DNA of 64,000 nt, from the NCBI RefSeq assembly GCF_029318685.1, contig NZ_CP119677.1, positions 1,426,001-1,490,000 of the forward strand, in the 5' to 3' direction. Of this stretch, positions 1 to 64,000 are shown in pieces (the stretch's first letter is position 1; the number at the start of each line of letters is the position of its first letter). The position numbers were made by a program, and so were the translations under genes. The notes below the pieces were generated by a model, which worked only from the letters and a program-made list of their open reading frames with translations, ran no database searches and had not been told where the DNA came from. The DNA comes from Ruminiclostridium papyrosolvens DSM 2782. GTDB lineage: Bacteria > Bacillota > Clostridia > Acetivibrionales > DSM-1351.

Positions 1-2
1 AA

Positions 3-587
3 TATAACCGTGAAGCAGCTAAGGAATTATGCCAGGCACTTAAGAAATATCCTAACCTTGTTTTTGAGGGCCATTCCACCGATTATCAGACTCGAACAGG
101 ACTCAGAGAAATGGTTGAGGACGGAATAGCTATTTTAAAGGTAGGCCCTGCATTAACTTTTGCATTGAGAGAGGGACTGTTTGCTCTTAGCTTGATTGAA
201 GAAGAAATGTTCAGATACAATCCTGATATTCATCTATCAAACCTTGTTAATGCATTTGATGAGGCTATGCTTCAAAATCCCGATAATTGGAGGAAGCATT
301 ACCATGGCAATGGAGAGAAGCTCAGGTTTGCCAGAAAATACAGTTTCTCTGACAGATGCAGATACTATCTGCCCGATCCTAATGTACAGAAATCAATTGA
401 GAGGATGTTACAAAACCTTAATACGGCAACAATACCACTATCCTTATTAAGTGAATACTTGCCTATTCAATACAGTAAAGTCAGAAATGGCAAACTATCC
501 AACGATCCTATAAGTCTATTAAAAGACAGAGTTGTAAACTGTATTGATGACTATTTATATGCTACAGAAGCAAAATGTTTTGTTTAA
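3..587 (+). CDS. GatZ/KbaZ-family tagatose-bisphosphate aldolase subunit-like protein (3' part)
   Basis: The frame is already open at the window edge, so the N-terminus lies upstream; 194 residues are visible. The segment holds EGHSTDYQT and LKVGPALTFALREG, which I recognise from the GatZ/KbaZ family (TIM-barrel proteins called the non-catalytic subunit of class II D-tagatose-1,6-bisphosphate aldolase). Some relatives have been reported as sugar C4-epimerases, so aldolase function is not certain. It is followed by an aldo/keto reductase and a sugar mutarotase, which supports a role in hexose or galactose-type sugar conversion. The family is clear; the substrate is not. Confidence 0.8.
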   Translation, partial: YNREAAKELCQALKKYPNLVFEGHSTDYQTRTGLREMVEDGIAILKVGPALTFALREGLFALSLIEEEMFRYNPDIHLSNLVNAFDEAMLQNPDNWRKHYHGNGEKLRFARKYSFSDRCRYYLPDPNVQKSIERMLQNLNTATIPLSLLSEYLPIQYSKVRNGKLSNDPISLLKDRVVNCIDDYLYATEAKCFV

Positions 588-666
588 AAACAGTTTTTAT
601 ACCCGAAATATGAGAATTGCCGAATTATTAAGATAAATAATATAAAATAAAAAGGAGATGTATTTT

Positions 667-1680
667 ATGAGTAATGATATTATAAATCCAAGTTTAGTGC
701 CTCAGAGAGTATTACGTGGAGGAGACAAGATGCCCGGTATTGGTATGGGCACTTTTGGTTCAGACAGATTCTCTGCCGAAGACATTGCAGCTGCCGTAAA
801 AGGTGCCGCTGAGGTGGGTTTCAGATTGTTTGACTGTGCATCAGTTTATGGAAATGAACATTTAATCGGAGATGTTTTTCAAGATATTATGAAGTCAGGT
901 ATAAGCAGGGAAGAACTTTTTATTACTTCTAAGGTTTGGAATGATATGCATGGAAAAGGGGATGTTTTACTATCCTGTGCAAAAACCTTAAAGGATTTAA
1001 AACTTGACTACATAGACTTATATTTTGTACACTGGCCTTTCAGAAACTTCCATCCAAAGGGAGCTGCCCCTGATTACCATAATAAGGATGCAAGACCATT
1101 CTCAATTGAACAGTATATGGAAACATGGTACCAGATGGAAAGGTTACAGAAAGCAGGTTATGTTAAACATATAGGAGCATCAAATATGACTGTACCTAAA
1201 TTAAAGGAATTGATTAAGTACTGTACAATCATGCCTTCAGCTATTGAAATGGAGCTTCATCCATGCTTCCAACAGCCTGAGCAATTCAAATTTGTTCTCG
1301 AACATGGCATACAGCCGATTGGATTTTGCCCTATAGGTTCTCCAACCAGACCGGATCGTGATAAAACTTCTGAGGATTATGTTGATATTCAGGAACCTGT
1401 AATTGTTGAGATAGCTAAAGCGCACAATGTTCATCCTGCTGTTATTTGTATCAAATGGGCTGTACAGAGAGGCCAGACTCCAATCCCATTCTCAATTTTT
1501 AGAAACGAATATGCAAGTAATCTTCGTTGTGCAGTTGAAGATCCATTAACTGAAGAAGAAATGAAAAAAATTGAAAGTGTTGATAAAAACTGTAGATTAA
1601 TAAAAGGACAAGTATTCCTCTGGGATGGAGCAAAGGATTGGACGGATTTATGGGATTTGAACGGAGAAATAACAAAATAA
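667..1680 (+). CDS. Aldo/keto reductase
   Basis: NAD(P)H-dependent oxidoreductase of the AKR fold, 337 residues from this start. Visible family marks are GIGMGTFGSD near the N-terminus, DCASVYGNE with the catalytic Tyr, a Lys in FITSKVWND, and LDYIDLYFVHWPF with the His. The C-terminal PFSIFRNEY segment stands where the cofactor phosphate loop is normally found. An in-frame ATG at 658 directly abuts the AGGAG at 653-657, so the ATG at 667 (9 nt spacing) is preferred. It lies between a GatZ-type gene and a mutarotase, so reduction or oxidation of a hexose or its polyol is a reasonable inference; the substrate cannot be read. Confidence 0.9.
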   Translation: MSNDIINPSLVPQRVLRGGDKMPGIGMGTFGSDRFSAEDIAAAVKGAAEVGFRLFDCASVYGNEHLIGDVFQDIMKSGISREELFITSKVWNDMHGKGDVLLSCAKTLKDLKLDYIDLYFVHWPFRNFHPKGAAPDYHNKDARPFSIEQYMETWYQMERLQKAGYVKHIGASNMTVPKLKELIKYCTIMPSAIEMELHPCFQQPEQFKFVLEHGIQPIGFCPIGSPTRPDRDKTSEDYVDIQEPVIVEIAKAHNVHPAVICIKWAVQRGQTPIPFSIFRNEYASNLRCAVEDPLTEEEMKKIESVDKNCRLIKGQVFLWDGAKDWTDLWDLNGEITK

Positions 1681-1711
1681 CTACGACGTTAAATACGGAT
1701 TTGGAGGTTTT

Positions 1712-2146
1712 ATGTTAAAAGGAATTCCTTCTATTTTAACCCCTGAACTACTCAAGACACTTATGGAGATGGGGCATAGTGATGAAATAGTAATAGCAGA
1801 TGGAAATTTCCCGTCAGGTACCTTTGGGAAAAAGGTGATTAGGCTGGATGGACATGGAGTACCAGAGGTGTTGGATGCAATACTAAAGTTCTTCCCCCTT
1901 GATCCTTATGTTGAAAAGCCTGTGGCATTAATGGAAGTAGTACCCGGAGATGCTGTAGAAACACCAATATGGGAAGTTTATAAAGAAATAATTAACAAAC
2001 ACGAACCCATAAACAATAAAATAGGTAATATTGAAAGATTTGCTTTCTATGAAAGGGCAAAAAGTGCGTATGCAGTAATTGCAACAAGTGAAGCAGCACT
2101 CTATGCAAATATTATTTTAAAAAAAGGTGTAGTAATAGAGAAGTAA
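1712..2146 (+). CDS. RbsD/FucU-family sugar mutarotase
   Basis: 144 residues, the usual size for RbsD/FucU proteins, which speed interconversion of sugar anomers. Family marks are MLKGIPSILTPELLKTL, GHSDEIVIADGNFPS with the conserved His and Asp, and a C-terminal YANIILKKGV segment. The pattern is closer to FucU (fucose mutarotase) than to RbsD. The start follows TTTGGAGG with good spacing. It is downstream of the reductase with 31 nt between them and probably in the same operon. The natural sugar is unknown; the neighbourhood favours galactose- or fucose-like sugars. Confidence 0.88.
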   Translation: MLKGIPSILTPELLKTLMEMGHSDEIVIADGNFPSGTFGKKVIRLDGHGVPEVLDAILKFFPLDPYVEKPVALMEVVPGDAVETPIWEVYKEIINKHEPINNKIGNIERFAFYERAKSAYAVIATSEAALYANIILKKGVVIEK

Positions 2147-2156
2147 TAATACAAAT

Positions 2157-2194
2157 AGTACCACATTATGTCTATACAGAGATAATGTGGTACT
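2157..2194 (+). other. Perfect 13-bp inverted repeat between mutarotase and MFS genes
   Basis: AGTACCACATTAT (2157-2169) is exactly repeated in reverse complement at 2182-2194 with a 12-nt loop. No T-run follows, so it does not look like a simple intrinsic terminator. It ends about 50 nt before the chosen GTG start of the MFS gene. It may be an mRNA-stabilising or attenuating stem-loop, or a protein-binding site. Confidence 0.7.
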
Positions 2195-2246
2195 AAGACT
2201 ATCAATGATGGCAGTTGAACCTAATGGATGGAAACTGGAGGTTAAT

Positions 2247-3572
2247 GTGGAGTTATTAGCGCACATTAAAAAAGTATATTTTAATAAAGACAACCTTAGT
2301 GATGCCGATATGCAAATATCCAGAAAAATATCTGTTTTTGAAGGGTGTACTGCCAGAAGCATACTTACTTTGACAAGCGGTGCGTTTTTGGTGGGTTTTG
2401 CAAAATTTCTTGGTGCAAGTAATCAGATTTCAGGAATTATTTCTGCAATACCGGTATTAGCAGGGATAGTAATGGCATTCTCACCGATAGTTTTTGAAAA
2501 AATGGAAAACAGAAAGTTTATTACATGTTTGTTTTGCTTTATCGGCAGACTTTTACTGGGCATGATGATTATAATACCGTTTATAAAAGTATCCCGTGTA
2601 TTTCAGCTCTCTATATTGATTTCAGTATTTTTTATTGCTAATTTACTCTTAGCTTTTACGTCACCTGCTTCGCAAACCTGGATTCTGGACATAACCCCTG
2701 AGAAAATAAGAGGGGTCTATTTTGGACGAAGGGAATCAATTGTATTGGGTACAGTCACAATTATTACTCTTGTAATGGGACAAGTACTTGATAGGTATGA
2801 AAAACGTGGAGATATGTTAATCGGATTTGCTATACTATACATATTTGTAATCTTTTCTGCAATAGCTAATTTTATTATGTTTTCAAATATTAAAGAACCT
2901 TGCAATAAGTTAGCAAAAAATAAAGTATCATTTAAAAACATATTTAAAATACCTTTAAAAAATAATGTTTATATGATAGTCGTTTTACTGATGGCATTAT
3001 GGAATATAGGTTTTCAGCTTGCAGCTCCATTTACCTCTGTTTATATGGTTTCACATTTGAAGCTGGGGTATAGCTTGATAACAATAATGACTGTGCTTGC
3101 GTCATTTACAAGTGTACTCTCGGTAAGATTGTGGGGAAGACTGGCAGATAAAAAATCTTGGTTATACTTAATAAAATTGATGGTTGTTATTCAGATTCTA
3201 TGCTTTTTTATATGGTTTTTTATCAATAGAAATACACTGTTTTTGTTACCAATAGCTCATATATTAAGCGGGGCAGCCATAGCCGGAATAAATATTTCCA
3301 TAAACAATATTCAATATAGTTTTTCACCGAAAGAAAGTAAGACTATATACATGGGCTTTTCTTCCGCAGTTAACGGAATATTTGGGTTTTGCGGCACTTT
3401 GGCAGGAGCATATTTTGTTAAGGATGCAGATTCTTTATATTTTAAAGTTGCTGGTTTTACTATTGAAAATATGCAAATGATATTTCTCACAGCCGGAGTA
3501 GTACTAACGGGATGTTTAATTGTAATTCGAATACTAAAGAAGTATGAAGACTATGCAACTATTCAAGCATAA
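2247..3572 (+). CDS. MFS transporter
   Basis: Integral membrane protein of 441 residues with about 12 hydrophobic segments, beginning with a cytoplasmic stretch of about 45 residues. The charged loop GVYFGRRESIVLG in the first half resembles the conserved cytoplasmic loop of many MFS carriers. The longest frame starts at 2187, but GGAGG at 2237-2241 sits 5 nt before an in-frame GTG at 2247, so GTG is chosen. It follows the FucU-like gene and precedes a two-component system, so sugar uptake or efflux is likely. The transported compound cannot be inferred from sequence. Confidence 0.85.
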   Translation: MELLAHIKKVYFNKDNLSDADMQISRKISVFEGCTARSILTLTSGAFLVGFAKFLGASNQISGIISAIPVLAGIVMAFSPIVFEKMENRKFITCLFCFIGRLLLGMMIIIPFIKVSRVFQLSILISVFFIANLLLAFTSPASQTWILDITPEKIRGVYFGRRESIVLGTVTIITLVMGQVLDRYEKRGDMLIGFAILYIFVIFSAIANFIMFSNIKEPCNKLAKNKVSFKNIFKIPLKNNVYMIVVLLMALWNIGFQLAAPFTSVYMVSHLKLGYSLITIMTVLASFTSVLSVRLWGRLADKKSWLYLIKLMVVIQILCFFIWFFINRNTLFLLPIAHILSGAAIAGINISINNIQYSFSPKESKTIYMGFSSAVNGIFGFCGTLAGAYFVKDADSLYFKVAGFTIENMQMIFLTAGVVLTGCLIVIRILKKYEDYATIQA

Positions 3573-3587
3573 GTTTTTGTTTACGGT

Positions 3588-3624
3588 GTAACATACAAAA
3601 TAAATAAAATTATGTTACCTTTTT
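3588..3624 (+). terminator. Possible intrinsic terminator after MFS gene
   Basis: GTAACATA (3588-3595) pairs with TATGTTAC (3611-3618), and a CTTTTT run follows. The stem is only 8 bp and AT-rich with a 15-nt loop, so it is a weak candidate. Confidence 0.45.
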
Positions 3625-3683
3625 ATGTTGACAGTGATATACTTATATAAAAATATCAAAATAAATTGACAGGGTTTAAAAAA

Positions 3684-5486
3684 ATGAGAAAAAAATACTT
3701 TAATCATTTAATAACATTGCTCAAGGATATTTCAATAAAAAATAAGATTTTTATTTTTTACATAATAATATTAGGAATTTCCCTAAGTATTTTTACTTTG
3801 CTTACTATCAGTATATCCAATAAGGCAATAACCGAAAAAGCCAAGAAAAATGCTGAACGTGAGCTGACGCTTATTGATAAGAATCTCATGAACCTCACCA
3901 GAAATTTCGAGGACTATGTAAGAATATTATCTACAGAAAACAGATTGCAAAATCAGCTTGAATTTGTAAGAAGTAATAGCTTGAATTCAATTGAAAATAT
4001 AGATGTTGAAAAAACATTAAAAGAAGTAATCAGTAATATCGTAGAACCTAATACCAAGATGGTTGCTGCAAGTATCATGTCTTCAAAAAACATACTCTTT
4101 GACATAGGTTATGCAGATAAGTCAAGCGTATATTCCCAATTCAATAACCCTATGATTAACAAGGTGATTGAAACAAAAAGACCTGTTTGGACAAATCTGT
4201 TTAAATTAAAGTATCGTTATGGTTCTGATGAAAATGTTTTTGCGATTGCAAAATCTATTATCGGAAGAAATACAGGAAGCAGGCTGGGAATAGCAATACT
4301 TTATATTAAGGAAACTGATATTGCTTCAATATATTTAGATAATATATTAAATGAAAGTGATAAGTTTTTTATACTGGACAGTAAAAATAACATTATATCA
4401 ACTCAGGATAAATGTGATTTATATCAAAAATTTGATGAAAATAAATATTTGGGTAGATATAAACTCAATAAATTATCGAATAATGGTAGTCTTGTATCAA
4501 ATATAGATGGTAGACAAGTATTGGTGACCTTACATAAATTTGATAAGCTTGACTGGAAGATTATCAGTACCACTCCCATGGATGAAATAACCAGCGAGAA
4601 TAAAGGAATAACAAGACTCATTATTATTATCGGCGTTGCATGCTTGGTGTTTGCTTTTGTAGCATCATATCTGTTGTCTTACACAATATCCAAGCCTATT
4701 TTAAAGTTGGTTAAAATTATGAAGGAAATAAAACAGGGAAATTTAGGACTGAGAGCTGATTTTAATGCTAATGATGAGATTGGAATGCTGGGAGACGGTT
4801 TTAACAGTCTAATGGATAGAATTAATAAACTATTGGAGCAAATTTACACTGAACAAAGGTTAAAGCGTGAAAGTGAATTCAGGCTTCTGCAATCGCAGAT
4901 TAAGCCACATTTTCTTTATAATACCATTGAAACAATTATCTCATTTATAAAACTTGATTTAAAGGAAAATGCCATAATGTCAGCAAAGTATCTTGCCGGA
5001 TTTTATAGAATTTCACTAAGTAAAGGCAATGACATTATAACAATAAATGATGAAATGCTTCTTATAAATAACTATTTATCCATACAAAAGTTAAGGTACG
5101 TAGAATATATGGATTATCAATTGCAATTTGATGAGGAAATATTAAGATATCAAATACCAAAGTTAACTTTACAGCCCCTTGTAGAGAATTCCATTTACCA
5201 TGGCTTGAAGCAGAAAGAGGACAAAGGCACACTGGTGATTAAAGGGTATAAGTATAAGGATTGTATTAATATTGATGTTTATGATGATGGAATAGGAATG
5301 ACTCAGGACAAAATTGAGAGTATACTTCGTGGTTCGTCAGAAAATAATAAGTCACCAGATTTTGGAGTTAGTAGCGTGGATTCAAGATTAAAGTTATTAT
5401 ATGGAAAGGAATACGGATTAAAGATAGAAAGCTTAGTTGGACAATACACCAAAGTCACTGTCAGACTGCCGGCTACAGAATTGTAA
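3684..5486 (+). CDS. YesM-type sensor histidine kinase
   Basis: Membrane sensor of 600 residues. A transmembrane segment near residues 20-45 is followed by a large extracellular domain (about 45-310), a second transmembrane segment (about 313-335), a HAMP region, and a His_kinase/HATPase_c module. The phospho-acceptor is His409 in QIKPHFLYNTIE, typical of the LytS/YesM group. LQPLVENSIYHG is the N box and DDGIGM the G1 box. The ATG at 3684 is preferred over an upstream TTG because AGGG lies 9 nt before it. It is 14 nt upstream of its AraC-type regulator and next to a sugar ABC importer, so it probably senses an extracellular sugar or binding-protein complex. Confidence 0.92.
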   Translation: MRKKYFNHLITLLKDISIKNKIFIFYIIILGISLSIFTLLTISISNKAITEKAKKNAERELTLIDKNLMNLTRNFEDYVRILSTENRLQNQLEFVRSNSLNSIENIDVEKTLKEVISNIVEPNTKMVAASIMSSKNILFDIGYADKSSVYSQFNNPMINKVIETKRPVWTNLFKLKYRYGSDENVFAIAKSIIGRNTGSRLGIAILYIKETDIASIYLDNILNESDKFFILDSKNNIISTQDKCDLYQKFDENKYLGRYKLNKLSNNGSLVSNIDGRQVLVTLHKFDKLDWKIISTTPMDEITSENKGITRLIIIIGVACLVFAFVASYLLSYTISKPILKLVKIMKEIKQGNLGLRADFNANDEIGMLGDGFNSLMDRINKLLEQIYTEQRLKRESEFRLLQSQIKPHFLYNTIETIISFIKLDLKENAIMSAKYLAGFYRISLSKGNDIITINDEMLLINNYLSIQKLRYVEYMDYQLQFDEEILRYQIPKLTLQPLVENSIYHGLKQKEDKGTLVIKGYKYKDCINIDVYDDGIGMTQDKIESILRGSSENNKSPDFGVSSVDSRLKLLYGKEYGLKIESLVGQYTKVTVRLPATEL

Positions 5487-5500
5487 AGGAGTTAATGAAT

Positions 5501-7123
5501 ATGCTCAAGGTTATGATTGTAGATGATGAGTTTTATTTTAGAGAGGCACTAAAAATATCACTGTTATGGGGCAAACTAGGATTTGAAATATGCGGTGAAG
5601 CGAAAAACGGAAAAGAAGCTCTGCAGAAAATAGAGGAGTTGAATCCCGATATAACCATTGTAGACATAAATATGCCAATAATGGATGGTTTGGAGTTTGC
5701 CCAAAAAGTAAAGGAAAAAGAGATTAAGACTAAAATTCTAATTTTAACCGGACATAGCGAATTTAGTTATGCTAAACAAGCAGTTTCATTAGGAGTATGC
5801 AACTATATACTGAAACCGGTAAATGAAGATGAACTGACAAATTGTTTATGTGAAATGAAAGCAGATATAGAAAAGGAAGCAAATATTAAAGTTGAGGTAG
5901 AAAAGTTAAAGGAACAGGTTAAAGAAAACATTCCATTACTTAAAGAAAAATTTTTAAATGACTTAGTACAAGGAAACTCAGTAATAAAGTCAGAGGAAGT
6001 TTTCAAAAAGATAAAATATCTCAAAATGAATATGCTTTCCGAATATTATCAAGTAGCGGTAATTGAAATTGACTATGATGAAAAACGGGAATGGACTGAT
6101 GACGAAAAGCAGCTTTGGATATTTGCCATAAAAAATATTACAGAAGAAATACTACAGGAGCATTTTGAATTAGAAATGTGCTACGATAGTAATGATCGAC
6201 TATGTGTTATATTGTGTTTAAACGGAGATGAAGACGACTCTTTAATAGAACATAAGTTTGAGAAAATCAGGATAGTAGTTGACAGATATTTTAATTTCTC
6301 CATTTCAATAGGTATTGGTAATAGAAAACGTGATATATTTGATGTTGCCAGTTCATATAAAGAAGCTATTATCGCTTTAAAAAATAAGCTTACCGTTGGC
6401 AGAAATAAAGTAATACTATATAGTTTAGTCGATGATTTGGAGCTAAAGCTGAATTTATTCACTGCTGAACACAGAAGCCAGTTGTTATTAAGTATGCGGA
6501 CTGGAAATAGTGAAGAAATCAAAATCATGCTGACGAATATATTCAAAGATGTTCGGGGTAAGAATATTCACTATGAAATACTGCTTGTAGTTTGTGTTGA
6601 AATTGTGTCTGTATGTATGGAAATAATTGCTGAAATGGGCATTAGTTTTAAAGATATTTATCCTAAAAACGAGTTAAATGTACTTGAAGAAATTCAGTTA
6701 AAACAGTCTATAGATGAAATGGAAGCTTGGATAAATGGGATATTCACAGATGCTGTTGAATATATCAAAAGGAACAAGAATACCAAAGCATCACAGCTGA
6801 TTGAAAAAGTCAAAAAATATATTTTGGATAACTATCATGATGACGAGCTTGATATTAATAAAATGGCAAAAAGTCTTTTTGTAAATTACGGGCATCTTTG
6901 TTTTATATTCAAAAGAGAAACAGGTATTACAATAAATGAGTATCTTACCAAATTCAGAATTAAGAAAGCTAAAGAACTTATTGACAGCGGAAATCAACTG
7001 GTTGTAGGTGTGGCAAAAAAGGTTGGTTATGCTGATGCTAACTACTTTGGAAAGTGTTTTAAGAAATATTACGGGCTTGCTCCCAGTAAATACATAGAAA
7101 ATGTGAGTCATAAGAAAGATTAA
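5501..7123 (+). CDS. YesN-type response regulator with AraC DNA-binding domain
   Basis: Response regulator of 540 residues. The receiver domain (about 1-120) has the acidic pair Asp8/Asp9, the phospho-acceptor Asp55 in TIVDINMP, and the Lys in ILKPVN. A long middle region follows, and the last 100 residues form an AraC-type double helix-turn-helix ending in GYADANYFGKCFKKYYG. Two ATGs are possible (5495 and 5501); AAGGAG gives 9-nt spacing to 5501. Paired with the upstream YesM-like kinase, it most likely activates the sugar transport and glycosidase genes downstream. Confidence 0.92.
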   Translation: MLKVMIVDDEFYFREALKISLLWGKLGFEICGEAKNGKEALQKIEELNPDITIVDINMPIMDGLEFAQKVKEKEIKTKILILTGHSEFSYAKQAVSLGVCNYILKPVNEDELTNCLCEMKADIEKEANIKVEVEKLKEQVKENIPLLKEKFLNDLVQGNSVIKSEEVFKKIKYLKMNMLSEYYQVAVIEIDYDEKREWTDDEKQLWIFAIKNITEEILQEHFELEMCYDSNDRLCVILCLNGDEDDSLIEHKFEKIRIVVDRYFNFSISIGIGNRKRDIFDVASSYKEAIIALKNKLTVGRNKVILYSLVDDLELKLNLFTAEHRSQLLLSMRTGNSEEIKIMLTNIFKDVRGKNIHYEILLVVCVEIVSVCMEIIAEMGISFKDIYPKNELNVLEEIQLKQSIDEMEAWINGIFTDAVEYIKRNKNTKASQLIEKVKKYILDNYHDDELDINKMAKSLFVNYGHLCFIFKRETGITINEYLTKFRIKKAKELIDSGNQLVVGVAKKVGYADANYFGKCFKKYYGLAPSKYIENVSHKKD

Positions 7124-7142
7124 AAAGAATAGTTAAAAGTAA

Positions 7143-7187
7143 AAATAGCGATTAAAAATCAATCAAATTTTTAATCGCTATTTCTTA
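7143..7187 (+). terminator. Intrinsic terminator after two-component operon
   Basis: A perfect 17-bp stem (7143-7159 with 7167-7183) has a 7-nt loop and runs into TTTCTT. It ends the sensor/regulator transcript and separates it from the ABC importer. Confidence 0.9.
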
Positions 7188-7306
7188 TCCATCCAGGTTT
7201 AGTCTATTTGAACATTGGTAATTTAACAGTTAAATTTCCTTATTGCCATAAAATTTTCTCTTCAATGGAGGGATGAAAATATATATCATTTAAACATAAT
7301 ACACAA

Positions 7307-7318
7307 TCTTTCGAAAGA
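7307..7318. promoter_or_regulatory. 12-bp palindrome upstream of sugar-binding-protein gene
   Basis: TCTTTCGAAAGA is a perfect palindrome 41 nt before the binding-protein start. It could be an operator or a small hairpin in the leader. No confident -35/-10 pair was found nearby, so the role is open. Confidence 0.35.
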
Positions 7319-7359
7319 GATATGTAAATCAATACAAAAAGTTTTTAGGAGGTAGTAAT

Positions 7360-8709
7360 ATGATTAAATTGAAAAAAGTTGCAGTATTTGCTCTTTCAGC
7401 GGCAATGGTTACTTCATTGGCAGCTTGCGGAGGCGGAAATACAGCATCAGACAGTTCAGTATCATCTTCAACAGCATCAACTTCAAAAGCATCTGTTCAA
7501 TCAGGTGAAAAGGTTAAGCTGAAATTCCTCTCTTTAAGTGCTGATGATAACAGAAACAAAATCAGAGAAAATTACATAAAAACAAATATCGCAAAAGAAA
7601 TGCCAAATGTAGAAGTTGAATACGATTTGGGCGGCGGTGGAGATGATTACGCCAATAAGTTAAAAGCTTATAACGCTTCAGGAGATATGCCGGATGTATG
7701 GTTCTCCGAGCAGAATCTTTCATCTGTAGTAATTTCAGCAGGAAATGCATTGGACTTAGCATCATATGTCAAAAATACCGGCTTCGATAAGAAATTTGCT
7801 ATGAAAGAAGTTATAACACCGGATGCAGATGGTAAGTTATATTGTGTACAATCCGGTTCAGATCAGTACTTTACTCCAAGATTGTGGTACCACAAGGATA
7901 TTTTTACAAAGAATAATCTTCAGGTACCAAAGACTTTTGATGAATTGGTTAAAGTTTGTGAGACTTTGAAGTCAAAAGGAATTACGCCTATTTCTATAGT
8001 TGGTAAGGGTGGATGGACTCCTAATCTTCACATGCTTCAGACTATGATAATGGCTGAAGATCCACAGGTTGCAGTTGATCTGGCAAATAATAAGACCGAT
8101 TTCAGCAATCCTGTTGTTAAAAATGCATTGGGAAGAATTCAGAAACTTGTAAAAGCCGGTGCATTTGCTCAGGGTGTTACAAATATAGATTATGGTCCTG
8201 CAGTTGAAATGTATACTTCAAACAAAGCGGCTATGCTGGCTATGTTTACATGGGAACTTCCAAATCTTGAGAAAGCTAGTCCTGATACTGACTTTATGGT
8301 ATGGCCTGCAGCAAAAGACGGAGTTGATGCAAATGCATCTATCCAATTCTGGGGTGCACCATTAAGCGGATATTTAGTAGCGGCTAAAACAAAGAATCCT
8401 GAAGTGGCTGCTCAGTTCGCAATGTTCTGTGCAACTCAGGACGCTCTGTTCTATAATACTGATAATAAGGCTCCAACAGCACTTGAGACTGGTGTTAAAA
8501 TTGAAGGTATGTCAGAATTGGCAAAGAAGAACCTTGATCAATTCAATAATGCTAAGTTAAAGATACCTTCATTATGGTCGGCAATATACAGTACAAAGAT
8601 GTCGGCAGAAATAACCACTCTTGACAGCAACCTTCTTACAGGTGATTATTCACCGGATGAATTTATTAAAGCTATCAATCCTATATGGGCTAAAAACTTT
8701 AGTAAATAA
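7360..8709 (+). CDS. Sugar ABC transporter substrate-binding lipoprotein
   Basis: Extracytoplasmic solute-binding protein of family 1 type, 449 residues. The N-terminus is a lipoprotein signal ending in the lipobox LAAC (Cys near residue 23), then a Ser/Thr/Ala-rich linker of about 30 residues and the binding fold. FDELVKVCETLKSKGITPI is typical of oligosaccharide-binding proteins. AGGAGG precedes the ATG with normal spacing. Two permease genes follow and an alpha-galactosidase is third, so alpha-galactosides such as melibiose or raffinose-type sugars are likely ligands; this is an inference from context. Confidence 0.92.
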   Translation: MIKLKKVAVFALSAAMVTSLAACGGGNTASDSSVSSSTASTSKASVQSGEKVKLKFLSLSADDNRNKIRENYIKTNIAKEMPNVEVEYDLGGGGDDYANKLKAYNASGDMPDVWFSEQNLSSVVISAGNALDLASYVKNTGFDKKFAMKEVITPDADGKLYCVQSGSDQYFTPRLWYHKDIFTKNNLQVPKTFDELVKVCETLKSKGITPISIVGKGGWTPNLHMLQTMIMAEDPQVAVDLANNKTDFSNPVVKNALGRIQKLVKAGAFAQGVTNIDYGPAVEMYTSNKAAMLAMFTWELPNLEKASPDTDFMVWPAAKDGVDANASIQFWGAPLSGYLVAAKTKNPEVAAQFAMFCATQDALFYNTDNKAPTALETGVKIEGMSELAKKNLDQFNNAKLKIPSLWSAIYSTKMSAEITTLDSNLLTGDYSPDEFIKAINPIWAKNFSK

Positions 8710-8739
8710 ATCTGGTAGAAATGAATGGTTAAACAATAC

Positions 8740-8776
8740 ATATCCCTATATGAAATTCAACTTCATATAGGGATAT
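8740..8776 (+). other. Strong stem-loop between binding-protein and permease genes
   Basis: A perfect 15-bp inverted repeat (8740-8754 with 8762-8776) with a 7-nt loop is followed by only TATT, not a long T-run. Stem-loops at this place in importer operons commonly protect the binding-protein mRNA or partly terminate transcription, so that the binding protein is made in excess over the permeases. Confidence 0.8.
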
Positions 8777-8795
8777 TATTAAATAAGGTGATAAT

Positions 8796-9680
8796 ATGAA
8801 TAAAAACTATAATAGTAAACTTGCAATTTTTATATTTGCTTTTCCAACTTTAATCTTATTTACAGCTTTTGTTGTATATCCTATTTTCCCTGAAATAATT
8901 ATAAGTTTTCAAAATAATGACGGCTTTAGAAATATGGGATTTGTGGGTTTTGATAATTATGTAAGTATTCTTACTTCTGCTTCCTTCTGGAAAGCAAATA
9001 TGAATACATTGATAATTGTAATAATCTCAACTTGCATAGGACTTCCTATTTCATTATTCCTTGCATTATTAGTAGACAGACAAACAGAAGGTGTAAGAAG
9101 ATTTTTCAAATTCAGTAGTGTATTCCCGGCAGTACTTTCAGTTACCGTAATAGGTCAGATGTGGATTGCAATTTATAACCCTCAATGGGGATTAATTGAT
9201 AGTGTATTAAGAGCAATTGGATTAAACAACCTTGCATTGGGATGGCTGTCCGACAAAAGGACAGTTGTAGTTTCAATTACTGTAGCCTTCCTTTGGCAGT
9301 ACATTGGCTTAAACGCATTGCTTTTCTATACCGGTATTAAATCCATACCAAAGACTTACTATGAAGCAGCAACAATAGACGGAGCATCTTTCCTGAAAAC
9401 GAGTATAAAAATAACAATACCTCTTTTACAGGATGTTACCAAATACTTATTAGTAGTATCAGTACTTGGATGTATGTCCCAGTTTGCACATGTTAGAATA
9501 ATGACAGCAGGAGGGCCGGGTGATGCATCAAGAACAGTCATCTACGAATTGTACCATAGGGCATTTTCGGCTTCTGATTACGGACAGGGATGTGCAATTG
9601 CAGTTATCTTTATAATTGAATGTCTTGTGTTAACATGTTTAATTAACAAATTTGTTGCAAAAGAAAAAATTGAATTCTAA
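8796..9680 (+). CDS. Sugar ABC transporter permease, MalF-like
   Basis: Inner-membrane permease of 294 residues with six hydrophobic segments. The ATPase-contact EAA loop is YYEAATIDGASFLKTSIKIT at about residues 188-207. The start follows AAGGTGAT. It pairs with the next permease to form the channel. No ATPase gene is in the operon, as is common for Firmicutes oligosaccharide importers that share an MsmX/MsmK-type ATPase encoded elsewhere. Confidence 0.93.
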   Translation: MNKNYNSKLAIFIFAFPTLILFTAFVVYPIFPEIIISFQNNDGFRNMGFVGFDNYVSILTSASFWKANMNTLIIVIISTCIGLPISLFLALLVDRQTEGVRRFFKFSSVFPAVLSVTVIGQMWIAIYNPQWGLIDSVLRAIGLNNLALGWLSDKRTVVVSITVAFLWQYIGLNALLFYTGIKSIPKTYYEAATIDGASFLKTSIKITIPLLQDVTKYLLVVSVLGCMSQFAHVRIMTAGGPGDASRTVIYELYHRAFSASDYGQGCAIAVIFIIECLVLTCLINKFVAKEKIEF

Positions 9681-9700
9681 TAGAGGGTGGTGAAGCAGTA

Positions 9701-10528
9701 ATGAAACAAAAAGTTTTAAACATGACAAATAAGGTAGTACTGATATTTATAGGAATAACATTTCTTTTCCCATTATACTGGATGTTAAATTTATCATTCA
9801 AATCAAAAAGTGAGGTGTATGATAATGCCTTTGGCCTTCCAAAGAAATGGATTTTTAACAACTATGGAGATGCATTGGAAAAATTTAACTTTTCTAGATA
9901 CTTGTCAAACAGTGTGATTTATTCTGTAAGTACAATTATTATTACAATTATTTTAGGCAGTATGTTTGCATACTGTGTAAGCAGAATGAACTGGAGATTT
10001 AAGAATACCGCTTTGACATATGTTTCACTTGGGCTGATCATACCGGTTCAGGTTGTAATCATACCGCTTCTTATAATGGTTAAAAATATGGGACTGAAGG
10101 GAACTCATCTGGGACTGATACTTCCATATTCGGCTTTTGCACTATCTTCATGTATTTTAATGCTTTATGCATTTTTCAGAACCTTACCAAGGGAGCTTGA
10201 AGAAGCGGCATGCATTGATGGATGCAATATATACCAAACATTTTTCAGAATAATACTCCCGACAATCAAACCTGCAATGGCTACTCAATTTACACTTATA
10301 TTTATGAATACGTATAACGAGTTCTTTTTAGCGTTTATTTTAGGTGCTGATGATAAAATCAGATCTTTACCGGTAGGCTTACTTAACTTCTTTGTAAGTA
10401 TAGGAGTATCTCACTGGGGACAGATTGGCGCAGCTATGGTAATAACCAGTATTCCTACTGTTCTAATTTATATTTTAGGAAATGAGCAATTAGAGAATGC
10501 CCTAACGGCAGGAGCAATTTTAAAATAG
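9701..10528 (+). CDS. Sugar ABC transporter permease, MalG-like
   Basis: Second permease, 275 residues, with six membrane segments and an EAA loop reading ELEEAACIDGCNIYQTFFRI. It begins 20 nt after the first permease behind a purine-rich GAGGGTGGTGA. It is 29 nt upstream of the alpha-galactosidase gene, so the three are probably one transcript. Confidence 0.93.
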   Translation: MKQKVLNMTNKVVLIFIGITFLFPLYWMLNLSFKSKSEVYDNAFGLPKKWIFNNYGDALEKFNFSRYLSNSVIYSVSTIIITIILGSMFAYCVSRMNWRFKNTALTYVSLGLIIPVQVVIIPLLIMVKNMGLKGTHLGLILPYSAFALSSCILMLYAFFRTLPRELEEAACIDGCNIYQTFFRIILPTIKPAMATQFTLIFMNTYNEFFLAFILGADDKIRSLPVGLLNFFVSIGVSHWGQIGAAMVITSIPTVLIYILGNEQLENALTAGAILK

Positions 10529-10557
10529 TTGAAGTAAAAGGAAAAGGGAAAAAAATT

Positions 10558-12654
10558 ATGCATAAAGTTTTATCAGAATACCTCTTCTCAGATATGATAA
10601 TAAGATACTTAACAAATGAAGAAGGAAATATAGGCTTTGAGATTTTGCCTGCCTCCCTGAAAGACAAAGCAGCTGCCTCAAAAAAGTATAATATTGATCC
10701 ACTTGTACAGGTTTTTATAAGAGGTGATGATTTTTCAGGGGGGTTTGCAAATGGGCACACAATGAGAAATGGACAACAAACCTTTCTGCTTCGATATGAA
10801 TCCCAGAAAGTTGAAAAAATAGAAAACACTCAGGTTATTACCACTATACTGAAAAGTGAACAGGGCTATGTTGCCAGGCATGTACTTACTTATCACAATG
10901 GGTTAAAAGCTTTTGAACTGAAAACTGTACTTGCTAATAAATCCGATAAAGCTATTTGTTTGGAGATGCTGTCCAGTTTCTCAGTTGGTGGGCTGACTCC
11001 TTTTATAGAAGGTGAAGCACCTGAAAGTATGAATATTCACAGAATACGCAGTTGTTGGAGTAATGAAGGAAGACTTATAACAGAGTCCGTTGAGGACCTG
11101 CAGCTTGAGCCGTCATGGTCAGGTCATGGTGTAAGAACAGAAAAATTTGGTCAGATCGGCTCTATGCCCGTCAGAAAATTTTTCCCATTTCTGGCGGTGG
11201 AAGATACAGTTACACATGTGGTTTGGGCTGCACAGCTGGCCTGTGCCTCATCGTGGCAGATGGAAATGTATAGAAGGGATGATGCGCTGTGTATATCCGG
11301 CGGACTTGCAGACTTTGATTTTGGGCACTGGATGAAGGTACTGGAACCGGGAACCGAATTTGAGACACCTTCTGCATTTATAACCGTCGGTATCGGAAAT
11401 GTAGACGAAGTATCACAAAGACTGCTTACAATACACAAGTACAACGTTAACAAGATAAACAAGTTTGACAGGCTTCCGGTTTTATTCAATGAATTCTGTA
11501 CTACTTGGGGAAATCCTTCACATGATAATATCAAAAAAATTGTAGATATTATCAAAGAAAAAGAGGTTGATTATTTTGTTATTGACTCAGGGTGGTTTGC
11601 TGATAAAGAAAATGGCTGGGATGGTACACACGGGGATTGGATAGTAAGTCCTGAGGTATTTCCACATGGTCTTCAGGAGACTGTTAGGATAATCCGGGAG
11701 GCGGGAATGATTCCGGGAATTTGGTTTGAGTTTGAAAACTGTGGATATCTGTCAAAAGCGTATAAAGACCATAAACACCTTCTAACGAGAAATGGAGATG
11801 TAATAACTTCAGGACTCAGGAAGTTTTGGGATATGACCGACCCGTGGGTTATTGATTACCTAAGTGATAAAGTCATATCAATGCTAAAGCAATATGGTTT
11901 CAAATATTTAAAGGTTGACTATAATGAAACAATCGGTATAGGTTGTGACGGGTATGAGTCCCTTGGAGAGGGGCTAAGACAAAAGATTCTTGCTTCACAG
12001 GAATTCTTCAGGAGAATTAGGGAGGAAATCCCTGACATTATTATAGAAAACTGCTCTTCGGGAGGGCATAGACTTGAGCCTTCAATGATGTCATTATGTG
12101 AAATGGCATCGTTTTCAGATGCACATGAGTGTGATGAAATACCGGTTGTGGCAGCTAATCTTCATAGAGTAATAAATCCATGCCAATCACAGATATGGGC
12201 GGTATTGCGGAAAAAAGACAGTAAAAAGAGAGTGGTATATTCTATTGCTAATACCTTTTTGGGAGTAATGTGCTTATCCGGTGATATATATGATTTGGAT
12301 AAAGAGCAATGGAATACAGTTGAAGAGGGAATCAGTTTCTACAGAGCTGTTTCAGATATTATATTAAATGGAACAACTTACTTTTTCGGTTCAAAACTTA
12401 AAAGTTACAGAAATCCTAAAGGATGGATGGGCATCCTAAGAAAGTCTGAAGATGAAAAGGAAGTACTTGCTTTGATATATACGTTCCACGGAAATTTCCC
12501 TGATACTGTGGAAATTCCTATAGGTGATAATTATGAAATTTGCAATACATACTGTGCTTTCGAAAATAATGTTTTACTCATAAATGGAAGTCTTTGTATC
12601 AATATGAAGGAAGAATTTGAAGCAGTAGCTGTTCATTTAAAATTATCCAAGTGA
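10558..12654 (+). CDS. Alpha-galactosidase, GH36
   Basis: Cytoplasmic glycosidase of 698 residues with no signal peptide. It hydrolyses terminal alpha-linked galactose from oligosaccharides. The N-terminal half is the beta-sandwich domain of GH36. The barrel carries YLKVDYNE with the likely nucleophile Asp454, ENCSSGGHRLEPSM, and FSDAHE with the likely acid/base Asp521; WGNPSHDN and DSGWF are further GH36 marks. It is the last gene of the importer operon, so imported alpha-galactosides are probably cut inside the cell and the galactose passed to galTKE downstream. Confidence 0.93.
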   Translation: MHKVLSEYLFSDMIIRYLTNEEGNIGFEILPASLKDKAAASKKYNIDPLVQVFIRGDDFSGGFANGHTMRNGQQTFLLRYESQKVEKIENTQVITTILKSEQGYVARHVLTYHNGLKAFELKTVLANKSDKAICLEMLSSFSVGGLTPFIEGEAPESMNIHRIRSCWSNEGRLITESVEDLQLEPSWSGHGVRTEKFGQIGSMPVRKFFPFLAVEDTVTHVVWAAQLACASSWQMEMYRRDDALCISGGLADFDFGHWMKVLEPGTEFETPSAFITVGIGNVDEVSQRLLTIHKYNVNKINKFDRLPVLFNEFCTTWGNPSHDNIKKIVDIIKEKEVDYFVIDSGWFADKENGWDGTHGDWIVSPEVFPHGLQETVRIIREAGMIPGIWFEFENCGYLSKAYKDHKHLLTRNGDVITSGLRKFWDMTDPWVIDYLSDKVISMLKQYGFKYLKVDYNETIGIGCDGYESLGEGLRQKILASQEFFRRIREEIPDIIIENCSSGGHRLEPSMMSLCEMASFSDAHECDEIPVVAANLHRVINPCQSQIWAVLRKKDSKKRVVYSIANTFLGVMCLSGDIYDLDKEQWNTVEEGISFYRAVSDIILNGTTYFFGSKLKSYRNPKGWMGILRKSEDEKEVLALIYTFHGNFPDTVEIPIGDNYEICNTYCAFENNVLLINGSLCINMKEEFEAVAVHLKLSK

Positions 12655-12988
12655 TAATAATGAATTGTGGTAAATGCATTAACTTTTACACAAAAAAATC
12701 AACGGTATTCAAACATATCAATGGTTTGTTGCCGAAATAGTTGCTCTAAATTAGTAATGGTTCATCTCAGCATTTTTGCCGTCACACACATTCACCATCC
12801 ATGGTTCATAGTGTGCTAAACCCGACATCGTGTCGTGTTTCCAGCAAAAAAACTTCGATTTACCAACTAAATTTATGCTACTATTTCTAACCCAACTTTC
12901 CATTGATATGTTGAACACCTATATTTCAACTTGTAAAGATGAGTAAGTAACTCAACAATACAACAGCCTATTTACAGGAGTGATAAAA
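12655..12988. other. 334-bp intergenic region between GH36 and GH31 genes
   Basis: No convincing gene is seen. A GTTGAA/TTCAAC inverted repeat (12910-12915 and 12925-12930, 9-nt loop) lies 58 nt before the GH31 start and could be an operator. There is no clear terminator after the GH36 gene. The minus strand has one open 25-codon run near 12780-12860 that looks like no family I know. The sequence is less AT-biased than typical spacers here and may hold degraded material. Confidence 0.4.
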
Positions 12989-15352
12989 ATGGATTCTACA
13001 AACAAATGTTCTTCAACGGTTGTTCATATTATGCCAATGACTGAAAATATCATAAGAGTTGTATATTCCAAAAATAAAGAAAAACCAAAGAACAGTATTC
13101 TTATTGCGGAAGATTTCATACCTATGGATAATTTGGCAACGGATAACTACTTATCTGAGGATAATTGCATTTTGTTTAAAAACAAACAAGGCGAGGTTAT
13201 CTTAAAGGAAACAGGACACAGCTTAACTGAAAAAGAGGTTCTTGCATATTATGTAGACGGCGAGCCTGTCATCAAGTACAAGCATACAGCAAATGGTGAT
13301 GTAGCTTATATCGAAAATGCAAGGCGTAAGTCTGCGGGTAAATCCTATGAGGGGAAGCTTGTTTTTTCCATAACAGAAAAAGAAGCTATCTATGGTTTGG
13401 GTCAGCATGAAAATGGAGTTTACAACTATAATGGCAAGAAGGAATACCTGTTCCAAGCAAATATGAAAATATCAATTCCATTTATACTATCATCCCAAAA
13501 TTATGGAATACTGATTGATACGGAAAGTGCTGTAATTTTTGAAAGCAAGGAAGGAGAAGTAACATTCTCAATTGATACAACCGATAAGCTTTCTTACTAT
13601 GTTATTATAGGAAAAAATTTCGAGGAAATCATTAAAGAGTTAAGAAACCTGACAGGAAGAGCACCAATGCTTCCAAGATGGGCTTATGGATATGTTCAAT
13701 CAAAGGAGAGATATTATTCTTCTGAAGAGCTTATAGATACTGTGTTAAAGTTTAGAAATTCAGGTATCCCTATAGATTGTATTGTACAGGATTGGTTTTC
13801 CTGGGAAGAAGGTTTATGGGGAGAGAAGAGAGCAGATAAAAAGAGATATCCGGATATTAAAAGGCTGGTGGACAGACTTCATAAAGAACAGGTAAAACTT
13901 ATGGTTTCCATTTGGCCCAATATGGCTGAGGGTGGAACCAACCTCCGTGAGTTTAAGGAAAAAGGACTTTTATTGCCAAATACTACTACCTATGATGCCT
14001 ATAGCGAAGAAGCAAGAGCTGTTTACTGGAAGCAATGTGAAGAAGATTGGTTTTCCGCAGGAGTGGATGCATGGTGGTGTGATAATGCCGAACCTTTTTC
14101 CGATGCGGACTGGAATGGAGAGGAAAAAAGACCGGAAGAACTGCGTTACCAATTGATTGCAGACGAATCCAAAAAGTCCATGGATTGGACACGTCTTAAT
14201 TCATATGGGCTTTTACATTCAAAAGGTATTTACGAAAACTGGAGAAAAACCAAAAATGGAAAACGTGTTACAAATCTTACGCGTTCATCCTATATATCAG
14301 GTCAAAGATATGGAACGGTTTCATGGTCAGGAGATATCAGCGCAAAATGGTCTGTTTTAAGAAAGCAGATTACTGAGGGGATTAAATTTTCAATGAGCGG
14401 CATGCCCTATTGGACATTGGATATCGGTGCGTTTTTTACAGTAAAGGACAAATGGGAAAACAGGGGATGTAATTGCAATGGAAATACCAATAAGCTGTGG
14501 TTCTGGGACGGGGATTATAATGACGGTGTAGAAGATTTGGGATATAAGGAGCTTTATGTAAGATGGTTTCAATATGGTGCTTTTTTACCTATGTTCCGCT
14601 CACATGGCACTGATACACCCAGGGAACCATGGAATTTCGGCAAACCGGGAGATATTTTTTATGAAACAATACTTAAATTTATAAAACTACGCTACCAGTT
14701 GCTTCCTTATATATATTCAATGGCAGGAGATGTAAATCAAAATAATTCAACAATCCTTCGCAGCTTAATGTTTGATTTTGCAGAAGACGAAAATGTTAAA
14801 GAGCTCAGCGACAGCTTTATGTTTGGTAAGGCATTCCTTGTTTGTCCGGTTACAGAGCCCATGTACTATGAAGTAAATAACGTGCCTGTATCAAAGGCTG
14901 AAAAAACAAAAAATGTTTATTTACCTAAAGGCGCTTGGTGGTATGACTTCTGGACAAATACTTTGCATGAAGGAGGACAGACTCTAGTGTGCAGAGCGAC
15001 ATTGGATGTGATGCCGTTGTTTGTTAAGGCAGGTTCAATTGTACCGATATCTGAACCCCTTATGTATGCAGACGAAAAAAAAGGGGAGATATCCGAAATT
15101 ATTATTTACAGCGGAGAGGATGGAGAGTTTACCTTGTATAATGATGATGGGGACAACTACTCCTATGAAAAAGGAAACTATTCAACAATTGATTTACTGT
15201 ACAGGGATAATGAAAAAACATTGACGTTTGGAATGGCTTGCGGTGAATTTAAATATCAGGAAAACTTTAAAATTAAATTCATTAAAAGCGGAGAAAATCC
15301 TAAAACAGTTGAGTTTATATATAAAGGAATAGAAGAAACAATTAAGTTTTAA
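12989..15352 (+). CDS. Glycoside hydrolase family 31 enzyme (alpha-glucosidase/alpha-xylosidase type)
   Basis: Protein of 787 residues with the GH31 order: N-terminal beta-sandwich (YGLGQHENG), catalytic barrel, proximal and distal C-terminal beta domains. Probable nucleophile is Asp365 in WWCDNAEP; probable acid/base is Asp449 in WSGDIS; YWTLDIGAFF is also characteristic. It has no signal peptide. The longest frame starts at a GTG at 12980, but AGGAG at 12976-12980 fits the ATG at 12989. GH31 includes alpha-glucosidases, alpha-xylosidases and other alpha-glycosidases; the WWCDNAEP variant does not settle which. Between GH36 and the gal genes, a role on oligosaccharides carrying both sugars is plausible. 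Confidence 0.88.
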   Translation: MDSTNKCSSTVVHIMPMTENIIRVVYSKNKEKPKNSILIAEDFIPMDNLATDNYLSEDNCILFKNKQGEVILKETGHSLTEKEVLAYYVDGEPVIKYKHTANGDVAYIENARRKSAGKSYEGKLVFSITEKEAIYGLGQHENGVYNYNGKKEYLFQANMKISIPFILSSQNYGILIDTESAVIFESKEGEVTFSIDTTDKLSYYVIIGKNFEEIIKELRNLTGRAPMLPRWAYGYVQSKERYYSSEELIDTVLKFRNSGIPIDCIVQDWFSWEEGLWGEKRADKKRYPDIKRLVDRLHKEQVKLMVSIWPNMAEGGTNLREFKEKGLLLPNTTTYDAYSEEARAVYWKQCEEDWFSAGVDAWWCDNAEPFSDADWNGEEKRPEELRYQLIADESKKSMDWTRLNSYGLLHSKGIYENWRKTKNGKRVTNLTRSSYISGQRYGTVSWSGDISAKWSVLRKQITEGIKFSMSGMPYWTLDIGAFFTVKDKWENRGCNCNGNTNKLWFWDGDYNDGVEDLGYKELYVRWFQYGAFLPMFRSHGTDTPREPWNFGKPGDIFYETILKFIKLRYQLLPYIYSMAGDVNQNNSTILRSLMFDFAEDENVKELSDSFMFGKAFLVCPVTEPMYYEVNNVPVSKAEKTKNVYLPKGAWWYDFWTNTLHEGGQTLVCRATLDVMPLFVKAGSIVPISEPLMYADEKKGEISEIIIYSGEDGEFTLYNDDGDNYSYEKGNYSTIDLLYRDNEKTLTFGMACGEFKYQENFKIKFIKSGENPKTVEFIYKGIEETIKF

Positions 15353-15410
15353 TTTACGATAATATCATTATTCATCAACTGCTTACCATAAAACGGTACA
15401 CTAAGTCGAC

Positions 15411-15435
15411 AAAATCGGTCAAATACCCGATTTTT
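15411..15435 (+). terminator. Probable terminator after GH31 gene
   Basis: AAAATCGG (15411-15418) pairs with CCGATTTT (15427-15434), with an 8-nt loop and a T-run built into the second arm. It lies 59 nt past the GH31 stop. Confidence 0.65.
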
Positions 15436-15440
15436 AACCT

Positions 15441-15690
15441 TCTGTAGTATGGTCTATAGGCAGCAATGGCGAAACAATACCTGTGACAAGCGGAAAATAT
15501 GATGCTAAAATAGGTAAGGTAGATGGGGACATATGCCGTAACATATGTGGAAAAGACATTTGAAGACACATATAAGACCAAATGGGCCGATTTCATGACT
15601 ATGCTTATGAAGCCTTTTGTACTTAAGTCAAGTGAAACAGCTGCCTTTGACGATGTTAAACCGGAAGATTATTATTTACAAGATATATAA
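15441..15690 (+). pseudogene. Frameshifted 3' remnant of an unidentified gene
   Basis: One frame reads protein-like sequence from 15441 (SIGSNGETIPVTSGKYDAKI), then continues in another frame from about 15526 (TYAVTYVEKTFEDTYKTKW and on to DYYLQDI) to a TAA at 15688-15690. The two parts join if a single frameshift near 15525 is assumed. No start codon or ribosome site precedes it. A terminator follows, as expected for the end of a former gene. I do not recognise the family. Confidence 0.5.
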
Positions 15691-15728
15691 TAAGTAACTA
15701 CTGAGTTATTCATATCTGACAGAAGCTA

Positions 15729-15767
15729 TCCCGGAATCGTAATTACGGTTCCGGGACAGCCCTTTTT
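15729..15767 (+). terminator. Terminator downstream of the gene remnant
   Basis: TCCCGGAATCGTAAT and ATTACGGTTCCGGGA (15729-15756) form a long GC-rich stem with one G-U pair, and CAGCCCTTTTT follows. It isolates the galT operon from upstream transcription. Confidence 0.75.
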
Positions 15768-15822
15768 ATGGACTTTGCCTGCTGAGCTTTGCTAAATTAA
15801 TAACTAAGAAGGGTGGAATACA

Positions 15823-17376
15823 ATGATTAATCCTGCATATGAAATTGAAAGATTACTTCAATTTGGGATAAAGCACGGTATGATAGATAAACTTGATGCC
15901 ATAATTGCACGAAATCAGCTTTTGCACTTACTGAAATTAAAAGAGCCGTATAGTGGTAATGTAGTTGAGGAGGAATTAAAGTATCCTACAGAGATTTTGG
16001 GTTCACTTGTGGAATATGCGGGGAATGAAGGCTTGTTTGATAAAGAAATATATGCTTATCATGAACTGTTTGACACCCAAATAATGGGTTTAATAGTGCC
16101 ACGGGAAGCTGAAATCGTCAGAAAGTTTTATGAGCTGGTTGAAACAAAATCAATGAAGGCTGCCACAGACTACTTTTATGAGCTTTGTACAGCATCAAAT
16201 TATATAAGGACCGCCCAGATTGCCAAAAATATAAAGTGGACAACTGACACTAAATACGGAAGCATTGAACTGACAATAAACCTAACAAAGCCTGAAAAAG
16301 ATCCAAAAGTAATTGCTATGGAGAAACTGCAACAAGAGAGCAATTACCCTAAGTGTATGCTTTGTATCGAAAATATAGGGTACTCCGGCAGAATAAATTT
16401 TCCTGCAAGGCAGACACATAGAATAATTCCGGTAACGTTATGCGGAGAACAATGGTATTTCCAGTATTCTCCATATGTCTATTATAACGAGCACTGCATT
16501 ATACTAAGCGAAAAACATGTACCAATGGTAGTCTCCAAAAACACCTTTAGCTGGCTTCTGGATTTTGTAAGGCAATTCCCACATTATATATGCGGATCAA
16601 ACGCGGATTTACCTATAGTCGGAGGCTCAATACTCAGCCACAATCACTTTCAGGGCGGAAACTATATATTTCCAATGCTCAAAGCAGCTATTATTGCCAA
16701 TTACCAATGCAGTAAATATAAGAAAGTTAAAATTGCTATAGTCAAGTGGCCCCTATCAGTTATTCGTGCCACCAGCGAGGATATTTCAGAGTTAACCGAA
16801 TTATCAGATTATGTTTTAAACATGTGGAGAGATTACAGCGATGAAGCTGCTGAAATTCTTGCATATTCTCATACTGAGAAAGGTAAGCTCCCTCACAATA
16901 CCATAACTCCAATTTGCAGAAGGAATGAAGATGGAAAATATGAGATGGATTTAGTACTAAGAAATAACAGGACAACTGAAGAATATCCGGATGGAATATT
17001 TCATCCCCATAAAGAAATTCATAATATAAAGAAAGAAAATATTGGCTTAATTGAGGTTATGGGGTTGGCTATACTGCCCGGAAGACTAAAAACAGAGCTT
17101 GAACAGATAAAACAAATACTTTGCGGTAAATCGTATAATGCAGATAGTTTTAATAACAAGCATGTACTGTATAAGCACAAATTCTGGATAGAGGAACTTG
17201 TTTCAAAATATGGGAATGCATTAACCGAGGAGCATGCTGATGAAGCCATAAGGTTCGAAGTGGGAAGAAAGTTTGAAACTTGTCTGGAGCATACAGGGGT
17301 ATTTAAGCAAACAGATGAAGGGTTGAAGGCATTTGATAAATTTATGAAATCAATAGGCTGTAAAAATATAAATTGA
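15823..17376 (+). CDS. galT: UDP-glucose--hexose-1-phosphate uridylyltransferase (Firmicutes-type GalT)
   Basis: Second enzyme of the Leloir pathway, exchanging UMP between UDP-glucose and galactose-1-phosphate. At 517 residues it belongs to the longer Firmicutes class, not the shorter E. coli type. GGSILSHNHFQGG carries the catalytic HxH-type histidines (about residue 273), and FPARQTHRI and PHNTITPICRR are family segments. It starts a tight galT-galK-galE cluster, 12 nt before galK. Regulation probably lies in the 55-nt leader after the terminator; no operator was recognised. Confidence 0.95.
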   Translation: MINPAYEIERLLQFGIKHGMIDKLDAIIARNQLLHLLKLKEPYSGNVVEEELKYPTEILGSLVEYAGNEGLFDKEIYAYHELFDTQIMGLIVPREAEIVRKFYELVETKSMKAATDYFYELCTASNYIRTAQIAKNIKWTTDTKYGSIELTINLTKPEKDPKVIAMEKLQQESNYPKCMLCIENIGYSGRINFPARQTHRIIPVTLCGEQWYFQYSPYVYYNEHCIILSEKHVPMVVSKNTFSWLLDFVRQFPHYICGSNADLPIVGGSILSHNHFQGGNYIFPMLKAAIIANYQCSKYKKVKIAIVKWPLSVIRATSEDISELTELSDYVLNMWRDYSDEAAEILAYSHTEKGKLPHNTITPICRRNEDGKYEMDLVLRNNRTTEEYPDGIFHPHKEIHNIKKENIGLIEVMGLAILPGRLKTELEQIKQILCGKSYNADSFNNKHVLYKHKFWIEELVSKYGNALTEEHADEAIRFEVGRKFETCLEHTGVFKQTDEGLKAFDKFMKSIGCKNIN

Positions 17377-17388
17377 AGGAGCGTTATA

Positions 17389-18582
17389 ATGCAGAAAAAC
17401 TATGATGATTTAAAGAATAAGTTTTGTCAGATATACGGGGGTAGTGAAGAGAATCTCAGAATATTTTCAGGACCCGGAAGAGTAAATCTCATAGGAGAGC
17501 ACATAGACTATTGCGGCGGATTTGTTTTCCCGGCAGCTTTAAGCCTTGATTCTACCGTAGTTGCAAGAGTAAATGATGATAATACGCTAAGACTTGCAGC
17601 AACAGATTTACCGGGCAGGGTAGAGGTTAAACTTAACGAACTGGAAAGTGCAAAGAGTCTGAAATGGGGGAATTATCAGGCCGGAGTAGCATATATGCTT
17701 CAAAATGCAGGCTACAAGCTGGTTGGAGTAGATATGCTTTTTCATGACACTGTTCCGTTAGGATCAGGACTTTCATCTTCTGCTGCAATAGAGTTGGCTA
17801 CTGCTGTTACACTGGTTACCTTGGCAAATGAAGCACATGGAATAACAAAACCAATAGATATGGTAGAAATGGCTGTATTGGGACAAAAGACTGAAAATGA
17901 ATTCTGTGGGGTAAGCTGTGGAATAATGGATCAGTTCGCATCTGCAATGGGAAAAAAGGATCATGCTATTTTGCTGGATTGCGGAACTTTAAAGTATCAA
18001 TATTTACCGCTAAAGCTTGATGGTTACAAAATAGTTCTTGGAAATACAAAGAAAAAACGTGCACTTGGGGAGTCAAAATACAACGAGAGAGTCAGAGAAT
18101 GCGCAGAAGGCTTAAAAATACTACAAAAGTATATGCCAAACAAAAAGAATCTATGTGACATTACTATTTCTGAATTTGAGCAATACAAGTCAAAGCTTGA
18201 GAATGAAGTAATCAGAAAAAGAGTTACTCATGTTATATGCGAAAATGACAGAGTGCTCAGAGCTGCAGAGGCGCTAAAGAAAAATGACTTGGCAGAGCTG
18301 GGAAGACTTTTGGTAGAGGCAAATGCTTCAATCAGGGATTTATATGAAGTTACAGGAAAAGAGCTCGATACAATGACTGCCGAAGCTATGAAAGTGGAAG
18401 GAGTTATAGGTGCAAGAATGACAGGTGCCGGGTTTGGAGGATGTACAGTAAACATAGTTCCTGAGCAAAAAGTTGATTTGTTTATTAAGCAGGTAGGAAA
18501 GCATTACAAAGAGCAAACAGGTATAACTCCGGAGTTCTATGTCAGTGAAATCAGTGATGGCGCAAGGGAAATAGAAATTTAG
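17389..18582 (+). CDS. galK: Galactokinase
   Basis: Phosphorylates alpha-D-galactose at C1 with ATP; 397 residues, GHMP kinase fold. Family motifs are [17 protein letters not shown] (galactose-binding signature, about residues 27-43), [11 protein letters not shown] (ATP-binding, about 124-134) and [11 protein letters not shown] near the C-terminus. The catalytic Asp is in [10 protein letters not shown]. The ATG follows AAGGAG. Co-transcribed with galT and galE; its galactose probably comes from the GH36 enzyme, with the RbsD/FucU protein possibly supplying the alpha anomer. Confidence 0.97.
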
Positions 18583-18601
18583 TATATTTGGAGGTACAAA
18601 G

Positions 18602-19588
18602 ATGGCAGTTTTAGTGACAGGTGGAGCAGGTTATATAGGAAGTCACACAGTTGCAGAACTTCTGGATGCCAAAGAGGAGGTCGTTGTTCTTGACAATTTA
18701 GAAAAAGGGCATAGAGAAGCTGTATTAGGTGGTAAATTTATTCAGGCCGACCTGAGAAATATTGATGAAATAAGAAAAGTATTTAGAGAAAATGACATTG
18801 AAGCGGTAATACATTTTGCCGCATATATTGAAGTTGGAGAAAGTGTCACAAATCCATTAAAGTATTACAATAACAATGTAATAGCCTCGTTGAACCTATT
18901 AACCGCAATGCAGGAAGCCGGAGTAAACAAGATAGTATTTTCGTCAACAGCGGCTACTTATGGCATACCGGAAGAAATTCCAATAAAAGAGAGAGATAAA
19001 ACAGCTCCCATCAATCCATACGGAGAAACAAAGTTAACTGTTGAAAAAATATTAAAATGGGCAGATGACGCTTATGGAATAAAATATGCGGTTCTCAGAT
19101 ATTTCAATGCCTGTGGTGCACATATTAGTGGGAAAATTGGAGAGGCTCATTCTCCTGAATCACACCTGATTCCTATAATATTGCAGGTTGCACAGGGTAA
19201 GAGAGAGGAAATTAAGCTATTCGGTAATGATTACAACACAAAAGACGGAACTTGTGTAAGAGACTATATTCATGTTTCAGACCTTGCACAGGCACATGTC
19301 CTTGCACTAAAAAATCTGAGGAAAGGTGCAGAAAGTAACACCTTCAATCTTGGAAACGGAACCGGCTTTTCAAATAGAGAAGTGGTAGAAGTAGCCCGGG
19401 CAGTAACAGGGAAAAATATAAAGGCTGCCGATGCACCAAGAAGACCCGGAGACCCTGACATACTGGTTGCTTCAGCAGAGAAAGCAATGAATATCTTAGG
19501 GTGGAAACCAAAATACAATGATTTGAATAAAATTGTTGAAACAGCATGGAATTGGCATTCTACACATCCCAACGGTTACAAGGGGTAA
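18602..19588 (+). CDS. galE: UDP-glucose 4-epimerase
   Basis: NAD-dependent short-chain dehydrogenase-type epimerase of 328 residues that interconverts UDP-galactose and UDP-glucose. [12 protein letters not shown] is the nucleotide-binding glycine motif, the catalytic Ser/Thr lies in FSSTAATYG, and YGETK holds the Tyr-x-x-x-Lys pair. GGAGG precedes the start. Last gene of the gal cluster, followed by a terminator. Confidence 0.97.
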
Positions 19589-19605
19589 CAATTAATTACA
19601 GGGCT

Positions 19606-19642
19606 AAAGCATTTATCTTATATATAGATAAGTGCTTTTTTC
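19606..19642 (+). terminator. Terminator of galTKE
   Basis: AAAGCATTTATCT pairs with AGATAAGTGCTTT (one G-U pair), followed by TTTTCTT. It lies 17 nt past the galE stop. Confidence 0.85.
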
Positions 19643-19659
19643 TTGTAGAAAATGCAATA

Positions 19660-19688
19660 TTGACAAACATAATTATGTAATTTACAAT
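19660..19688 (+). promoter_or_regulatory. Sigma-A promoter of the marR/exporter operon
   Basis: TTGACA (19660-19665) and TACAAT (19683-19688) are separated by exactly 17 nt, a near-consensus promoter 43 nt upstream of the MarR gene. Confidence 0.8.
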
Positions 19689-19690
19689 TA

Positions 19691-19704
19691 GTTAGAAACC
19701 TAAC
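19691..19704. promoter_or_regulatory. Probable MarR operator
   Basis: GTTAG-AAAC-CTAAC is an inverted repeat, with looser symmetry continuing into AATTA/AATTA flanks. It starts 3 nt after the -10 box and covers the expected transcription start. This is a classic position for autorepression by the MarR-type protein encoded next. Confidence 0.65.
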
Positions 19705-19730
19705 AATTAAATATTAGAGGAAGGATTGAT

Positions 19731-20162
19731 ATGAAAAATGATGTCCATATAGGAAAACTAATTAGTATTTTTTATAAGAGAATTCATAGGAGAATAGGCT
19801 TGGAAGTCAGGCAATATGGATTAACAAGTATTCAAGGTAGAATTCTTGGTTTTGTTTATAGTAAATCTGCTATTAGGGATATATTTCAAAAGGATATAGA
19901 AGAGGAGTTTGATATAAGACGTTCTTCTGTAACCAGCGTTCTTCAATTGATGGAGAAGAAAGGATACATTAAGAGAATAAGTGTTTCCGAGGATGCAAGG
20001 CTTAAAAAGATAATACTTACAAAAAATGGTATAGACATCCAAAATAAAATATATGACCGTATAATTGAATTTGAGAAGTCCTTAGAAGACGGATTGAATA
20101 ATGAAGAAAAAGAAATATTGGTCAGCCTTATAAATAGGTTATCTGATAAAATAGCGGATTAA
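19731..20162 (+). CDS. MarR-family transcriptional regulator
   Basis: Winged-helix regulator of 143 residues. The DNA-binding part includes DIEEEFDIRRSSVTSVLQLM (recognition helix) and KKGYIKRISVSEDARLKKI (wing, with the DxR motif typical of MarR). It lies just upstream of two ABC exporter genes and has an inverted repeat on its own promoter. It most likely represses the operon until an exported toxic ligand binds. Confidence 0.93.
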   Translation: MKNDVHIGKLISIFYKRIHRRIGLEVRQYGLTSIQGRILGFVYSKSAIRDIFQKDIEEEFDIRRSSVTSVLQLMEKKGYIKRISVSEDARLKKIILTKNGIDIQNKIYDRIIEFEKSLEDGLNNEEKEILVSLINRLSDKIAD

Positions 20163-20189
20163 TGTCATTTGAAAAAAGGGATGAGATAC

Positions 20190-21929
20190 ATGATTAAAAA
20201 ACTATTAAGCTATGTAAAGGAATTTAAAAGAGATTCTATAGTCACACCTGTATACATAGCATTGGAAGTGGCAATGGAAATAGCTATTCCCCTATTAATG
20301 GGATGGATTATTGATAATGGGGTAGAAAAAGGAAATATGAAATATGTACTTACTATCGGAGCAATAATGGTCGTAGTATCTATATTCTCTTTGTCCTTTG
20401 GTGTTTTGGCGGGTAAATATGCTGCAAGAGCCTCAGCGGGTTTTGCTAGAAACCTGAGAAAGGGAATGTATGATAAAATACAAAGTTACTCTTTTTCAAA
20501 TATAGATAAATTTTCTACAGCGGGGTTGGTAACCAGATTGACTACAGATGTCACAAATGTGCAAAATGCCTATCAAATGGCATTAAGAATGTTTGCAAGG
20601 CCTCCGCTAATGATGATTTCAGCTCTGGTAATGAGCTTTTACCTTAATGCAAAGCTTGCTTTAATATTTGTAGGAGCCATAATTTTTCTGGGATTGGCAT
20701 TGCTTTTTGTTATGACAAGTGCACATCCTCATTTTAAAAATGTTTTTAAAAAGTATGATGATTTAAATGCCAGCGTACAGGAAAACCTAACAGGAATACG
20801 TGCTGTAAAGGCATACGTAAGAGAAGGGTACGAAACAAGTAAATTTTACAAGGCTTCTAAAAGTATATACGATAACTTTATGAAAGCTGAGAAGATAATT
20901 ATATTTATGTCTCCTTTAATGCAGTTCACAATGAACACAAGTATATTGCTTTTGTCATGGGTTGGTGCAAAGTTGATTGTGGCAAAATCAATGTCTACGG
21001 GAGAACTCATGAGCTTCTTTACGTATACGACTAACATTTTGATGAGTCTTATGATGTTATCTATGGTGCTTCTGATGACGGTTATAGCAAAGTCTTCTGC
21101 GGATAGAATTGTAGAAGTCATTGATGAAGAGAGCGATTTATCCAATTGCAATAAACCAATCTATGAAGTAAGGGATGGTTCTATAAGCTTTAGTGATGTT
21201 AACTTCAGTTATAGTAAAAAAGAGGACAACCCGGTACTTGAAGGTATCAATATAGAAATAAAGTCAGGAGAGACCGTAGGAATTATAGGGGGAACAGGAA
21301 GCGGTAAATCAACACTTGTTCAGCTTATTCCAAGATTATATGATGTAATACAAGGCTCAATTAAAGTCGGTGGTATTGATGTAAGAGAGTATGATATAGA
21401 AACTCTTAGAAATGAAGTCTCAATGGTGCTGCAAAAAAACGTGTTATTTTCCGGCACAATAAAAGAAAATTTAAGATGGGGTAATAAACAAGCGACTGAT
21501 GAAGAAATAATTGCTGCCTGCAAACAGGCTCACGCAGATGAATTTATTGATAGCTTCCCTGAAAAATATGATACATATATTGAACAGGGCGGAACAAATG
21601 TATCAGGAGGACAAAAGCAAAGACTGTGTATTGCAAGAGCTTTGCTGAAAAAGCCTAAAATTTTGATTTTAGATGATTCCACAAGTGCCGTGGATACTAA
21701 AACAGATGCACTTATAAGAAAGGCATTTAAAGAGAGTATTCCTGATACGACAAAACTAATAATTGCGCAGCGTATATCTTCGGTTCAGGAGGCAGACAAA
21801 ATCATTGTGCTCAATGACGGTAAGATTGATGGAATTGGAACACATGATGAACTTTTAAGTTCAAATGCTATATATAACGAGGTTTATGAATCTCAGGTGA
21901 AGGGGGCTGATAGTGATGGCGAAAGGTAA
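20190..21929 (+). CDS. ABC exporter half-transporter with degenerate ATP site (BmrC/YheI-like)
   Basis: Fused membrane (about 1-310) and ATPase (about 330-570) domains, 579 residues. Walker A is GGTGSGKST, signature VSGGQ, Walker B ILILDDS. The catalytic Glu is replaced by Asp496, and the switch His by Gln527 (IIAQRIS). These two changes are typical of the degenerate NBD in heterodimeric exporters such as BmrCD and TM287/288. ATGs at 20181 and 20190 and a TTG at 20169 are all in frame; 20190 has the best spacing from AAAGGG. Its stop overlaps the next gene, its likely partner. Confidence 0.92.
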   Translation: MIKKLLSYVKEFKRDSIVTPVYIALEVAMEIAIPLLMGWIIDNGVEKGNMKYVLTIGAIMVVVSIFSLSFGVLAGKYAARASAGFARNLRKGMYDKIQSYSFSNIDKFSTAGLVTRLTTDVTNVQNAYQMALRMFARPPLMMISALVMSFYLNAKLALIFVGAIIFLGLALLFVMTSAHPHFKNVFKKYDDLNASVQENLTGIRAVKAYVREGYETSKFYKASKSIYDNFMKAEKIIIFMSPLMQFTMNTSILLLSWVGAKLIVAKSMSTGELMSFFTYTTNILMSLMMLSMVLLMTVIAKSSADRIVEVIDEESDLSNCNKPIYEVRDGSISFSDVNFSYSKKEDNPVLEGINIEIKSGETVGIIGGTGSGKSTLVQLIPRLYDVIQGSIKVGGIDVREYDIETLRNEVSMVLQKNVLFSGTIKENLRWGNKQATDEEIIAACKQAHADEFIDSFPEKYDTYIEQGGTNVSGGQKQRLCIARALLKKPKILILDDSTSAVDTKTDALIRKAFKESIPDTTKLIIAQRISSVQEADKIIVLNDGKIDGIGTHDELLSSNAIYNEVYESQVKGADSDGER

Positions 21930-23808
21930 TCCAAAAGGAAGAGGAATTGAGAATCCTATTAAAGTTTTTAAAAGATTACTGGCTTATGTATTGAAGGAAT
22001 ATAAATTTTTATTTGTCATTGTTGTAATATGTATTTTTATCAGCTCACTTTCCAATGTTGCAGGTACATTGTTTCTGAAAAATCTTATTGATGATTATAT
22101 AACCCCACTGTTAAATAAATCCGGGGCTGCTGACTTCGGGCCGTTGTTAAAAGCTATTTTAACCATTGCAGCGATTTATCTTATGGGAGTTTTGACTAAT
22201 TATGTATTTAATCGAATTATGATTGTAATATCTCAAGGCTCTTTAAAAAAGATAAGAGACGATATGTTTGCTCATATGGAAACCTTGCCTATAAGTCATT
22301 TTGATTCTCATTCTCATGGAGAGTTAATGAGTTTATATACAAACGATACTGATTCATTAAGGCAGATGATAAGCCAGAGTATTCCACAGTTGTTGGCTTC
22401 AGTTATAACAATTGTAAGTGTATTTTTTTCAATGATTTTTTTAAGCATACCACTGACCATTGTACAAATGATAGCAATAGCTGTTATGTTTTACACAATC
22501 AAGGTAATCGGCGGGAAGAGCGGTATGTATTTCGGACTTCAGCAAAGAGACATTGGTAAACTTAATGGTTATGTTGAAGAAATGATGGAAGGTCAAAGGG
22601 TTGTAAAAGTATTTTGTCATGAAGAAGAATCAAAACTTAATTTTGATAAATTAAATGATGCCCTTTGTGATAGTGCTAATAATGCAAATAAATTTGCTAA
22701 TATATTAATGCCTATACTTGGAAATGTAGGAAACATAACTTATGTACTGATTTCTATTGTCGGCGCAATACTGGCAATTTCGGGCTTTGGTAGTTTTACA
22801 GTGGGAGCATTGGCTTCTTTCCTTCAATTAACCAGAAGCTTTAGTCAGACTATAGGTCAGGCTTCTCAGCAGTTTAACTTTATTGTAATGGCATTAGCCG
22901 GGGCTGACCGCATTTTTAAGCTTCTTGATGAAAAGCCGGAAGTAGACCAAGGCTATGTGTCTTTGGTTAATGTAAAAGAAAATGAACAGGGAGAACTGAC
23001 AGAATCACCGGAACGTACAGGAATATGGGCTTGGAAGCATCCTCATGGTGACGGCACTATTACCTATACAAAGCTATTAGGTGAAGTAATATTTGATGAC
23101 GTGGATTTTGGTTATAGAGAAGATAAAATTATACTGCACAACATAAGTCTTTATGCAAAGCCGGGACAAAAGGTAGCTTTTGTAGGTGCTACCGGAGCAG
23201 GAAAAACAACTATTACTAATTTAATTAACAGATTCTACGATATTCAGGACGGAAAAATACGCTATGACGGTATTAATATTAACAAAATTAAAAAGAACGA
23301 TTTAAGAAGTTCTCTGGGAATAGTGCTTCAGGATGCACATCTGTTTACGGGGACAGTTGCTGACAACATAAGGTATGGAAAATTAAATGCATCCGATGAA
23401 GAGGTTATTGCGGCGGCAAAGCTTGCAAATGCTCATATGTTTATTAAGCATTTACCGAACGGATACGAAACAATCATTACAGGTGACGGAGGCAACCTGT
23501 CTCAAGGACAGAGACAACTTCTGACTATTGCAAGAGCTGCTATTGCCGACCCGCCGGTTTTGATTCTTGACGAAGCGACTTCCAGTATTGATACAAGAAC
23601 AGAGGCAATTGTTCAAGAGGGAATGGACAGGCTTATGAAAGGAAGAACAGTTTTTGTAATTGCACACAGACTTTCTACTGTTAAAAATTCCGATGTAATT
23701 ATGGTATTAGAACAGGGTGAGATTATTGAAAGAGGAAGTCACAAGGATTTGATTAAGGAAAAAGGAAAGTACTATCAGTTGTACACCGGAGCATTTGAAT
23801 TGTCATAA
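21916..23808 (+). CDS. ABC exporter half-transporter with canonical ATP site (BmrD/YheH-like)
   Basis: Partner subunit of 630 residues with an N-terminal extension, six membrane segments, and an NBD with an insertion of about 50 residues before it. Walker A is GATGAGKTT, signature LSQGQ, Walker B VLILDEATS with the catalytic Glu, and switch His in FVIAHRLS. It thus complements the degenerate site of the upstream subunit. AGGGGG lies 9 nt before the ATG at 21916; a GTG at 21913 is the alternative. It overlaps the upstream gene by 14 nt, so translation is probably coupled. The likely role is drug or peptide export. Confidence 0.92.
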   Translation: MAKGNPKGRGIENPIKVFKRLLAYVLKEYKFLFVIVVICIFISSLSNVAGTLFLKNLIDDYITPLLNKSGAADFGPLLKAILTIAAIYLMGVLTNYVFNRIMIVISQGSLKKIRDDMFAHMETLPISHFDSHSHGELMSLYTNDTDSLRQMISQSIPQLLASVITIVSVFFSMIFLSIPLTIVQMIAIAVMFYTIKVIGGKSGMYFGLQQRDIGKLNGYVEEMMEGQRVVKVFCHEEESKLNFDKLNDALCDSANNANKFANILMPILGNVGNITYVLISIVGAILAISGFGSFTVGALASFLQLTRSFSQTIGQASQQFNFIVMALAGADRIFKLLDEKPEVDQGYVSLVNVKENEQGELTESPERTGIWAWKHPHGDGTITYTKLLGEVIFDDVDFGYREDKIILHNISLYAKPGQKVAFVGATGAGKTTITNLINRFYDIQDGKIRYDGININKIKKNDLRSSLGIVLQDAHLFTGTVADNIRYGKLNASDEEVIAAAKLANAHMFIKHLPNGYETIITGDGGNLSQGQRQLLTIARAAIADPPVLILDEATSSIDTRTEAIVQEGMDRLMKGRTVFVIAHRLSTVKNSDVIMVLEQGEIIERGSHKDLIKEKGKYYQLYTGAFELS

Positions 23809-23824
23809 GTTAAGATTACAATAT

Positions 23825-23878
23825 AAAAAACACAAATTTGTCAGCGTTATATATAACCCTGATGGATTTGTGTTTTTT
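23825..23878 (+). terminator. Terminator of the ABC exporter operon
   Basis: AAAAAACACAAAT at 23825 pairs with ATTTGTGTTTTTT ending at 23878, with further weak pairing inside; the second arm ends in six T. Confidence 0.85.
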
Positions 23879-23932
23879 GATTCAATAGATATTTTATCAT
23901 TATATATTTAAAAATTCACAAGCTATTTACAG

Positions 23933-23968
23933 AAAAAAAGCAGCACTAGGACACCTAATGCTGCTTTT
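23933..23968 (-). terminator. Minus-strand terminator after the membrane-anchored unknown protein
   Basis: On the minus strand, AAAAGCAGCATTAGG pairs with CCTAGTGCTGCTTTT, with a loop of two to four bases, and continues as a run of seven T. It closes the two-gene minus-strand unit. Confidence 0.85.
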
Positions 23969-23986
23969 AGAGATATAAAATTATTA

Positions 23987-24562
23987 TTATAACTTTTCCA
24001 TTATGTCCGAATAGGGGATTTCTTTTTCATTTTTATCATAGAACGTAAAATCTGCTACTTCAGAGGTGCTGGTATTTTTGGGAACTTTTTTATGCAAAAT
24101 GCAATATGGGCTTGTAATATCAAAGGTATAATTATTATCATTTAGCTTAACTTTAACATATGTAGCTTTTTTACTATACTGTTCTCCTATTGCAACCAGA
24201 TACTTGCCGTTTTTTGTACTAATAACAGGCAGATATATCGTTTCAGTGCCAGATCTCACATTATTAATTTTAAATTTATCTATGAAAGCGCTCTTTGTTA
24301 ATATGCAATATCCGAAGCTATTTCCTTTGGAGGATGAAATATCAAAAGAAACGATTTTAACATTTTCAATCTGAATTTTATTTTTTATATTTATTTTTGA
24401 TTCCGGGGTCGTACCTCTGCTAATAAATGCTTCTATTTTATACTTAATAACCTTATCGTTGTTCTCTATAGTAAAAGTACATGAATTATAAATAAATAAG
24501 GTAACCAGTAGGATTAATGCAGCAACTGGAATAAGTATTAAAGTTATTTTTTTCTTACTCAT
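23987..24562 (-). CDS. Unknown membrane-anchored extracytoplasmic protein
   Basis: 191 residues from the ATG at 24562, which has GGAGG 8 nt upstream; a TTG five codons earlier overlaps that site and was not used. A Lys-rich start (MSKKK) is followed by one strong hydrophobic segment (about residues 6-25), then a Lys- and Thr-rich domain with no cysteine pair pattern. It is probably anchored by its N-terminus with the rest outside. I recognise no family. It is 35 nt downstream of another unknown secreted protein on the same strand and is probably co-transcribed with it. Confidence 0.75.
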   Translation of the reverse strand: MSKKKITLILIPVAALILLVTLFIYNSCTFTIENNDKVIKYKIEAFISRGTTPESKINIKNKIQIENVKIVSFDISSSKGNSFGYCILTKSAFIDKFKINNVRSGTETIYLPVISTKNGKYLVAIGEQYSKKATYVKVKLNDNNYTFDITSPYCILHKKVPKNTSTSEVADFTFYDKNEKEIPYSDIMEKL

Positions 24563-24597
24563 AGTTTCATCCTCCAATTAAAATACGGCTTACGGCG

Positions 24598-25536
24598 TTA
24601 TGGAAGCTTTCTGTTTTTTCCTACTATCACCTGATCATAGGTAGATGAAAAACTAAAGGCACCTGCTAAACTCATTGCACCTTTTAAATCAAATTCAATG
24701 GATGGTGAAAAACTTAATGAAAACTGTTGGTGATCATATGTAGCAATGTTAGATATGATAGTATTGTTAGTATTATTTTTATATATTTGTACACTCATAT
24801 ATCCTCTTACATTGGATGTATAATCATGGTATGAATACGGGCGAGGAGTCTCGCTGCCATAATGTACATCATCCTTTGGTGGTAAATTAAACTTTTTTGC
24901 TATACCATTGGTAGTAAATGTGCTTGGAGTATTATCATTATTTGTAATTGTTGACGTCCCGCTACTATACTTTGGGTGTGTGCTACTAGTATGGTTACAT
25001 GTTATGTCATATTTTTGTACAAAAGTAAAGGTATTATATAGAACATCTGCTCCACTACACCCCAAACCTAGAACATCTTCCATATTACAGCCTGGATTTT
25101 TTAACCACTCATATCTACAAGACATAAAATAATTATTGCCACTGCTATGTAAAATAGATGTTTCTAATTTTATCCAACTGGTCTTATTCACTTCGGGGTC
25201 ATCTTTACCTGATGTACTAGCCACTTTAGCATTAATTTCAGGTTCTATTTGGTGCATTAGCCATTCATTCTCAGAACTTTCAATAACTTTACTACCCTCA
25301 TCTGATGAAATAATTTTAATATATTTCTCATCTGAAGAATATAATGTTGCATTTTTGTACTTTAAAATTTCTTCCTCGTTTAAGTCATTTATATACTGCT
25401 GTGTAAATCCCATATTTAACATGTTTGAAACTGCATCATCATATGGAGAGGTTTCTACTGCTGCAGAAACGCTTAAAGAAAAAAGACTAATAATTAATAC
25501 TGTTAACACCATATTTTTAATTCTTCTAAATATCAT
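24598..25536 (-). CDS. Unknown secreted protein
   Basis: 312 residues with a Sec-type signal: RRIKN, a hydrophobic core, and a likely cleavage after VSAA near residue 27. The mature part begins with a helical segment (MLNMGFTQQYINDL), then regions rich in Ser, Thr, Asn and Tyr, with several Cys (CRYEWLKNPGC, GLGCSG, ITCNH). No lipobox, LPxTG or SLH motif is seen, so it may be free or held by its partner, the next gene. The start has only a modest GAAAGG ahead of it. No family is recognised. Confidence 0.75.
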   Translation of the reverse strand: MIFRRIKNMVLTVLIISLFSLSVSAAVETSPYDDAVSNMLNMGFTQQYINDLNEEEILKYKNATLYSSDEKYIKIISSDEGSKVIESSENEWLMHQIEPEINAKVASTSGKDDPEVNKTSWIKLETSILHSSGNNYFMSCRYEWLKNPGCNMEDVLGLGCSGADVLYNTFTFVQKYDITCNHTSSTHPKYSSGTSTITNNDNTPSTFTTNGIAKKFNLPPKDDVHYGSETPRPYSYHDYTSNVRGYMSVQIYKNNTNNTIISNIATYDHQQFSLSFSPSIEFDLKGAMSLAGAFSFSSTYDQVIVGKNRKLP

Positions 25537-25684
25537 GAATATAATACCTTTCTTTAGTTGTCTATTAGTTGTTATGTGATCACAAATAAAAATGTTAACA
25601 GATAATTACAAGGAAATCAACCCCATATATTATAAAATTATCCAATTAAGCACAGCTCCTTACAAGCAATTACCTTTGTTTAAG

Positions 25685-25724
25685 CAAAAATTAAAACACT
25701 CCTCTATAATCTAAAGGAATGTTT
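25685..25724 (-). terminator. Minus-strand terminator after the P-II gene
   Basis: On the minus strand AAACATTCCT (25724-25715) pairs with AGGAGTGTTT (25703-25694), and TAATTTTTG follows. It lies about 40 nt beyond the P-II stop codon. Confidence 0.7.
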
Positions 25725-25764
25725 CAATTTTATTCTTAAACAAGGTAGTTTAGTAGATACTATC

Positions 25765-26106
25765 CTAGCCGATAGCGTCGGAACCTTCTTCTCCTGTTCT
25801 GATACGGTAACATTCTTCGATGGGAAGTACAAAAATTTTACCGTCTCCTATGTTACCGCTTCTTGCAGTTTCCATTATGGCATTTACTGTAGGCTTTACA
25901 TAGTCATCATTGACGCAGATTTCAAATCTGATTTTGTTCAAAAGATTTACTTCCGTAACAGTACCACGGTAGCTCTCGGTGTACCCCATCTGCTGTCCAC
26001 AGCCTTTTACATGGCTTACTGTCATTTTTGCAACCTTTGCATTAAAAAGTGCCTGCTTTACATCTTCAAAAGCTTCCGGCCTAACAATTGCAACTATCAT
26101 CTTCAT
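25765..26106 (-). CDS. P-II family regulator with variant T-loop
   Basis: Trimeric nitrogen/carbon signal protein family, 113 residues. MKMIVAIVRPEAFEDVK is the first strand and helix; the C-terminal GDGKIFVLP and YRIRTGE keep the ATP-contacting Lys and Arg residues. The T-loop reads QQMGYTESYRGTVTEVNLL: Tyr46 is kept, but Tyr51, the uridylylation site of enteric GlnB, is Thr, and Lys40 is Met. It differs from the NifI1 and NifI2 patterns I know. No amtB or nif gene is adjacent. It probably binds ATP/ADP and 2-oxoglutarate but has an unknown target. GGGAGGGG precedes the start. Confidence 0.9.
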   Translation of the reverse strand: MKMIVAIVRPEAFEDVKQALFNAKVAKMTVSHVKGCGQQMGYTESYRGTVTEVNLLNKIRFEICVNDDYVKPTVNAIMETARSGNIGDGKIFVLPIEECYRIRTGEEGSDAIG

Positions 26107-26272
26107 AAAAAACCCCTCCCTTATATATTTATATTATTAATTAAACAAGACACTATTACTATCAATATACATTTACATTTGTTTACTAAAAATTACTTAT
26201 ATTATACTGCATAAAGCAACCATAAATCTATAAGAATTTAGATGTAATTCAAAAGGATAATAACTTAAATAA

Positions 26273-26312
26273 AAGCAGAGCAGAAATCACAGATAGGATT
26301 ACTGCTCTGCTT
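26273..26312 (-). terminator. Bidirectional-looking terminator left of the island
   Basis: AAGCAGAGCAGAAATC (26273-26288) pairs with GATTACTGCTCTGCTT (26297-26312) with one mismatch. On the minus strand it is followed by TTATTTAAG, so it may end the island kinase transcript about 280 nt past its stop; on the plus strand only a weak T-run follows. Confidence 0.7.
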
Positions 26313-26595
26313 AATAGTTTTCTTAGATATCAATAGACTTGCAAAAAATTGTAAATACCTTTGGCTGCAATTAAAATTTGTCGGAATAGTCTTCGGTTTT
26401 ATTTTAAGGCTTCAGTGCATTTTGGCAGTGGACTTCAATGCTTTCAGGAATAGCAAGCAGGCTGGAATATATAAAGGAGTTATTAGTTTCAAGACCCAGT
26501 TTATACCTTAGAGAAAGTGCTTCATTATTTCTCGTATTTCAATATGACTGAACGGAAGGTCATTTGTGTAATAAAGATCTCAGTACACTTTCTGC
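26313..26595. other. Spacer with a possible gene fossil at the left island edge
   Basis: No intact gene is seen. On the minus strand a 44-codon open stretch ends at a TAA at 26404-26406 and reads NEALSLRYKLGLETNNSF, then SSLLAIPESIEVHCQNALKP. It looks protein-like but has no start and is too short to assign. It may be a remnant of a gene broken when the neighbouring island arrived. Confidence 0.35.
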
Positions 26596-27891
26596 TTACC
26601 GTTTAGCGTTCTTTATGGGCAGTTTAACCTTGAAAGTACAACCGCCACCCGGTGTATCCTCCAATGTGATAATTCCTTGATGTAGCTGAACAATTTCTTT
26701 GGCAATGCACAAACCTAATCCAAAGTGCTCTTTGCTATTCCTCGACGGGTCAGCACGATAGAAACGTTCAAACACCTTCTCTTTCTCGCTATTGGAGATG
26801 CCCACTCCATGATCTGTTATAAACAACACAATTTGCTTCTGCTGTACCTCCGCACCCATTTCAACAGACAAATGGGGCATAGAATACGAAACTGCATTGT
26901 CAATCAATATACCAAGAACCATGCCAATGTGTTCTTTATCTCCAGTGAACTTGGGGTAATGTTCTTCTATGTTCAACTCTAAACGGATGTTTTTGTTTCG
27001 TGCAGATTCTTGGAATGCTTCCCATGCCTCAATCAAAAGAGAATCTACATCTGTTTCTTTCATGCTCATTTTCCAGCTTCCGGCGTCACTCGACGCTAAT
27101 CTAAGCATGGATTGTATGAGCGCGGACATACGCCCGCATTCATCCAGCACAACCTTTTGTTTTTTCTGTGAAGCTGTATCAGCTTGATCAATACATAGAG
27201 TTTCTGCATTGGCTTGTATCACTGATAGTGGTGCTTTTAATTCATGTGAAGCAGCCGCAATAAATCTCTTCTGGCTTCTTATGGTTACCTCCACCGGTTC
27301 TATTGCTTTGCCGATCAGTATACGGCTCATAAACGATATGAGCAAGAGCATACCCAACCATACCAGAGGATACCAACTGCAATAACTTTTTATGATTTCC
27401 CATGTCGTGGATTGCGGAACAATCAAAATCAAGTTGTACTCGGTTCCCGATACTTGAAAAGCGTTGTTGACTCCACAATATTTTTCATTTTGTGTTCCAC
27501 TTATTAAGTGCATGGTGCGAGTCGCTATCTCAGTATTAGCGTCCGCTTTAACGGTTGTTGAAAAAGGCGTATTCCCAGATTTCATTTGCTTGATCAAAAT
27601 ATCTGAAGATGTAACGAAACTTTCTATACTGGATTTTTCAGAAATTCCGTCAGATATATAAACAAACCCGTGGAATTTAGCTATGTAACTTAATAAATTA
27701 GGATCACTTATTCCCACTCCATTTTTGATTTGCTCAATGATGCTGTCGCACATGTTTCCAGCAAATATCATCTCGGATTCCTGCACGCTTGCCACTGTGT
27801 TGCCCACCATCAGCAGTTCCATTATAGTGAACGCCAACATAGTGAAAGACACAAACATTACTACCAATTTTTTACGGAGCTTTTTAATCAC
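26596..27891 (-). CDS. Sensor histidine kinase of the accessory island
   Basis: Membrane kinase of 431 residues. A transmembrane segment at about 10-30, an extracytoplasmic domain of about 135 residues and a second segment (about 172-193) precede HisKA with His216 in AASHELKAPLS. The ATPase domain has the N box GILIDNAVSYS, the G1 box ITDHGVGIS and FGLGLCIAKEI. It starts with GTG inside a GTGA overlap with the regulator gene, so translation is coupled. GC and codon use are higher than in genes outside the island. It probably senses a cell-envelope stress or antibiotic handled by the divergent ABC system. Confidence 0.93.
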   Translation of the reverse strand: MIKKLRKKLVVMFVSFTMLAFTIMELLMVGNTVASVQESEMIFAGNMCDSIIEQIKNGVGISDPNLLSYIAKFHGFVYISDGISEKSSIESFVTSSDILIKQMKSGNTPFSTTVKADANTEIATRTMHLISGTQNEKYCGVNNAFQVSGTEYNLILIVPQSTTWEIIKSYCSWYPLVWLGMLLLISFMSRILIGKAIEPVEVTIRSQKRFIAAASHELKAPLSVIQANAETLCIDQADTASQKKQKVVLDECGRMSALIQSMLRLASSDAGSWKMSMKETDVDSLLIEAWEAFQESARNKNIRLELNIEEHYPKFTGDKEHIGMVLGILIDNAVSYSMPHLSVEMGAEVQQKQIVLFITDHGVGISNSEKEKVFERFYRADPSRNSKEHFGLGLCIAKEIVQLHQGIITLEDTPGGGCTFKVKLPIKNAKR

Positions 27892-28568
27892 GGCGATTCC
27901 TCCAACCTATAGCCTGCGCCGTAGACAGTTTTGATTGTAGTTTTGCAACCTAATTCCCGCAAGCGCTTACGCAGGAAATGAATATAGTTGTCTACATTGC
28001 CATCCTCAACTTCTCCGCGTCCGCCCCACACCTTCCAGAGCAGCCCATCACGTGTCTGCGTTTTATCAGGTGATTCTAAAAAAGCGGCCATCACATCGGC
28101 TTCCTTTTGTGTCAGTATAATCGAATAACCATTAGAGGTAAGCCTTCTCTGCCCTGCGTCCAAGGTGAGATCATATGCCCTCAATACCTCTTCGACAATA
28201 TCTGTGGGGCGGCGTGTCAAAGCTCTGACCCGCGCCAGCAGTTCTTTTATATGGAACGGCTTGACCAAATAATCGTCGGCCCCACAATCTAACCCATCGA
28301 TTTTATCATCCAATTCACCGAGCCCGGTCATCATCAGAACAGGCGTATATATTTGCTTTCGCCGCATTGCTTTCAAAATCGTCAGGCCGTCTATAATAGG
28401 CAGCATCCTGTCCAGTAAAACAATATCATAACCATATTCGAGATTCAGGGCATAAAACAAAGCCGTTTCGCCATCAGCGCAACGGTTTGTAATATAGCCC
28501 TCTTTCTGCAACTGCTCCTCAATTACAGCAGATAGATTTTCGTCATCCTCAATTAATAATACTCTCAT
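27888..28568 (-). CDS. OmpR-family response regulator of the accessory island
   Basis: 226 residues: a receiver domain with Asp8/Asp9, phospho-acceptor Asp53 in VLLDRMLP and the Lys in DYLVKPFH, then a C-terminal winged helix (TRDGLLWKVWG to GAGYRLEE). It resembles regulators of the VanR/BceR-like group. Transcribed divergently from the lipoprotein/ABC operon over a 164-bp gap, which it most likely controls. Confidence 0.94.
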   Translation of the reverse strand: MRVLLIEDDENLSAVIEEQLQKEGYITNRCADGETALFYALNLEYGYDIVLLDRMLPIIDGLTILKAMRRKQIYTPVLMMTGLGELDDKIDGLDCGADDYLVKPFHIKELLARVRALTRRPTDIVEEVLRAYDLTLDAGQRRLTSNGYSIILTQKEADVMAAFLESPDKTQTRDGLLWKVWGGRGEVEDGNVDNYIHFLRKRLRELGCKTTIKTVYGAGYRLEESP

Positions 28569-28599
28569 GTTTAGACCCTCTTTTTATGATACCGATTAC

Positions 28600-28627
28600 A
28601 TTATACCCTTTACATCATACCATACAA
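28600..28627 (-). promoter_or_regulatory. Promoter of the island two-component genes
   Basis: On the minus strand TTGTAT (28627-28622) and TATAAT (28605-28600) are 16 nt apart, 32 nt upstream of the regulator start. Confidence 0.6.
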
Positions 28628-28732
28628 CTATCTAAAAATCCTTTAAGAACAGGGTATATTTTTACGAAACTCTACAGGACTTTTAGAGAAATGTAGCTAT
28701 ACAATAAGCATGAAAATGAAGGAGGTAGTTTT

Positions 28733-29245
28733 ATGAAACACAAAATGCTTTTCACTTTAATCACAGTGCTTTTGCTGACATTTTGCTCTGGTTGCGGAAA
28801 TAAGTCGCTTGATAACAATACTTCGCCAAATCCATCGGCGCAGATAAGCGGAGGGGCTACAGCGGAAAGCAAAAAAAACAAAGATAATCTAGGTGTCAAT
28901 AATCCAGAAACCTTTGATGAGCTATCTAAACGCTGTAAATTGAATGGCTATGTAATAGAGTTTTCAGATACTGGCTGTACGATTTCACCAACAATATCTG
29001 AGGGGGATTTAGCTTACCAAGCTGCACCCGGAAATGAAAGTCAGGTTAAACAAGTTATAGTTACCTATAACGAAAGCTGTACATTCCAAATCGTGCTGGT
29101 AAGTCTTTCCACTGGGACGATGACTTATGAGGATGCAACCATCAATGACGTTAAGAAACAAACAGGATTATTTATCGCTGGCGAATATGACGGCGAGAGT
29201 ATTATTCACGCTGAGCAAGTGTATATCTACAGGATGGTGAAGTGA
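28733..29245 (+). CDS. Small lipoprotein of the island ABC operon
   Basis: 170 residues. A signal peptide ends in FCSGCGN, a slightly unusual lipobox with Cys at -3, giving a lipid-anchored Cys at about residue 20. A Ser/Asn/Lys-rich linker follows, then a compact domain with Cys and beta-type pattern (CKLNGYVIEFSDTGCTI). AAGGAGG gives a firm start. It is 4 nt upstream of the first permease gene. I recognise no domain; it may be an extracytoplasmic partner of the permeases, or a ligand sensor for the kinase. Confidence 0.82.
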   Translation: MKHKMLFTLITVLLLTFCSGCGNKSLDNNTSPNPSAQISGGATAESKKNKDNLGVNNPETFDELSKRCKLNGYVIEFSDTGCTISPTISEGDLAYQAAPGNESQVKQVIVTYNESCTFQIVLVSLSTGTMTYEDATINDVKKQTGLFIAGEYDGESIIHAEQVYIYRMVK

Positions 29246-29249
29246 TTAT

Positions 29250-30467
29250 ATGAGCTTTTTCAAACGCGCTCTTTGTTATATCAGGCGCAAAAAGAGTAAA
29301 AGTATTCTTCTATTTTCCTGTTTCTTCATTATGTGTACCTTGATTTTGAGCGCCACAATCGTTTTAATGACAGCGCAGGCAACGAGCAACTCGCTTAAAG
29401 AAAAGACAGGCTCAAAACTCGTTTTGGAAAATCATCAAGGAGATAATAACATTTCCGCTGAAAGTGTAGCCTTGCTTTCTGGTTTAGATTCCGTGAGTCG
29501 TATCAATCGGGTGGCAATAGGCACGGCTTATCCTGCTGATTTTTCTCTTGTAACATATGTAGATTCAGGGGATACTTCAAACCTGACAATCACTCTCCAT
29601 GCTTATGATAATACTGAAACTGACGGGTTGTTTGCGGAGGAAAAATACCGTTTGCTAGAAGGTACCCCCATCACAGAAAAACGGGGTGGGGTAATTATCG
29701 ACTCTATACTGGCAGAGGCCAACGGACTTAGCATCGGAGATATGCTTACATTTAGAACGGAAACCGGGGCTAATACATCAGGGAAGATTGTCGGAATTTT
29801 CTTTTCTGGTATGGAGCGGCAACAGGAAAACTCGGTAATGTCCGCATATCGCATCGAAAATCAGATTTTTGTTGATCACGGAATATTCGCCTCGCTGTTT
29901 ACCTCATACGATTTCTCCAGACTATCCGTTTATGCAGCCGACCCCGATGCATTGACCACTTTGCATCAACAAATAGAGTCGATGCTTGGCGAAAGCATCA
30001 GTATTACCACATCCGATGCACTATATCAACAGATACAGGCACCACTAAAGCAGATTATTCGGATCACATCTCTGATACTTACATTGATTGTCACAACAGC
30101 TATAATTGTCATTTCATTGCTTCTTTGCATGTGGATGAGAACACGTAAAAAAGAAATGGCCGTTTTAATTAGCTTAGGTGTATCAAAACTTGATCTTTTT
30201 TTACAAGCAATAACGGAAAGCCTTTTTCTGCTTTACTTGGCGATAATGGGTGCAATTACTTGTAGCAGTTTGTTTTTGAACAAGCTGATGAATAACTTAT
30301 TTCCATCAGATAGCTTGATTGGTATGGCGAATATTCGATTGGAGGGACAGCATATCTTGATGCTTATTGTAATGGGAAGTGCAATTGTACTACTGACGGT
30401 AGGAATTTCAGTTTCCCCGGCACTCTGGGCAAGCCCCAGAGATACATTTTCAAGGGTGGAGGGATAG
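29250..30467 (+). CDS. FtsX-type ABC transporter permease 1
   Basis: 405 residues. An N-terminal membrane segment (about 18-40) is followed by a MacB-like extracytoplasmic domain of about 220 residues, then three C-terminal membrane segments. The cytoplasmic KKEMAVLISLGVSKLDLFLQ matches the FtsX/MacB family coupling region. Four-segment topology of the MacB/LolC kind, not the ten-segment BceB kind. It is followed after 1 nt by a second, longer permease of the same family, suggesting a heterodimer. Confidence 0.9.
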   Translation: MSFFKRALCYIRRKKSKSILLFSCFFIMCTLILSATIVLMTAQATSNSLKEKTGSKLVLENHQGDNNISAESVALLSGLDSVSRINRVAIGTAYPADFSLVTYVDSGDTSNLTITLHAYDNTETDGLFAEEKYRLLEGTPITEKRGGVIIDSILAEANGLSIGDMLTFRTETGANTSGKIVGIFFSGMERQQENSVMSAYRIENQIFVDHGIFASLFTSYDFSRLSVYAADPDALTTLHQQIESMLGESISITTSDALYQQIQAPLKQIIRITSLILTLIVTTAIIVISLLLCMWMRTRKKEMAVLISLGVSKLDLFLQAITESLFLLYLAIMGAITCSSLFLNKLMNNLFPSDSLIGMANIRLEGQHILMLIVMGSAIVLLTVGISVSPALWASPRDTFSRVEG

Positions 30468-30468
30468 T

Positions 30469-31917
30469 ATGAACAGTATGCAGAGAGCTTGGCGTAGCGT
30501 AATTCGCAAGCCAATCAAAACCTTGCTTTTGCTATTGGTTATCGTAACCATCAGCTTGCTTATATTATGTGGAATGGCTAGCAGAAACGCCAGTGTGCAA
30601 ACACAGGACAATACTCGACAAGCAATAGGCGCTGGTTTACGCTTAGACGCTAATGAGCGAAATCGCTTTAAACGAATCAAGGAGGCGTCTGAGCATTTTG
30701 ATAAGAACGGCGAAGGCTCTTACGGAGGAGTACACCAGAAAATTATTAGCACCGCTAGGGGTCCGCAATGGTCATCGTGGACAGATAACTCTTTTGATTC
30801 CTTGCAAATGAATGACATAAAAAAAATAGCCGTTGTGCCGGGGATAGCAGATTATAATATCACAACCGTTATTACTCCGGTTTTGCCCGAAAATTTCGAG
30901 CGAATTGAGGCTGCGGATGTGGATCAACATGCTGATATTGGCTGTGTTTCACTCATAGGTAACAGGAGGATGGCGCTTGACTTCAACGTGCTTTCCGGCA
31001 ATGTAAGTATTAAGAGCGGGCGCATGGTTGAGGCGGACGATCAGAATGTATGCGTTATTTCCGAGCAGTTGGCGAAAGCCAATTCTATTTCTGTGGGCGA
31101 TGCTTTACAGTTTAAAAACCGCCGTGACCCAAAAAATACCAACATATATGAAGCGACGGTTATCGGGATATATAAAACCAAACAGTTGATTTCCCCCAAA
31201 ATGAGTGGGGATACTTACCGTTCAGAAAATATTATTTTCACGGATTTACGTTTCCCTGAAAAGGCAGAGGGATACGAGAATGATCCATTATTTGAACATG
31301 CTTATTTCAAAATTGGGGATGTTGATTTATATGATAGCGTAAAGACTGCTGTTGAAAAGATAAACATGGACTGGGAGCGATACGATTTGATTGACCGCAA
31401 CGGCAATATGTCTACAGTGTCCTCCAATTTTAATGACTTGGCAAAAATTAGCACTTTGCTTATTGTCATTACCTTTGTTGCGGGCCTAGTGATTCTCTTT
31501 TTAATCTTTGTCTTTTGGGTGAAGAACAGAAACCATGAAATTGGTGTTTTGCTCGCGCTTGGTTGTAAAAAGGTCAATATTTTAGGACAGCTTTTTGTGG
31601 AAGCTCTGATTATTACGTTTTTGTCTTTTGCAATCTCCTTTGCCTGTGCGCCGGTAATAACGGAAGTCGCGGCTAACTATTTGGTTACACATCAAATAGA
31701 ACAAGCACAAATGCAAAAAGACATGAACGCGGGCAAGGTGTTAACGGAATATAGAGAATCGGAGCAAACCGTAGTTGGCGTAAATGTTGCAGTTACAGAT
31801 GAAATGATGGTCTTCTGCGGGTTGGGCATGATTTCATTAGTTGGCGCATCTGTTGGAATCGCAGGAATAAGCATCTTGCGTAAAAAGCCCAAAGATATAT
31901 TGAGCGAATTGAGTTAA
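30469..31917 (+). CDS. FtsX-type ABC transporter permease 2
   Basis: 482 residues with the same layout: N-terminal membrane segment, large extracytoplasmic domain of about 290 residues, and three C-terminal membrane segments around NHEIGVLLALGCKKVNILGQ. GGAGGG precedes the ATG and the ATPase gene follows after 10 nt. GC-rich codons (GCG, CGC, GCC) are more common than in genes outside the island. Confidence 0.9.
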   Translation: MNSMQRAWRSVIRKPIKTLLLLLVIVTISLLILCGMASRNASVQTQDNTRQAIGAGLRLDANERNRFKRIKEASEHFDKNGEGSYGGVHQKIISTARGPQWSSWTDNSFDSLQMNDIKKIAVVPGIADYNITTVITPVLPENFERIEAADVDQHADIGCVSLIGNRRMALDFNVLSGNVSIKSGRMVEADDQNVCVISEQLAKANSISVGDALQFKNRRDPKNTNIYEATVIGIYKTKQLISPKMSGDTYRSENIIFTDLRFPEKAEGYENDPLFEHAYFKIGDVDLYDSVKTAVEKINMDWERYDLIDRNGNMSTVSSNFNDLAKISTLLIVITFVAGLVILFLIFVFWVKNRNHEIGVLLALGCKKVNILGQLFVEALIITFLSFAISFACAPVITEVAANYLVTHQIEQAQMQKDMNAGKVLTEYRESEQTVVGVNVAVTDEMMVFCGLGMISLVGASVGIAGISILRKKPKDILSELS

Positions 31918-31927
31918 GGAGGAAATT

Positions 31928-32548
31928 ATGATTTTAGAAGCAAAAAATGTGTCCTATTATTATAAGTCAAATAAAGAGGCTTTGATTCTTGATAATGTAA
32001 ACTACGGCTTCGATTGCGGGAAAATGTATGCGATCCTCGGGCCGAGCGGCGCAGGCAAGACAACTCTCTTATCCCTGCTGGCAGGGTTGGATGTTCCCAT
32101 CAAGGGACAAATTCTCTATGATGGTAAACCGATTACTTCTAAAGGGCTTACTGCTCATCGTAAGTATCACAGTTCGTTGGTATTTCAAAACTACAACCTA
32201 ATTGATTACCTCACTCCTATAGAAAATGTAAAACTCGGTGGTAAGGGGAATCCTGAAACATTGCTTGGCACCATCGGCATTGGAAAAGAGTTTTGGAAGC
32301 GAAATGTCTTACAGCTATCCGGAGGCCAACAACAACGAGTTGCCATAGCTCGTGCATTGGCCAGTGAGGCCAAGCTATTGTTGGCAGACGAACCCACCGG
32401 AAATCTCGATGATGCCACTGCGTGGGATGTAATTGATCTTTTGAAACGTATTGCCCACGAAGAAAATAAATGCGTTATTGTTGTAACGCATAACAAGGAA
32501 TTGGCAAAGGAAGCTGATGCGGCTATTCACATGAAAACCCGTACTTGA
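31928..32548 (+). CDS. ABC transporter ATP-binding protein of the island (MacB/LolD type)
   Basis: 206 residues: Walker [11 protein letters not shown]-loop in [12 protein letters not shown], signature LSGGQQQR, Walker [11 protein letters not shown], switch His in VVTHNKE. AAGGAGG precedes the start. With the two FtsX-type permeases and the lipoprotein it completes an export or extraction complex. Such complexes under two-component control often serve antimicrobial-peptide defence or lipid/lipoprotein handling; which applies here is not visible. Confidence 0.94.
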
Positions 32549-32638
32549 GCTTGCTGTCTGTACACCATATATAGTACTATTTGACACACCATGGCTAAAA
32601 AGAAAAAACGTCGTGCTGTCGCTCTCCGCCTGCTCTAA

Positions 32639-32799
32639 AAGCCGCTTAAACAAGCGGTTTGGCAGGACTGGAAAGACGGAGAAATCTCACATATGGACTA
32701 CCACCATATGCGGGAGGATTATGACAATAAGATGCAGTTTTCAAGAACTTTCAGAACATTGAGAAGCTGACAAGGGATGTTCTAACCGAGCTTATGGAT
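32639..32799 (+). pseudogene. C-terminal remnant of a large serine recombinase (TnpX-like)
   Basis: From 32639 the frame reads WQDWKDGEISHMDYHHM then REDYDNKM, a segment I recognise from the C-terminal part of large serine recombinases of Tn4451-type elements. After an apparent internal deletion and frameshift near 32748, another frame reads FQNIEKLTRDVLTEL, the usual motif close to the C-terminus of the same family. About 60 residues that normally separate the two motifs are missing, and the N-terminal catalytic domain is absent. It lies directly after the island ABC genes, so it probably marks the decayed end of the element that brought them. Confidence 0.7.
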
Positions 32800-33161
32800 C
32801 ATGGCAGATATATTGAGGCGGCAAGTACTACAAATTATTTCTTTCCACGGGCAAGGGGTGGGTAAAGGACAACATTTCAAGCTGTAGCAAACTGGCTGAC
32901 TGTTATTATTCTTTGGGAGATTACGAATTAGAGTTGGATGCAGCTATAAGCTCTTTCAGATACGGTGCTGCCCGTCCTGAATTTTGCTGCCGGCTGGGAT
33001 TCAATTTTTTACAAAAAAATGATATGGTTTCAGCTATTTTCTGGTATAAGCTGGCTTATCTGCATAATGAAATTGCTTTCCATTATAGGCCGGAGGATTT
33101 GAAAATTATTAATAATAAACGATGTCTGGAAGCCATATGGGGAATCGATGCAGTGGAATAG
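32788..33161 (+). pseudogene. 3' fragment of a glycosyltransferase/TPR protein gene
   Basis: From ELMDHGRYIE the frame shifts by one missing base at about 32822-32826 and continues as KYYKLFLSTGKGWVKDN, ISSCSKLADCYYSLGDYE and on through ARPEFCCRLGFNFL and SAIFWYKLAYL to a TAG at 33159-33161. This is the TPR-like C-terminal part of clostridial family 2 glycosyltransferases. The catalytic N-terminal domain is missing. The 5' end runs straight into the serine recombinase remnant, and both seem to share the sequence GAGCTTATGGATCATGGC, so the junction lies within it. Confidence 0.7.
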
Positions 33162-33259
33162 ACATTTTGTGTACATAACGTTAAAGACAGAAATCTCTTT
33201 TGTTGCGAAATTTTAAGAGGATATTTGACGAATTTTTGCGAATTCCGCAGGATATGTGA

Positions 33260-33265
33260 TATAAT
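33260..33265 (+). promoter_or_regulatory. Extended -10 promoter of the ior operon
   Basis: TGATATAAT gives an extended -10 (TGn plus TATAAT). A poor -35 (TTGCGA at 33236-33241) is 18 nt upstream. A short GAGCC/GGCTC hairpin (33287-33301) lies in the leader just before the ribosome site. Confidence 0.6.
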
Positions 33266-33313
33266 TTTTCTAACAAACTAGTTTTTGAGCCTTTTGGGCT
33301 CAGGGGAGGTAAA

Positions 33314-35107
33314 ATGTCTGAAAAACTACTTATGGGTAACGAGGCCATAGCCCTTGGTGCTATAAGAGCAGGGGTAAATATTGTAACAGGGTACCCCGGA
33401 ACCCCTTCTACAGAGGTGCTTGAAACAGTAGCCCGTAATAATCCGGGAGATATATATATTGAATGGTCTGTAAATGAAAAGTCTGCAATGGAAGTAGCTG
33501 CGGGTGCAGCATATTCCGGTGCCAGAACCATGGTAACTATGAAGCAGGTTGGATTGAACGTTGCGTCTGATCCCCTCATGAGTCTGGCATATATTGGCGT
33601 AAAGGGAGGCATGGTAGTACTTGTTGCTGATGACCCGGGGCCTTTTTCATCTCAGACTGAGCAGGATACAAGGCATTTTGCAAGATACTCCAATCTTCCT
33701 GTGCTTGACCCCTCAACACCTGAAGAAGCATATGAAATGATTCAGTATGCTTTTGAATTGTCAGAAATGGTGGAGCTTCCTGTATTTTTGAGACCTACTA
33801 CAAGGATATGTCATTCCTGTGCAACTATAGATGTAGATGATAAAAGACTTGAACATAAAATTGAGGGTTTTGTGAAAGACCCCAGATGGGTTATATTTCC
33901 GAGCCTTGCTTACAAAAAGCATATTCATATTGAAGAACTTCAACATAAGCTAAGTGATATATTTTCCAGCATCAGTTTCAACAAGGTTGAGGGAAAAGAT
34001 GTAAAAACTGGTGTTGCTGCATCAGGAGTTGCGTATTCGTATGTGGTAGAGGCAATTGAAAAATTAAATGCCAATGTAAAGCTGTTTAAAGTTGGAACTC
34101 CTTATCCATTGCCTCAGGAGACTGCATCCTGCTTCCTCGAAGGATTGGACGAAGTTCTTGTATTCGAAGAGCTTGACCCTGTTGTTGAAGAGGAAATGGC
34201 CATGCTTTGTGCCTCAAAACAGCAGAAAACCAGAATACTTGGTAAAAAGACCGGGCATCTGCCATTTGCAGGAGAGTATACTTTTGAATTAGTCTGCGAG
34301 GCACTTGCAAAATATCTCAATATAAAAACAGAAAAAATTGAAAATACATTAGCTCCCGAACTTCCTGTCAGACAGCCCGTACTTTGTGCAGGATGCCCTC
34401 ACAGAGCTTCTTTCTATGCTGTCAAAATGGCAATGAAAGGCCAAAAGGCAGTGTTTACCGGCGATATAGGCTGTTATACTCTCGGAAATGCAAAACCTTT
34501 GGATATGGTAGATACTTGTCTTTGTATGGGTGCCGGCATTACAGTGGCACAAGGAATTAAAAGAGCCCAACCTGATGCAAAGCATATAGCTTTTATTGGC
34601 GACTCCACATTCTTCCATACCGGAATACCGGGCATTGTAAATGCCGTATATAACAATACCGATATTACAGTGGTTATATTGGATAACAGTACTACCGCTA
34701 TGACAGGTCATCAGCCCCATCCGGGAACGGGCAAAACAATGATGAACAATATATCTGAAAAAATAGATATCTACACAATGGTGAAAGCCTGTGGTGTAGG
34801 CCACATCGTCAAAGGAAATCCACTTGATTTCGGCAGTGCCGTAGAAATAATCAAAAAAGCGGCAGAATACCAAGGCCCTTCAGCGGTAATCTTTGAAGCT
34901 CCTTGTATTGCTCTATTTAAGCCGCCTGTAAAATACACTATTAAAGACAATTGTAAAAATTGCAAAAAATGTATTACTGATATTGGATGTCCTGCCATAT
35001 CATTTATTGATGGCAAAGTCAATATAGAGCCTTCCCTTTGCTACGGCTGCGGGTTATGTACAAATGTATGTCCCTTTAATGCCATAGGAGGTGAAGAAAA
35101 TGAGTAA
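33314..35107 (+). CDS. iorA: Indolepyruvate:ferredoxin oxidoreductase, alpha subunit
   Basis: 597 residues. Thiamine-diphosphate enzyme subunit that oxidatively decarboxylates arylpyruvates (from aromatic amino acids) to aryl-CoA with ferredoxin reduction. GNEAIALGAIRAGVNIVTGYPGTPSTE is seen in part at the N-terminus; ...GDIGCYTLG and IGDSTFFHTG about residues 375-445 form the thiamine site. The C-terminus carries two 4Fe-4S motifs, CKNCKKC with a later CP, and CYGCGLCTNVCP. AGGGGAGG precedes the ATG. It overlaps iorB by 8 nt. Confidence 0.95.
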   Translation: MSEKLLMGNEAIALGAIRAGVNIVTGYPGTPSTEVLETVARNNPGDIYIEWSVNEKSAMEVAAGAAYSGARTMVTMKQVGLNVASDPLMSLAYIGVKGGMVVLVADDPGPFSSQTEQDTRHFARYSNLPVLDPSTPEEAYEMIQYAFELSEMVELPVFLRPTTRICHSCATIDVDDKRLEHKIEGFVKDPRWVIFPSLAYKKHIHIEELQHKLSDIFSSISFNKVEGKDVKTGVAASGVAYSYVVEAIEKLNANVKLFKVGTPYPLPQETASCFLEGLDEVLVFEELDPVVEEEMAMLCASKQQKTRILGKKTGHLPFAGEYTFELVCEALAKYLNIKTEKIENTLAPELPVRQPVLCAGCPHRASFYAVKMAMKGQKAVFTGDIGCYTLGNAKPLDMVDTCLCMGAGITVAQGIKRAQPDAKHIAFIGDSTFFHTGIPGIVNAVYNNTDITVVILDNSTTAMTGHQPHPGTGKTMMNNISEKIDIYTMVKACGVGHIVKGNPLDFGSAVEIIKKAAEYQGPSAVIFEAPCIALFKPPVKYTIKDNCKNCKKCITDIGCPAISFIDGKVNIEPSLCYGCGLCTNVCPFNAIGGEENE

Positions 35108-35720
35108 ATTTGATATATTGATTTCAGGTGTCGGAGGACAGGGAACAGTACTTGCTTCAAGGCTTATTGCTGCGGCAGCTATCAATCAGGGCTGTTTTGC
35201 AAGAACTGCTGAAACAATAGGTATGTCTCAAAGAGGTGGCTGCGTTGTCAGTCATGTACGTATAGACAGCCATAAATCCGGCTCTGTAATCCCGTTGTAT
35301 GGAGCAAATATGATTATTGCCTTTGAGCTCGCAGAAGCAGCACGCAGTATTCCGAGACTTTCAAAAGAAGGCTGTTGTATTGTTAATACACAGGTTATAA
35401 AGCCTGTGTCGGCGTCTCTTGGAAACTCTAATTATGATAATGAGGAAATAATCAAATATATTAAAGATAATTCACAGGAAGTCTATTTTATAGATGGGTA
35501 TTCTTTGGCAGAAAAAGCAGGTAATGTAAAGGCTGTAAATGTAGTTTTACTTGGAGCTGCCACAGCAGTAGGTAAAATGCCCTTTACAAGAGAAATAATG
35601 CAAGCTGCCATCGTTAAGAATGTTCCCGCAAAATTCAGAGAACTGAACCAGAAGGCTTTTGAAATGGGATATGAAGCAACTGTTGAACTAATAAAAAGGC
35701 CTAAAAACCACATAACATAA
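35100..35720 (+). CDS. iorB: Indolepyruvate:ferredoxin oxidoreductase, beta subunit
   Basis: 206 residues, the gamma-type domain of 2-oxoacid oxidoreductases: ISGVGGQGTVLASRL at the N-terminus and AETIGMSQRGGCVVSHVR, both diagnostic. AGGAGG at 35086-35091 is 8 nt before the ATG at 35100, which beats an in-frame GTG at 35091. It overlaps the iorA stop, so translation is coupled. mgsA follows after 39 nt. Confidence 0.95.
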   Translation: MSKFDILISGVGGQGTVLASRLIAAAAINQGCFARTAETIGMSQRGGCVVSHVRIDSHKSGSVIPLYGANMIIAFELAEAARSIPRLSKEGCCIVNTQVIKPVSASLGNSNYDNEEIIKYIKDNSQEVYFIDGYSLAEKAGNVKAVNVVLLGAATAVGKMPFTREIMQAAIVKNVPAKFRELNQKAFEMGYEATVELIKRPKNHIT

Positions 35721-35759
35721 ATGACACTACTAAACGTACAATTACAGGGGGATAAGACC

Positions 35760-36221
35760 ATGAGCACAAACAAACTTGGCAAGCAGAAACACATAGCATT
35801 AATAGCACACGATAACAGAAAAGAAGACTTGATTAGCTGGGCAAAAAGCAAGTCAGACATACTTTGCAGACATTTTTTATGTGGTACGGGTACAACAGCA
35901 AAAATGATTACCGAAAAAACAGGTTTGCCGGTTAAGAAATTTAAAAGCGGACCTCTTGGAGGCGATCAACAGATAGGTGCGTGCATTGCCAATGGTGAAG
36001 TGGACTTTATGATATTCTTCTGGGATCCCCTTACTTCACAGCCACATGATCCTGATGTAAAGGCATTGCTTAGAATAGCCGTTTTGTATGATATTCCGGT
36101 TGCAATGAATCAGTCAACTGCTGATTTTCTCCTGACCTCAAACCTGATGGAAGACGACTATGAAAGGAATGTAGTGGATTACTACAGTCGCTTGAGGAAG
36201 GAACATTTCGGAGGGCTCTGA
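35760..36221 (+). CDS. mgsA: Methylglyoxal synthase
   Basis: Converts dihydroxyacetone phosphate to methylglyoxal and phosphate, a bypass of lower glycolysis; 153 residues as usual for the family. Marks are ALIAHDNRKEDLI (substrate phosphate and His/Asp), GTGTT, KSGPLGGDQQIGA with the catalytic Asp, and FFWDPLTSQPHDPDVKAL. The longest frame starts at 35721, but CAGGGGG lies before the ATG at 35760. It sits between iorB and a phenylacetate-CoA-ligase-like gene, an unusual partner for an arylpyruvate oxidoreductase. Confidence 0.95.
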   Translation: MSTNKLGKQKHIALIAHDNRKEDLISWAKSKSDILCRHFLCGTGTTAKMITEKTGLPVKKFKSGPLGGDQQIGACIANGEVDFMIFFWDPLTSQPHDPDVKALLRIAVLYDIPVAMNQSTADFLLTSNLMEDDYERNVVDYYSRLRKEHFGGL

Positions 36222-36235
36222 TTTTATCAAAGCCA

Positions 36236-36264
36236 TAGACATTAAATGCAAAAATTTGTATAAT
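36236..36264 (+). promoter_or_regulatory. Promoter of the CoA-ligase gene
   Basis: TAGACA (36236-36241) and TATAAT (36259-36264) are 17 nt apart, 34 nt upstream of the ligase start. The gene can therefore be transcribed apart from iorAB-mgsA. Confidence 0.75.
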
Positions 36265-36297
36265 AAAGAAAAATAATAAAGAGAAGAGATGAGCTAG

Positions 36298-37539
36298 ATG
36301 AGAATAGACCAGTTTGATTTATTAAAAAAATTACTGGTAAACATAAGTCAAAACAGTCCTTTTTATAAGGATAAATTTCAAAAAAGCGGTGTAAACATTG
36401 ATGATATAAAGTCCCTTGAAGAGATAAAAAATCTTCCTTTTACAGTTAAGGAAGAGCTTAGAGATGCTTATCCACTGGGATTACAGTCCGTACCCGATGA
36501 ACAGATTGTCAGGATACATTCGTCATCAGGAACCACAGGCAAGCCGATAATAATACCGTACACAGCTCAGGATGTTTCAGACTGGGCAGAAATGATGTCA
36601 AGAAGCTTTAGCATAGCAGGAGTAACCCCCCTTGACAGGGTACAGATTACTCCCGGCTATGGACTTTGGACAGCGGGTATAGGCTTTCAGGCAGGTGCAG
36701 AAAAACTTGGTGCAATGGCTGTTCCCATGGGACCCGGCAATACAGATAAACAGCTCCAGATGATGATGGACTTGAAATCAACTGTTATTATCGGAACATC
36801 ATCATATGCACTTGTACTGGCGGAAGAGGTTGAAAAAAGAGGAATAGGCTCTGATATTCATTTAAGGAAAGGCATCATAGGCTCAGAACGTTGGGGAGAA
36901 AAAATGAGACAGCGTATCAAAAATGAGCTTAACATTGATATTTATGATATTTACGGGCTTACAGAGATTTATGGACCTGGTATAGCCATAGATTGTCCTT
37001 GCCATGACGGAATGCATTATTACGATGATTACCTTTACTTTGAGATAATTGACCCTGTAACCGAGGAGGTTCTTCCGGTAGGAGAGGTTGGCGAGTTGGT
37101 AATAACCACTCTCAGAAAAGAAGGCGCACCGCTGCTTAGATACAGAACAAGAGATTTGACCAGAATTATTCCGGGTGAATGCAAGTGTGGTATGGAGTAT
37201 CCGCGTATTGACAGAATTATTGGTCGTACTGATGATATGGTTAAGGTAAAGGGAGTCAATATCTATCCCGGACAGATTGACGAAATATTAAAGGATGTTG
37301 ACGGAGCAAGCAGTGAGTACCAGATTATTATTGACCATTTGAATGGAAAGGATGTTATGACACTCAAGGTTGAATATAATTCCGACGGCGATACGGAGCG
37401 TGAGGAAATCGAATCCAACATCGTTGACTTATTTAAGAAAAGAATCGGAATACATATTATAGCCGAGGCAAGTCGCATTGGCAGCCTTCCCAGAAGCGAA
37501 AAAAAGAGTAAGAGAATTATTGACTACAGGCATAGCTAA
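36298..37539 (+). CDS. Phenylacetate-CoA ligase family protein
   Basis: AMP-forming acyl-CoA ligase of 413 residues, PaaK size and pattern: HSSSGTTGKPI is the P-loop, YGLTEIYGPG the adenine motif, YRTRDLT and DRIIGRTDDMVKVKGVNI the hinge, and KSKRI near the end contains the catalytic Lys region. Beside iorAB, it fits interconversion of arylacetates and aryl-CoA: the oxidoreductase makes aryl-CoA, which this enzyme could turn into arylacetate with ATP gain, or supply in the reverse direction. Confidence 0.92.
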   Translation: MRIDQFDLLKKLLVNISQNSPFYKDKFQKSGVNIDDIKSLEEIKNLPFTVKEELRDAYPLGLQSVPDEQIVRIHSSSGTTGKPIIIPYTAQDVSDWAEMMSRSFSIAGVTPLDRVQITPGYGLWTAGIGFQAGAEKLGAMAVPMGPGNTDKQLQMMMDLKSTVIIGTSSYALVLAEEVEKRGIGSDIHLRKGIIGSERWGEKMRQRIKNELNIDIYDIYGLTEIYGPGIAIDCPCHDGMHYYDDYLYFEIIDPVTEEVLPVGEVGELVITTLRKEGAPLLRYRTRDLTRIIPGECKCGMEYPRIDRIIGRTDDMVKVKGVNIYPGQIDEILKDVDGASSEYQIIIDHLNGKDVMTLKVEYNSDGDTEREEIESNIVDLFKKRIGIHIIAEASRIGSLPRSEKKSKRIIDYRHS

Positions 37540-37560
37540 ATAAATTATATAGAACACAAG

Positions 37561-37597
37561 AGGCAGTTTGCTTAAATAAGCAGGCTGTCTTTTTTTG
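37561..37597 (+). terminator. Terminator after the CoA-ligase gene
   Basis: AGGCAGTTTGCTT pairs with AAGCAGGCTGTCT (three G-U pairs), loop AAAT, then eight T. Confidence 0.85.
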
Positions 37598-37720
37598 CTA
37601 TTTTTATGTTCTCAACCATTTACAGATTGTTCACAATTCAAACACAGGGAAAACATAAAAATTTAATAGTATTTTAGTAAAAGATTTATGTATTTTACTT
37701 ATTTTGAAGAGGTGGATTTA

Positions 37721-39658
37721 ATGGGGAAAGGTACTATAAAGTGGAGTCGTAAAAAAATTATTACACTTGTAATATCACTGATGGTCGTTTTGGCTGTGGC
37801 AGTGGGTATATTCCTTGTAGTAAAACAAAGGGAATCAAAGAGTACAACAGCATCGGCAAAAAGGATGACCCAAGTAACAAGGGGTAATATGGAAGTAAGT
37901 CTTTCTGGATCAGGAACAATTGAGTCTGCCAGTACATCAGATGTTATGTCAAATGTTCAGGGCAAAATAATCAAGTCCTACAAAAAAGTAGGGGACACCG
38001 TAAAAAAGGGTGATCTCCTTTATGAAATGGATGATACAGACGCAAAGCTTCAGATTCAGAAAATCCAGAATTCTATTGAACAGCAGCAGTTGAGCGAAAG
38101 CAATACTTCAAAAAACTACTCAAATATGTCGGTGACTGCACCCTTTAGCGGTAAGGTAACCGGCGTCTCAGCAGTAAAAGGTGACAATGTAAACAACGGA
38201 ATGAGTCTTTTTACGATTACAGATACATCAAAGCTTAAGTTATCAGTTCCGTTAAGTACGGCAAATATTCCTTTTGTAAAAATTGGACAGTCGGTCAAGG
38301 TTAATCTACAGCAATTTACAGATACCATAAGCGGTGTAGTTACAGAAATCGGTGATAACACTCATACTGCAGCTACAGGAGGAATGGTAAGAGATGTGAC
38401 AGTTACGGTAAATAATCCGGGAACATTGACAGATGAATCAATGGCCAGCAGTGTTGATTTCAAACTTACTAATGGTACAGAGGTAAGTTCAAAAGAGGAA
38501 AGCAGATTTTCCTATGCGAGCAGAGAAACAGTGAAAGCACAGGCACAGGGCTCTTTGTCAGCAGTAAATGTTAAAGAAAATCAGTTTGTTAAAAAAGGTG
38601 ACTTACTGGTAAGAATTGAAAATGACCAATTGCAATTGACCTTCAAAACTGACAGTCTCAAGATGCAGGATCTCCAAAATCAACTGGATGCCGCACAAAA
38701 GCAGCTGGAAGACTATAAAATTCTTTCATCCATAGATGGTACCGTTACGGCACTGACATATAAAACGGGAGATAGTGTAAAATCCGGAGATACCCTTATT
38801 AGTTTACGTGACTTCAATCAAATGCAGTTTGTTATTCCTATAGATGAACTTGATATATCAAAAATTAAAGTTGGACAAAAGGCAACCGTCACAGTAGATG
38901 CACTGCCGGAAACAACCAAACAACCTCTTGACGGTGAAGTCATTAGCAGAGCAATGGAAGGTACTTCATCAAATGGAGTGGCTACCTACAATGTTACTAT
39001 AAAAATAAACGAAACCGAGAACCTGCTGGCAGGAATGAATGCTAATGCAAATATTATTCTGAACAAATCGGATAATGCACTTAGAATTCCCCTCGAAGCG
39101 GTAACTAAAATGGGAGACAGGTCCTATGTGAGAGTAATATCAAATGGTGAAGAAGGCCAGTCTGACTCTGAAAGCAGTGCCTCCGGGGGATATAGGAGTG
39201 GTGCGGGAGGCTTTGACCGCAGCAGTAATAAAACCGGTTCGGAGAGCAATGGAAGAGCCAGAATGTCGGCAGGATTTACTCAGAATCAGGAGTATTATAA
39301 GGACACTGTCATGAAACAAATAGAAGTAGGGCTGAATAATGACGAATTTGTTGAAGTAGTGAGCGGACTTGAAGAAGGAGAAACAGTTGTGCTTCCTCCC
39401 TTAGTAACAAGTACTGCTAACGGAAATACCAACACACAGGGAGGTTTTGGTATTGGAGGCTTCAGCGGTATGGGAGGCATGAACCGTTCTATGGGCGGAA
39501 ACTTCGGAGGCGGAAGCAGCAACAGAAGCACAGGCAGAACTTCAGGCAGCGGAAATTCAGGAACAAGTAATTCAGGAGGCAATGTATCCGGTAATAATCC
39601 AGGAGCAAATAAATCCGGAGGTAATTCCGGCAGCAAACAACCCATGGGAGGAAACTAG
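37721..39658 (+). CDS. MacA-like periplasmic-adaptor-type efflux protein
   Basis: 645 residues. One N-terminal membrane anchor (about 10-32) is followed by two biotinyl-lipoyl-like halves and beta-barrel regions of the HlyD/RND-adaptor family (VKKGDLLYEMDDTDAKLQIQ; YKILSSIDGTVTALTYKTGD). The last 100 residues are very rich in Gly, Ser and Asn with NRSMGG-type repeats and look disordered. The ATG at 37721 has GAGGTGG in front, unlike the ATG at 37688. It precedes MacB-type ATPase and permease genes, so it is probably the extracellular adaptor of that exporter. Confidence 0.9.
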   Translation: MGKGTIKWSRKKIITLVISLMVVLAVAVGIFLVVKQRESKSTTASAKRMTQVTRGNMEVSLSGSGTIESASTSDVMSNVQGKIIKSYKKVGDTVKKGDLLYEMDDTDAKLQIQKIQNSIEQQQLSESNTSKNYSNMSVTAPFSGKVTGVSAVKGDNVNNGMSLFTITDTSKLKLSVPLSTANIPFVKIGQSVKVNLQQFTDTISGVVTEIGDNTHTAATGGMVRDVTVTVNNPGTLTDESMASSVDFKLTNGTEVSSKEESRFSYASRETVKAQAQGSLSAVNVKENQFVKKGDLLVRIENDQLQLTFKTDSLKMQDLQNQLDAAQKQLEDYKILSSIDGTVTALTYKTGDSVKSGDTLISLRDFNQMQFVIPIDELDISKIKVGQKATVTVDALPETTKQPLDGEVISRAMEGTSSNGVATYNVTIKINETENLLAGMNANANIILNKSDNALRIPLEAVTKMGDRSYVRVISNGEEGQSDSESSASGGYRSGAGGFDRSSNKTGSESNGRARMSAGFTQNQEYYKDTVMKQIEVGLNNDEFVEVVSGLEEGETVVLPPLVTSTANGNTNTQGGFGIGGFSGMGGMNRSMGGNFGGGSSNRSTGRTSGSGNSGTSNSGGNVSGNNPGANKSGGNSGSKQPMGGN

Positions 39659-39703
39659 ACAAAAAACCGGCCTGTTAATGCAGGCATTGGAGGCTAAAAA
39701 GTA

Positions 39704-40381
39704 ATGATACAAATATCTGATATGTGTAAAATATATAACATGGGAGATAATTCCATTTACGCACTGAATAATGTCTCACTGCATATTTATAAGCACGAAT
39801 TTGTTGCTATTGTGGGACCGTCCGGGTCAGGAAAGTCTACCTTGATGAATATGCTGGGATGTCTGGATGTACCTACAACCGGAAATTATGTTTTAGACGG
39901 GCATGAGGTCAGCAAGTTAAACGACAGCCAGCTTGCTGAAATAAGAAATAAAAAAATAGGCTTTATTTTTCAGGGCTTTAACCTTCTGAAAAAGCTTACG
40001 GCTATTGAAAATGTGGAACTTCCATTAATCTATCAGGGTATAGGCCACAAGGAAAGGCATAGAAGAAGTGTAGAAGCGTTAGAACTGGTGGGATTGGGAG
40101 ATAGAATTTACCACACACCGAATGAATTGTCAGGAGGTCAGCAGCAAAGAGTCGCAATAGCACGTGCACTTGTAAGCAATCCACCCCTAATTCTGGCAGA
40201 TGAACCTACCGGAAACCTGGATACTAAATCAGGTATGGAAATTATGAAGACCTTACACGAACTTCATAAAAAGGGAAATACAATTGTACTGATAACCCAT
40301 GATAACAATGTAGCTGCTCAGGCTCAAAGAATTATTAATATTCAGGATGGCATGATTACCGAGGATAAGGAGGCGGTGTAG
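39704..40381 (+). CDS. MacB/LolD-type ABC ATP-binding protein
   Basis: 225 residues: Walker [11 protein letters not shown]-loop FIFQGFNLL, signature LSGGQQQR, Walker [11 protein letters not shown], switch His LITHDNN. It ends right before the permease ATG (the stop is adjacent), so the two are tightly co-translated. It powers the FtsX-type permease next to it. Confidence 0.95.
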
Positions 40382-41560
40382 ATGGGTTTTTTTCAAGCCT
40401 ATAAAATGGCTTTGAAAAGTATATCAGGCAATAAGGTAAGAGCATTTCTTACAATGTTGGGAGTAATAATAGGTGTGGGCTCCGTTATAACCGCTGTGGC
40501 ATTTGCTCAGGGAAGTACTAAAAGTATAACGGATTCAATTGAAGGACTGGGCAGTAACCTTATATCAATAAATATTACAGGAAGAAACAGCAACAGAAAT
40601 ATAACCTATGACGAACTTAAAACTTTTGCAGATGAAAATTCAAAGGATATCAGTATGATAGCTCCTGTAGTAAACGGCAGTATGACATTGAAGGCGGGGA
40701 CAAAAAGCAGAAATACAACGGTGGTTGGAACAAGTGAAGAGTATGAGTATATAAGGAGCAGACACGTACAGTCAGGACGTTTTATTTTATCCTTTGACAA
40801 TGATTACAAGCTGAAAACCGCAGTAATAGGAACTGCGGTTGCCAATGACCTGTTTACGGGACAGAATCCTGTAGGTCAGACACTGAAAATAAACGGACAG
40901 GTGTTCAAAGTAGTAGGTGTACTCCAACAGATTGACGGAGGACATGATTCATCTAGTGATGATCAGGTAATCATTCCGGTTACGGTTGCACAAAGATTAA
41001 GCAAAAACGGCAGAATATCCAACTTTACGGTACAGGCTGCAGACGCTGTTTCTGTAGAAACTGCCATGGCGAAGCTCAATGTATACTTAACAGGAATTTA
41101 CGGCAGTGCAGATGCATTTACGGTAACTAATCAAGCACAGATGCTGTCCACTCTGAATTCAATAACGGATACACTTATGGTGGTTCTTGGCGGTATTGCA
41201 GCCATTTCACTTATAGTAGGTGGAATCGGAATCATGAACATAATGTTGGTTTCGGTTACGGAAAGAACCAGAGAGATAGGTATTAGAAAAGCAATAGGTG
41301 CCAAGCGTAAAAATATTCTGATACAGTTTTTAATTGAGGCAATTATGATAACAGGAATTGGCGGTGTCTTGGGGATTTTAATCGGGTTGTTCTGCATACG
41401 GTTTATAATTGGAGGATTCAATATAACCACTCCGGTATATTCACCTTTCTGGATGCTGCTTTCCTTTGGAATATCGCTGGGTGTGGGTGTTATATTCGGT
41501 ATGTTTCCCGCATACAAAGCTGCAAGGCTTAACCCCATAGAGGCACTTAGATTTGAATAG
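40382..41560 (+). CDS. MacB-type ABC permease
   Basis: 392 residues, four membrane segments. Segment one is around residues 20-42, then a MacB periplasmic-type domain (about 45-260) and three C-terminal segments with the family coupling sequence VTERTREIGIRKAIGAKRKN. GGAGGCGGTG precedes the ATG. With the adaptor and ATPase it forms a Gram-positive MacAB-like exporter; substrate unknown. An SLH protein gene follows after 26 nt. Confidence 0.94.
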   Translation: MGFFQAYKMALKSISGNKVRAFLTMLGVIIGVGSVITAVAFAQGSTKSITDSIEGLGSNLISINITGRNSNRNITYDELKTFADENSKDISMIAPVVNGSMTLKAGTKSRNTTVVGTSEEYEYIRSRHVQSGRFILSFDNDYKLKTAVIGTAVANDLFTGQNPVGQTLKINGQVFKVVGVLQQIDGGHDSSSDDQVIIPVTVAQRLSKNGRISNFTVQAADAVSVETAMAKLNVYLTGIYGSADAFTVTNQAQMLSTLNSITDTLMVVLGGIAAISLIVGGIGIMNIMLVSVTERTREIGIRKAIGAKRKNILIQFLIEAIMITGIGGVLGILIGLFCIRFIIGGFNITTPVYSPFWMLLSFGISLGVGVIFGMFPAYKAARLNPIEALRFE

Positions 41561-41586
41561 AAGTAAACTTAACAGGAGGTTAAAAA

Positions 41587-43539
41587 ATGTTCAAAAAGAT
41601 ACTGGCATTAACACTGGCTTTAATTATAGCTTTATCAACAATTGCATTTGCAGCCAATACACCTTCCCAGACTGTATGGAAGGATTCATTAAATGAACTT
41701 AAATCATTGGGAGTAATCACTAATTCGGATTTTAAGACAACGGGGAATATGTCAAGAGCAATATTCTCAAAAATAATAGTAACAGCTACAGGAAATAATG
41801 ATATGGCCAAATCACTTGCAGGCTCATCAACCTTTGCCGATGTATCTGCACAATCAGCTTACTGCGGATATATAAATGCAGCCATTAAAAAGGGCTACAT
41901 GTCCGCATTGGCAGACGGAAGCTTCAGACCCAATAATGCACTTACAATGGCTCAAATATGTACTGCTGTTATCAGGGCTTTGGGATACACAGACAGCGAC
42001 ATTGCAGGAGGATGGCCCGGAGGATATATAGAAAAAGCGACAAACCTTGGTATCACAAAAGACTTTGCCTTGAAAAGCGGGGACTCAGTTCCTATAACTA
42101 CCGCAATAGTAATTGTTGACAGAATGATGAATACATACATAAAGAGGGTAAACTCAGGAGATGAAGATAAAACCCTAAAAGATTCCATAGGTTTGGTTGA
42201 CGACCAGAGCAACCTTACATATGGAAAACCTGAAATTGCATTTAATTTTAGGCCAAGCACAAAGAAGCTGGGAAGTATAACTTTTAATACAAGCTTACCT
42301 ATACTAAAAAACACTGTAAACAATTCAGTTACTCCTGCAGCGAATACTGTAGGAGAATCCATAACTATAAACGATATAAAGGATAAGGACGTTGTCTATC
42401 CCGTATATAACAAGCTGAATATACTTATTTATTACCTTGTTGTAGACAACAAAGTTGACGGACAGATTACAAGCATTCTGCCAAGCAAATATGCGCCCAA
42501 ATCCATAAAAATAAACAGTATAGAATATCAGCTTGGAGATTACGCAAACCTGAGCAGATTCAATTCTTCAAAGGGAGCTTTTAAGGTGGGCGACACAGTA
42601 TCCGTAGTCTTGGGGTATGATGGAAAAATAATTGAAGGGTATTATACCGACAATTCCGACAATAAGGACTATGCATTTGTTCAAAACACCTCAACTGTTG
42701 TATCAAAAGATGCAGCGGACTACGGGAAACTTTATTATACGGTGGATTTAATGCTTATAGATGGTACTACAAAGACCTTTAAGGTAAAAGAGGACCCGGG
42801 GCAATACAAATGGAGGCTGGTAAAATATTCAGCTGTTACAGACGATACAATAACACTGATGAGCCTTAATTATATGACTCCAACAGAGGTTATGTTTGAT
42901 AAATATGAAAAGAAAATTAATCAGAGCTATGCTGCGGATAACATAAAAATATTTAATTACACTGATTCTACAGTGAGACTTGTAAATATAAACGATATTC
43001 CAAACGGAATACTCAGAGCCGGAAAGGTACAGTATATAGGAAATAGCGGTGATTTTTCTGATGTAAATATCATGCTTATAAACGATGTCTTTGAGGAACA
43101 GTATAAAAACTGTGTAGTTCAGAAAATACAAGTCCCTGACGGAAGAGTAAATTCATATACCTACACGTTATTATCAGGTTCAAATAAATATACATATACA
43201 ACGCAGGCTGAAATACCGGGAGCCACTGTCGGAGCAATATTCAAAATGAAAATGTATAATAACAGTATAAATTCTTTTGTACAAATTAAAGACCCTGATG
43301 CTTTGGGCTGGTTTGTTCAGGCTTTAGACAGCAAGCGCATTATGATTAATAACTGGGTTTATATGTTCAATCCTGAAATGACGGTGTATTTAGTAGATTA
43401 CGCAGGAGACATTTCCGTAAAAAAAGTAGCTGATATAGTCACCGGGACAAACGCCGCCTATACCTCAGTTAAGCTTTACTGTGACAGACCTCTCAACAAT
43501 GGTGGAAAGGTTCAGACAATAGTTATAAGTATGAAATAG
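41587..43539 (+). CDS. Secreted SLH-domain protein
   Basis: 650 residues with a signal peptide (cut near AFAANTPS, about residue 22). S-layer-homology repeats fill about residues 30-200 (FADVSAQSAYCGYINAAIKKG and ADGSFRPNNALTMAQICTAV are typical), so the protein probably binds secondary cell-wall polymers. The remaining 450 residues are beta-rich repeats with no family I can name. AGGAGG precedes the ATG. It ends the exporter operon, so it may work with, or be exported near, the MacAB-like complex. Confidence 0.9.
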   Translation: MFKKILALTLALIIALSTIAFAANTPSQTVWKDSLNELKSLGVITNSDFKTTGNMSRAIFSKIIVTATGNNDMAKSLAGSSTFADVSAQSAYCGYINAAIKKGYMSALADGSFRPNNALTMAQICTAVIRALGYTDSDIAGGWPGGYIEKATNLGITKDFALKSGDSVPITTAIVIVDRMMNTYIKRVNSGDEDKTLKDSIGLVDDQSNLTYGKPEIAFNFRPSTKKLGSITFNTSLPILKNTVNNSVTPAANTVGESITINDIKDKDVVYPVYNKLNILIYYLVVDNKVDGQITSILPSKYAPKSIKINSIEYQLGDYANLSRFNSSKGAFKVGDTVSVVLGYDGKIIEGYYTDNSDNKDYAFVQNTSTVVSKDAADYGKLYYTVDLMLIDGTTKTFKVKEDPGQYKWRLVKYSAVTDDTITLMSLNYMTPTEVMFDKYEKKINQSYAADNIKIFNYTDSTVRLVNINDIPNGILRAGKVQYIGNSGDFSDVNIMLINDVFEEQYKNCVVQKIQVPDGRVNSYTYTLLSGSNKYTYTTQAEIPGATVGAIFKMKMYNNSINSFVQIKDPDALGWFVQALDSKRIMINNWVYMFNPEMTVYLVDYAGDISVKKVADIVTGTNAAYTSVKLYCDRPLNNGGKVQTIVISMK

Positions 43540-43573
43540 CTTCATAAAAAATAATAAGAATATTGAAGGCGGA

Positions 43574-43617
43574 AGATGTAACCCTTAGCAGTTATGGCTA
43601 AGGGTTACATCTTTTTT
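43574..43617 (+). terminator. Terminator after the SLH gene
   Basis: A perfect 16-bp stem (43574-43589 with 43597-43612) and a 7-nt loop, followed by six T. Confidence 0.92.
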
Positions 43618-43712
43618 AACTCAGAAATGAGAAAAAAATTTTCCATGGAAAAATTGTATAAATTTGCTGATTTTACTAATAATAATATCAACAACAGCTT
43701 GGAGGTGAAAAA

Positions 43713-43973
43713 ATGAATTCTGATTCAGGTACTTCTGAATGGGAGAAATGGAAATCCAGCCTGGGAAAGGTAGTGAATACAGCAGAGGCAGCAGGCATGT
43801 CGGAGAGGACAGTTGACGGTATTGCATATAGAGTCGGGAACGTACTTAATGCAGTTGCAGATCCAAACAATGTTCATCAACGAGTTTTGAAAGAACTCTG
43901 GAAAGTAGGAGATGATGAAGAAAAAAAGACTCTTGCCAATATGATTGTAAAATTGGTAAAAAGTGATGATTAA
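43713..43973 (+). CDS. DUF3243 family protein
   Basis: 86 residues, cytoplasmic. WEKWKSSLGKVVNTAEAAGM, the run AYRVGNVLNAVADPNN, and VLKELWKVGDDEEKKTLA match the DUF3243 family (YmfJ of Bacillus), small helical proteins of unknown function. TTGGAGG precedes the ATG. It stands alone between two terminated units. Confidence 0.85.
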   Translation: MNSDSGTSEWEKWKSSLGKVVNTAEAAGMSERTVDGIAYRVGNVLNAVADPNNVHQRVLKELWKVGDDEEKKTLANMIVKLVKSDD

Positions 43974-44049
43974 GCTTATTTTAAAAGCCTTATGATCCTA
44001 AACAAAAGGATTATATATAAATTACAAACAATATAGGAGGAAACTTTTT

Positions 44050-44610
44050 ATGAAAAAGATTTTTGCATTAGTTATAACATTAGGTTTAATTTTAAGTATG
44101 GCAGCGTGTAATAAGGCAGGAACTCCGGGGCCTTCAACAACATCACCATCACCGACTGTAAAGACACCAACAACATCATCACCTAGTACATCTACATCTA
44201 CATCCTCTGCTCAAACATCCCCCGGAAAGTCATCTCCATCAGCGTCAACAGCCACTCCTTCAAAGTCAGCACAGGCAGGAAGCTATAAGGATGGAACCTA
44301 TTCTGCAAAAGGTGATGCATGGGAAAATGGACAGGAAGAAGCTATGGTAACTGTTAAGAACGGAAAAATTTCCGACGTATCACTGAAAAGATTAACCAAG
44401 GATGGAAAGGCTGAAGTTGACTATAGTTTGTTTGACGGTAAGGTTCATAATGGAAAACAGTACCCTAATCTTAAAGAATTTAAAGAAACAATGGCAAAGA
44501 ATATGGTTCAAAAACAAAGTGCACAGGTTGACACAATTGCAAGTGCAACAACAACAACAAAGAATTGGACAATTGCAGCACAGAGAGCACTTGATAAAGC
44601 AAAGAAATAA
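44050..44610 (+). CDS. FMN-binding-domain lipoprotein
   Basis: 186 residues. A lipoprotein signal (lipobox SMAAC, Cys about residue 20) is followed by a Ser/Thr/Pro-rich linker of about 55 residues and an FMN-binding-type domain beginning DGTYSAKGDAW, with VTVKNGKISDVSLKRL. The C-terminal DTIASATTTTKNW sits where related domains carry the Ser/Thr that is covalently flavinylated; here the usual GAT is SAT. It is probably an extracytoplasmic electron carrier. No flavin transferase gene (ApbE) is seen nearby. Confidence 0.82.
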   Translation: MKKIFALVITLGLILSMAACNKAGTPGPSTTSPSPTVKTPTTSSPSTSTSTSSAQTSPGKSSPSASTATPSKSAQAGSYKDGTYSAKGDAWENGQEEAMVTVKNGKISDVSLKRLTKDGKAEVDYSLFDGKVHNGKQYPNLKEFKETMAKNMVQKQSAQVDTIASATTTTKNWTIAAQRALDKAKK

Positions 44611-44613
44611 ATC

Positions 44614-44659
44614 AAAAAAATCCGGGAATATAAACATGTATATATTCCCGGATTTTTTT
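44614..44659 (+). terminator. Terminator after the FMN-binding lipoprotein gene
   Basis: A perfect 19-bp inverted repeat (44614-44632 with 44641-44659) containing TCCGGGA and ending in seven T. Confidence 0.93.
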
Positions 44660-44685
44660 ATGGGATTATTGTATAATTATGCATA

Positions 44686-44715
44686 TTGCATTTTTATATT
44701 AAATGGAGTTAAAAT
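44686..44715 (+). promoter_or_regulatory. Promoter of the THF riboswitch/folT transcript
   Basis: TTGCAT (44686-44691) and TAAAAT (44710-44715) with an 18-nt spacer put the transcript start just before the aptamer at 44731. Confidence 0.55.
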
Positions 44716-44730
44716 AAGACCATAAAAACT

Positions 44731-44838
44731 GGCAGAGTAGATTTTTGTGCGTCAAGTGCCGGAAGGACGGGAAGTTGCCTTTCGGACGAAAAGCAATAGC
44801 TTTTATTGTTTGCGGTACAGATTTCGCATTCCGCTGCC
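44731..44838 (+). promoter_or_regulatory. Tetrahydrofolate (THF) riboswitch
   Basis: The sequence has the THF aptamer order: GGCAGAGTAGA at the 5' side, GTGCGTCAAGTGCC, GGGAAGTTGCC, a variable hairpin, then GCGGTACAGATTTCGCATTCC and the closing CTGCC that pairs with GGCAG. It stands upstream of a folate-type ECF gene, the expected target. Downstream, GCCACC can pair with GTGTGGC (44862-44868), which can instead pair with CCACAC (44900-44905) just before the AAGGAGG; this may be the expression switch. The aptamer call is firm; the switching mechanism is inferred. Confidence 0.88.
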
Positions 44839-44925
44839 ACCAAAAAGGGAATACCTCTTTTGTGTGGCTTCAACTATTTTTAGGGGCTTTTTATTTAGTC
44901 CACACATAAAAAGGAGGTATACATA

Positions 44926-45450
44926 ATGTATGCAAACGTCAAAAAAATGGTTTTGGCAAGTCTTTTCATTGCCATTGAAATTATCACTACAAGATTTTTA
45001 TCTATTCAGACTCCAATTATCAGAATATCATTGGATTTTATTCCGCTGGCTTTATCGGCAATTATACTTGGACCCTATATGGCAGGTGTAGTAGCTGCAA
45101 TAGCTGATATTTTCGGTATGCTGATTTTCTCAACAGGAGGAGCCTACTTCCCGGGCTTCACATTAAGCGCTTTTGTATCGGGATTCTTGTACGGGGTAAT
45201 CCTATATCAAAAGAAGATAACAATAAAAAGATGCTTTTTTGCAGTTCTTACAGTAATAATTTCAACATCCCTTGTACTTAATACAGTTTGGCTGGTTATT
45301 ATAACAAACAAGGCAGCATTTGCCATATTAAGTGCCAGAGTTGTAAAAGACTTAATAATGCTGCCAATACAAACCATTTTTATTTATTATGTATGGCATG
45401 CAATTGAATCTACAGTGAAAAGTACTTTATCATTCAATAAGACTTTTTAA
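44926..45450 (+). CDS. folT: Folate ECF transporter S component
   Basis: Substrate-binding membrane subunit of an energy-coupling-factor importer, 174 residues with six hydrophobic segments. IRISLDFIPLALSAIILGP is the typical conserved N-terminal segment of the FolT/QueT-type group. The A, A' and T subunits must come from elsewhere in the genome. AAGGAGG precedes the ATG, and a THF riboswitch lies in the leader, which supports folate or a folate precursor as the substrate. Confidence 0.9.
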   Translation: MYANVKKMVLASLFIAIEIITTRFLSIQTPIIRISLDFIPLALSAIILGPYMAGVVAAIADIFGMLIFSTGGAYFPGFTLSAFVSGFLYGVILYQKKITIKRCFFAVLTVIISTSLVLNTVWLVIITNKAAFAILSARVVKDLIMLPIQTIFIYYVWHAIESTVKSTLSFNKTF

Positions 45451-45497
45451 AAGTAAATACGTATTTATTATAAATGAATATTTAGGAGTTGAGGAAT

Positions 45498-46394
45498 TTG
45501 AATAAAAAGTTTTTTTCATCTATAGCAATTATATCAGTTGTTAGTATGCTTATTCTTACAGCAGGCTGTGGTGTCAGGATAAACGGTAAGGATTATACTA
45601 TATTCAAGGCAAATCAAGAAGTTGATAGTAAGGGTGGGGATGTTGCTTCTGAAGAAACCAGTGGAAGTGGAACTGTAGAGGGCAACAATAAAATCACTGA
45701 AAAAGTTGGAACAGGAGAAGTGCTTACCATTAGCAATAGTGCTGGAAACATAACAGTTAAAAAGTCTGACGATACCAACCTCGTTGTGGAAGTTCAAAAA
45801 AAGATTAGAGGAGTATCTTCGCAAAAAATAAAAGATGCATTCCGCAGTGCTAACTTGCGTTTGGAAAGAGATGGGAAAAGCTTGAATGTTGTATTAGAGA
45901 CAAAAGACGGTGAGAATTTTTGGGACTGGAATAAGCACGAATTAAGCCTTTTGAAGTGCAGTGTGAATTATATTGTATCGGTTCCGGAGGGCTTAAAGGA
46001 AATAAACGCAGAGACCGGAGCAGGTAATATTGATATCAAAGACGTATCTGTCATGATAACTGCCAATACCGGTGCAGGAAACATTGACCTTGATAATGTT
46101 TCTGCTACAGGAGAAATAACTCTGGAAACTGGCACGGGCAATGTAGATTTTGACGGAAATATAGAGAAAGTTACTACATTTAATGCTTCAACAGGAGTTG
46201 GAAATGTTAGATTTAAAGTACCTGAGAATACAAAAATGTCTCTTAATGCAGAAACAGGTCTTGGACATTTATCCGGATTTTTTGTAGATTCAGATAAGAA
46301 AGTCAATAATAGTTTTAACGGAGACATAAACGGAGGCGGTCCGGAGGTTGAGCTAAGTACAGGTGTTGGAAACACAGAGGTCGAGAAAAAATAA
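45498..46394 (+). CDS. DUF4097-like lipoprotein with repeated TGxGN motifs
   Basis: 298 residues. A signal with lipobox LTAGC (Cys near residue 22) precedes a beta-solenoid-like domain in which AETGAGN, ANTGAGN, LETGTGN, ASTGVGN, AETGLGH and LSTGVGN recur about every 20 residues. This pattern is typical of DUF4097/DUF2807-type adhesin-like domains. No ATG fits; a TTG at 45498, 9 nt after AGGAG, is the best start (TTG at 45489 directly abuts the site). Function unknown, probably envelope-associated. Confidence 0.85.
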   Translation: MNKKFFSSIAIISVVSMLILTAGCGVRINGKDYTIFKANQEVDSKGGDVASEETSGSGTVEGNNKITEKVGTGEVLTISNSAGNITVKKSDDTNLVVEVQKKIRGVSSQKIKDAFRSANLRLERDGKSLNVVLETKDGENFWDWNKHELSLLKCSVNYIVSVPEGLKEINAETGAGNIDIKDVSVMITANTGAGNIDLDNVSATGEITLETGTGNVDFDGNIEKVTTFNASTGVGNVRFKVPENTKMSLNAETGLGHLSGFFVDSDKKVNNSFNGDINGGGPEVELSTGVGNTEVEKK

Positions 46395-46398
46395 AATA

Positions 46399-46439
46399 AA
46401 AGCCGTTCATAACATTAAATAAAAGGTATGAACGGCTTT
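46399..46439. terminator. Bidirectional terminator between convergent genes
   Basis: AAAGCCGTTCATA pairs with TATGAACGGCTTT. A/T-rich flanks on both sides let it serve the lipoprotein gene on the plus strand and the acidic-protein gene on the minus strand. Confidence 0.85.
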
Positions 46440-46449
46440 ATATATTTTG

Positions 46450-47037
46450 TTATAAGACTGCCTTTAGCGAATGCCATAAAATATCACATAGCTCGCAATT
46501 ATTATCACCGGAATACATTTCAGATAAAGAAGAAACTTTTCCCATATCAAAGGTTTTGTCATCAAATGCAACTGACAGGGAAAAATCGCAATCTCCAAAA
46601 TTTTTGCGCTCAAGAATATCAATCATTTGTCCTATATCCAGCAGAGGAAGACAATCCTCTTTGTTAAAGGATTCAGGTCTTTGAAGTTCAAAACTGAAAT
46701 CTTCATCTATAGAGAAATCCTCTGCAAAATCATCATTCAGACTATCATCATGATGTTCTGTATCAGTATCTGCATCGCTTTCAGAATTATTTTCATCCGG
46801 CATTGTGAAGATATTATCAGGCAAAAACTTCATATCATAGAGAATAATGTCATTACGTTTGGATATGTTGAGTCCCCCGATAACAAATGTAATCTGATTG
46901 TATTTTTCCTCGGCGGCGTCTACACAAACACTGGCAACTGCAACATCGTATGCCTGAGGCATCCATAAATCACAGAGATTTTGCTTTTGCTCAACTGTAA
47001 GTTCCGCAAGGTCTTTATCAGTTATTCTTAATTTCAT
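46450..47037 (-). CDS. Unknown acidic protein
   Basis: 195 residues from the ATG at 47037 (GGAGG 8 nt before it). No signal or membrane segment, so probably cytoplasmic. The first 75 residues look folded (MKLRITDKDLAELTVEQK), then comes a strongly acidic Asp/Glu/Ser stretch (DENNSESDADTDTEHHDDS) and a further folded part with Cys residues (CELCDILWHSL). No family is recognised. It is divergent from the topoisomerase genes. Confidence 0.75.
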   Translation of the reverse strand: MKLRITDKDLAELTVEQKQNLCDLWMPQAYDVAVASVCVDAAEEKYNQITFVIGGLNISKRNDIILYDMKFLPDNIFTMPDENNSESDADTDTEHHDDSLNDDFAEDFSIDEDFSFELQRPESFNKEDCLPLLDIGQMIDILERKNFGDCDFSLSVAFDDKTFDMGKVSSLSEMYSGDNNCELCDILWHSLKAVL

Positions 47038-47271
47038 ATTATCTTCCTCCGACTTCAATTTGCTTTTAAAAGTTACGGAAAATTGTACCAATTATACCCG
47101 TAAAATTATTATATTATAAAGTTTGATTCTTGTCATAAATATTTTATTTTTTTGTCGGTATAATACATCGTACAGCTTTAAAGTTAGTTTATAACACTTG
47201 ACAGAGAACACAAGTTTGATAAATAATGTTTAGGTGGATGATTATACAAGTATTTTATGGAGGTTTTACAA

Positions 47272-49254
47272 ATGACAAAGGATAGTAGAAAGAATGAATA
47301 TGGGAATGAGAGTATTTCATCGCTCAAAGGGGCTGACAGAGTAAGACTTCGCCCGGGCGTTATATTCGGCTCGGATGGGTTGGACGGCTGTGAACATTCT
47401 TTCTTTGAAATTTTGTCAAACTCAATAGATGAGGCAAGAGAAGGCCATGGAAATGTAATAGAGGTTACAAGGTTTGCAGACAAATCAATAATGATTCAGG
47501 ACTGGGGAAGAGGTTTGCCTGTAGATTACAACACAAAAGAGGAACGCTTCAATTGGGAGCTGGTTTATTGTGAACTGTATGCAGGAGGAAAGTATCAGAA
47601 TAACTCCGGTGAAAATTATGAGTACAGTCTTGGCCTAAACGGACTTGGAGCATGTGCAACCCAATACAGTTCTGAATATTTTGATGTTACTGTTTTCCGT
47701 GACGGATACAGGTACGACCTTCACTTTGAAAAGGGTGAAAATGTGGGAGGCCTGAAAAAAGAGAAATGTAAATATGATAAAACGTCAACCATTCAAAAAT
47801 GGAGACCGGATATAGATGTTTTCACTGAAATACATATCCCTCTGGAGCATTTTCAGACTGTATTAAAAAAACAGGCGGTAGTTAATGCAGGACTTAAATT
47901 TATTTTAAAAGATGAAGAATCAGGGGAAACCTTTATATACCTCTATGAAAACGGAATAGTTGACTATGTAAAGGAAATAACAAAAGAAACAGGATTTACC
48001 GAAATTCAATACTATGAAGGTTCTACAAAGGGCAGGGACAGAGAAGACAAGCCGGAATACAAGGTTAAAATGCAGATAGCCTTCTGTTTTAACAATCAAA
48101 CCAACCTTTTGGAATACTATCATAATTCAAGCTTTCTTGAATATGGTGGCGCTCCTGACAAAGCTGTAAAAAATGCATTAATATACGAAATTGACAAAGG
48201 GATAAAGGCAAGAGGAAAGTATAATAAGGACGAATCAAAAATAACCTTTGCGGACATTGAGGACAGTCTTATTTTGGTGGTTAATTCTTTTTCAACAATA
48301 ACCAGTTATGAGAACCAGACAAAGAAATCCATAACCAACAAGTTTATTCAGGAAGCTATGACGGACTTCTTCAAGCAGCAACTGGAAATATATTTTATAG
48401 AAAATAAATTTGAGAGTGATAAAATAATAGAGCAGATTCTGGTTAACAAAAGGAGCAGGGAAACTGCTGAAAAGACTAGAATAAATATAAAAAAGAAACT
48501 TAGCGGTAATGTAGATATTTCCAACAGGGTAAAGAAATTTGTTGACTGTCGTACAAAAGACATAACCAAAAGAGAAATCTATATAGTTGAGGGAGATTCT
48601 GCACTGGGAGCTTGTAAACTGGGCAGAGATGCTGAATTTCAGGCAATCATGCCTGTAAGAGGAAAAATACTCAACTGTCTTAAAGCTGAGTATGACAGCA
48701 TATTCAAAAATGAAATAATTGTAGACCTTCTCAAGGTACTTGGCTGCGGTGTAGAAATAAAATCAAAGCATAACAAGGATTTAAATACCTTCGACATGGC
48801 AAATCTCAGGTGGGACAAGGTAATTATATGTACTGATGCAGATGTGGACGGTTTCCAAATAAGAACTCTTATATTGACAATGCTTTACAGACTTGTGCCT
48901 ACGCTATTAACAGAAGGAAAAGTGTTTATAGCCGAGTCACCTCTGTTTGAAATAACCTGTAAGAACAAAGCTTACTTTGCGTATACGGAGAAGGAAAAGG
49001 CAGAAATTCTGGCAAAGCTCAAAGACAGTAAATATACAATTCAGCGTTCAAAAGGACTTGGAGAAAATGAGCCGGAAATGATGTGGCAGACAACTATGAA
49101 CCCTGCTTCAAGAAGGCTGATAAAGGTAATGCCAAGTGACGTTGAAAAAACTACTATGATGTTTGATGTGCTTTTAGGAGACAATCTGGCAGGCAGAAAA
49201 CAGTTTATAGAGGATAATGGCAGCAAATATCTTGATATGATAGATGTCAGCTAA
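47272..49254 (+). CDS. parE: Type IIA topoisomerase ATPase subunit (ParE/GyrB family)
   Basis: 660 residues. GHKL ATPase motifs are EILSNSIDEA (about 46-55) and DWGRGLPVD, with GLNGLGA for the ATP lid. The TOPRIM domain has EGDSALGA (Glu440) and DADVDG. It acts with the next gene product to pass DNA strands. The sequence is clearly diverged from common GyrB (for example RPGVIFGSDGLDG in place of RPGMYIG), so it is a paralogue, most likely topoisomerase IV. GGAGG at 47259-47263 selects the ATG at 47272. Confidence 0.9.
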   Translation: MTKDSRKNEYGNESISSLKGADRVRLRPGVIFGSDGLDGCEHSFFEILSNSIDEAREGHGNVIEVTRFADKSIMIQDWGRGLPVDYNTKEERFNWELVYCELYAGGKYQNNSGENYEYSLGLNGLGACATQYSSEYFDVTVFRDGYRYDLHFEKGENVGGLKKEKCKYDKTSTIQKWRPDIDVFTEIHIPLEHFQTVLKKQAVVNAGLKFILKDEESGETFIYLYENGIVDYVKEITKETGFTEIQYYEGSTKGRDREDKPEYKVKMQIAFCFNNQTNLLEYYHNSSFLEYGGAPDKAVKNALIYEIDKGIKARGKYNKDESKITFADIEDSLILVVNSFSTITSYENQTKKSITNKFIQEAMTDFFKQQLEIYFIENKFESDKIIEQILVNKRSRETAEKTRINIKKKLSGNVDISNRVKKFVDCRTKDITKREIYIVEGDSALGACKLGRDAEFQAIMPVRGKILNCLKAEYDSIFKNEIIVDLLKVLGCGVEIKSKHNKDLNTFDMANLRWDKVIICTDADVDGFQIRTLILTMLYRLVPTLLTEGKVFIAESPLFEITCKNKAYFAYTEKEKAEILAKLKDSKYTIQRSKGLGENEPEMMWQTTMNPASRRLIKVMPSDVEKTTMMFDVLLGDNLAGRKQFIEDNGSKYLDMIDVS

Positions 49255-49293
49255 CCACTTTAAATATATCGGAATAAAGGAAAGAGGCAAAAA

Positions 49294-51480
49294 ATGACTC
49301 ATAAAAATCTGGTTGAACAAAATATTACAGATACTCTGGAAAGTAACTATATGCCTTATGCGATGAGTGTTATAGTCTCCAGAGCTATACCTGAAATCGA
49401 CGGTTTTAAACCTTCACACAGGAAGCTTCTTTATACAATGTATAAGATGTCACTTTTGGCAGGAGCAAAAACCAAGTCTTCCAACATTGTAGGACAAACC
49501 ATGAAACTGAATCCCCATGGAGATATGGCTATTTATGAGACAATGGTGAGAATGACCAGGGGTAATAATGCTTTGCTTCATCCATTTATAGATTCAAAAG
49601 GAAATTTCGGAAAGCAATATTCAAGGGATATGAAGTTTGCAGCACCAAGGTATACTGAAGCTAAGCTTGATAAGCTATGTGAAGAAATTTTTAAAGATAT
49701 TGATAAAAACACAGTTGATTTTGTTGACAATTATGATGGAACAATGAAAGAGCCTGTTTTATTGCCAACTACTTTTCCAAGTATTCTGGTGAATTCAAAT
49801 CAGGGTATAGCTGTTGGAATGGCCAGTAATATATGCAGTTTCAATCTTGAAGAAATATGTAAAACAACATCCGCACTTATTGATGATGAAAATATTGTTA
49901 TCGAAGATTATCTTCAAGCCCCTGATTTTTCCTCGGGAGGCCAGCTGATATATTCTGCAAAGGAAATAAGGGATATATACAACAACGGAAGAGGGAGCTT
50001 CAAGGTTCGTGCAAAATATAATTACGATAACAAAAACAATTGCATTGAAATTGTAGAAATACCTTATACAACAACGGTGGAAGCTATTATTGACCAGATT
50101 ATAGAGCTGATAAAGGGTGGTAAAATCAAGGAAATAACTGATGTAAGGGATGAAACTGATTTAAGCGGTCTGAAACTGACTCTTGACCTCAGAAAGAATA
50201 CTGACCCGGATATGCTTATGAAAAAACTTTTCAAGCTTACACCATTACAGGACAGCTTTAACTGTAATTTCAACATTCTTATAAACGGCAGACCGAGAGT
50301 AATGGGTGTCAGGACTATTCTGAATGAGTGGCTGTCTTTCAGAGTTGACTGTATAAAACGTCAGATATTATATGATATACAAAAAAAGAGCGACAAGCTA
50401 CATTTGTTAATGGGTCTCAAAAAGATACTTTTAGACATTGACAAGGCAATTGAAATTATTAGAAAGACTGAACAGGAAGTTATGGTTGTACCGAACCTGA
50501 TATCCGGCTTTGATATAGACCAGATACAGGCTGAGTACATAGCGGAAATCAAGCTGAGGAACCTTAACAAGGAATATATACTCAACAGGGTAGGCGAGAC
50601 GGACAGCCTCATAAAGGAGATAGCAGAACTAAAGGATACCCACGGGAACCATAAGAAAGTAAAAAAGATTATCCAAAAGCAGCTTAGTGAGATAGCTAAA
50701 AAGTTCGGTAAACCAAGGCGTACCGAAATCATTAGTGATGAGCAGGTGGAAGAAATCACCACAGAACATTTCATAGAAGACTACAATTTAAAGATATTTC
50801 TTACTGAGCAAAACTACCTTAAAAAGATACCATTGGTTTCTTTGAGGGCAAATCCTGAGCATAAGTTAAAGGATGAAGATACAATAGTTCAGGAAATAGA
50901 GACACATAATAAGGCTGATTTACTCCTGTTTACCAATAAATTTAACGTTTATAAATCAAAGATTTATGAAATACCGGACTGTAAGGCAAGCAGTTTGGGA
51001 GAATATCTTACAAATCTTCTTGGTCTGGACAGTGATGAAAAAATAATATATATTACTGCAACGGATAATTACGAAGGTTATATGCTGTTTTTCTATGAAA
51101 ACGGGAAGGGTGCTAAAATTGATTTGTCAGGGTATGCCACCAAGACAAACAGGAAAAAGCTTGCGAATGCTTACTACAATGGTTCACCACTAATAAGAAT
51201 GTTTTTTGCAACTGAGGATATTGAGTTGATTGCCATAAGCAGCATTAACAAGATGCTGGTGTTTAATACAGAAAGTATTGGTGTTAAAACAACAAAAAAT
51301 TCACAGGGAGTTCAGATTCTTACTTCTAAAAAAGGTAGTATTATGACAGGCATAAAAACATTGGATGAAAAGGTATTATCTAATATTGATTACTATAGGA
51401 CGAAAAATATTCCGGCAATAGGTTGTTACATTAAAGAAGAAGACAAGACTGAAAAGCAGATGAGTTTGGATTTAGTATAA
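49294..51480 (+). CDS. parC: Type IIA topoisomerase cleavage subunit (ParC/GyrA family)
   Basis: 728 residues. The breakage-reunion domain has the active-site Tyr120 in FAAPRYTEAKL and the winged-helix DGFKPSHRKLL region. The C-terminal third shows weak beta-pinwheel repeats and I see no GyrA box (QRRGGKG type), which favours ParC over GyrA. It ends with DLV after MSLD, close to other ParC proteins. AAAGGAAAGAGG precedes the start; it follows parE by 39 nt and ends at a terminator. Confidence 0.9.
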   Translation: MTHKNLVEQNITDTLESNYMPYAMSVIVSRAIPEIDGFKPSHRKLLYTMYKMSLLAGAKTKSSNIVGQTMKLNPHGDMAIYETMVRMTRGNNALLHPFIDSKGNFGKQYSRDMKFAAPRYTEAKLDKLCEEIFKDIDKNTVDFVDNYDGTMKEPVLLPTTFPSILVNSNQGIAVGMASNICSFNLEEICKTTSALIDDENIVIEDYLQAPDFSSGGQLIYSAKEIRDIYNNGRGSFKVRAKYNYDNKNNCIEIVEIPYTTTVEAIIDQIIELIKGGKIKEITDVRDETDLSGLKLTLDLRKNTDPDMLMKKLFKLTPLQDSFNCNFNILINGRPRVMGVRTILNEWLSFRVDCIKRQILYDIQKKSDKLHLLMGLKKILLDIDKAIEIIRKTEQEVMVVPNLISGFDIDQIQAEYIAEIKLRNLNKEYILNRVGETDSLIKEIAELKDTHGNHKKVKKIIQKQLSEIAKKFGKPRRTEIISDEQVEEITTEHFIEDYNLKIFLTEQNYLKKIPLVSLRANPEHKLKDEDTIVQEIETHNKADLLLFTNKFNVYKSKIYEIPDCKASSLGEYLTNLLGLDSDEKIIYITATDNYEGYMLFFYENGKGAKIDLSGYATKTNRKKLANAYYNGSPLIRMFFATEDIELIAISSINKMLVFNTESIGVKTTKNSQGVQILTSKKGSIMTGIKTLDEKVLSNIDYYRTKNIPAIGCYIKEEDKTEKQMSLDLV

Positions 51481-51490
51481 TATATATATA

Positions 51491-51519
51491 GTATCTGACA
51501 ATTTGTCAGGTACTTTTTT
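51491..51519 (+). terminator. Terminator after parC
   Basis: GTATCTGACA pairs with TGTCAGGTAC (one G-U pair), three-base loop, then six T. Confidence 0.85.
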
Positions 51520-51746
51520 ATTACACGTTGAATTTTGCAGTTTACTCCATTATCGAAATTCAATACAGGTACCGGGATTTTCAGATGATTTTCATATTCA
51601 TACTGGCAGCATCAGGCGCCAGGTATCTGGCTTATCTTATAAAGAACAGTCTGGAATTATGGCACCAAAGAATATACTTGACAACAGTTGATAAAACTAT
51701 AAAATAAGTATAGCAAAAAATATATATTTTGGAAGGAATACTGACT

Positions 51747-52268
51747 ATGAACAAAAATCCTATTGTTACATTTGAAATGGAAAACGGGAATATTATGAAG
51801 GCAGAACTGTATCCTGAAATTGCTCCCAATACCGTTAATAACTTTATTTCTCTTATAAATAAAGGTTTTTATAATGGAGTTATATTTCACAGAGTAATTC
51901 CCGGCTTTATGATACAGGGAGGAGACCCGGAAGGAACAGGAGCGGGTGGCCCTGATTACAGCATTAAGGGAGAATTTTCATCAAACGGATTTAAGAATGA
52001 CTTAAAGCACGACAAGGGAGTCCTTTCAATGGCAAGAACAATGGTACCCGATTCGGCAGGCTCACAGTTCTTTGTAATGGTTGAAAAAGCACCTCACCTT
52101 GACGGTCAATACGCTGCATTTGGTAAGGTTATAGAGGGAATTGAAGAAGCTGACAGGATAGTGAGTGTAAAGACTGACTACAATGACAAACCAAAAGAGC
52201 CACAGGTAATGAAGCTGGTTACTGTTGATACTTTTGGAGTAGATTACCCTGAACCTGAAAAAGTATAA
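51747..52268 (+). CDS. Cyclophilin-type peptidyl-prolyl cis-trans isomerase
   Basis: Catalyses proline isomerisation in protein folding; 173 residues, single cyclophilin domain without signal peptide, so cytoplasmic. FHRVIPGFMIQGGDPEGTG carries the catalytic Arg, and SAGSQFFVMVEKAPHLDGQY is the other signature. The ATG at 51747 follows GGAAGGA; a TTG at 51729 is not favoured. Confidence 0.95.
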   Translation: MNKNPIVTFEMENGNIMKAELYPEIAPNTVNNFISLINKGFYNGVIFHRVIPGFMIQGGDPEGTGAGGPDYSIKGEFSSNGFKNDLKHDKGVLSMARTMVPDSAGSQFFVMVEKAPHLDGQYAAFGKVIEGIEEADRIVSVKTDYNDKPKEPQVMKLVTVDTFGVDYPEPEKV

Positions 52269-52281
52269 ACTATTCAATAAA

Positions 52282-52331
52282 AAAAGCACTTTGTATCAGG
52301 TCTTATTAATTGACTGACACAAAGTGCTTTT
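52282..52331. terminator. Bidirectional terminator between cyclophilin and flavoprotein genes
   Basis: AAAAGCACTTTGTATCAG (52282-52299) pairs with CTGACACAAAGTGCTTTT (52314-52331) with one mismatch. It lies between convergent genes, with A-run on the left and T-run on the right. Confidence 0.85.
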
Positions 52332-52341
52332 GATTTATATA

Positions 52342-53739
52342 TTAAGAATTGATTCTGTTTATAATAGTTCTAGCTGCCAGAACTCCGCTGGCACTTGCTT
52401 GTGAAAGACCTCTTGTTATACCGGCTCCGTCGCCTATGGCAAACATATTCGGGAGCTTGGTTTCAAGTTCATTAGTCAGTTGAAGTCTTGAACTGTAGAA
52501 TTTAACTTCCACACCGTAAAGAAGTGTATCATAATTTGCTGTACCGGGAGCAATTTTATCAAGAGCATAAATCATCTCAATGATATTGTCCAGATGTCTC
52601 TTGGTTAATACAAGGCTCAAATCTCCCGGTGTTGCGTTTAACGTCGGGTGAGTAAAGCTTTGTCCCAGTCTGTGAGGGTTTGTTCTCGCACCCTTGATTA
52701 AATCTCCGAACCTCTGTACCAGCACTCCTCCTCCAAGCATATTTGAAAGGGAAGCAATTCTCTTGCCGTATTGGTAAGGCTCATTAAAGGGGGAAGTAAA
52801 CCTGTTGCTTACCAGAAGCGCAAAGTTTGTATTTTCACTTCTCAATTTTGGGTCGGTATAGCTGTGTCCGTTAACTGTTACGATTCCGTCAACATTCTCT
52901 GAAACAACATGACCATAAGGATTCATACAGAAGGTACGCACAAGGTCACCATATTGTTTTGTCCTGTATACAAGCTTGGATTCGTATACAACATCGGTAA
53001 TGTGCTCAAATACCTTGGCAGGCAGTTCAACTCTCACTCCGATATCAACCTGATTATTAATAAGGTCAAGCTTTAACCTTTTACATTGCTGTGAAAACCA
53101 CTCAGCGCCGGATCTTCCGGGTGCAGCAATAAGATACTTACAGTTAATGATTTGTCCGTCATGTAACTCTACGGCATAGCCGCCGTCCTTGCAAGGCTCA
53201 ATGTTCAGAACCTGCGTATTACACCTGAGTTCCAGACGTTCCAGAAGATAAATGTACAGTCTCTTAAGTATTTCAAGATTGTTTTCTGTACCAAGGTGCT
53301 TTACTGATGCCTGCAAAAGATGAAGGTCATTTTCCAATGCTCTCTTTTCTATAGCCTTTGCTTCGTCAGTATATGTGGAGAACATTTCCTTTGTAGCTCC
53401 AAATTCAACATTAACATTGTCAACATAGTTTATTAGTTTCATAACTTCGTCATCGGGCAGATAATCATTCAGCCAGCCGCCGAAAGCAGTTGTAAAGTTG
53501 AATTTACCGTCGGAATATGCTCCCGCACCACCGAAACCACGCATTATATCACATGTTTTACAGCGTATGCAGTCCTTTGTCCTATTAGCAACAATCGGGC
53601 AGGTTCTTTTAGTAATATCATGTCCCTGTTCAATCATTACTACCTTGAGTTGGGGATTTTGTTTTGTCAGTTCATATCCGGCAAATATACCGGAGATACC
53701 ACAACCGATTATTACAACGTCGTACATTGAATTGCTCAT
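52342..53739 (-). CDS. FAD-dependent oxidoreductase, COG2509 type
   Basis: 465 residues. The N-terminus has the FAD-binding VVIIGCGISGIFAGYE. Then comes a cysteine cluster (CPIVANRTKDCIRCKTCD) directly before GFGGAGAYSDGKFN, an arrangement characteristic of the uncharacterised dehydrogenases of COG2509; the cysteines could bind an Fe-S cluster. The C-terminus IGDGAGITRGLSQASASGV closes the FAD site. GGAGG precedes the ATG at 53739, so the longer frame from 53778 is not used. Physiological electron partner unknown. Confidence 0.88.
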   Translation of the reverse strand: MSNSMYDVVIIGCGISGIFAGYELTKQNPQLKVVMIEQGHDITKRTCPIVANRTKDCIRCKTCDIMRGFGGAGAYSDGKFNFTTAFGGWLNDYLPDDEVMKLINYVDNVNVEFGATKEMFSTYTDEAKAIEKRALENDLHLLQASVKHLGTENNLEILKRLYIYLLERLELRCNTQVLNIEPCKDGGYAVELHDGQIINCKYLIAAPGRSGAEWFSQQCKRLKLDLINNQVDIGVRVELPAKVFEHITDVVYESKLVYRTKQYGDLVRTFCMNPYGHVVSENVDGIVTVNGHSYTDPKLRSENTNFALLVSNRFTSPFNEPYQYGKRIASLSNMLGGGVLVQRFGDLIKGARTNPHRLGQSFTHPTLNATPGDLSLVLTKRHLDNIIEMIYALDKIAPGTANYDTLLYGVEVKFYSSRLQLTNELETKLPNMFAIGDGAGITRGLSQASASGVLAARTIINRINS

Positions 53740-53889
53740 GTAAACCCTCCATATACAAAATGTCAATTTAAATTTCACATAAATAAAGTATGGTAGCTGG
53801 TAGATTGTCTACCCAAATTATACATTATACATTACATAAAATGAATAGTAAATGGAAATTTATTATTATGTAACTTTAGAATTATATGT

Positions 53890-53918
53890 TTGAAATACAT
53901 TATTAAAAGTGATATACT
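53890..53918 (+). promoter_or_regulatory. Promoter of the preQ1 riboswitch/queT transcript
   Basis: TTGAAA (53890-53895) and TATACT (53913-53918) with a 17-nt spacer. Transcription should start near 53925, just before the aptamer. Confidence 0.75.
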
Positions 53919-53933
53919 TTACACAAAATAAAA

Positions 53934-53973
53934 AGACAGTTCGTGACCATCCTGTCTAAAAACAAAACTATGG
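53934..53973 (+). promoter_or_regulatory. PreQ1-I riboswitch
   Basis: A small aptamer: stem AGACAG/CTGTCT, a 12-nt loop TTCGTGACCATC, then an A-rich tail (AAAAACAAAACTATGG). The loop CCAT can pair with the tail ATGG to make the H-type pseudoknot of class I preQ1 riboswitches. It lies upstream of a queT-type gene and directly before a terminator hairpin, both expected. Confidence 0.75.
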
Positions 53974-53978
53974 CGACG

Positions 53979-54012
53979 CTGCCTGCATAATTGCAGGGCA
54001 GTATTTTGTTTT
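53979..54012 (+). terminator. Terminator hairpin of the preQ1 riboswitch
   Basis: CTGCCTGCA pairs with TGCAGGGCAG (one bulged G), followed by TATTTTGTTTTG. It directly follows the aptamer and probably stops transcription when preQ1 is bound. Confidence 0.7.
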
Positions 54013-54058
54013 GTATAAAGGCTTTTTTAGGAACCCTGTCACGGCCATGGAGGTTAAA

Positions 54059-54556
54059 ATGAATAGAAATATCAGAAGATTAACTGTAGCAGCAATGATA
54101 GCAGCTGTGTATTTAGTTCTTACAATGCTTTTTTACATTACAAGTTTTCAGCCCATGCAAAGCAGGCTTGCTGAAGCACTTACGGTATTGCCGTATTTTA
54201 CCCCTGTAGCTATACCCGGATTGTTCGTAGGTTGTATTCTGGCTAATATATTGGGAGGAAACGGAATATGGGATGTAGTTATAGGTAGTCTTTCGTCCTT
54301 GCTTGCAGCTTACCTTACTTATAAATTGACCTATAACAAGCCCAAGCGGAAATGGTTGGCGCCTTTGCCTGCAGTTGTGATAAATGCTGTATCAGTTGGA
54401 ATCATGCTTAGTGTACTAAACAATTTACCCTTATTTGCGACTATTTTATCAGTGGGTCTTGGACAGATACTGGCTTGCTATGTCCTTGGATTTCCGTTAT
54501 TGCTACTTATTGAGAGAACAAGAAAATTAAACGAACTTTTTAAAGACATTTCTTAA
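54059..54556 (+). CDS. queT: QueT-type ECF transporter S component
   Basis: 165 residues, five to six hydrophobic segments. It belongs to the QueT family of ECF substrate-binding subunits for queuosine precursors: FQPMQSRLAEALTVLPYFTP and ANILGGNGIWDVVIGSLSSLL are characteristic. GGAGG precedes the ATG at 54059. A preQ1-type riboswitch lies in the leader. The shared ECF module must be elsewhere. Confidence 0.92.
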   Translation: MNRNIRRLTVAAMIAAVYLVLTMLFYITSFQPMQSRLAEALTVLPYFTPVAIPGLFVGCILANILGGNGIWDVVIGSLSSLLAAYLTYKLTYNKPKRKWLAPLPAVVINAVSVGIMLSVLNNLPLFATILSVGLGQILACYVLGFPLLLLIERTRKLNELFKDIS

Positions 54557-54666
54557 AAATGTTCACATTTGTCTTGATTTTTTCTTTTGTCTAAGATAAA
54601 ATAATTTTGTCGAAATACTATTAGTTTTGATTATTTAAAATTTAAATACAGATATTTTCCAAATAA

Positions 54667-54695
54667 TTGATTTTTTATTTTTTAAAATATAAAAT
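54667..54695 (+). promoter_or_regulatory. Promoter of the xpt transcript
   Basis: TTGATT (54667-54672) and TAAAAT (54690-54695) with a 17-nt spacer, placing the start just before the purine aptamer. Confidence 0.6.
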
Positions 54696-54710
54696 TAGTT
54701 TAAGGAAAAG

Positions 54711-54782
54711 TATCCCGTATATTTTCGGTAATATGGTCCGACAGTTTCTACGAAGCCGCCGTAAATGGCTTTGCTACGGGTG
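54711..54782 (+). promoter_or_regulatory. Guanine (purine) riboswitch
   Basis: CCCGTA pairs with TACGGG as P1. Inside are the purine-aptamer core segments GGTAATATGGTCCGACAGTTTCTAC and the L3 loop CGCCGTAAATGGC (quoted here in parts: AATATGG, GTTTCTAC, CCGTAAAT). The base that sets specificity (C in GCTACGGG, position 74 of the xpt numbering) is C, as in guanine-binding members, not U as in adenine ones. The base before it is G where A is usual. A terminator follows, so guanine should turn xpt off. Confidence 0.93.
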
Positions 54783-54817
54783 TTCATCTTAGACATTGCA
54801 CTTTGTCATAAGACTTG

Positions 54818-54846
54818 AACTCCCAATCTTTGATTGGGAGTTTTTT
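54818..54846 (+). terminator. Terminator of the guanine riboswitch
   Basis: ACTCCCAATC pairs with GATTGGGAGT with a three-base loop, followed by TTTTT. It lies 36 nt past the aptamer and about 130 nt before the xpt start. Confidence 0.9.
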
Positions 54847-54977
54847 AGGTTTATGATGTAAGTTCGTAATGTTTAAATACTTATGGTATCTTCTTTTGCG
54901 TATGTGGGAATTGATATCATTGGGTGAAGGTATGGATATTACTGCGACTAATGACATTTATATTACCGGAGGATAAG

Positions 54978-55550
54978 ATGGAACTCTTAGAACAGAGGAT
55001 ATTAAAAGACGGCAGAGTAATCGGAAGCGACATACTAAAGGTTGATTCATTTCTGAATCATCAAATGGATGTAGCTCTTTTCAATGAGATGGGCAAGGAA
55101 TTTTACAAGCTGTTTGCCCACAAAAATATCACAAAAATTCTTACAATAGAAGCATCCGGCATTGGGATTGCATGTATTGCAGCACAGTATTTCAATGTCC
55201 CGGTAATTTTCGCAAAGAAAACAGAGTCCAGAAATCTGGACAGTGATGCTTATCTTAGTGAAGTTTTTTCTTTTACAAAGGGGAAAACTTATACAATTCG
55301 GGTTTCAAAAAACTATTTAAATTCAGAAGATACCATTTTAATAATTGACGACTTTCTGGCTAACGGAAAGGCTGCGTTGGGACTTGCCCATATAGTGGAA
55401 CAATCAGGAGCTAAACTTGGCGGCATAGGAATAGCTATCGAGAAAGGCTTTCAGGACGGCGGAAAATTGTTAAGAGAAAAGGGCTTTGATGTTAAGTCTC
55501 TTGCAATTATCAGCAGTATGGAAGATGGAAAGCTGAGTTTTGCAGAATAG
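54978..55550 (+). CDS. xpt: Xanthine phosphoribosyltransferase
   Basis: Purine salvage enzyme joining xanthine and PRPP to XMP; 190 residues, close to Bacillus Xpt. [18 protein letters not shown] is the typical N-terminus and [13 protein letters not shown] the PRPP-binding loop. CGGAGG lies before the ATG at 54978, while the longer frame from 54924 has no ribosome site. Controlled by the guanine riboswitch upstream; a nucleoside ABC importer follows. Confidence 0.95.
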
Positions 55551-55638
55551 TTATTTCAAAATAGTTATTTAATGTTTCTTAAAGAATTGAAACATTTAAA
55601 ATATATAATTCTTATTTAAAAAATAGGGGGATAACAAA

Positions 55639-56790
55639 ATGAAAAGATTAACGGCGTTAATGCTAGCAATTGTATTTGTTTGTATGACAGTATTATCCGG
55701 TTGTGGATTAAGTGCAACAAACAACAGTGAAAATTCATCAGCATCTATCTCTACGGCATCAGGCTCTAAAGCAGCAGATGGTAACGGCTTGAAAGTAGGC
55801 TTCATCTATATCGGTTCAGTTGGGGATGTAGGTTACACCTTTGCACATGATCAGGGTCGTAAATATCTCGAAACTACTCTTAAAGACAAGAATGTAACAA
55901 CATTGGCAGTTGAAAATGTTCCTGAAACAGCTGAAGTTGAAAAAGCAATTAACAATCTTATAGACCAGGGCTGTAAGGCTATATTCGCTACAAGCTACGG
56001 TTACATGGATCATGTTGAAAAAGCGGCAAAAGAACACAAGGAAGTTAAGTTCTTCCACTGCTCAGGTAATAAATCAAATACTACTAATTTCGTAAACTAT
56101 TTTGGTCAGATTGAAGAAGGAAGATATCTTTCTGGTATTGTAGCTGGTTTAAAGACAAAAACAAACAAGATAGGATATGTTGCAGCAATGCAAATTCCTG
56201 AGGTTATCAGAGGAATAGACTTCTTTACACTGGGTGTTCGTTCAGTAAACCCAAATGCAGTTGTAAACGTAAAATGGACAAACACATGGTATGATCCTCA
56301 GGTTGAAAAGGATGCGGCTACAGCGCTTCTTAATGAAGGAAATGACGTTATAGCTCAGCATCAGGATTCAACGGCTTCACAAATAGCAGCTCAGGAAAAG
56401 AATGCATTTGCAATCGGATATAATTCAGACAGCAGCAAGGCAGCTCCGAAAGCATACCTCACAGCTCCTGTATGGAACTGGGGAGTATACTATGTTGATC
56501 AGGTCAAGAAAATTCTGGACGGAACATGGAAAGCTGAAAACTATCTTGGCGGAATGAAAGATGGAGTTGTTGATTTAGGGCCAATGTCAGATTTGGTTGA
56601 TGCAGATATAAAGGCTAAAGTCGAAGAAGCAAAGAAAAAGATTCTTGACGGTTCATTAAAAGTTCTTGCAGGTCCTATCAAGGATCAGACAGGTACAGTA
56701 AAGATTCCTGAAGGAAAAGTTATGACAGTTGAAGAACAGCAGTCCTGCAAATGGTTTGTTGAAGGTGTAAACGGAAAAATCAGCAAGTAA
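55639..56790 (+). CDS. Nucleoside ABC transporter substrate-binding lipoprotein, BMP family
   Basis: 383 residues with a lipoprotein signal (lipobox LSGC, Cys about residue 22), a Ser/Ala-rich linker and a BMP/Med-type binding fold starting KVGFIYIGSVGDVGYTFAHD. Also FATSYGYMD and GYVAAMQIPEVIRG. This family binds purine nucleosides in several bacteria. AGGGGG precedes the ATG. ATPase and two permeases follow; xpt is upstream, so imported nucleosides or bases can feed salvage. Confidence 0.93.
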   Translation: MKRLTALMLAIVFVCMTVLSGCGLSATNNSENSSASISTASGSKAADGNGLKVGFIYIGSVGDVGYTFAHDQGRKYLETTLKDKNVTTLAVENVPETAEVEKAINNLIDQGCKAIFATSYGYMDHVEKAAKEHKEVKFFHCSGNKSNTTNFVNYFGQIEEGRYLSGIVAGLKTKTNKIGYVAAMQIPEVIRGIDFFTLGVRSVNPNAVVNVKWTNTWYDPQVEKDAATALLNEGNDVIAQHQDSTASQIAAQEKNAFAIGYNSDSSKAAPKAYLTAPVWNWGVYYVDQVKKILDGTWKAENYLGGMKDGVVDLGPMSDLVDADIKAKVEEAKKKILDGSLKVLAGPIKDQTGTVKIPEGKVMTVEEQQSCKWFVEGVNGKISK

Positions 56791-56823
56791 TCAAGGACTT
56801 TTGATATAATTGAGTAATGACAA

Positions 56824-56874
56824 TTTAGCAGTAGTTGATAGAACCGATTCATTCGGTAATCGGCTACTGCTAAA
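56824..56874 (+). other. Stem-loop between binding-protein and ATPase genes
   Basis: TTTAGCAGTAG pairs with CTACTGCTAAA, and inside it CCGATT pairs with AATCGG. It is followed by A-rich sequence, so it is not a plus-strand terminator. As at 8740-8776, it sits right after a binding-protein gene and probably stabilises that message relative to the downstream part. Confidence 0.75.
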
Positions 56875-56914
56875 AAATTTAACACGTAAATAATTAATAT
56901 GAAAAGGTGATGCT

Positions 56915-58444
56915 GTGAATAACGAAGTGTATATCAAAATTGATAACTTAACCAAAACCTTTGGTCCTGTTGTCGCTAACAATAATGTGTGCCTTGAGGT
57001 AAAGAAGGGCGAAATCCATGCTTTGCTAGGGGAAAATGGTTCCGGTAAAAGTACATTGATGAATATGCTTTCAGGTATATACACTCCGGACAGTGGAAGT
57101 ATACACATCAAGGGAAAACAGGTTACATTCAAGACTCCTAAAGACTCCATGGCTATCGGTATAGGAATGATTCACCAGCACTTTAAGCTAGTGGAGGTAT
57201 TATCAGCAAGGGATAATATTATAGCCGGACAGAAGGAAAGCTTTTTTATTGGAAACAAACAGCTTTCTCAGAAAATTAAAAACATCTCTGAAAAGTATGG
57301 ACTGGCAGTTGACCTTAACAAGAAGGTTTACAATATGTCTGTAGGTGAAAAGCAGACTGTTGAGATATTAAAGGTAATTTACAGGGGTGCTGAGATACTG
57401 ATTCTTGATGAACCTACAGCAGTTTTAACTCCACAGGAAACAGAAGGTCTTTTCAATATCTTGAGAAAAATGAAGCAGTCAGGCTGTTCAGTAATAATAA
57501 TTACTCACAAGCTAAATGAAGTAATGGAAATATCAGATAGAATTACTGTTTTGAGAAAAGGCGAAACAGTAGGCACTGTGAACAAGGAAGATACAAGTGC
57601 CACTGAGCTTACTAACCTGATGGTGGGTAAAGCTGTTGATCTTTCAATTAATAGGGTTGAAAGCAAAAAAAATAAACATATATTGGATATAAATAATCTT
57701 ACAGTAGTAGATGAAGAAAATGTTAAGGCTCTTGACGCCATTAGTTTTTCCCTTTCGACGGGAGAGATACTAGGTGTTGCAGGTGTTGCAGGAAGCGGAC
57801 AGAAAGAGCTGTGCGAGGCTATAGCAGGTCTGTATCCTATCGCTTCAGGCTCTATTGAATACAAAGGTGAAAATATCGTAGGAAAAAATCCTCGTGACAT
57901 AATCAAAATGGGTATAAGCATGAGCTTTATCCCTGAAGACAGACTTGGTATGGGTCTGGTAGCCTCCATGGGAATGGTTGATAACCTGATTCTTAAAGAA
58001 TACCAAAACCAAAAAGGTGTTTTTATAGAAAAGAAGACAGCAAGAAATCTGGCACAAAAACTGATAAATAAGCTTGAAATCAGTACACCGGGAATTAACC
58101 ATCCTGTACGACAACTTTCAGGGGGTAACATACAAAAGGTGCTTTTGGGTCGTGAAATAGAGTCAAACCCCGATTTACTAATAACTGCATATCCCGTCAG
58201 AGGATTGGATATCAATGCGTCTTACACAATCTATGACCTCCTAAACGAGCAGAAGGAAAAGGGAGTAGGCATACTCTATATCGGTGAGGATCTGGATGTT
58301 CTCATAGAGCTTTGCGATAGAATAATGGTTATCTGCAACGGTAGAATAACAGGTATTGTTAGTGCTTCAAAGGTAACCAAGGAGCAGCTTGGCCTTATGA
58401 TGGCAGGAGAACATATGGATAAGGTAATGGGGGTGGGAATGTAA
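56915..58444 (+). CDS. Nucleoside ABC transporter ATP-binding protein (two NBDs)
   Basis: 509 residues with two ATPase domains. NBD1: GENGSGKST, MSVGEKQ, ILILDEPTAVLT. NBD2: GVAGSGQKE (a degenerate Walker A, usual in this family), LSGGNIQKV, and LLITAYPVRGLD. It starts with GTG behind AAAGGTGA; the ATG at 56910 hits a stop at once. Its stop overlaps the next ATG by one base (TAATG). Matches the NupO/YufO type importer ATPase. Confidence 0.93.
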   Translation: MNNEVYIKIDNLTKTFGPVVANNNVCLEVKKGEIHALLGENGSGKSTLMNMLSGIYTPDSGSIHIKGKQVTFKTPKDSMAIGIGMIHQHFKLVEVLSARDNIIAGQKESFFIGNKQLSQKIKNISEKYGLAVDLNKKVYNMSVGEKQTVEILKVIYRGAEILILDEPTAVLTPQETEGLFNILRKMKQSGCSVIIITHKLNEVMEISDRITVLRKGETVGTVNKEDTSATELTNLMVGKAVDLSINRVESKKNKHILDINNLTVVDEENVKALDAISFSLSTGEILGVAGVAGSGQKELCEAIAGLYPIASGSIEYKGENIVGKNPRDIIKMGISMSFIPEDRLGMGLVASMGMVDNLILKEYQNQKGVFIEKKTARNLAQKLINKLEISTPGINHPVRQLSGGNIQKVLLGREIESNPDLLITAYPVRGLDINASYTIYDLLNEQKEKGVGILYIGEDLDVLIELCDRIMVICNGRITGIVSASKVTKEQLGLMMAGEHMDKVMGVGM

Positions 58445-59523
58445 TGTTCAGAATTATTAAAAGGACAGACCTTACAAAAAAACAATCTGTTATATTCAGA
58501 ATTATTGCAATACTTGGAGCACTTGTTGCCACCAGTATATTTATAATGCTCATAGGCTTTAATCCGATGGATGTTTATGTATCAATGCTGGACGGTTCCT
58601 TCGGCTCCGCGTATAGATTCAAAGAAGCAATAATACAGGCGATTCCGCTGATAATTACCTCTCTCGGTATATCGGTAGCTTTCAGAATGAAGTTCTGGAA
58701 TATCGGTGCCGAAGGACAAATAATAATGGGTGCTTTCGCTGCCAGCTATTTTGCTTTATACCATTCAAACCTTCCTACGGGTTTGCTGCTTTTACTGATG
58801 TTTGTATCTGCCGCAATCACAGGAGGTATATGGGCATTGATTCCGGCGTATTTCAAAGCAAAATTCGGTACAAATGAAACATTGTTTACTCTGATGATGA
58901 ATTATATTGCACAAAAATTCCTTATGTATCTGCAATATGGTCCATGGAAGGACCCTAATGCCCTTGGGGCAGGTAAAATTGCAATGTTTCCTGACAATGC
59001 CGCACTTCCAAAGGTGTTTGGTATTCACATAGGATGGATTGCAGCTATTGTATTGGTAATTATAATGTATATTTTTATAAATAAAACAAAAAGAGGATAC
59101 GAAATACAGGTAATCGGTGAAAGTGAAAACACCGCAAGATATGCCGGAATGAATGTTAAAAAGATAATTCTGTCCTCAATTTTGCTAAGTGGCGCTTTGT
59201 GCGGTATGGTGGGTATGTTTCAGGTGTCGGGAGTAAATAATACTCTGAGCTATCAGGTTGCAAACGGAGTTGGTTTTACGGCAATTATTACAACCTGGCT
59301 TGCGGGCTTGAGCGCACCTGTTATTGTTGTTGTATGTTTCCTTTTCGCTGTTCTTCAACAGGGCGGAACCTATATTCAAACAGCTTTTAATATTCATTCA
59401 TCGGTCGCTCAGATACTTCAGGGAATGATTCTTTTCTTTGTTCTGGGAAGTGAGTTTTTCATTCAATACAAGCTTGTACGCAACAGAATTACAGAGCATA
59501 AAATTGGAAAGGAGGCGGCATAA
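58444..59523 (+). CDS. Nucleoside ABC transporter permease 1
   Basis: 359 residues, about nine to ten membrane segments, of the branched-chain/nucleoside permease family (NupP/YufP type). FRMKFWNIGAEGQIIMGAFA and TNETLFTLMMNYIAQKF are characteristic. Translation is coupled to the ATPase gene through the TAATG overlap. Confidence 0.93.
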   Translation: MFRIIKRTDLTKKQSVIFRIIAILGALVATSIFIMLIGFNPMDVYVSMLDGSFGSAYRFKEAIIQAIPLIITSLGISVAFRMKFWNIGAEGQIIMGAFAASYFALYHSNLPTGLLLLLMFVSAAITGGIWALIPAYFKAKFGTNETLFTLMMNYIAQKFLMYLQYGPWKDPNALGAGKIAMFPDNAALPKVFGIHIGWIAAIVLVIIMYIFINKTKRGYEIQVIGESENTARYAGMNVKKIILSSILLSGALCGMVGMFQVSGVNNTLSYQVANGVGFTAIITTWLAGLSAPVIVVVCFLFAVLQQGGTYIQTAFNIHSSVAQILQGMILFFVLGSEFFIQYKLVRNRITEHKIGKEAA

Positions 59524-60465
59524 ATGAGTTTAGTTAGTATGATTACATTTATTTTAGCCGGTGCCGTTACAGCCGGAACTCCTTTACTATTTGCAACCTT
59601 AGGAGAAATAATAACAGAAAAGGTTGGGCAATTAAACCTTGGTGTTGAGGGAATGATGCTTATCGGTGCCGTTATAGGTTTTGGCGCTGCCTTGTCTACA
59701 GGAAATCCGGTAATTGGTATGCTTGCAGGAATGGTTGCAGGAGCAGGAGGAGCGTTGATTTTTGCCTTTTTGACAATTACATTAAGAGCAAACCAAATTG
59801 TTTCAGGTCTTTCTCTTACAATTTTCGGTACAGGTTTTTCCAGCTTCTTAGGACAAAAGATGATTGGACAGGCTTTATCCGATTCCATAAGAAACAGTTT
59901 TAAACCTATTAAGATTCCTTTGCTTGGAGATATTCCTGTTATAGGAAGTGCTTTTTTCCATCAGAATATTCTTGTTTATGCAGGATATGTTGCAGCGATT
60001 TTACTGGGATTGTATATGTATAAAACCAAAATGGGCCTGAATATGAGAACTGTAGGGGAAAACCCGGGTGCCGCCGATACTGCAGGAATCAACGTAACTA
60101 GGTACAAATACCTTCATATACTTCTGGGAGGTGCTTTGAGCGGTATAGCCGGTGCATACATGTCAATGGTTACTGTACCGTCATGGCAGGAGGGTGTAAC
60201 GGGAGGAAGAGGTTGGATTGCAGTGGCACTTGTTATCTTTGTAACCTGGAATCCGTATAAAGCTATGCTGGGTGCATATTTCTTCGGAGGCTTGAGTATT
60301 TTGGGCTTGTATCTACAAAGTCATGTACCCATTCCACAGAGCATTTTCGATATGCTCCCGTATCTTGTAACAATAATAGTTCTTATTATGATTTCCATAA
60401 AAAAATCAAAGGAGAACCAACCTCCAAAAGCACTTGGAGAACCATATTTCAGAGAAGAACGATAG
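59524..60465 (+). CDS. Nucleoside ABC transporter permease 2
   Basis: 313 residues, about eight membrane segments, NupQ/YufQ type. TPLLFATLGEIITEKVGQLN and GVEGMMLIGAVIGF are diagnostic, and RGWIAVALVIF is conserved. It begins at once after the previous stop. Last gene of the importer operon, followed by a terminator. Confidence 0.93.
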   Translation: MSLVSMITFILAGAVTAGTPLLFATLGEIITEKVGQLNLGVEGMMLIGAVIGFGAALSTGNPVIGMLAGMVAGAGGALIFAFLTITLRANQIVSGLSLTIFGTGFSSFLGQKMIGQALSDSIRNSFKPIKIPLLGDIPVIGSAFFHQNILVYAGYVAAILLGLYMYKTKMGLNMRTVGENPGAADTAGINVTRYKYLHILLGGALSGIAGAYMSMVTVPSWQEGVTGGRGWIAVALVIFVTWNPYKAMLGAYFFGGLSILGLYLQSHVPIPQSIFDMLPYLVTIIVLIMISIKKSKENQPPKALGEPYFREER

Positions 60466-60474
60466 AATAAATAT

Positions 60475-60514
60475 AAGCCGTAAAGTCCAAGAAATCTTTG
60501 GGTTTACGGCTTTA
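60475..60514 (+). terminator. Terminator of the nucleoside importer operon
   Basis: AAGCCGTAAA pairs with TTTACGGCTT with extra internal pairing (CCAAG/CTTTGG), followed by a short T-run (TTTAAAC). The T-run is weak. Confidence 0.7.
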
Positions 60515-60609
60515 AACATAATTCGGCGCTTCATTGCTTACATAATATAAATTCTGTGCTAAAATATGTTTGATGTTAATATTTTATTGTAACGGGAGGT
60601 TTTTCCGGC

Positions 60610-60780
60610 ATGAACAAGATTTTGAGGTTGGGTTGTTTATTTTTTTCATTGGTGCTGTTGGTTTTTGGAATCCTACGCATTATGTCAGGCCGGGAAAATT
60701 CAGGCGCATTTTACTTAATAGCTGCCGTAGGCTTCTATATCATTTATTATTCATATAAAAGGTCTCAAAAAAATGACTGA
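60610..60780 (+). CDS. Small two-segment membrane protein
   Basis: 56 residues, missed by a 60-codon cutoff. After MNKILRLG there are two hydrophobic segments (about 7-24 and 36-49) joined by MSGRENSGAF, and a basic tail (YKRSQKND). GGGAGG lies 10 nt before the ATG, and a possible promoter (TTACAT, 16 nt, extended TGCTAAAAT) is just upstream. The hydrophobic pattern and good ribosome site favour a real gene. Function unknown; it lies alone before trpS. Confidence 0.65.
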   Translation: MNKILRLGCLFFSLVLLVFGILRIMSGRENSGAFYLIAAVGFYIIYYSYKRSQKND

Positions 60781-60807
60781 TTATTTTGCAATATGTTTGA
60801 AAATACC

Positions 60808-60836
60808 TTGTTAACGGCATTATTTTAAGATAAAAT
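60808..60836 (+). promoter_or_regulatory. Promoter of trpS
   Basis: TTGTTA (60808-60813) and TAAAAT (60831-60836) with a 17-nt spacer, 56 nt before the trpS start. No T-box fits in the short leader. Confidence 0.6.
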
Positions 60837-60891
60837 CTTTAGGTATGAATAATGGAAAATAATAAATAAAATTCGTAAGGATGTGTTTTAG

Positions 60892-61902
60892 ATGGAACAG
60901 ATAGAACAGAAGAAAAGGATTTTCAGTGGTGTTCAGCCATCAGGAAACCTTACCATAGGAAATTATCTGGGTGCTATAAAGAATTGGATTCCTTTGCAGG
61001 AAGAGTATGAGTGCTTGTACTGTGTAGTAGATCTTCATACACTTACAGTTCGTCAGAAGCCTGCCGAATTAAGACAGAGAAGTCTAAATCTTCTGGCACT
61101 TTATATGGCCTGTGGTCTTGACCCTAAAAAAAGCATATTGTTTTTACAGTCACATGTCAGTGCACATGCAGAATTAGCATGGATTCTAAATTGCTTCACA
61201 TATATGGGTGAATTGAACAGAATGACCCAATTCAAGGACAAGTCTCAAAGACACGGAGACAACATAAATGCAGGCTTGTTCACATACCCTGTACTTATGG
61301 CAGCAGATATACTGCTTTATCAGGCGGATCTTGTTCCAATCGGACAAGACCAGAAACAACATCTTGAGATTACCAGAGATGTAGCTGACAGATTTAATAA
61401 CATATATGGTGATACATTTACAATCCCCGAAGCCTTTATACCTAAAATAGGTGCAAAAATAATGAGTCTTCAGGAACCTGAAAAGAAAATGTCCAAGTCA
61501 GATGAGAATGAGAATGCATTTGTTCTGATTCTTGACTCACAGGATGCCGTAATGCGCAAATTTAAAAGGGCTGTTACCGATTCAGAACGTGAAATACGTT
61601 ATGACGAGCAAAACAAGCCGGGTGTCAGCAATCTAATCAGTATATACTCAAGTGTTACCGGAAAGAGTATCAGTGACATTGAAAAGGAATTTGAAGGAAG
61701 GTCCTACGGCGATTTAAAGGAAACAGTAGGACAGTCAGTAGCAGACATGTTGGTTCCGATACAACAGAGATTCAACGAATTTTCATCTGATAAGGAACAA
61801 CTGAACTCGATTCTAAAGGAAAATGCAGAAAAAGCTGCTTACATGGCAAGAAAAACCCTTTCAAAGGTTCAAAGAAAAATTGGTCTTTTACCTAGAGGTT
61901 AA
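60892..61902 (+). CDS. trpS: Tryptophan--tRNA ligase
   Basis: Class I aminoacyl-tRNA synthetase of 336 residues. GVQPSGNLTIGNYLGA holds the HIGH-like motif (TIGN), and KKMSKSDEN is the KMSKS loop; PVLMAADILLYQ and GQDQKQHLEI are family segments. AAGGATGT precedes the ATG. Single gene with its own promoter and terminator. Confidence 0.97.
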   Translation: MEQIEQKKRIFSGVQPSGNLTIGNYLGAIKNWIPLQEEYECLYCVVDLHTLTVRQKPAELRQRSLNLLALYMACGLDPKKSILFLQSHVSAHAELAWILNCFTYMGELNRMTQFKDKSQRHGDNINAGLFTYPVLMAADILLYQADLVPIGQDQKQHLEITRDVADRFNNIYGDTFTIPEAFIPKIGAKIMSLQEPEKKMSKSDENENAFVLILDSQDAVMRKFKRAVTDSEREIRYDEQNKPGVSNLISIYSSVTGKSISDIEKEFEGRSYGDLKETVGQSVADMLVPIQQRFNEFSSDKEQLNSILKENAEKAAYMARKTLSKVQRKIGLLPRG

Positions 61903-61911
61903 AATAGTATA

Positions 61912-61958
61912 AGGGATTCATTTCTTGCAGTTTAATGAAATGATTCCCTGTTTTTTTT
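61912..61958 (+). terminator. Terminator after trpS
   Basis: AGGGATTCATTTC pairs with GAAATGATTCCCT with one mismatch, then eight T. Confidence 0.9.
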
Positions 61959-61997
61959 AATGTATTAATATTCTACAGTAGTTTAATGGAGGCTTAC

Positions 61998-62567
61998 ATG
62001 AGTTTAACAGAACTGATTTTGCTGGCAATAGGTTTATCTATGGATGCGTCAGCTGTATCAATATCAAATTCCTTATGTATCAAAAAAATAAAAATAAAAC
62101 ATATTTTGCAGATGTCAATAATGTTTGCAGTATTTCAAGGGATAATGCCCTTATTAGGTTATTACGCAGCAAATTCCTTTGAATCTGTCATCAAAAAATT
62201 CGACCATTGGATAGCTTTCATTTTGCTTATCATAATTGGAGGAAAAATGCTTCACGAAGCTATAACTGCTGATGAAGAACAGGATTGTTCACTATTTGCA
62301 TTAACTTTCAAGTTGTTGACAGTACAGGCAGTTGCAACCAGTATAGATGCCTTGGCGGTAGGAGTGAGCTTATCTGCTTTGAATGTAAATATTTTATATT
62401 CAATAACGATTATCAGTGCCATAACTTTTATATGCTGCATAGCTGCAATATTGGTATCTAAAAGGTTTGGCAATTTACTTGGGAAACGTGCAGGAATCGT
62501 GGGAGGTTTGATTTTAATAGGGATAGGCATCAAGATATTTGTACAGCACATGTTTTTCGGGGGCTAG
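61998..62567 (+). CDS. mntP: Manganese efflux pump MntP
   Basis: 189 residues, six membrane segments. The two conserved acidic sites are in GLSMDASAVS (segment 1) and ATSIDALAVGVS (about residues 115-126), the metal-binding Asp pattern of MntP (DUF204). GGAGG precedes the ATG at 61998. The leader is too short for a yybP-ykoY manganese riboswitch, unlike many mntP genes. Confidence 0.92.
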   Translation: MSLTELILLAIGLSMDASAVSISNSLCIKKIKIKHILQMSIMFAVFQGIMPLLGYYAANSFESVIKKFDHWIAFILLIIIGGKMLHEAITADEEQDCSLFALTFKLLTVQAVATSIDALAVGVSLSALNVNILYSITIISAITFICCIAAILVSKRFGNLLGKRAGIVGGLILIGIGIKIFVQHMFFGG

Positions 62568-62577
62568 ATATATTTGC

Positions 62578-62591
62578 CAAACGTACGTTTG
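62578..62591. promoter_or_regulatory. LexA (SOS) box-like palindrome before uvrB
   Basis: CAAACGTACGTTTG is a perfect 14-bp palindrome that fits the Gram-positive SOS box CGAACN4GTTCG except for the symmetric second and thirteenth bases. It overlaps the -35 region of the uvrB promoter, a repressing position. Confidence 0.7.
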
Positions 62592-62616
62592 TTTTTCCTT
62601 TGATATGTGGTATAAT
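62589..62616 (+). promoter_or_regulatory. uvrB promoter
   Basis: TTGTTT (62589-62594), 16-nt spacer, and extended -10 TGGTATAAT with TATAAT at 62611-62616. It lies 95 nt upstream of the uvrB start and is overlapped by the LexA-box-like palindrome. Confidence 0.75.
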
Positions 62617-62710
62617 GTTTTTTATATTATATACAGAAGGATAAATATTGTCGGTAACGAAATAGTTGTACTGTTTTACCGGCTGGCAAGTATAGAAAGG
62701 TTTGAATCTT

Positions 62711-64000
62711 ATGAATAAATTTGAAGTTATTTCGCCATACAAGCCCATGGGAGACCAACCGGAAGCTATAGCAAAAATAAGTAAAGCTATACAAGAAGGC
62801 CAAAAACATCAGACGCTTTTGGGTGTTACAGGCTCAGGAAAGACATATACAGTGGCAAAAGTTATAGAGCAGGTGCAAAAGCCTACTCTGGTAATTGCAC
62901 ACAACAAGACACTTGCAGCTCAACTTTGTAGTGAGTTTAAAGAGTTTTTTCCCAATAATGTAGTTGAATATTTTGTAAGTTATTACGATTACTATCAACC
63001 GGAAGCATATATACCATCAACTGATACGTATATAGAAAAAGATTCTTCTGTAAACGAAGAAATTGATAAATTGAGACACTCCGCCACAGCAGCGCTGTTT
63101 GAGCGAAGGGATGTAATTATTGTTGCCAGTGTTTCCTGTATTTACGGATTGGGAGACCCGGAGGACTACACAGACCTGATGTTGTCCCTTAGAGTAGGTA
63201 TGCAGAAGGACAGGGACGAAGTAATCAGAAAATTGGTAGATATACAGTATGAAAGAAATGAGATAGATTTTAGAAGAGGAAGGTTCAGGGCAAGAGGAGA
63301 TGTTCTGGAGATATTCCCTGCGAACAGCTCCGAAAAGGTATTAAGAGTAGAATTTTTTGGAGATGAGATAGAAAGAATCACGGAAGTAGATTATCTGACA
63401 GGTGAGATAATTGGAACTAGGGAGCACATAGCTGTTTTTCCGGCTTCTCACTACGCTACCACCAGACCTAAAATGGATCGTGCCATGGTAACTATTGAAA
63501 AAGAGCTGGAAGAAAGACTGGAGCAGTTTAAAATGGAAGGCAAACTGCTGGAAGCTCAAAGACTGGAACAAAGAACCAGATATGATTTGGAAATGATGTC
63601 TGAAATAGGCTTCTGTCAAGGCATAGAGAATTATTCACGTCATATAAGCGGCCGTGAACCGGGGAGTTCACCATATACACTTATGGATTATTTTCCTGAT
63701 GATTATCTGCTTGTTATAGATGAATCTCATGTTACGGTATCACAGGTAGGGGCTATGTACAACGGCGACCGTTCCAGAAAAGAATCTCTTGTAGAGTATG
63801 GTTTCAGGCTGCCGTCAGCCTTTGACAACAGGCCGCTTAAATTCCATGAATTTGAGGAACGGGTGAATCAGGTAGTATATGTAAGTGCTACGCCGGCTGT
63901 ATATGAAAGGGAGCATTCCACTCAGATAGTTGAACAGATTTTAAGGCCTACAGGATTAATAGATCCGGAGATTATTATAAGACCTGTGAAAGGTCAGATA
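62711..64000 (+). CDS. uvrB: Excinuclease ABC subunit B (5' part)
   Basis: DNA-repair helicase-like subunit that verifies damage and loads UvrC; 430 residues are visible and the frame stays open at the window end (full length is about 660). [12 protein letters not shown] is the family N-terminus, GVTGSGKT the Walker A, and [20 protein letters not shown] the beta-hairpin with the aromatic residues that probe [11 protein letters not shown] is motif II. The ATG follows AGAAAGG. A LexA-type box upstream suggests SOS control. Confidence 0.97.

Follow-up and report, generated by a model that had tools for sequence, protein, structure and literature searches.

Remains of a probable serine recombinase element fused to a spore-surface glycosyltransferase relic beside a mobile two-component/ABC cassette in Ruminiclostridium papyrosolvens

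In the genome of Ruminiclostridium papyrosolvens DSM 2782, a block of two-component and ABC transporter genes is followed by a short stretch in which the debris of a large serine recombinase (LSR) runs into that of a glycosyltransferase (GT). The question that this locus raises is how the two broken genes came to be joined, and whether the recombinase brought in the regulator and transporter genes next to it. We refer to the whole stretch of 64,000 nucleotides that was analyzed as the window, and all coordinates are positions within it unless another locus is named. The features that matter for the argument are the following:

25765 to 26106, minus strand: glnB-type P-II gene, the left flank, 89-92% identical to its counterparts in genomes G005, G006 and G008, where it adjoins iorA
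26407 to 26529, minus strand: weak relic of a spore-surface cluster, LSLRYKLGLETNNSFIYSSLLAIPESIEVHC...
26612 to 32616: mobile cassette of a two-component system and an FtsX-type ABC exporter
26596 to 27891, minus strand: histidine kinase
27888 to 28568, minus strand: response regulator
28733 to 29245, plus strand: lipoprotein
29250 to 30467 and 30469 to 31917, plus strand: FtsX permeases
31928 to 32548, plus strand: ATPase
32648 to 32734, plus strand, frame of 32639: LSR relic piece 1, KQAVWQDWKDGEISHMDYHHMREDYDNKM
32734 to 32793, plus strand, frame of 32731: LSR relic piece 2, AVFKNFQNIEKLTRDVLTEL, placed by codon comparison with the recombinases P0001, L019 and L020
32788 to 32802, plus strand: joint, GAGCTTATGGATCAT, which by codon comparison fits both the LSR (EL) and the GT (ELMDH)
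32794 to 33161, plus strand: GT relic, the TPR region of a spore-surface glycosyltransferase of the GT2 type
33210 to 35107, plus strand: iorA promoter and gene (gene 33314 to 35107), the right flank, at about 90% identity and in synteny in G005, G006 and G008

Downstream of the ABC ATPase gene (31928-32548), and before iorA (33314), come three open pieces in different frames. The recombinase remnant (32648-32793) consists of two C-terminal pieces in two frames, as an earlier note on this DNA had proposed. Piece 1 corresponds to residues about 451-479, in the C-terminal region, of the 565-aa relative P0001. Its best match is an annotated recombinase of 565 aa encoded by an Oscillospiraceae plasmid (CP141730.1), with 77% amino acid identity over 30 aa (E=1e-9) and 83% identity over 90 bp at the DNA level, and blastn also matches it to LSR genes in G001, G004 and G009. 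Piece 2 is collinear with AVFKQFQNIEQLTRDVLVEL in the plasmid recombinase, and between the two pieces about 28 codons are deleted and the frame is shifted. The Pfam and NCBIfam models gave no match to either short piece by itself, and the identification of the pieces is by pairwise similarity to LSR genes. The intact relative P0001 contains Resolvase, Recombinase, zinc-ribbon and DUF4368 domains, and its nearest PDB sequence is TnpX of Tn4451 (E=1.2e-15), which bears out the Tn4451-type label that had been given to the relic. The first three of these domains are absent from the window, where about 50 C-terminal LSR residues are left. The recombinase of the window is a relic and no longer a functional member of the DUF4368/TnpX type. 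None of the viral contigs searched for the LSR matched.

The LSR pieces run directly into the TPR part of the GT. The GT relic is 73% identical over 80 aa (E=2.5e-37) to an intact gene of 373 aa in G003, of which it covers residues 210-288 and then 324-358; it is 63% identical to an intact GT in G004 and at most 49% identical to sequences elsewhere. After the joint the relic reads MDHGRYIEA, followed by a 1-base slip near 32823 and then KYYKLFLSTGKGWVKDN..., and at 33045-33059 about 36 codons have dropped out in frame, which has united two near-copies of TATAAGCTGGC. The catalytic domain (PF00535, GT2), present in the intact G003 gene, is gone. The view that LSR remains lead into a broken GT thus holds, with a frameshift and a deletion in the GT, and the translated search recommended in the earlier note returns significant matches for LSR piece 1 and for the GT. 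Chance likeness, with neither relic being real, could draw on the silence of the family models on both LSR pieces; set against the E-values of both relics, the DNA identity of piece 1 and the collinearity of piece 2, it is already refuted.

At the joint, the codons GAG CTT ATG GAT CAT (ELMDH) are acceptable to both parents. GAGCTT suits the LSR, which has GAACTT in CP141730 and GAGCTT in G004, and GAGCT.ATGGATCA suits the intact G003 GT, which has GAG CTG ATG GAT CAC. The bases common to both parents amount to 5-6 exact positions, or about 10 if one or two mismatches are allowed. A deletion at short homology would be a plausible origin of the LSR-GT joint; of what had been claimed here, the shared segment stands, and its origin by short homology is compatible with these codons and not proven by them. 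A plasmid megablast with the joint region found no match.

The wider segment is missing from relatives. In three congeners (G005, G006 and G008) glnB and iorA are adjacent, without 26130-33210, and both flanks of this segment align at about 90%; the relics thus do lie at the right edge of an accessory segment, where they had been placed. The segment is likewise missing from G002, which has different genes to the left of iorA. It had also been asked whether the GT gene is intact in relatives without the island: intact GTs do occur in related species, and none resides between glnB and iorA in G005, G006 or G008. Between glnB and the left relic there is a terminator-like inverted repeat, AAGCAGAGCAG...CTGCTCTGCTT, at 26281-26330.

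The GT relic comes from a BclA-type collagen/GT cluster, and another, weaker relic, to the left of the cassette, points to the same origin. When 58 genomes of the order were searched, the left relic had a single match beyond the window, G003:C2:205070; this match is weak (E=1.7e-4, 43% over 35 aa) and lies 6 kb away from where the GT relic matches best, in one cluster. Both relics match this 6.5-kb BclA-type cluster of G003 in order and orientation (left gene on the minus strand, GT on the plus strand), and the cluster contains collagen genes that encode a BclA C-terminal domain (PF18573) and have intact GTs beside them. From these matches, the left relic is a probable, though not certain, remnant of a spore-surface cluster. 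An intact GT paralog and a BclA_C gene are also found elsewhere in the same genome as the window, 4 kb apart. The O-GlcNAc transferase SgtA of C. difficile has its gene beside the collagen-like gene bclA3 (PMC7157674), so that a GT is an expected neighbor of a collagen target. The GT in question resembles SgtA in being a GT2-type enzyme of about 360 aa whose gene adjoins that of a collagen-like spore protein; it differs in that the window keeps the TPR tail only, so that the likeness is one of enzyme type and gene neighborhood.

The cassette between the two relics has a wider distribution. It forms one collinear block that is 90.8% identical to positions 6144-12148 of locus L089 in Lutispora saccharofermentans, and it shows 65-67% identity to a copy in Gorillibacterium timonense (L090). 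The same layout of two-component, lipoprotein, FtsX, FtsX and ATPase genes is found on the E. faecium plasmid NZ_CP040873.1 (L097, 13153-33758), where it is flanked by IS256- and ISL3-type transposases. These copies make the cassette a demonstrably mobile module. The gene in the lipoprotein position of the E. faecium copy is annotated "chitinase". Among 391 genomes of the class searched at E<=1e-40, the copy in the window was the only one, and the viral contigs searched for the cassette permease gave no match. The cassette ends where the kinase and ATPase genes have their 3' ends, so that the LSR and GT relics are not part of what it shares with Lutispora; about 30 bases (32617-32647), assigned to neither, separate the cassette from the LSR relic. 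The suggestion that the joint would date the arrival of these genes fails. Synonymous divergence (dS) between the cassette and Lutispora is 0.14-0.48, a range that comes with no calibration, and that between neighboring core genes and those of G005/G008 is 0.34-0.49. Dating by divergence was rejected because the donor is unknown and dS is uncalibrated; the LSR-GT joint does not date the arrival of the cassette.

What a recombinase of this kind does when intact can be read from its closest relatives. In congeners, the LSRs closest to the relic occur as single genes, each closing the right end of an element of 3.8-9.0 kb in which a regulator and efflux-type cargo precede the LSR. The element in G009 (5,682 bp; L114/L115, G009:C26:18095-23777) carries a MerR regulator, a MATE-type transporter and the LSR; that in G001 (9,018 bp; L112/L113, G001:C8) a TetR regulator, PEP-synthase-like proteins and an ABC-2 transporter; and that in G004 (3,760 bp; L116 1457-5217, G004:C14) an AraC regulator, the cargo names being our own reading of the sequences. 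Each of the three interrupts a collagen-like gene within its Gly-X-Thr coding repeat, at matching attachment sites, with arms and core present at both ends: GTTTTCCTAATATAAACG and CGTTTATATTAGGAAAC, in slightly differing versions, flank the core CTCCGGTGG. Removal of the elements from core to core, computed on the sequences, yields single open frames of 536 (G001), 556 (G009) and 581 aa (G004) with an unbroken collagen repeat, and the site rebuilt from the two element ends matches one that lies undivided just after the LSR gene of CP141730.1. Half of the LSR loci in the clade (5/10; G001, G004, G009, G567 and G631) are at collagen repeats, as against 0/27 for other LSRs of the genus, in a small clade sample that was assembled as found and in which the G001 repeat was seen at the split gene and not by the repeat filter. 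Clade LSRs outside collagen genes occur in G410, G691, G513 and G273. In G567, the LSR, a collagen gene and a GT like that of the relic all lie within 7 kb.

Two further loci of this clade may be mentioned. On the 72.6-kb plasmid CP141730.1, an apparently empty attachment site lies directly behind the LSR gene (L088 12363-12426) as an imperfect inverted repeat around CACCGGTGG, which is possibly the unintegrated state. In G273, an LSR of the same clade stands beside an XRE-type regulator and a UppP/BacA-like gene (L095 3051-6499, G273:C2), again a regulator plus resistance-type cargo, with the function read from sequence alone.

Elements of this clade can lie in collagen genes, and such GTs usually adjoin these genes, which explains the pairing of LSR and GT in the window. 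We therefore favor, with a probability of roughly 0.6, the hypothesis that a small LSR-driven integrative element has left its remains in the window, in a BclA-type spore-surface locus with its own SgtA-like GT. An element of the clade would have inserted in a collagen gene beside a GT, in a BclA/GT locus situated between glnB and iorA. A deletion at a short shared sequence may then have removed the last ~30 residues of the LSR, the attachment site, the remainder of the collagen gene and the catalytic domain of the GT, leaving the fused LSR-GT relic, while a separate deletion would have taken most of the 5' part of the LSR. Both attachment sites would have been lost through such deletions, and the two-component/ABC cassette would likely be the cargo of the element. 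The gene order in the window fits, with the LSR relic at the end of regulator/transporter genes and a GT of the cluster fused to it, but the collagen repeat is gone.

The role of the LSR in bringing the cassette is the part that needs most care. The order regulator (minus), transporter (plus) and LSR (plus) in the G009 element equals that of the window. Moreover, in Gorillibacterium the cassette adjoins an AraC gene with 86% identity to the one carried by the G004 element, which suggests that both draw on one cargo pool. On the other side, no attachment arm was found at the ends of the island within 3 mismatches, the right-hand attachment motif is absent from the whole genome, and no collagen repeat is left in the window. 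The sole candidate arm with 3 mismatches in the window falls within the response regulator gene, and Lutispora has it at the corresponding position; on these grounds it was rejected. Within 10 kb of the cassette, neither Lutispora nor Gorillibacterium has an LSR of the relic's family, and the annotation shows none beside the E. faecium copy. The earlier proposal that the recombinase explains the arrival of these genes therefore stays an inference, which the gene order fits, and we consider it probable but unproven that the LSR brought the cassette.

We also considered the possibility of two separate histories, in which the cassette came later, by another route, into the relic of an older LSR element that had decayed in a collagen/GT locus. 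The cassette moves without such an LSR in Lutispora, in Gorillibacterium and on the IS-flanked E. faecium plasmid, and the LSR has lost its 5' 450 codons close to the cassette end, both of which would fit; the layout as in an intact element, with the LSR at the right end, and the shared AraC cargo speak against it, and we regard two histories as a rather unlikely alternative. Even less likely in our view is that 26130-33210 arrived whole and already broken, so that the spore cluster was never functional here. No part of the segment lies between glnB and iorA in any of the three syntenic relatives (3/3), and G002, with other genes to the left of iorA, is also without it, as such an arrival would predict; against this, the GT relic is nearest to genes of the same genus (G003, then G004, with all others lower), which favors a local origin of the GT part.

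As a type, the recombinase is already known: it is TnpX-like, with DUF4368 as in P0001, a common domain among multi-targeting LSRs (PMC10083194). It differs from TnpX in that the intact relatives reside in short elements with one to few cargo genes, half of those seen being in collagen-like genes. Elements that interrupt genes of spore formers and are excised by an LSR are also known, namely gin in gerE, SPbeta in spsM and skin in sigK (PMC5595907; PMC4191935). The elements of G001, G009 and G004 resemble these in splitting a gene at a short core repeat and in the restoration of the frame upon removal; they differ in the collagen repeat target, the size of 3.8-9.0 kb and the resistance-type cargo. 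A likeness to SCC/Ccr lies in the combination of an LSR with exchangeable regulator and resistance-type cargo at one site, and the best NCBIfam match of the L019 LSR is CcrB (E=1.8e-30, below the cut-off), whereas the recombinase and target gene of the clade are others. In the literature that we covered, most subscription papers lying outside it, no report of a collagen repeat as an LSR landing site was found.

Taken by itself, the LSR-GT fossil in the window is ordinary genome decay, and the greater interest lies with the intact clade. Tentatively, the clade may consist of short, cargo-swapping elements that land in the collagen Gly-X-Thr repeat and excise in sporulation, thereby restoring the gene. 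If this is true, vegetative cells would carry resistance-type cargo without losing a spore coat gene, and the window would be what is left once such an element loses its site and gets stuck: an end stage in which the cargo is fixed, the ends are gone and the adjoining spore glycosylation gene is destroyed. Some spore formers have several copies of the collagen repeat target. A clade of collagen-landing recombinases, with the site intact behind one member, would offer a testable tie between the traffic of resistance cargo and variation of the spore surface.
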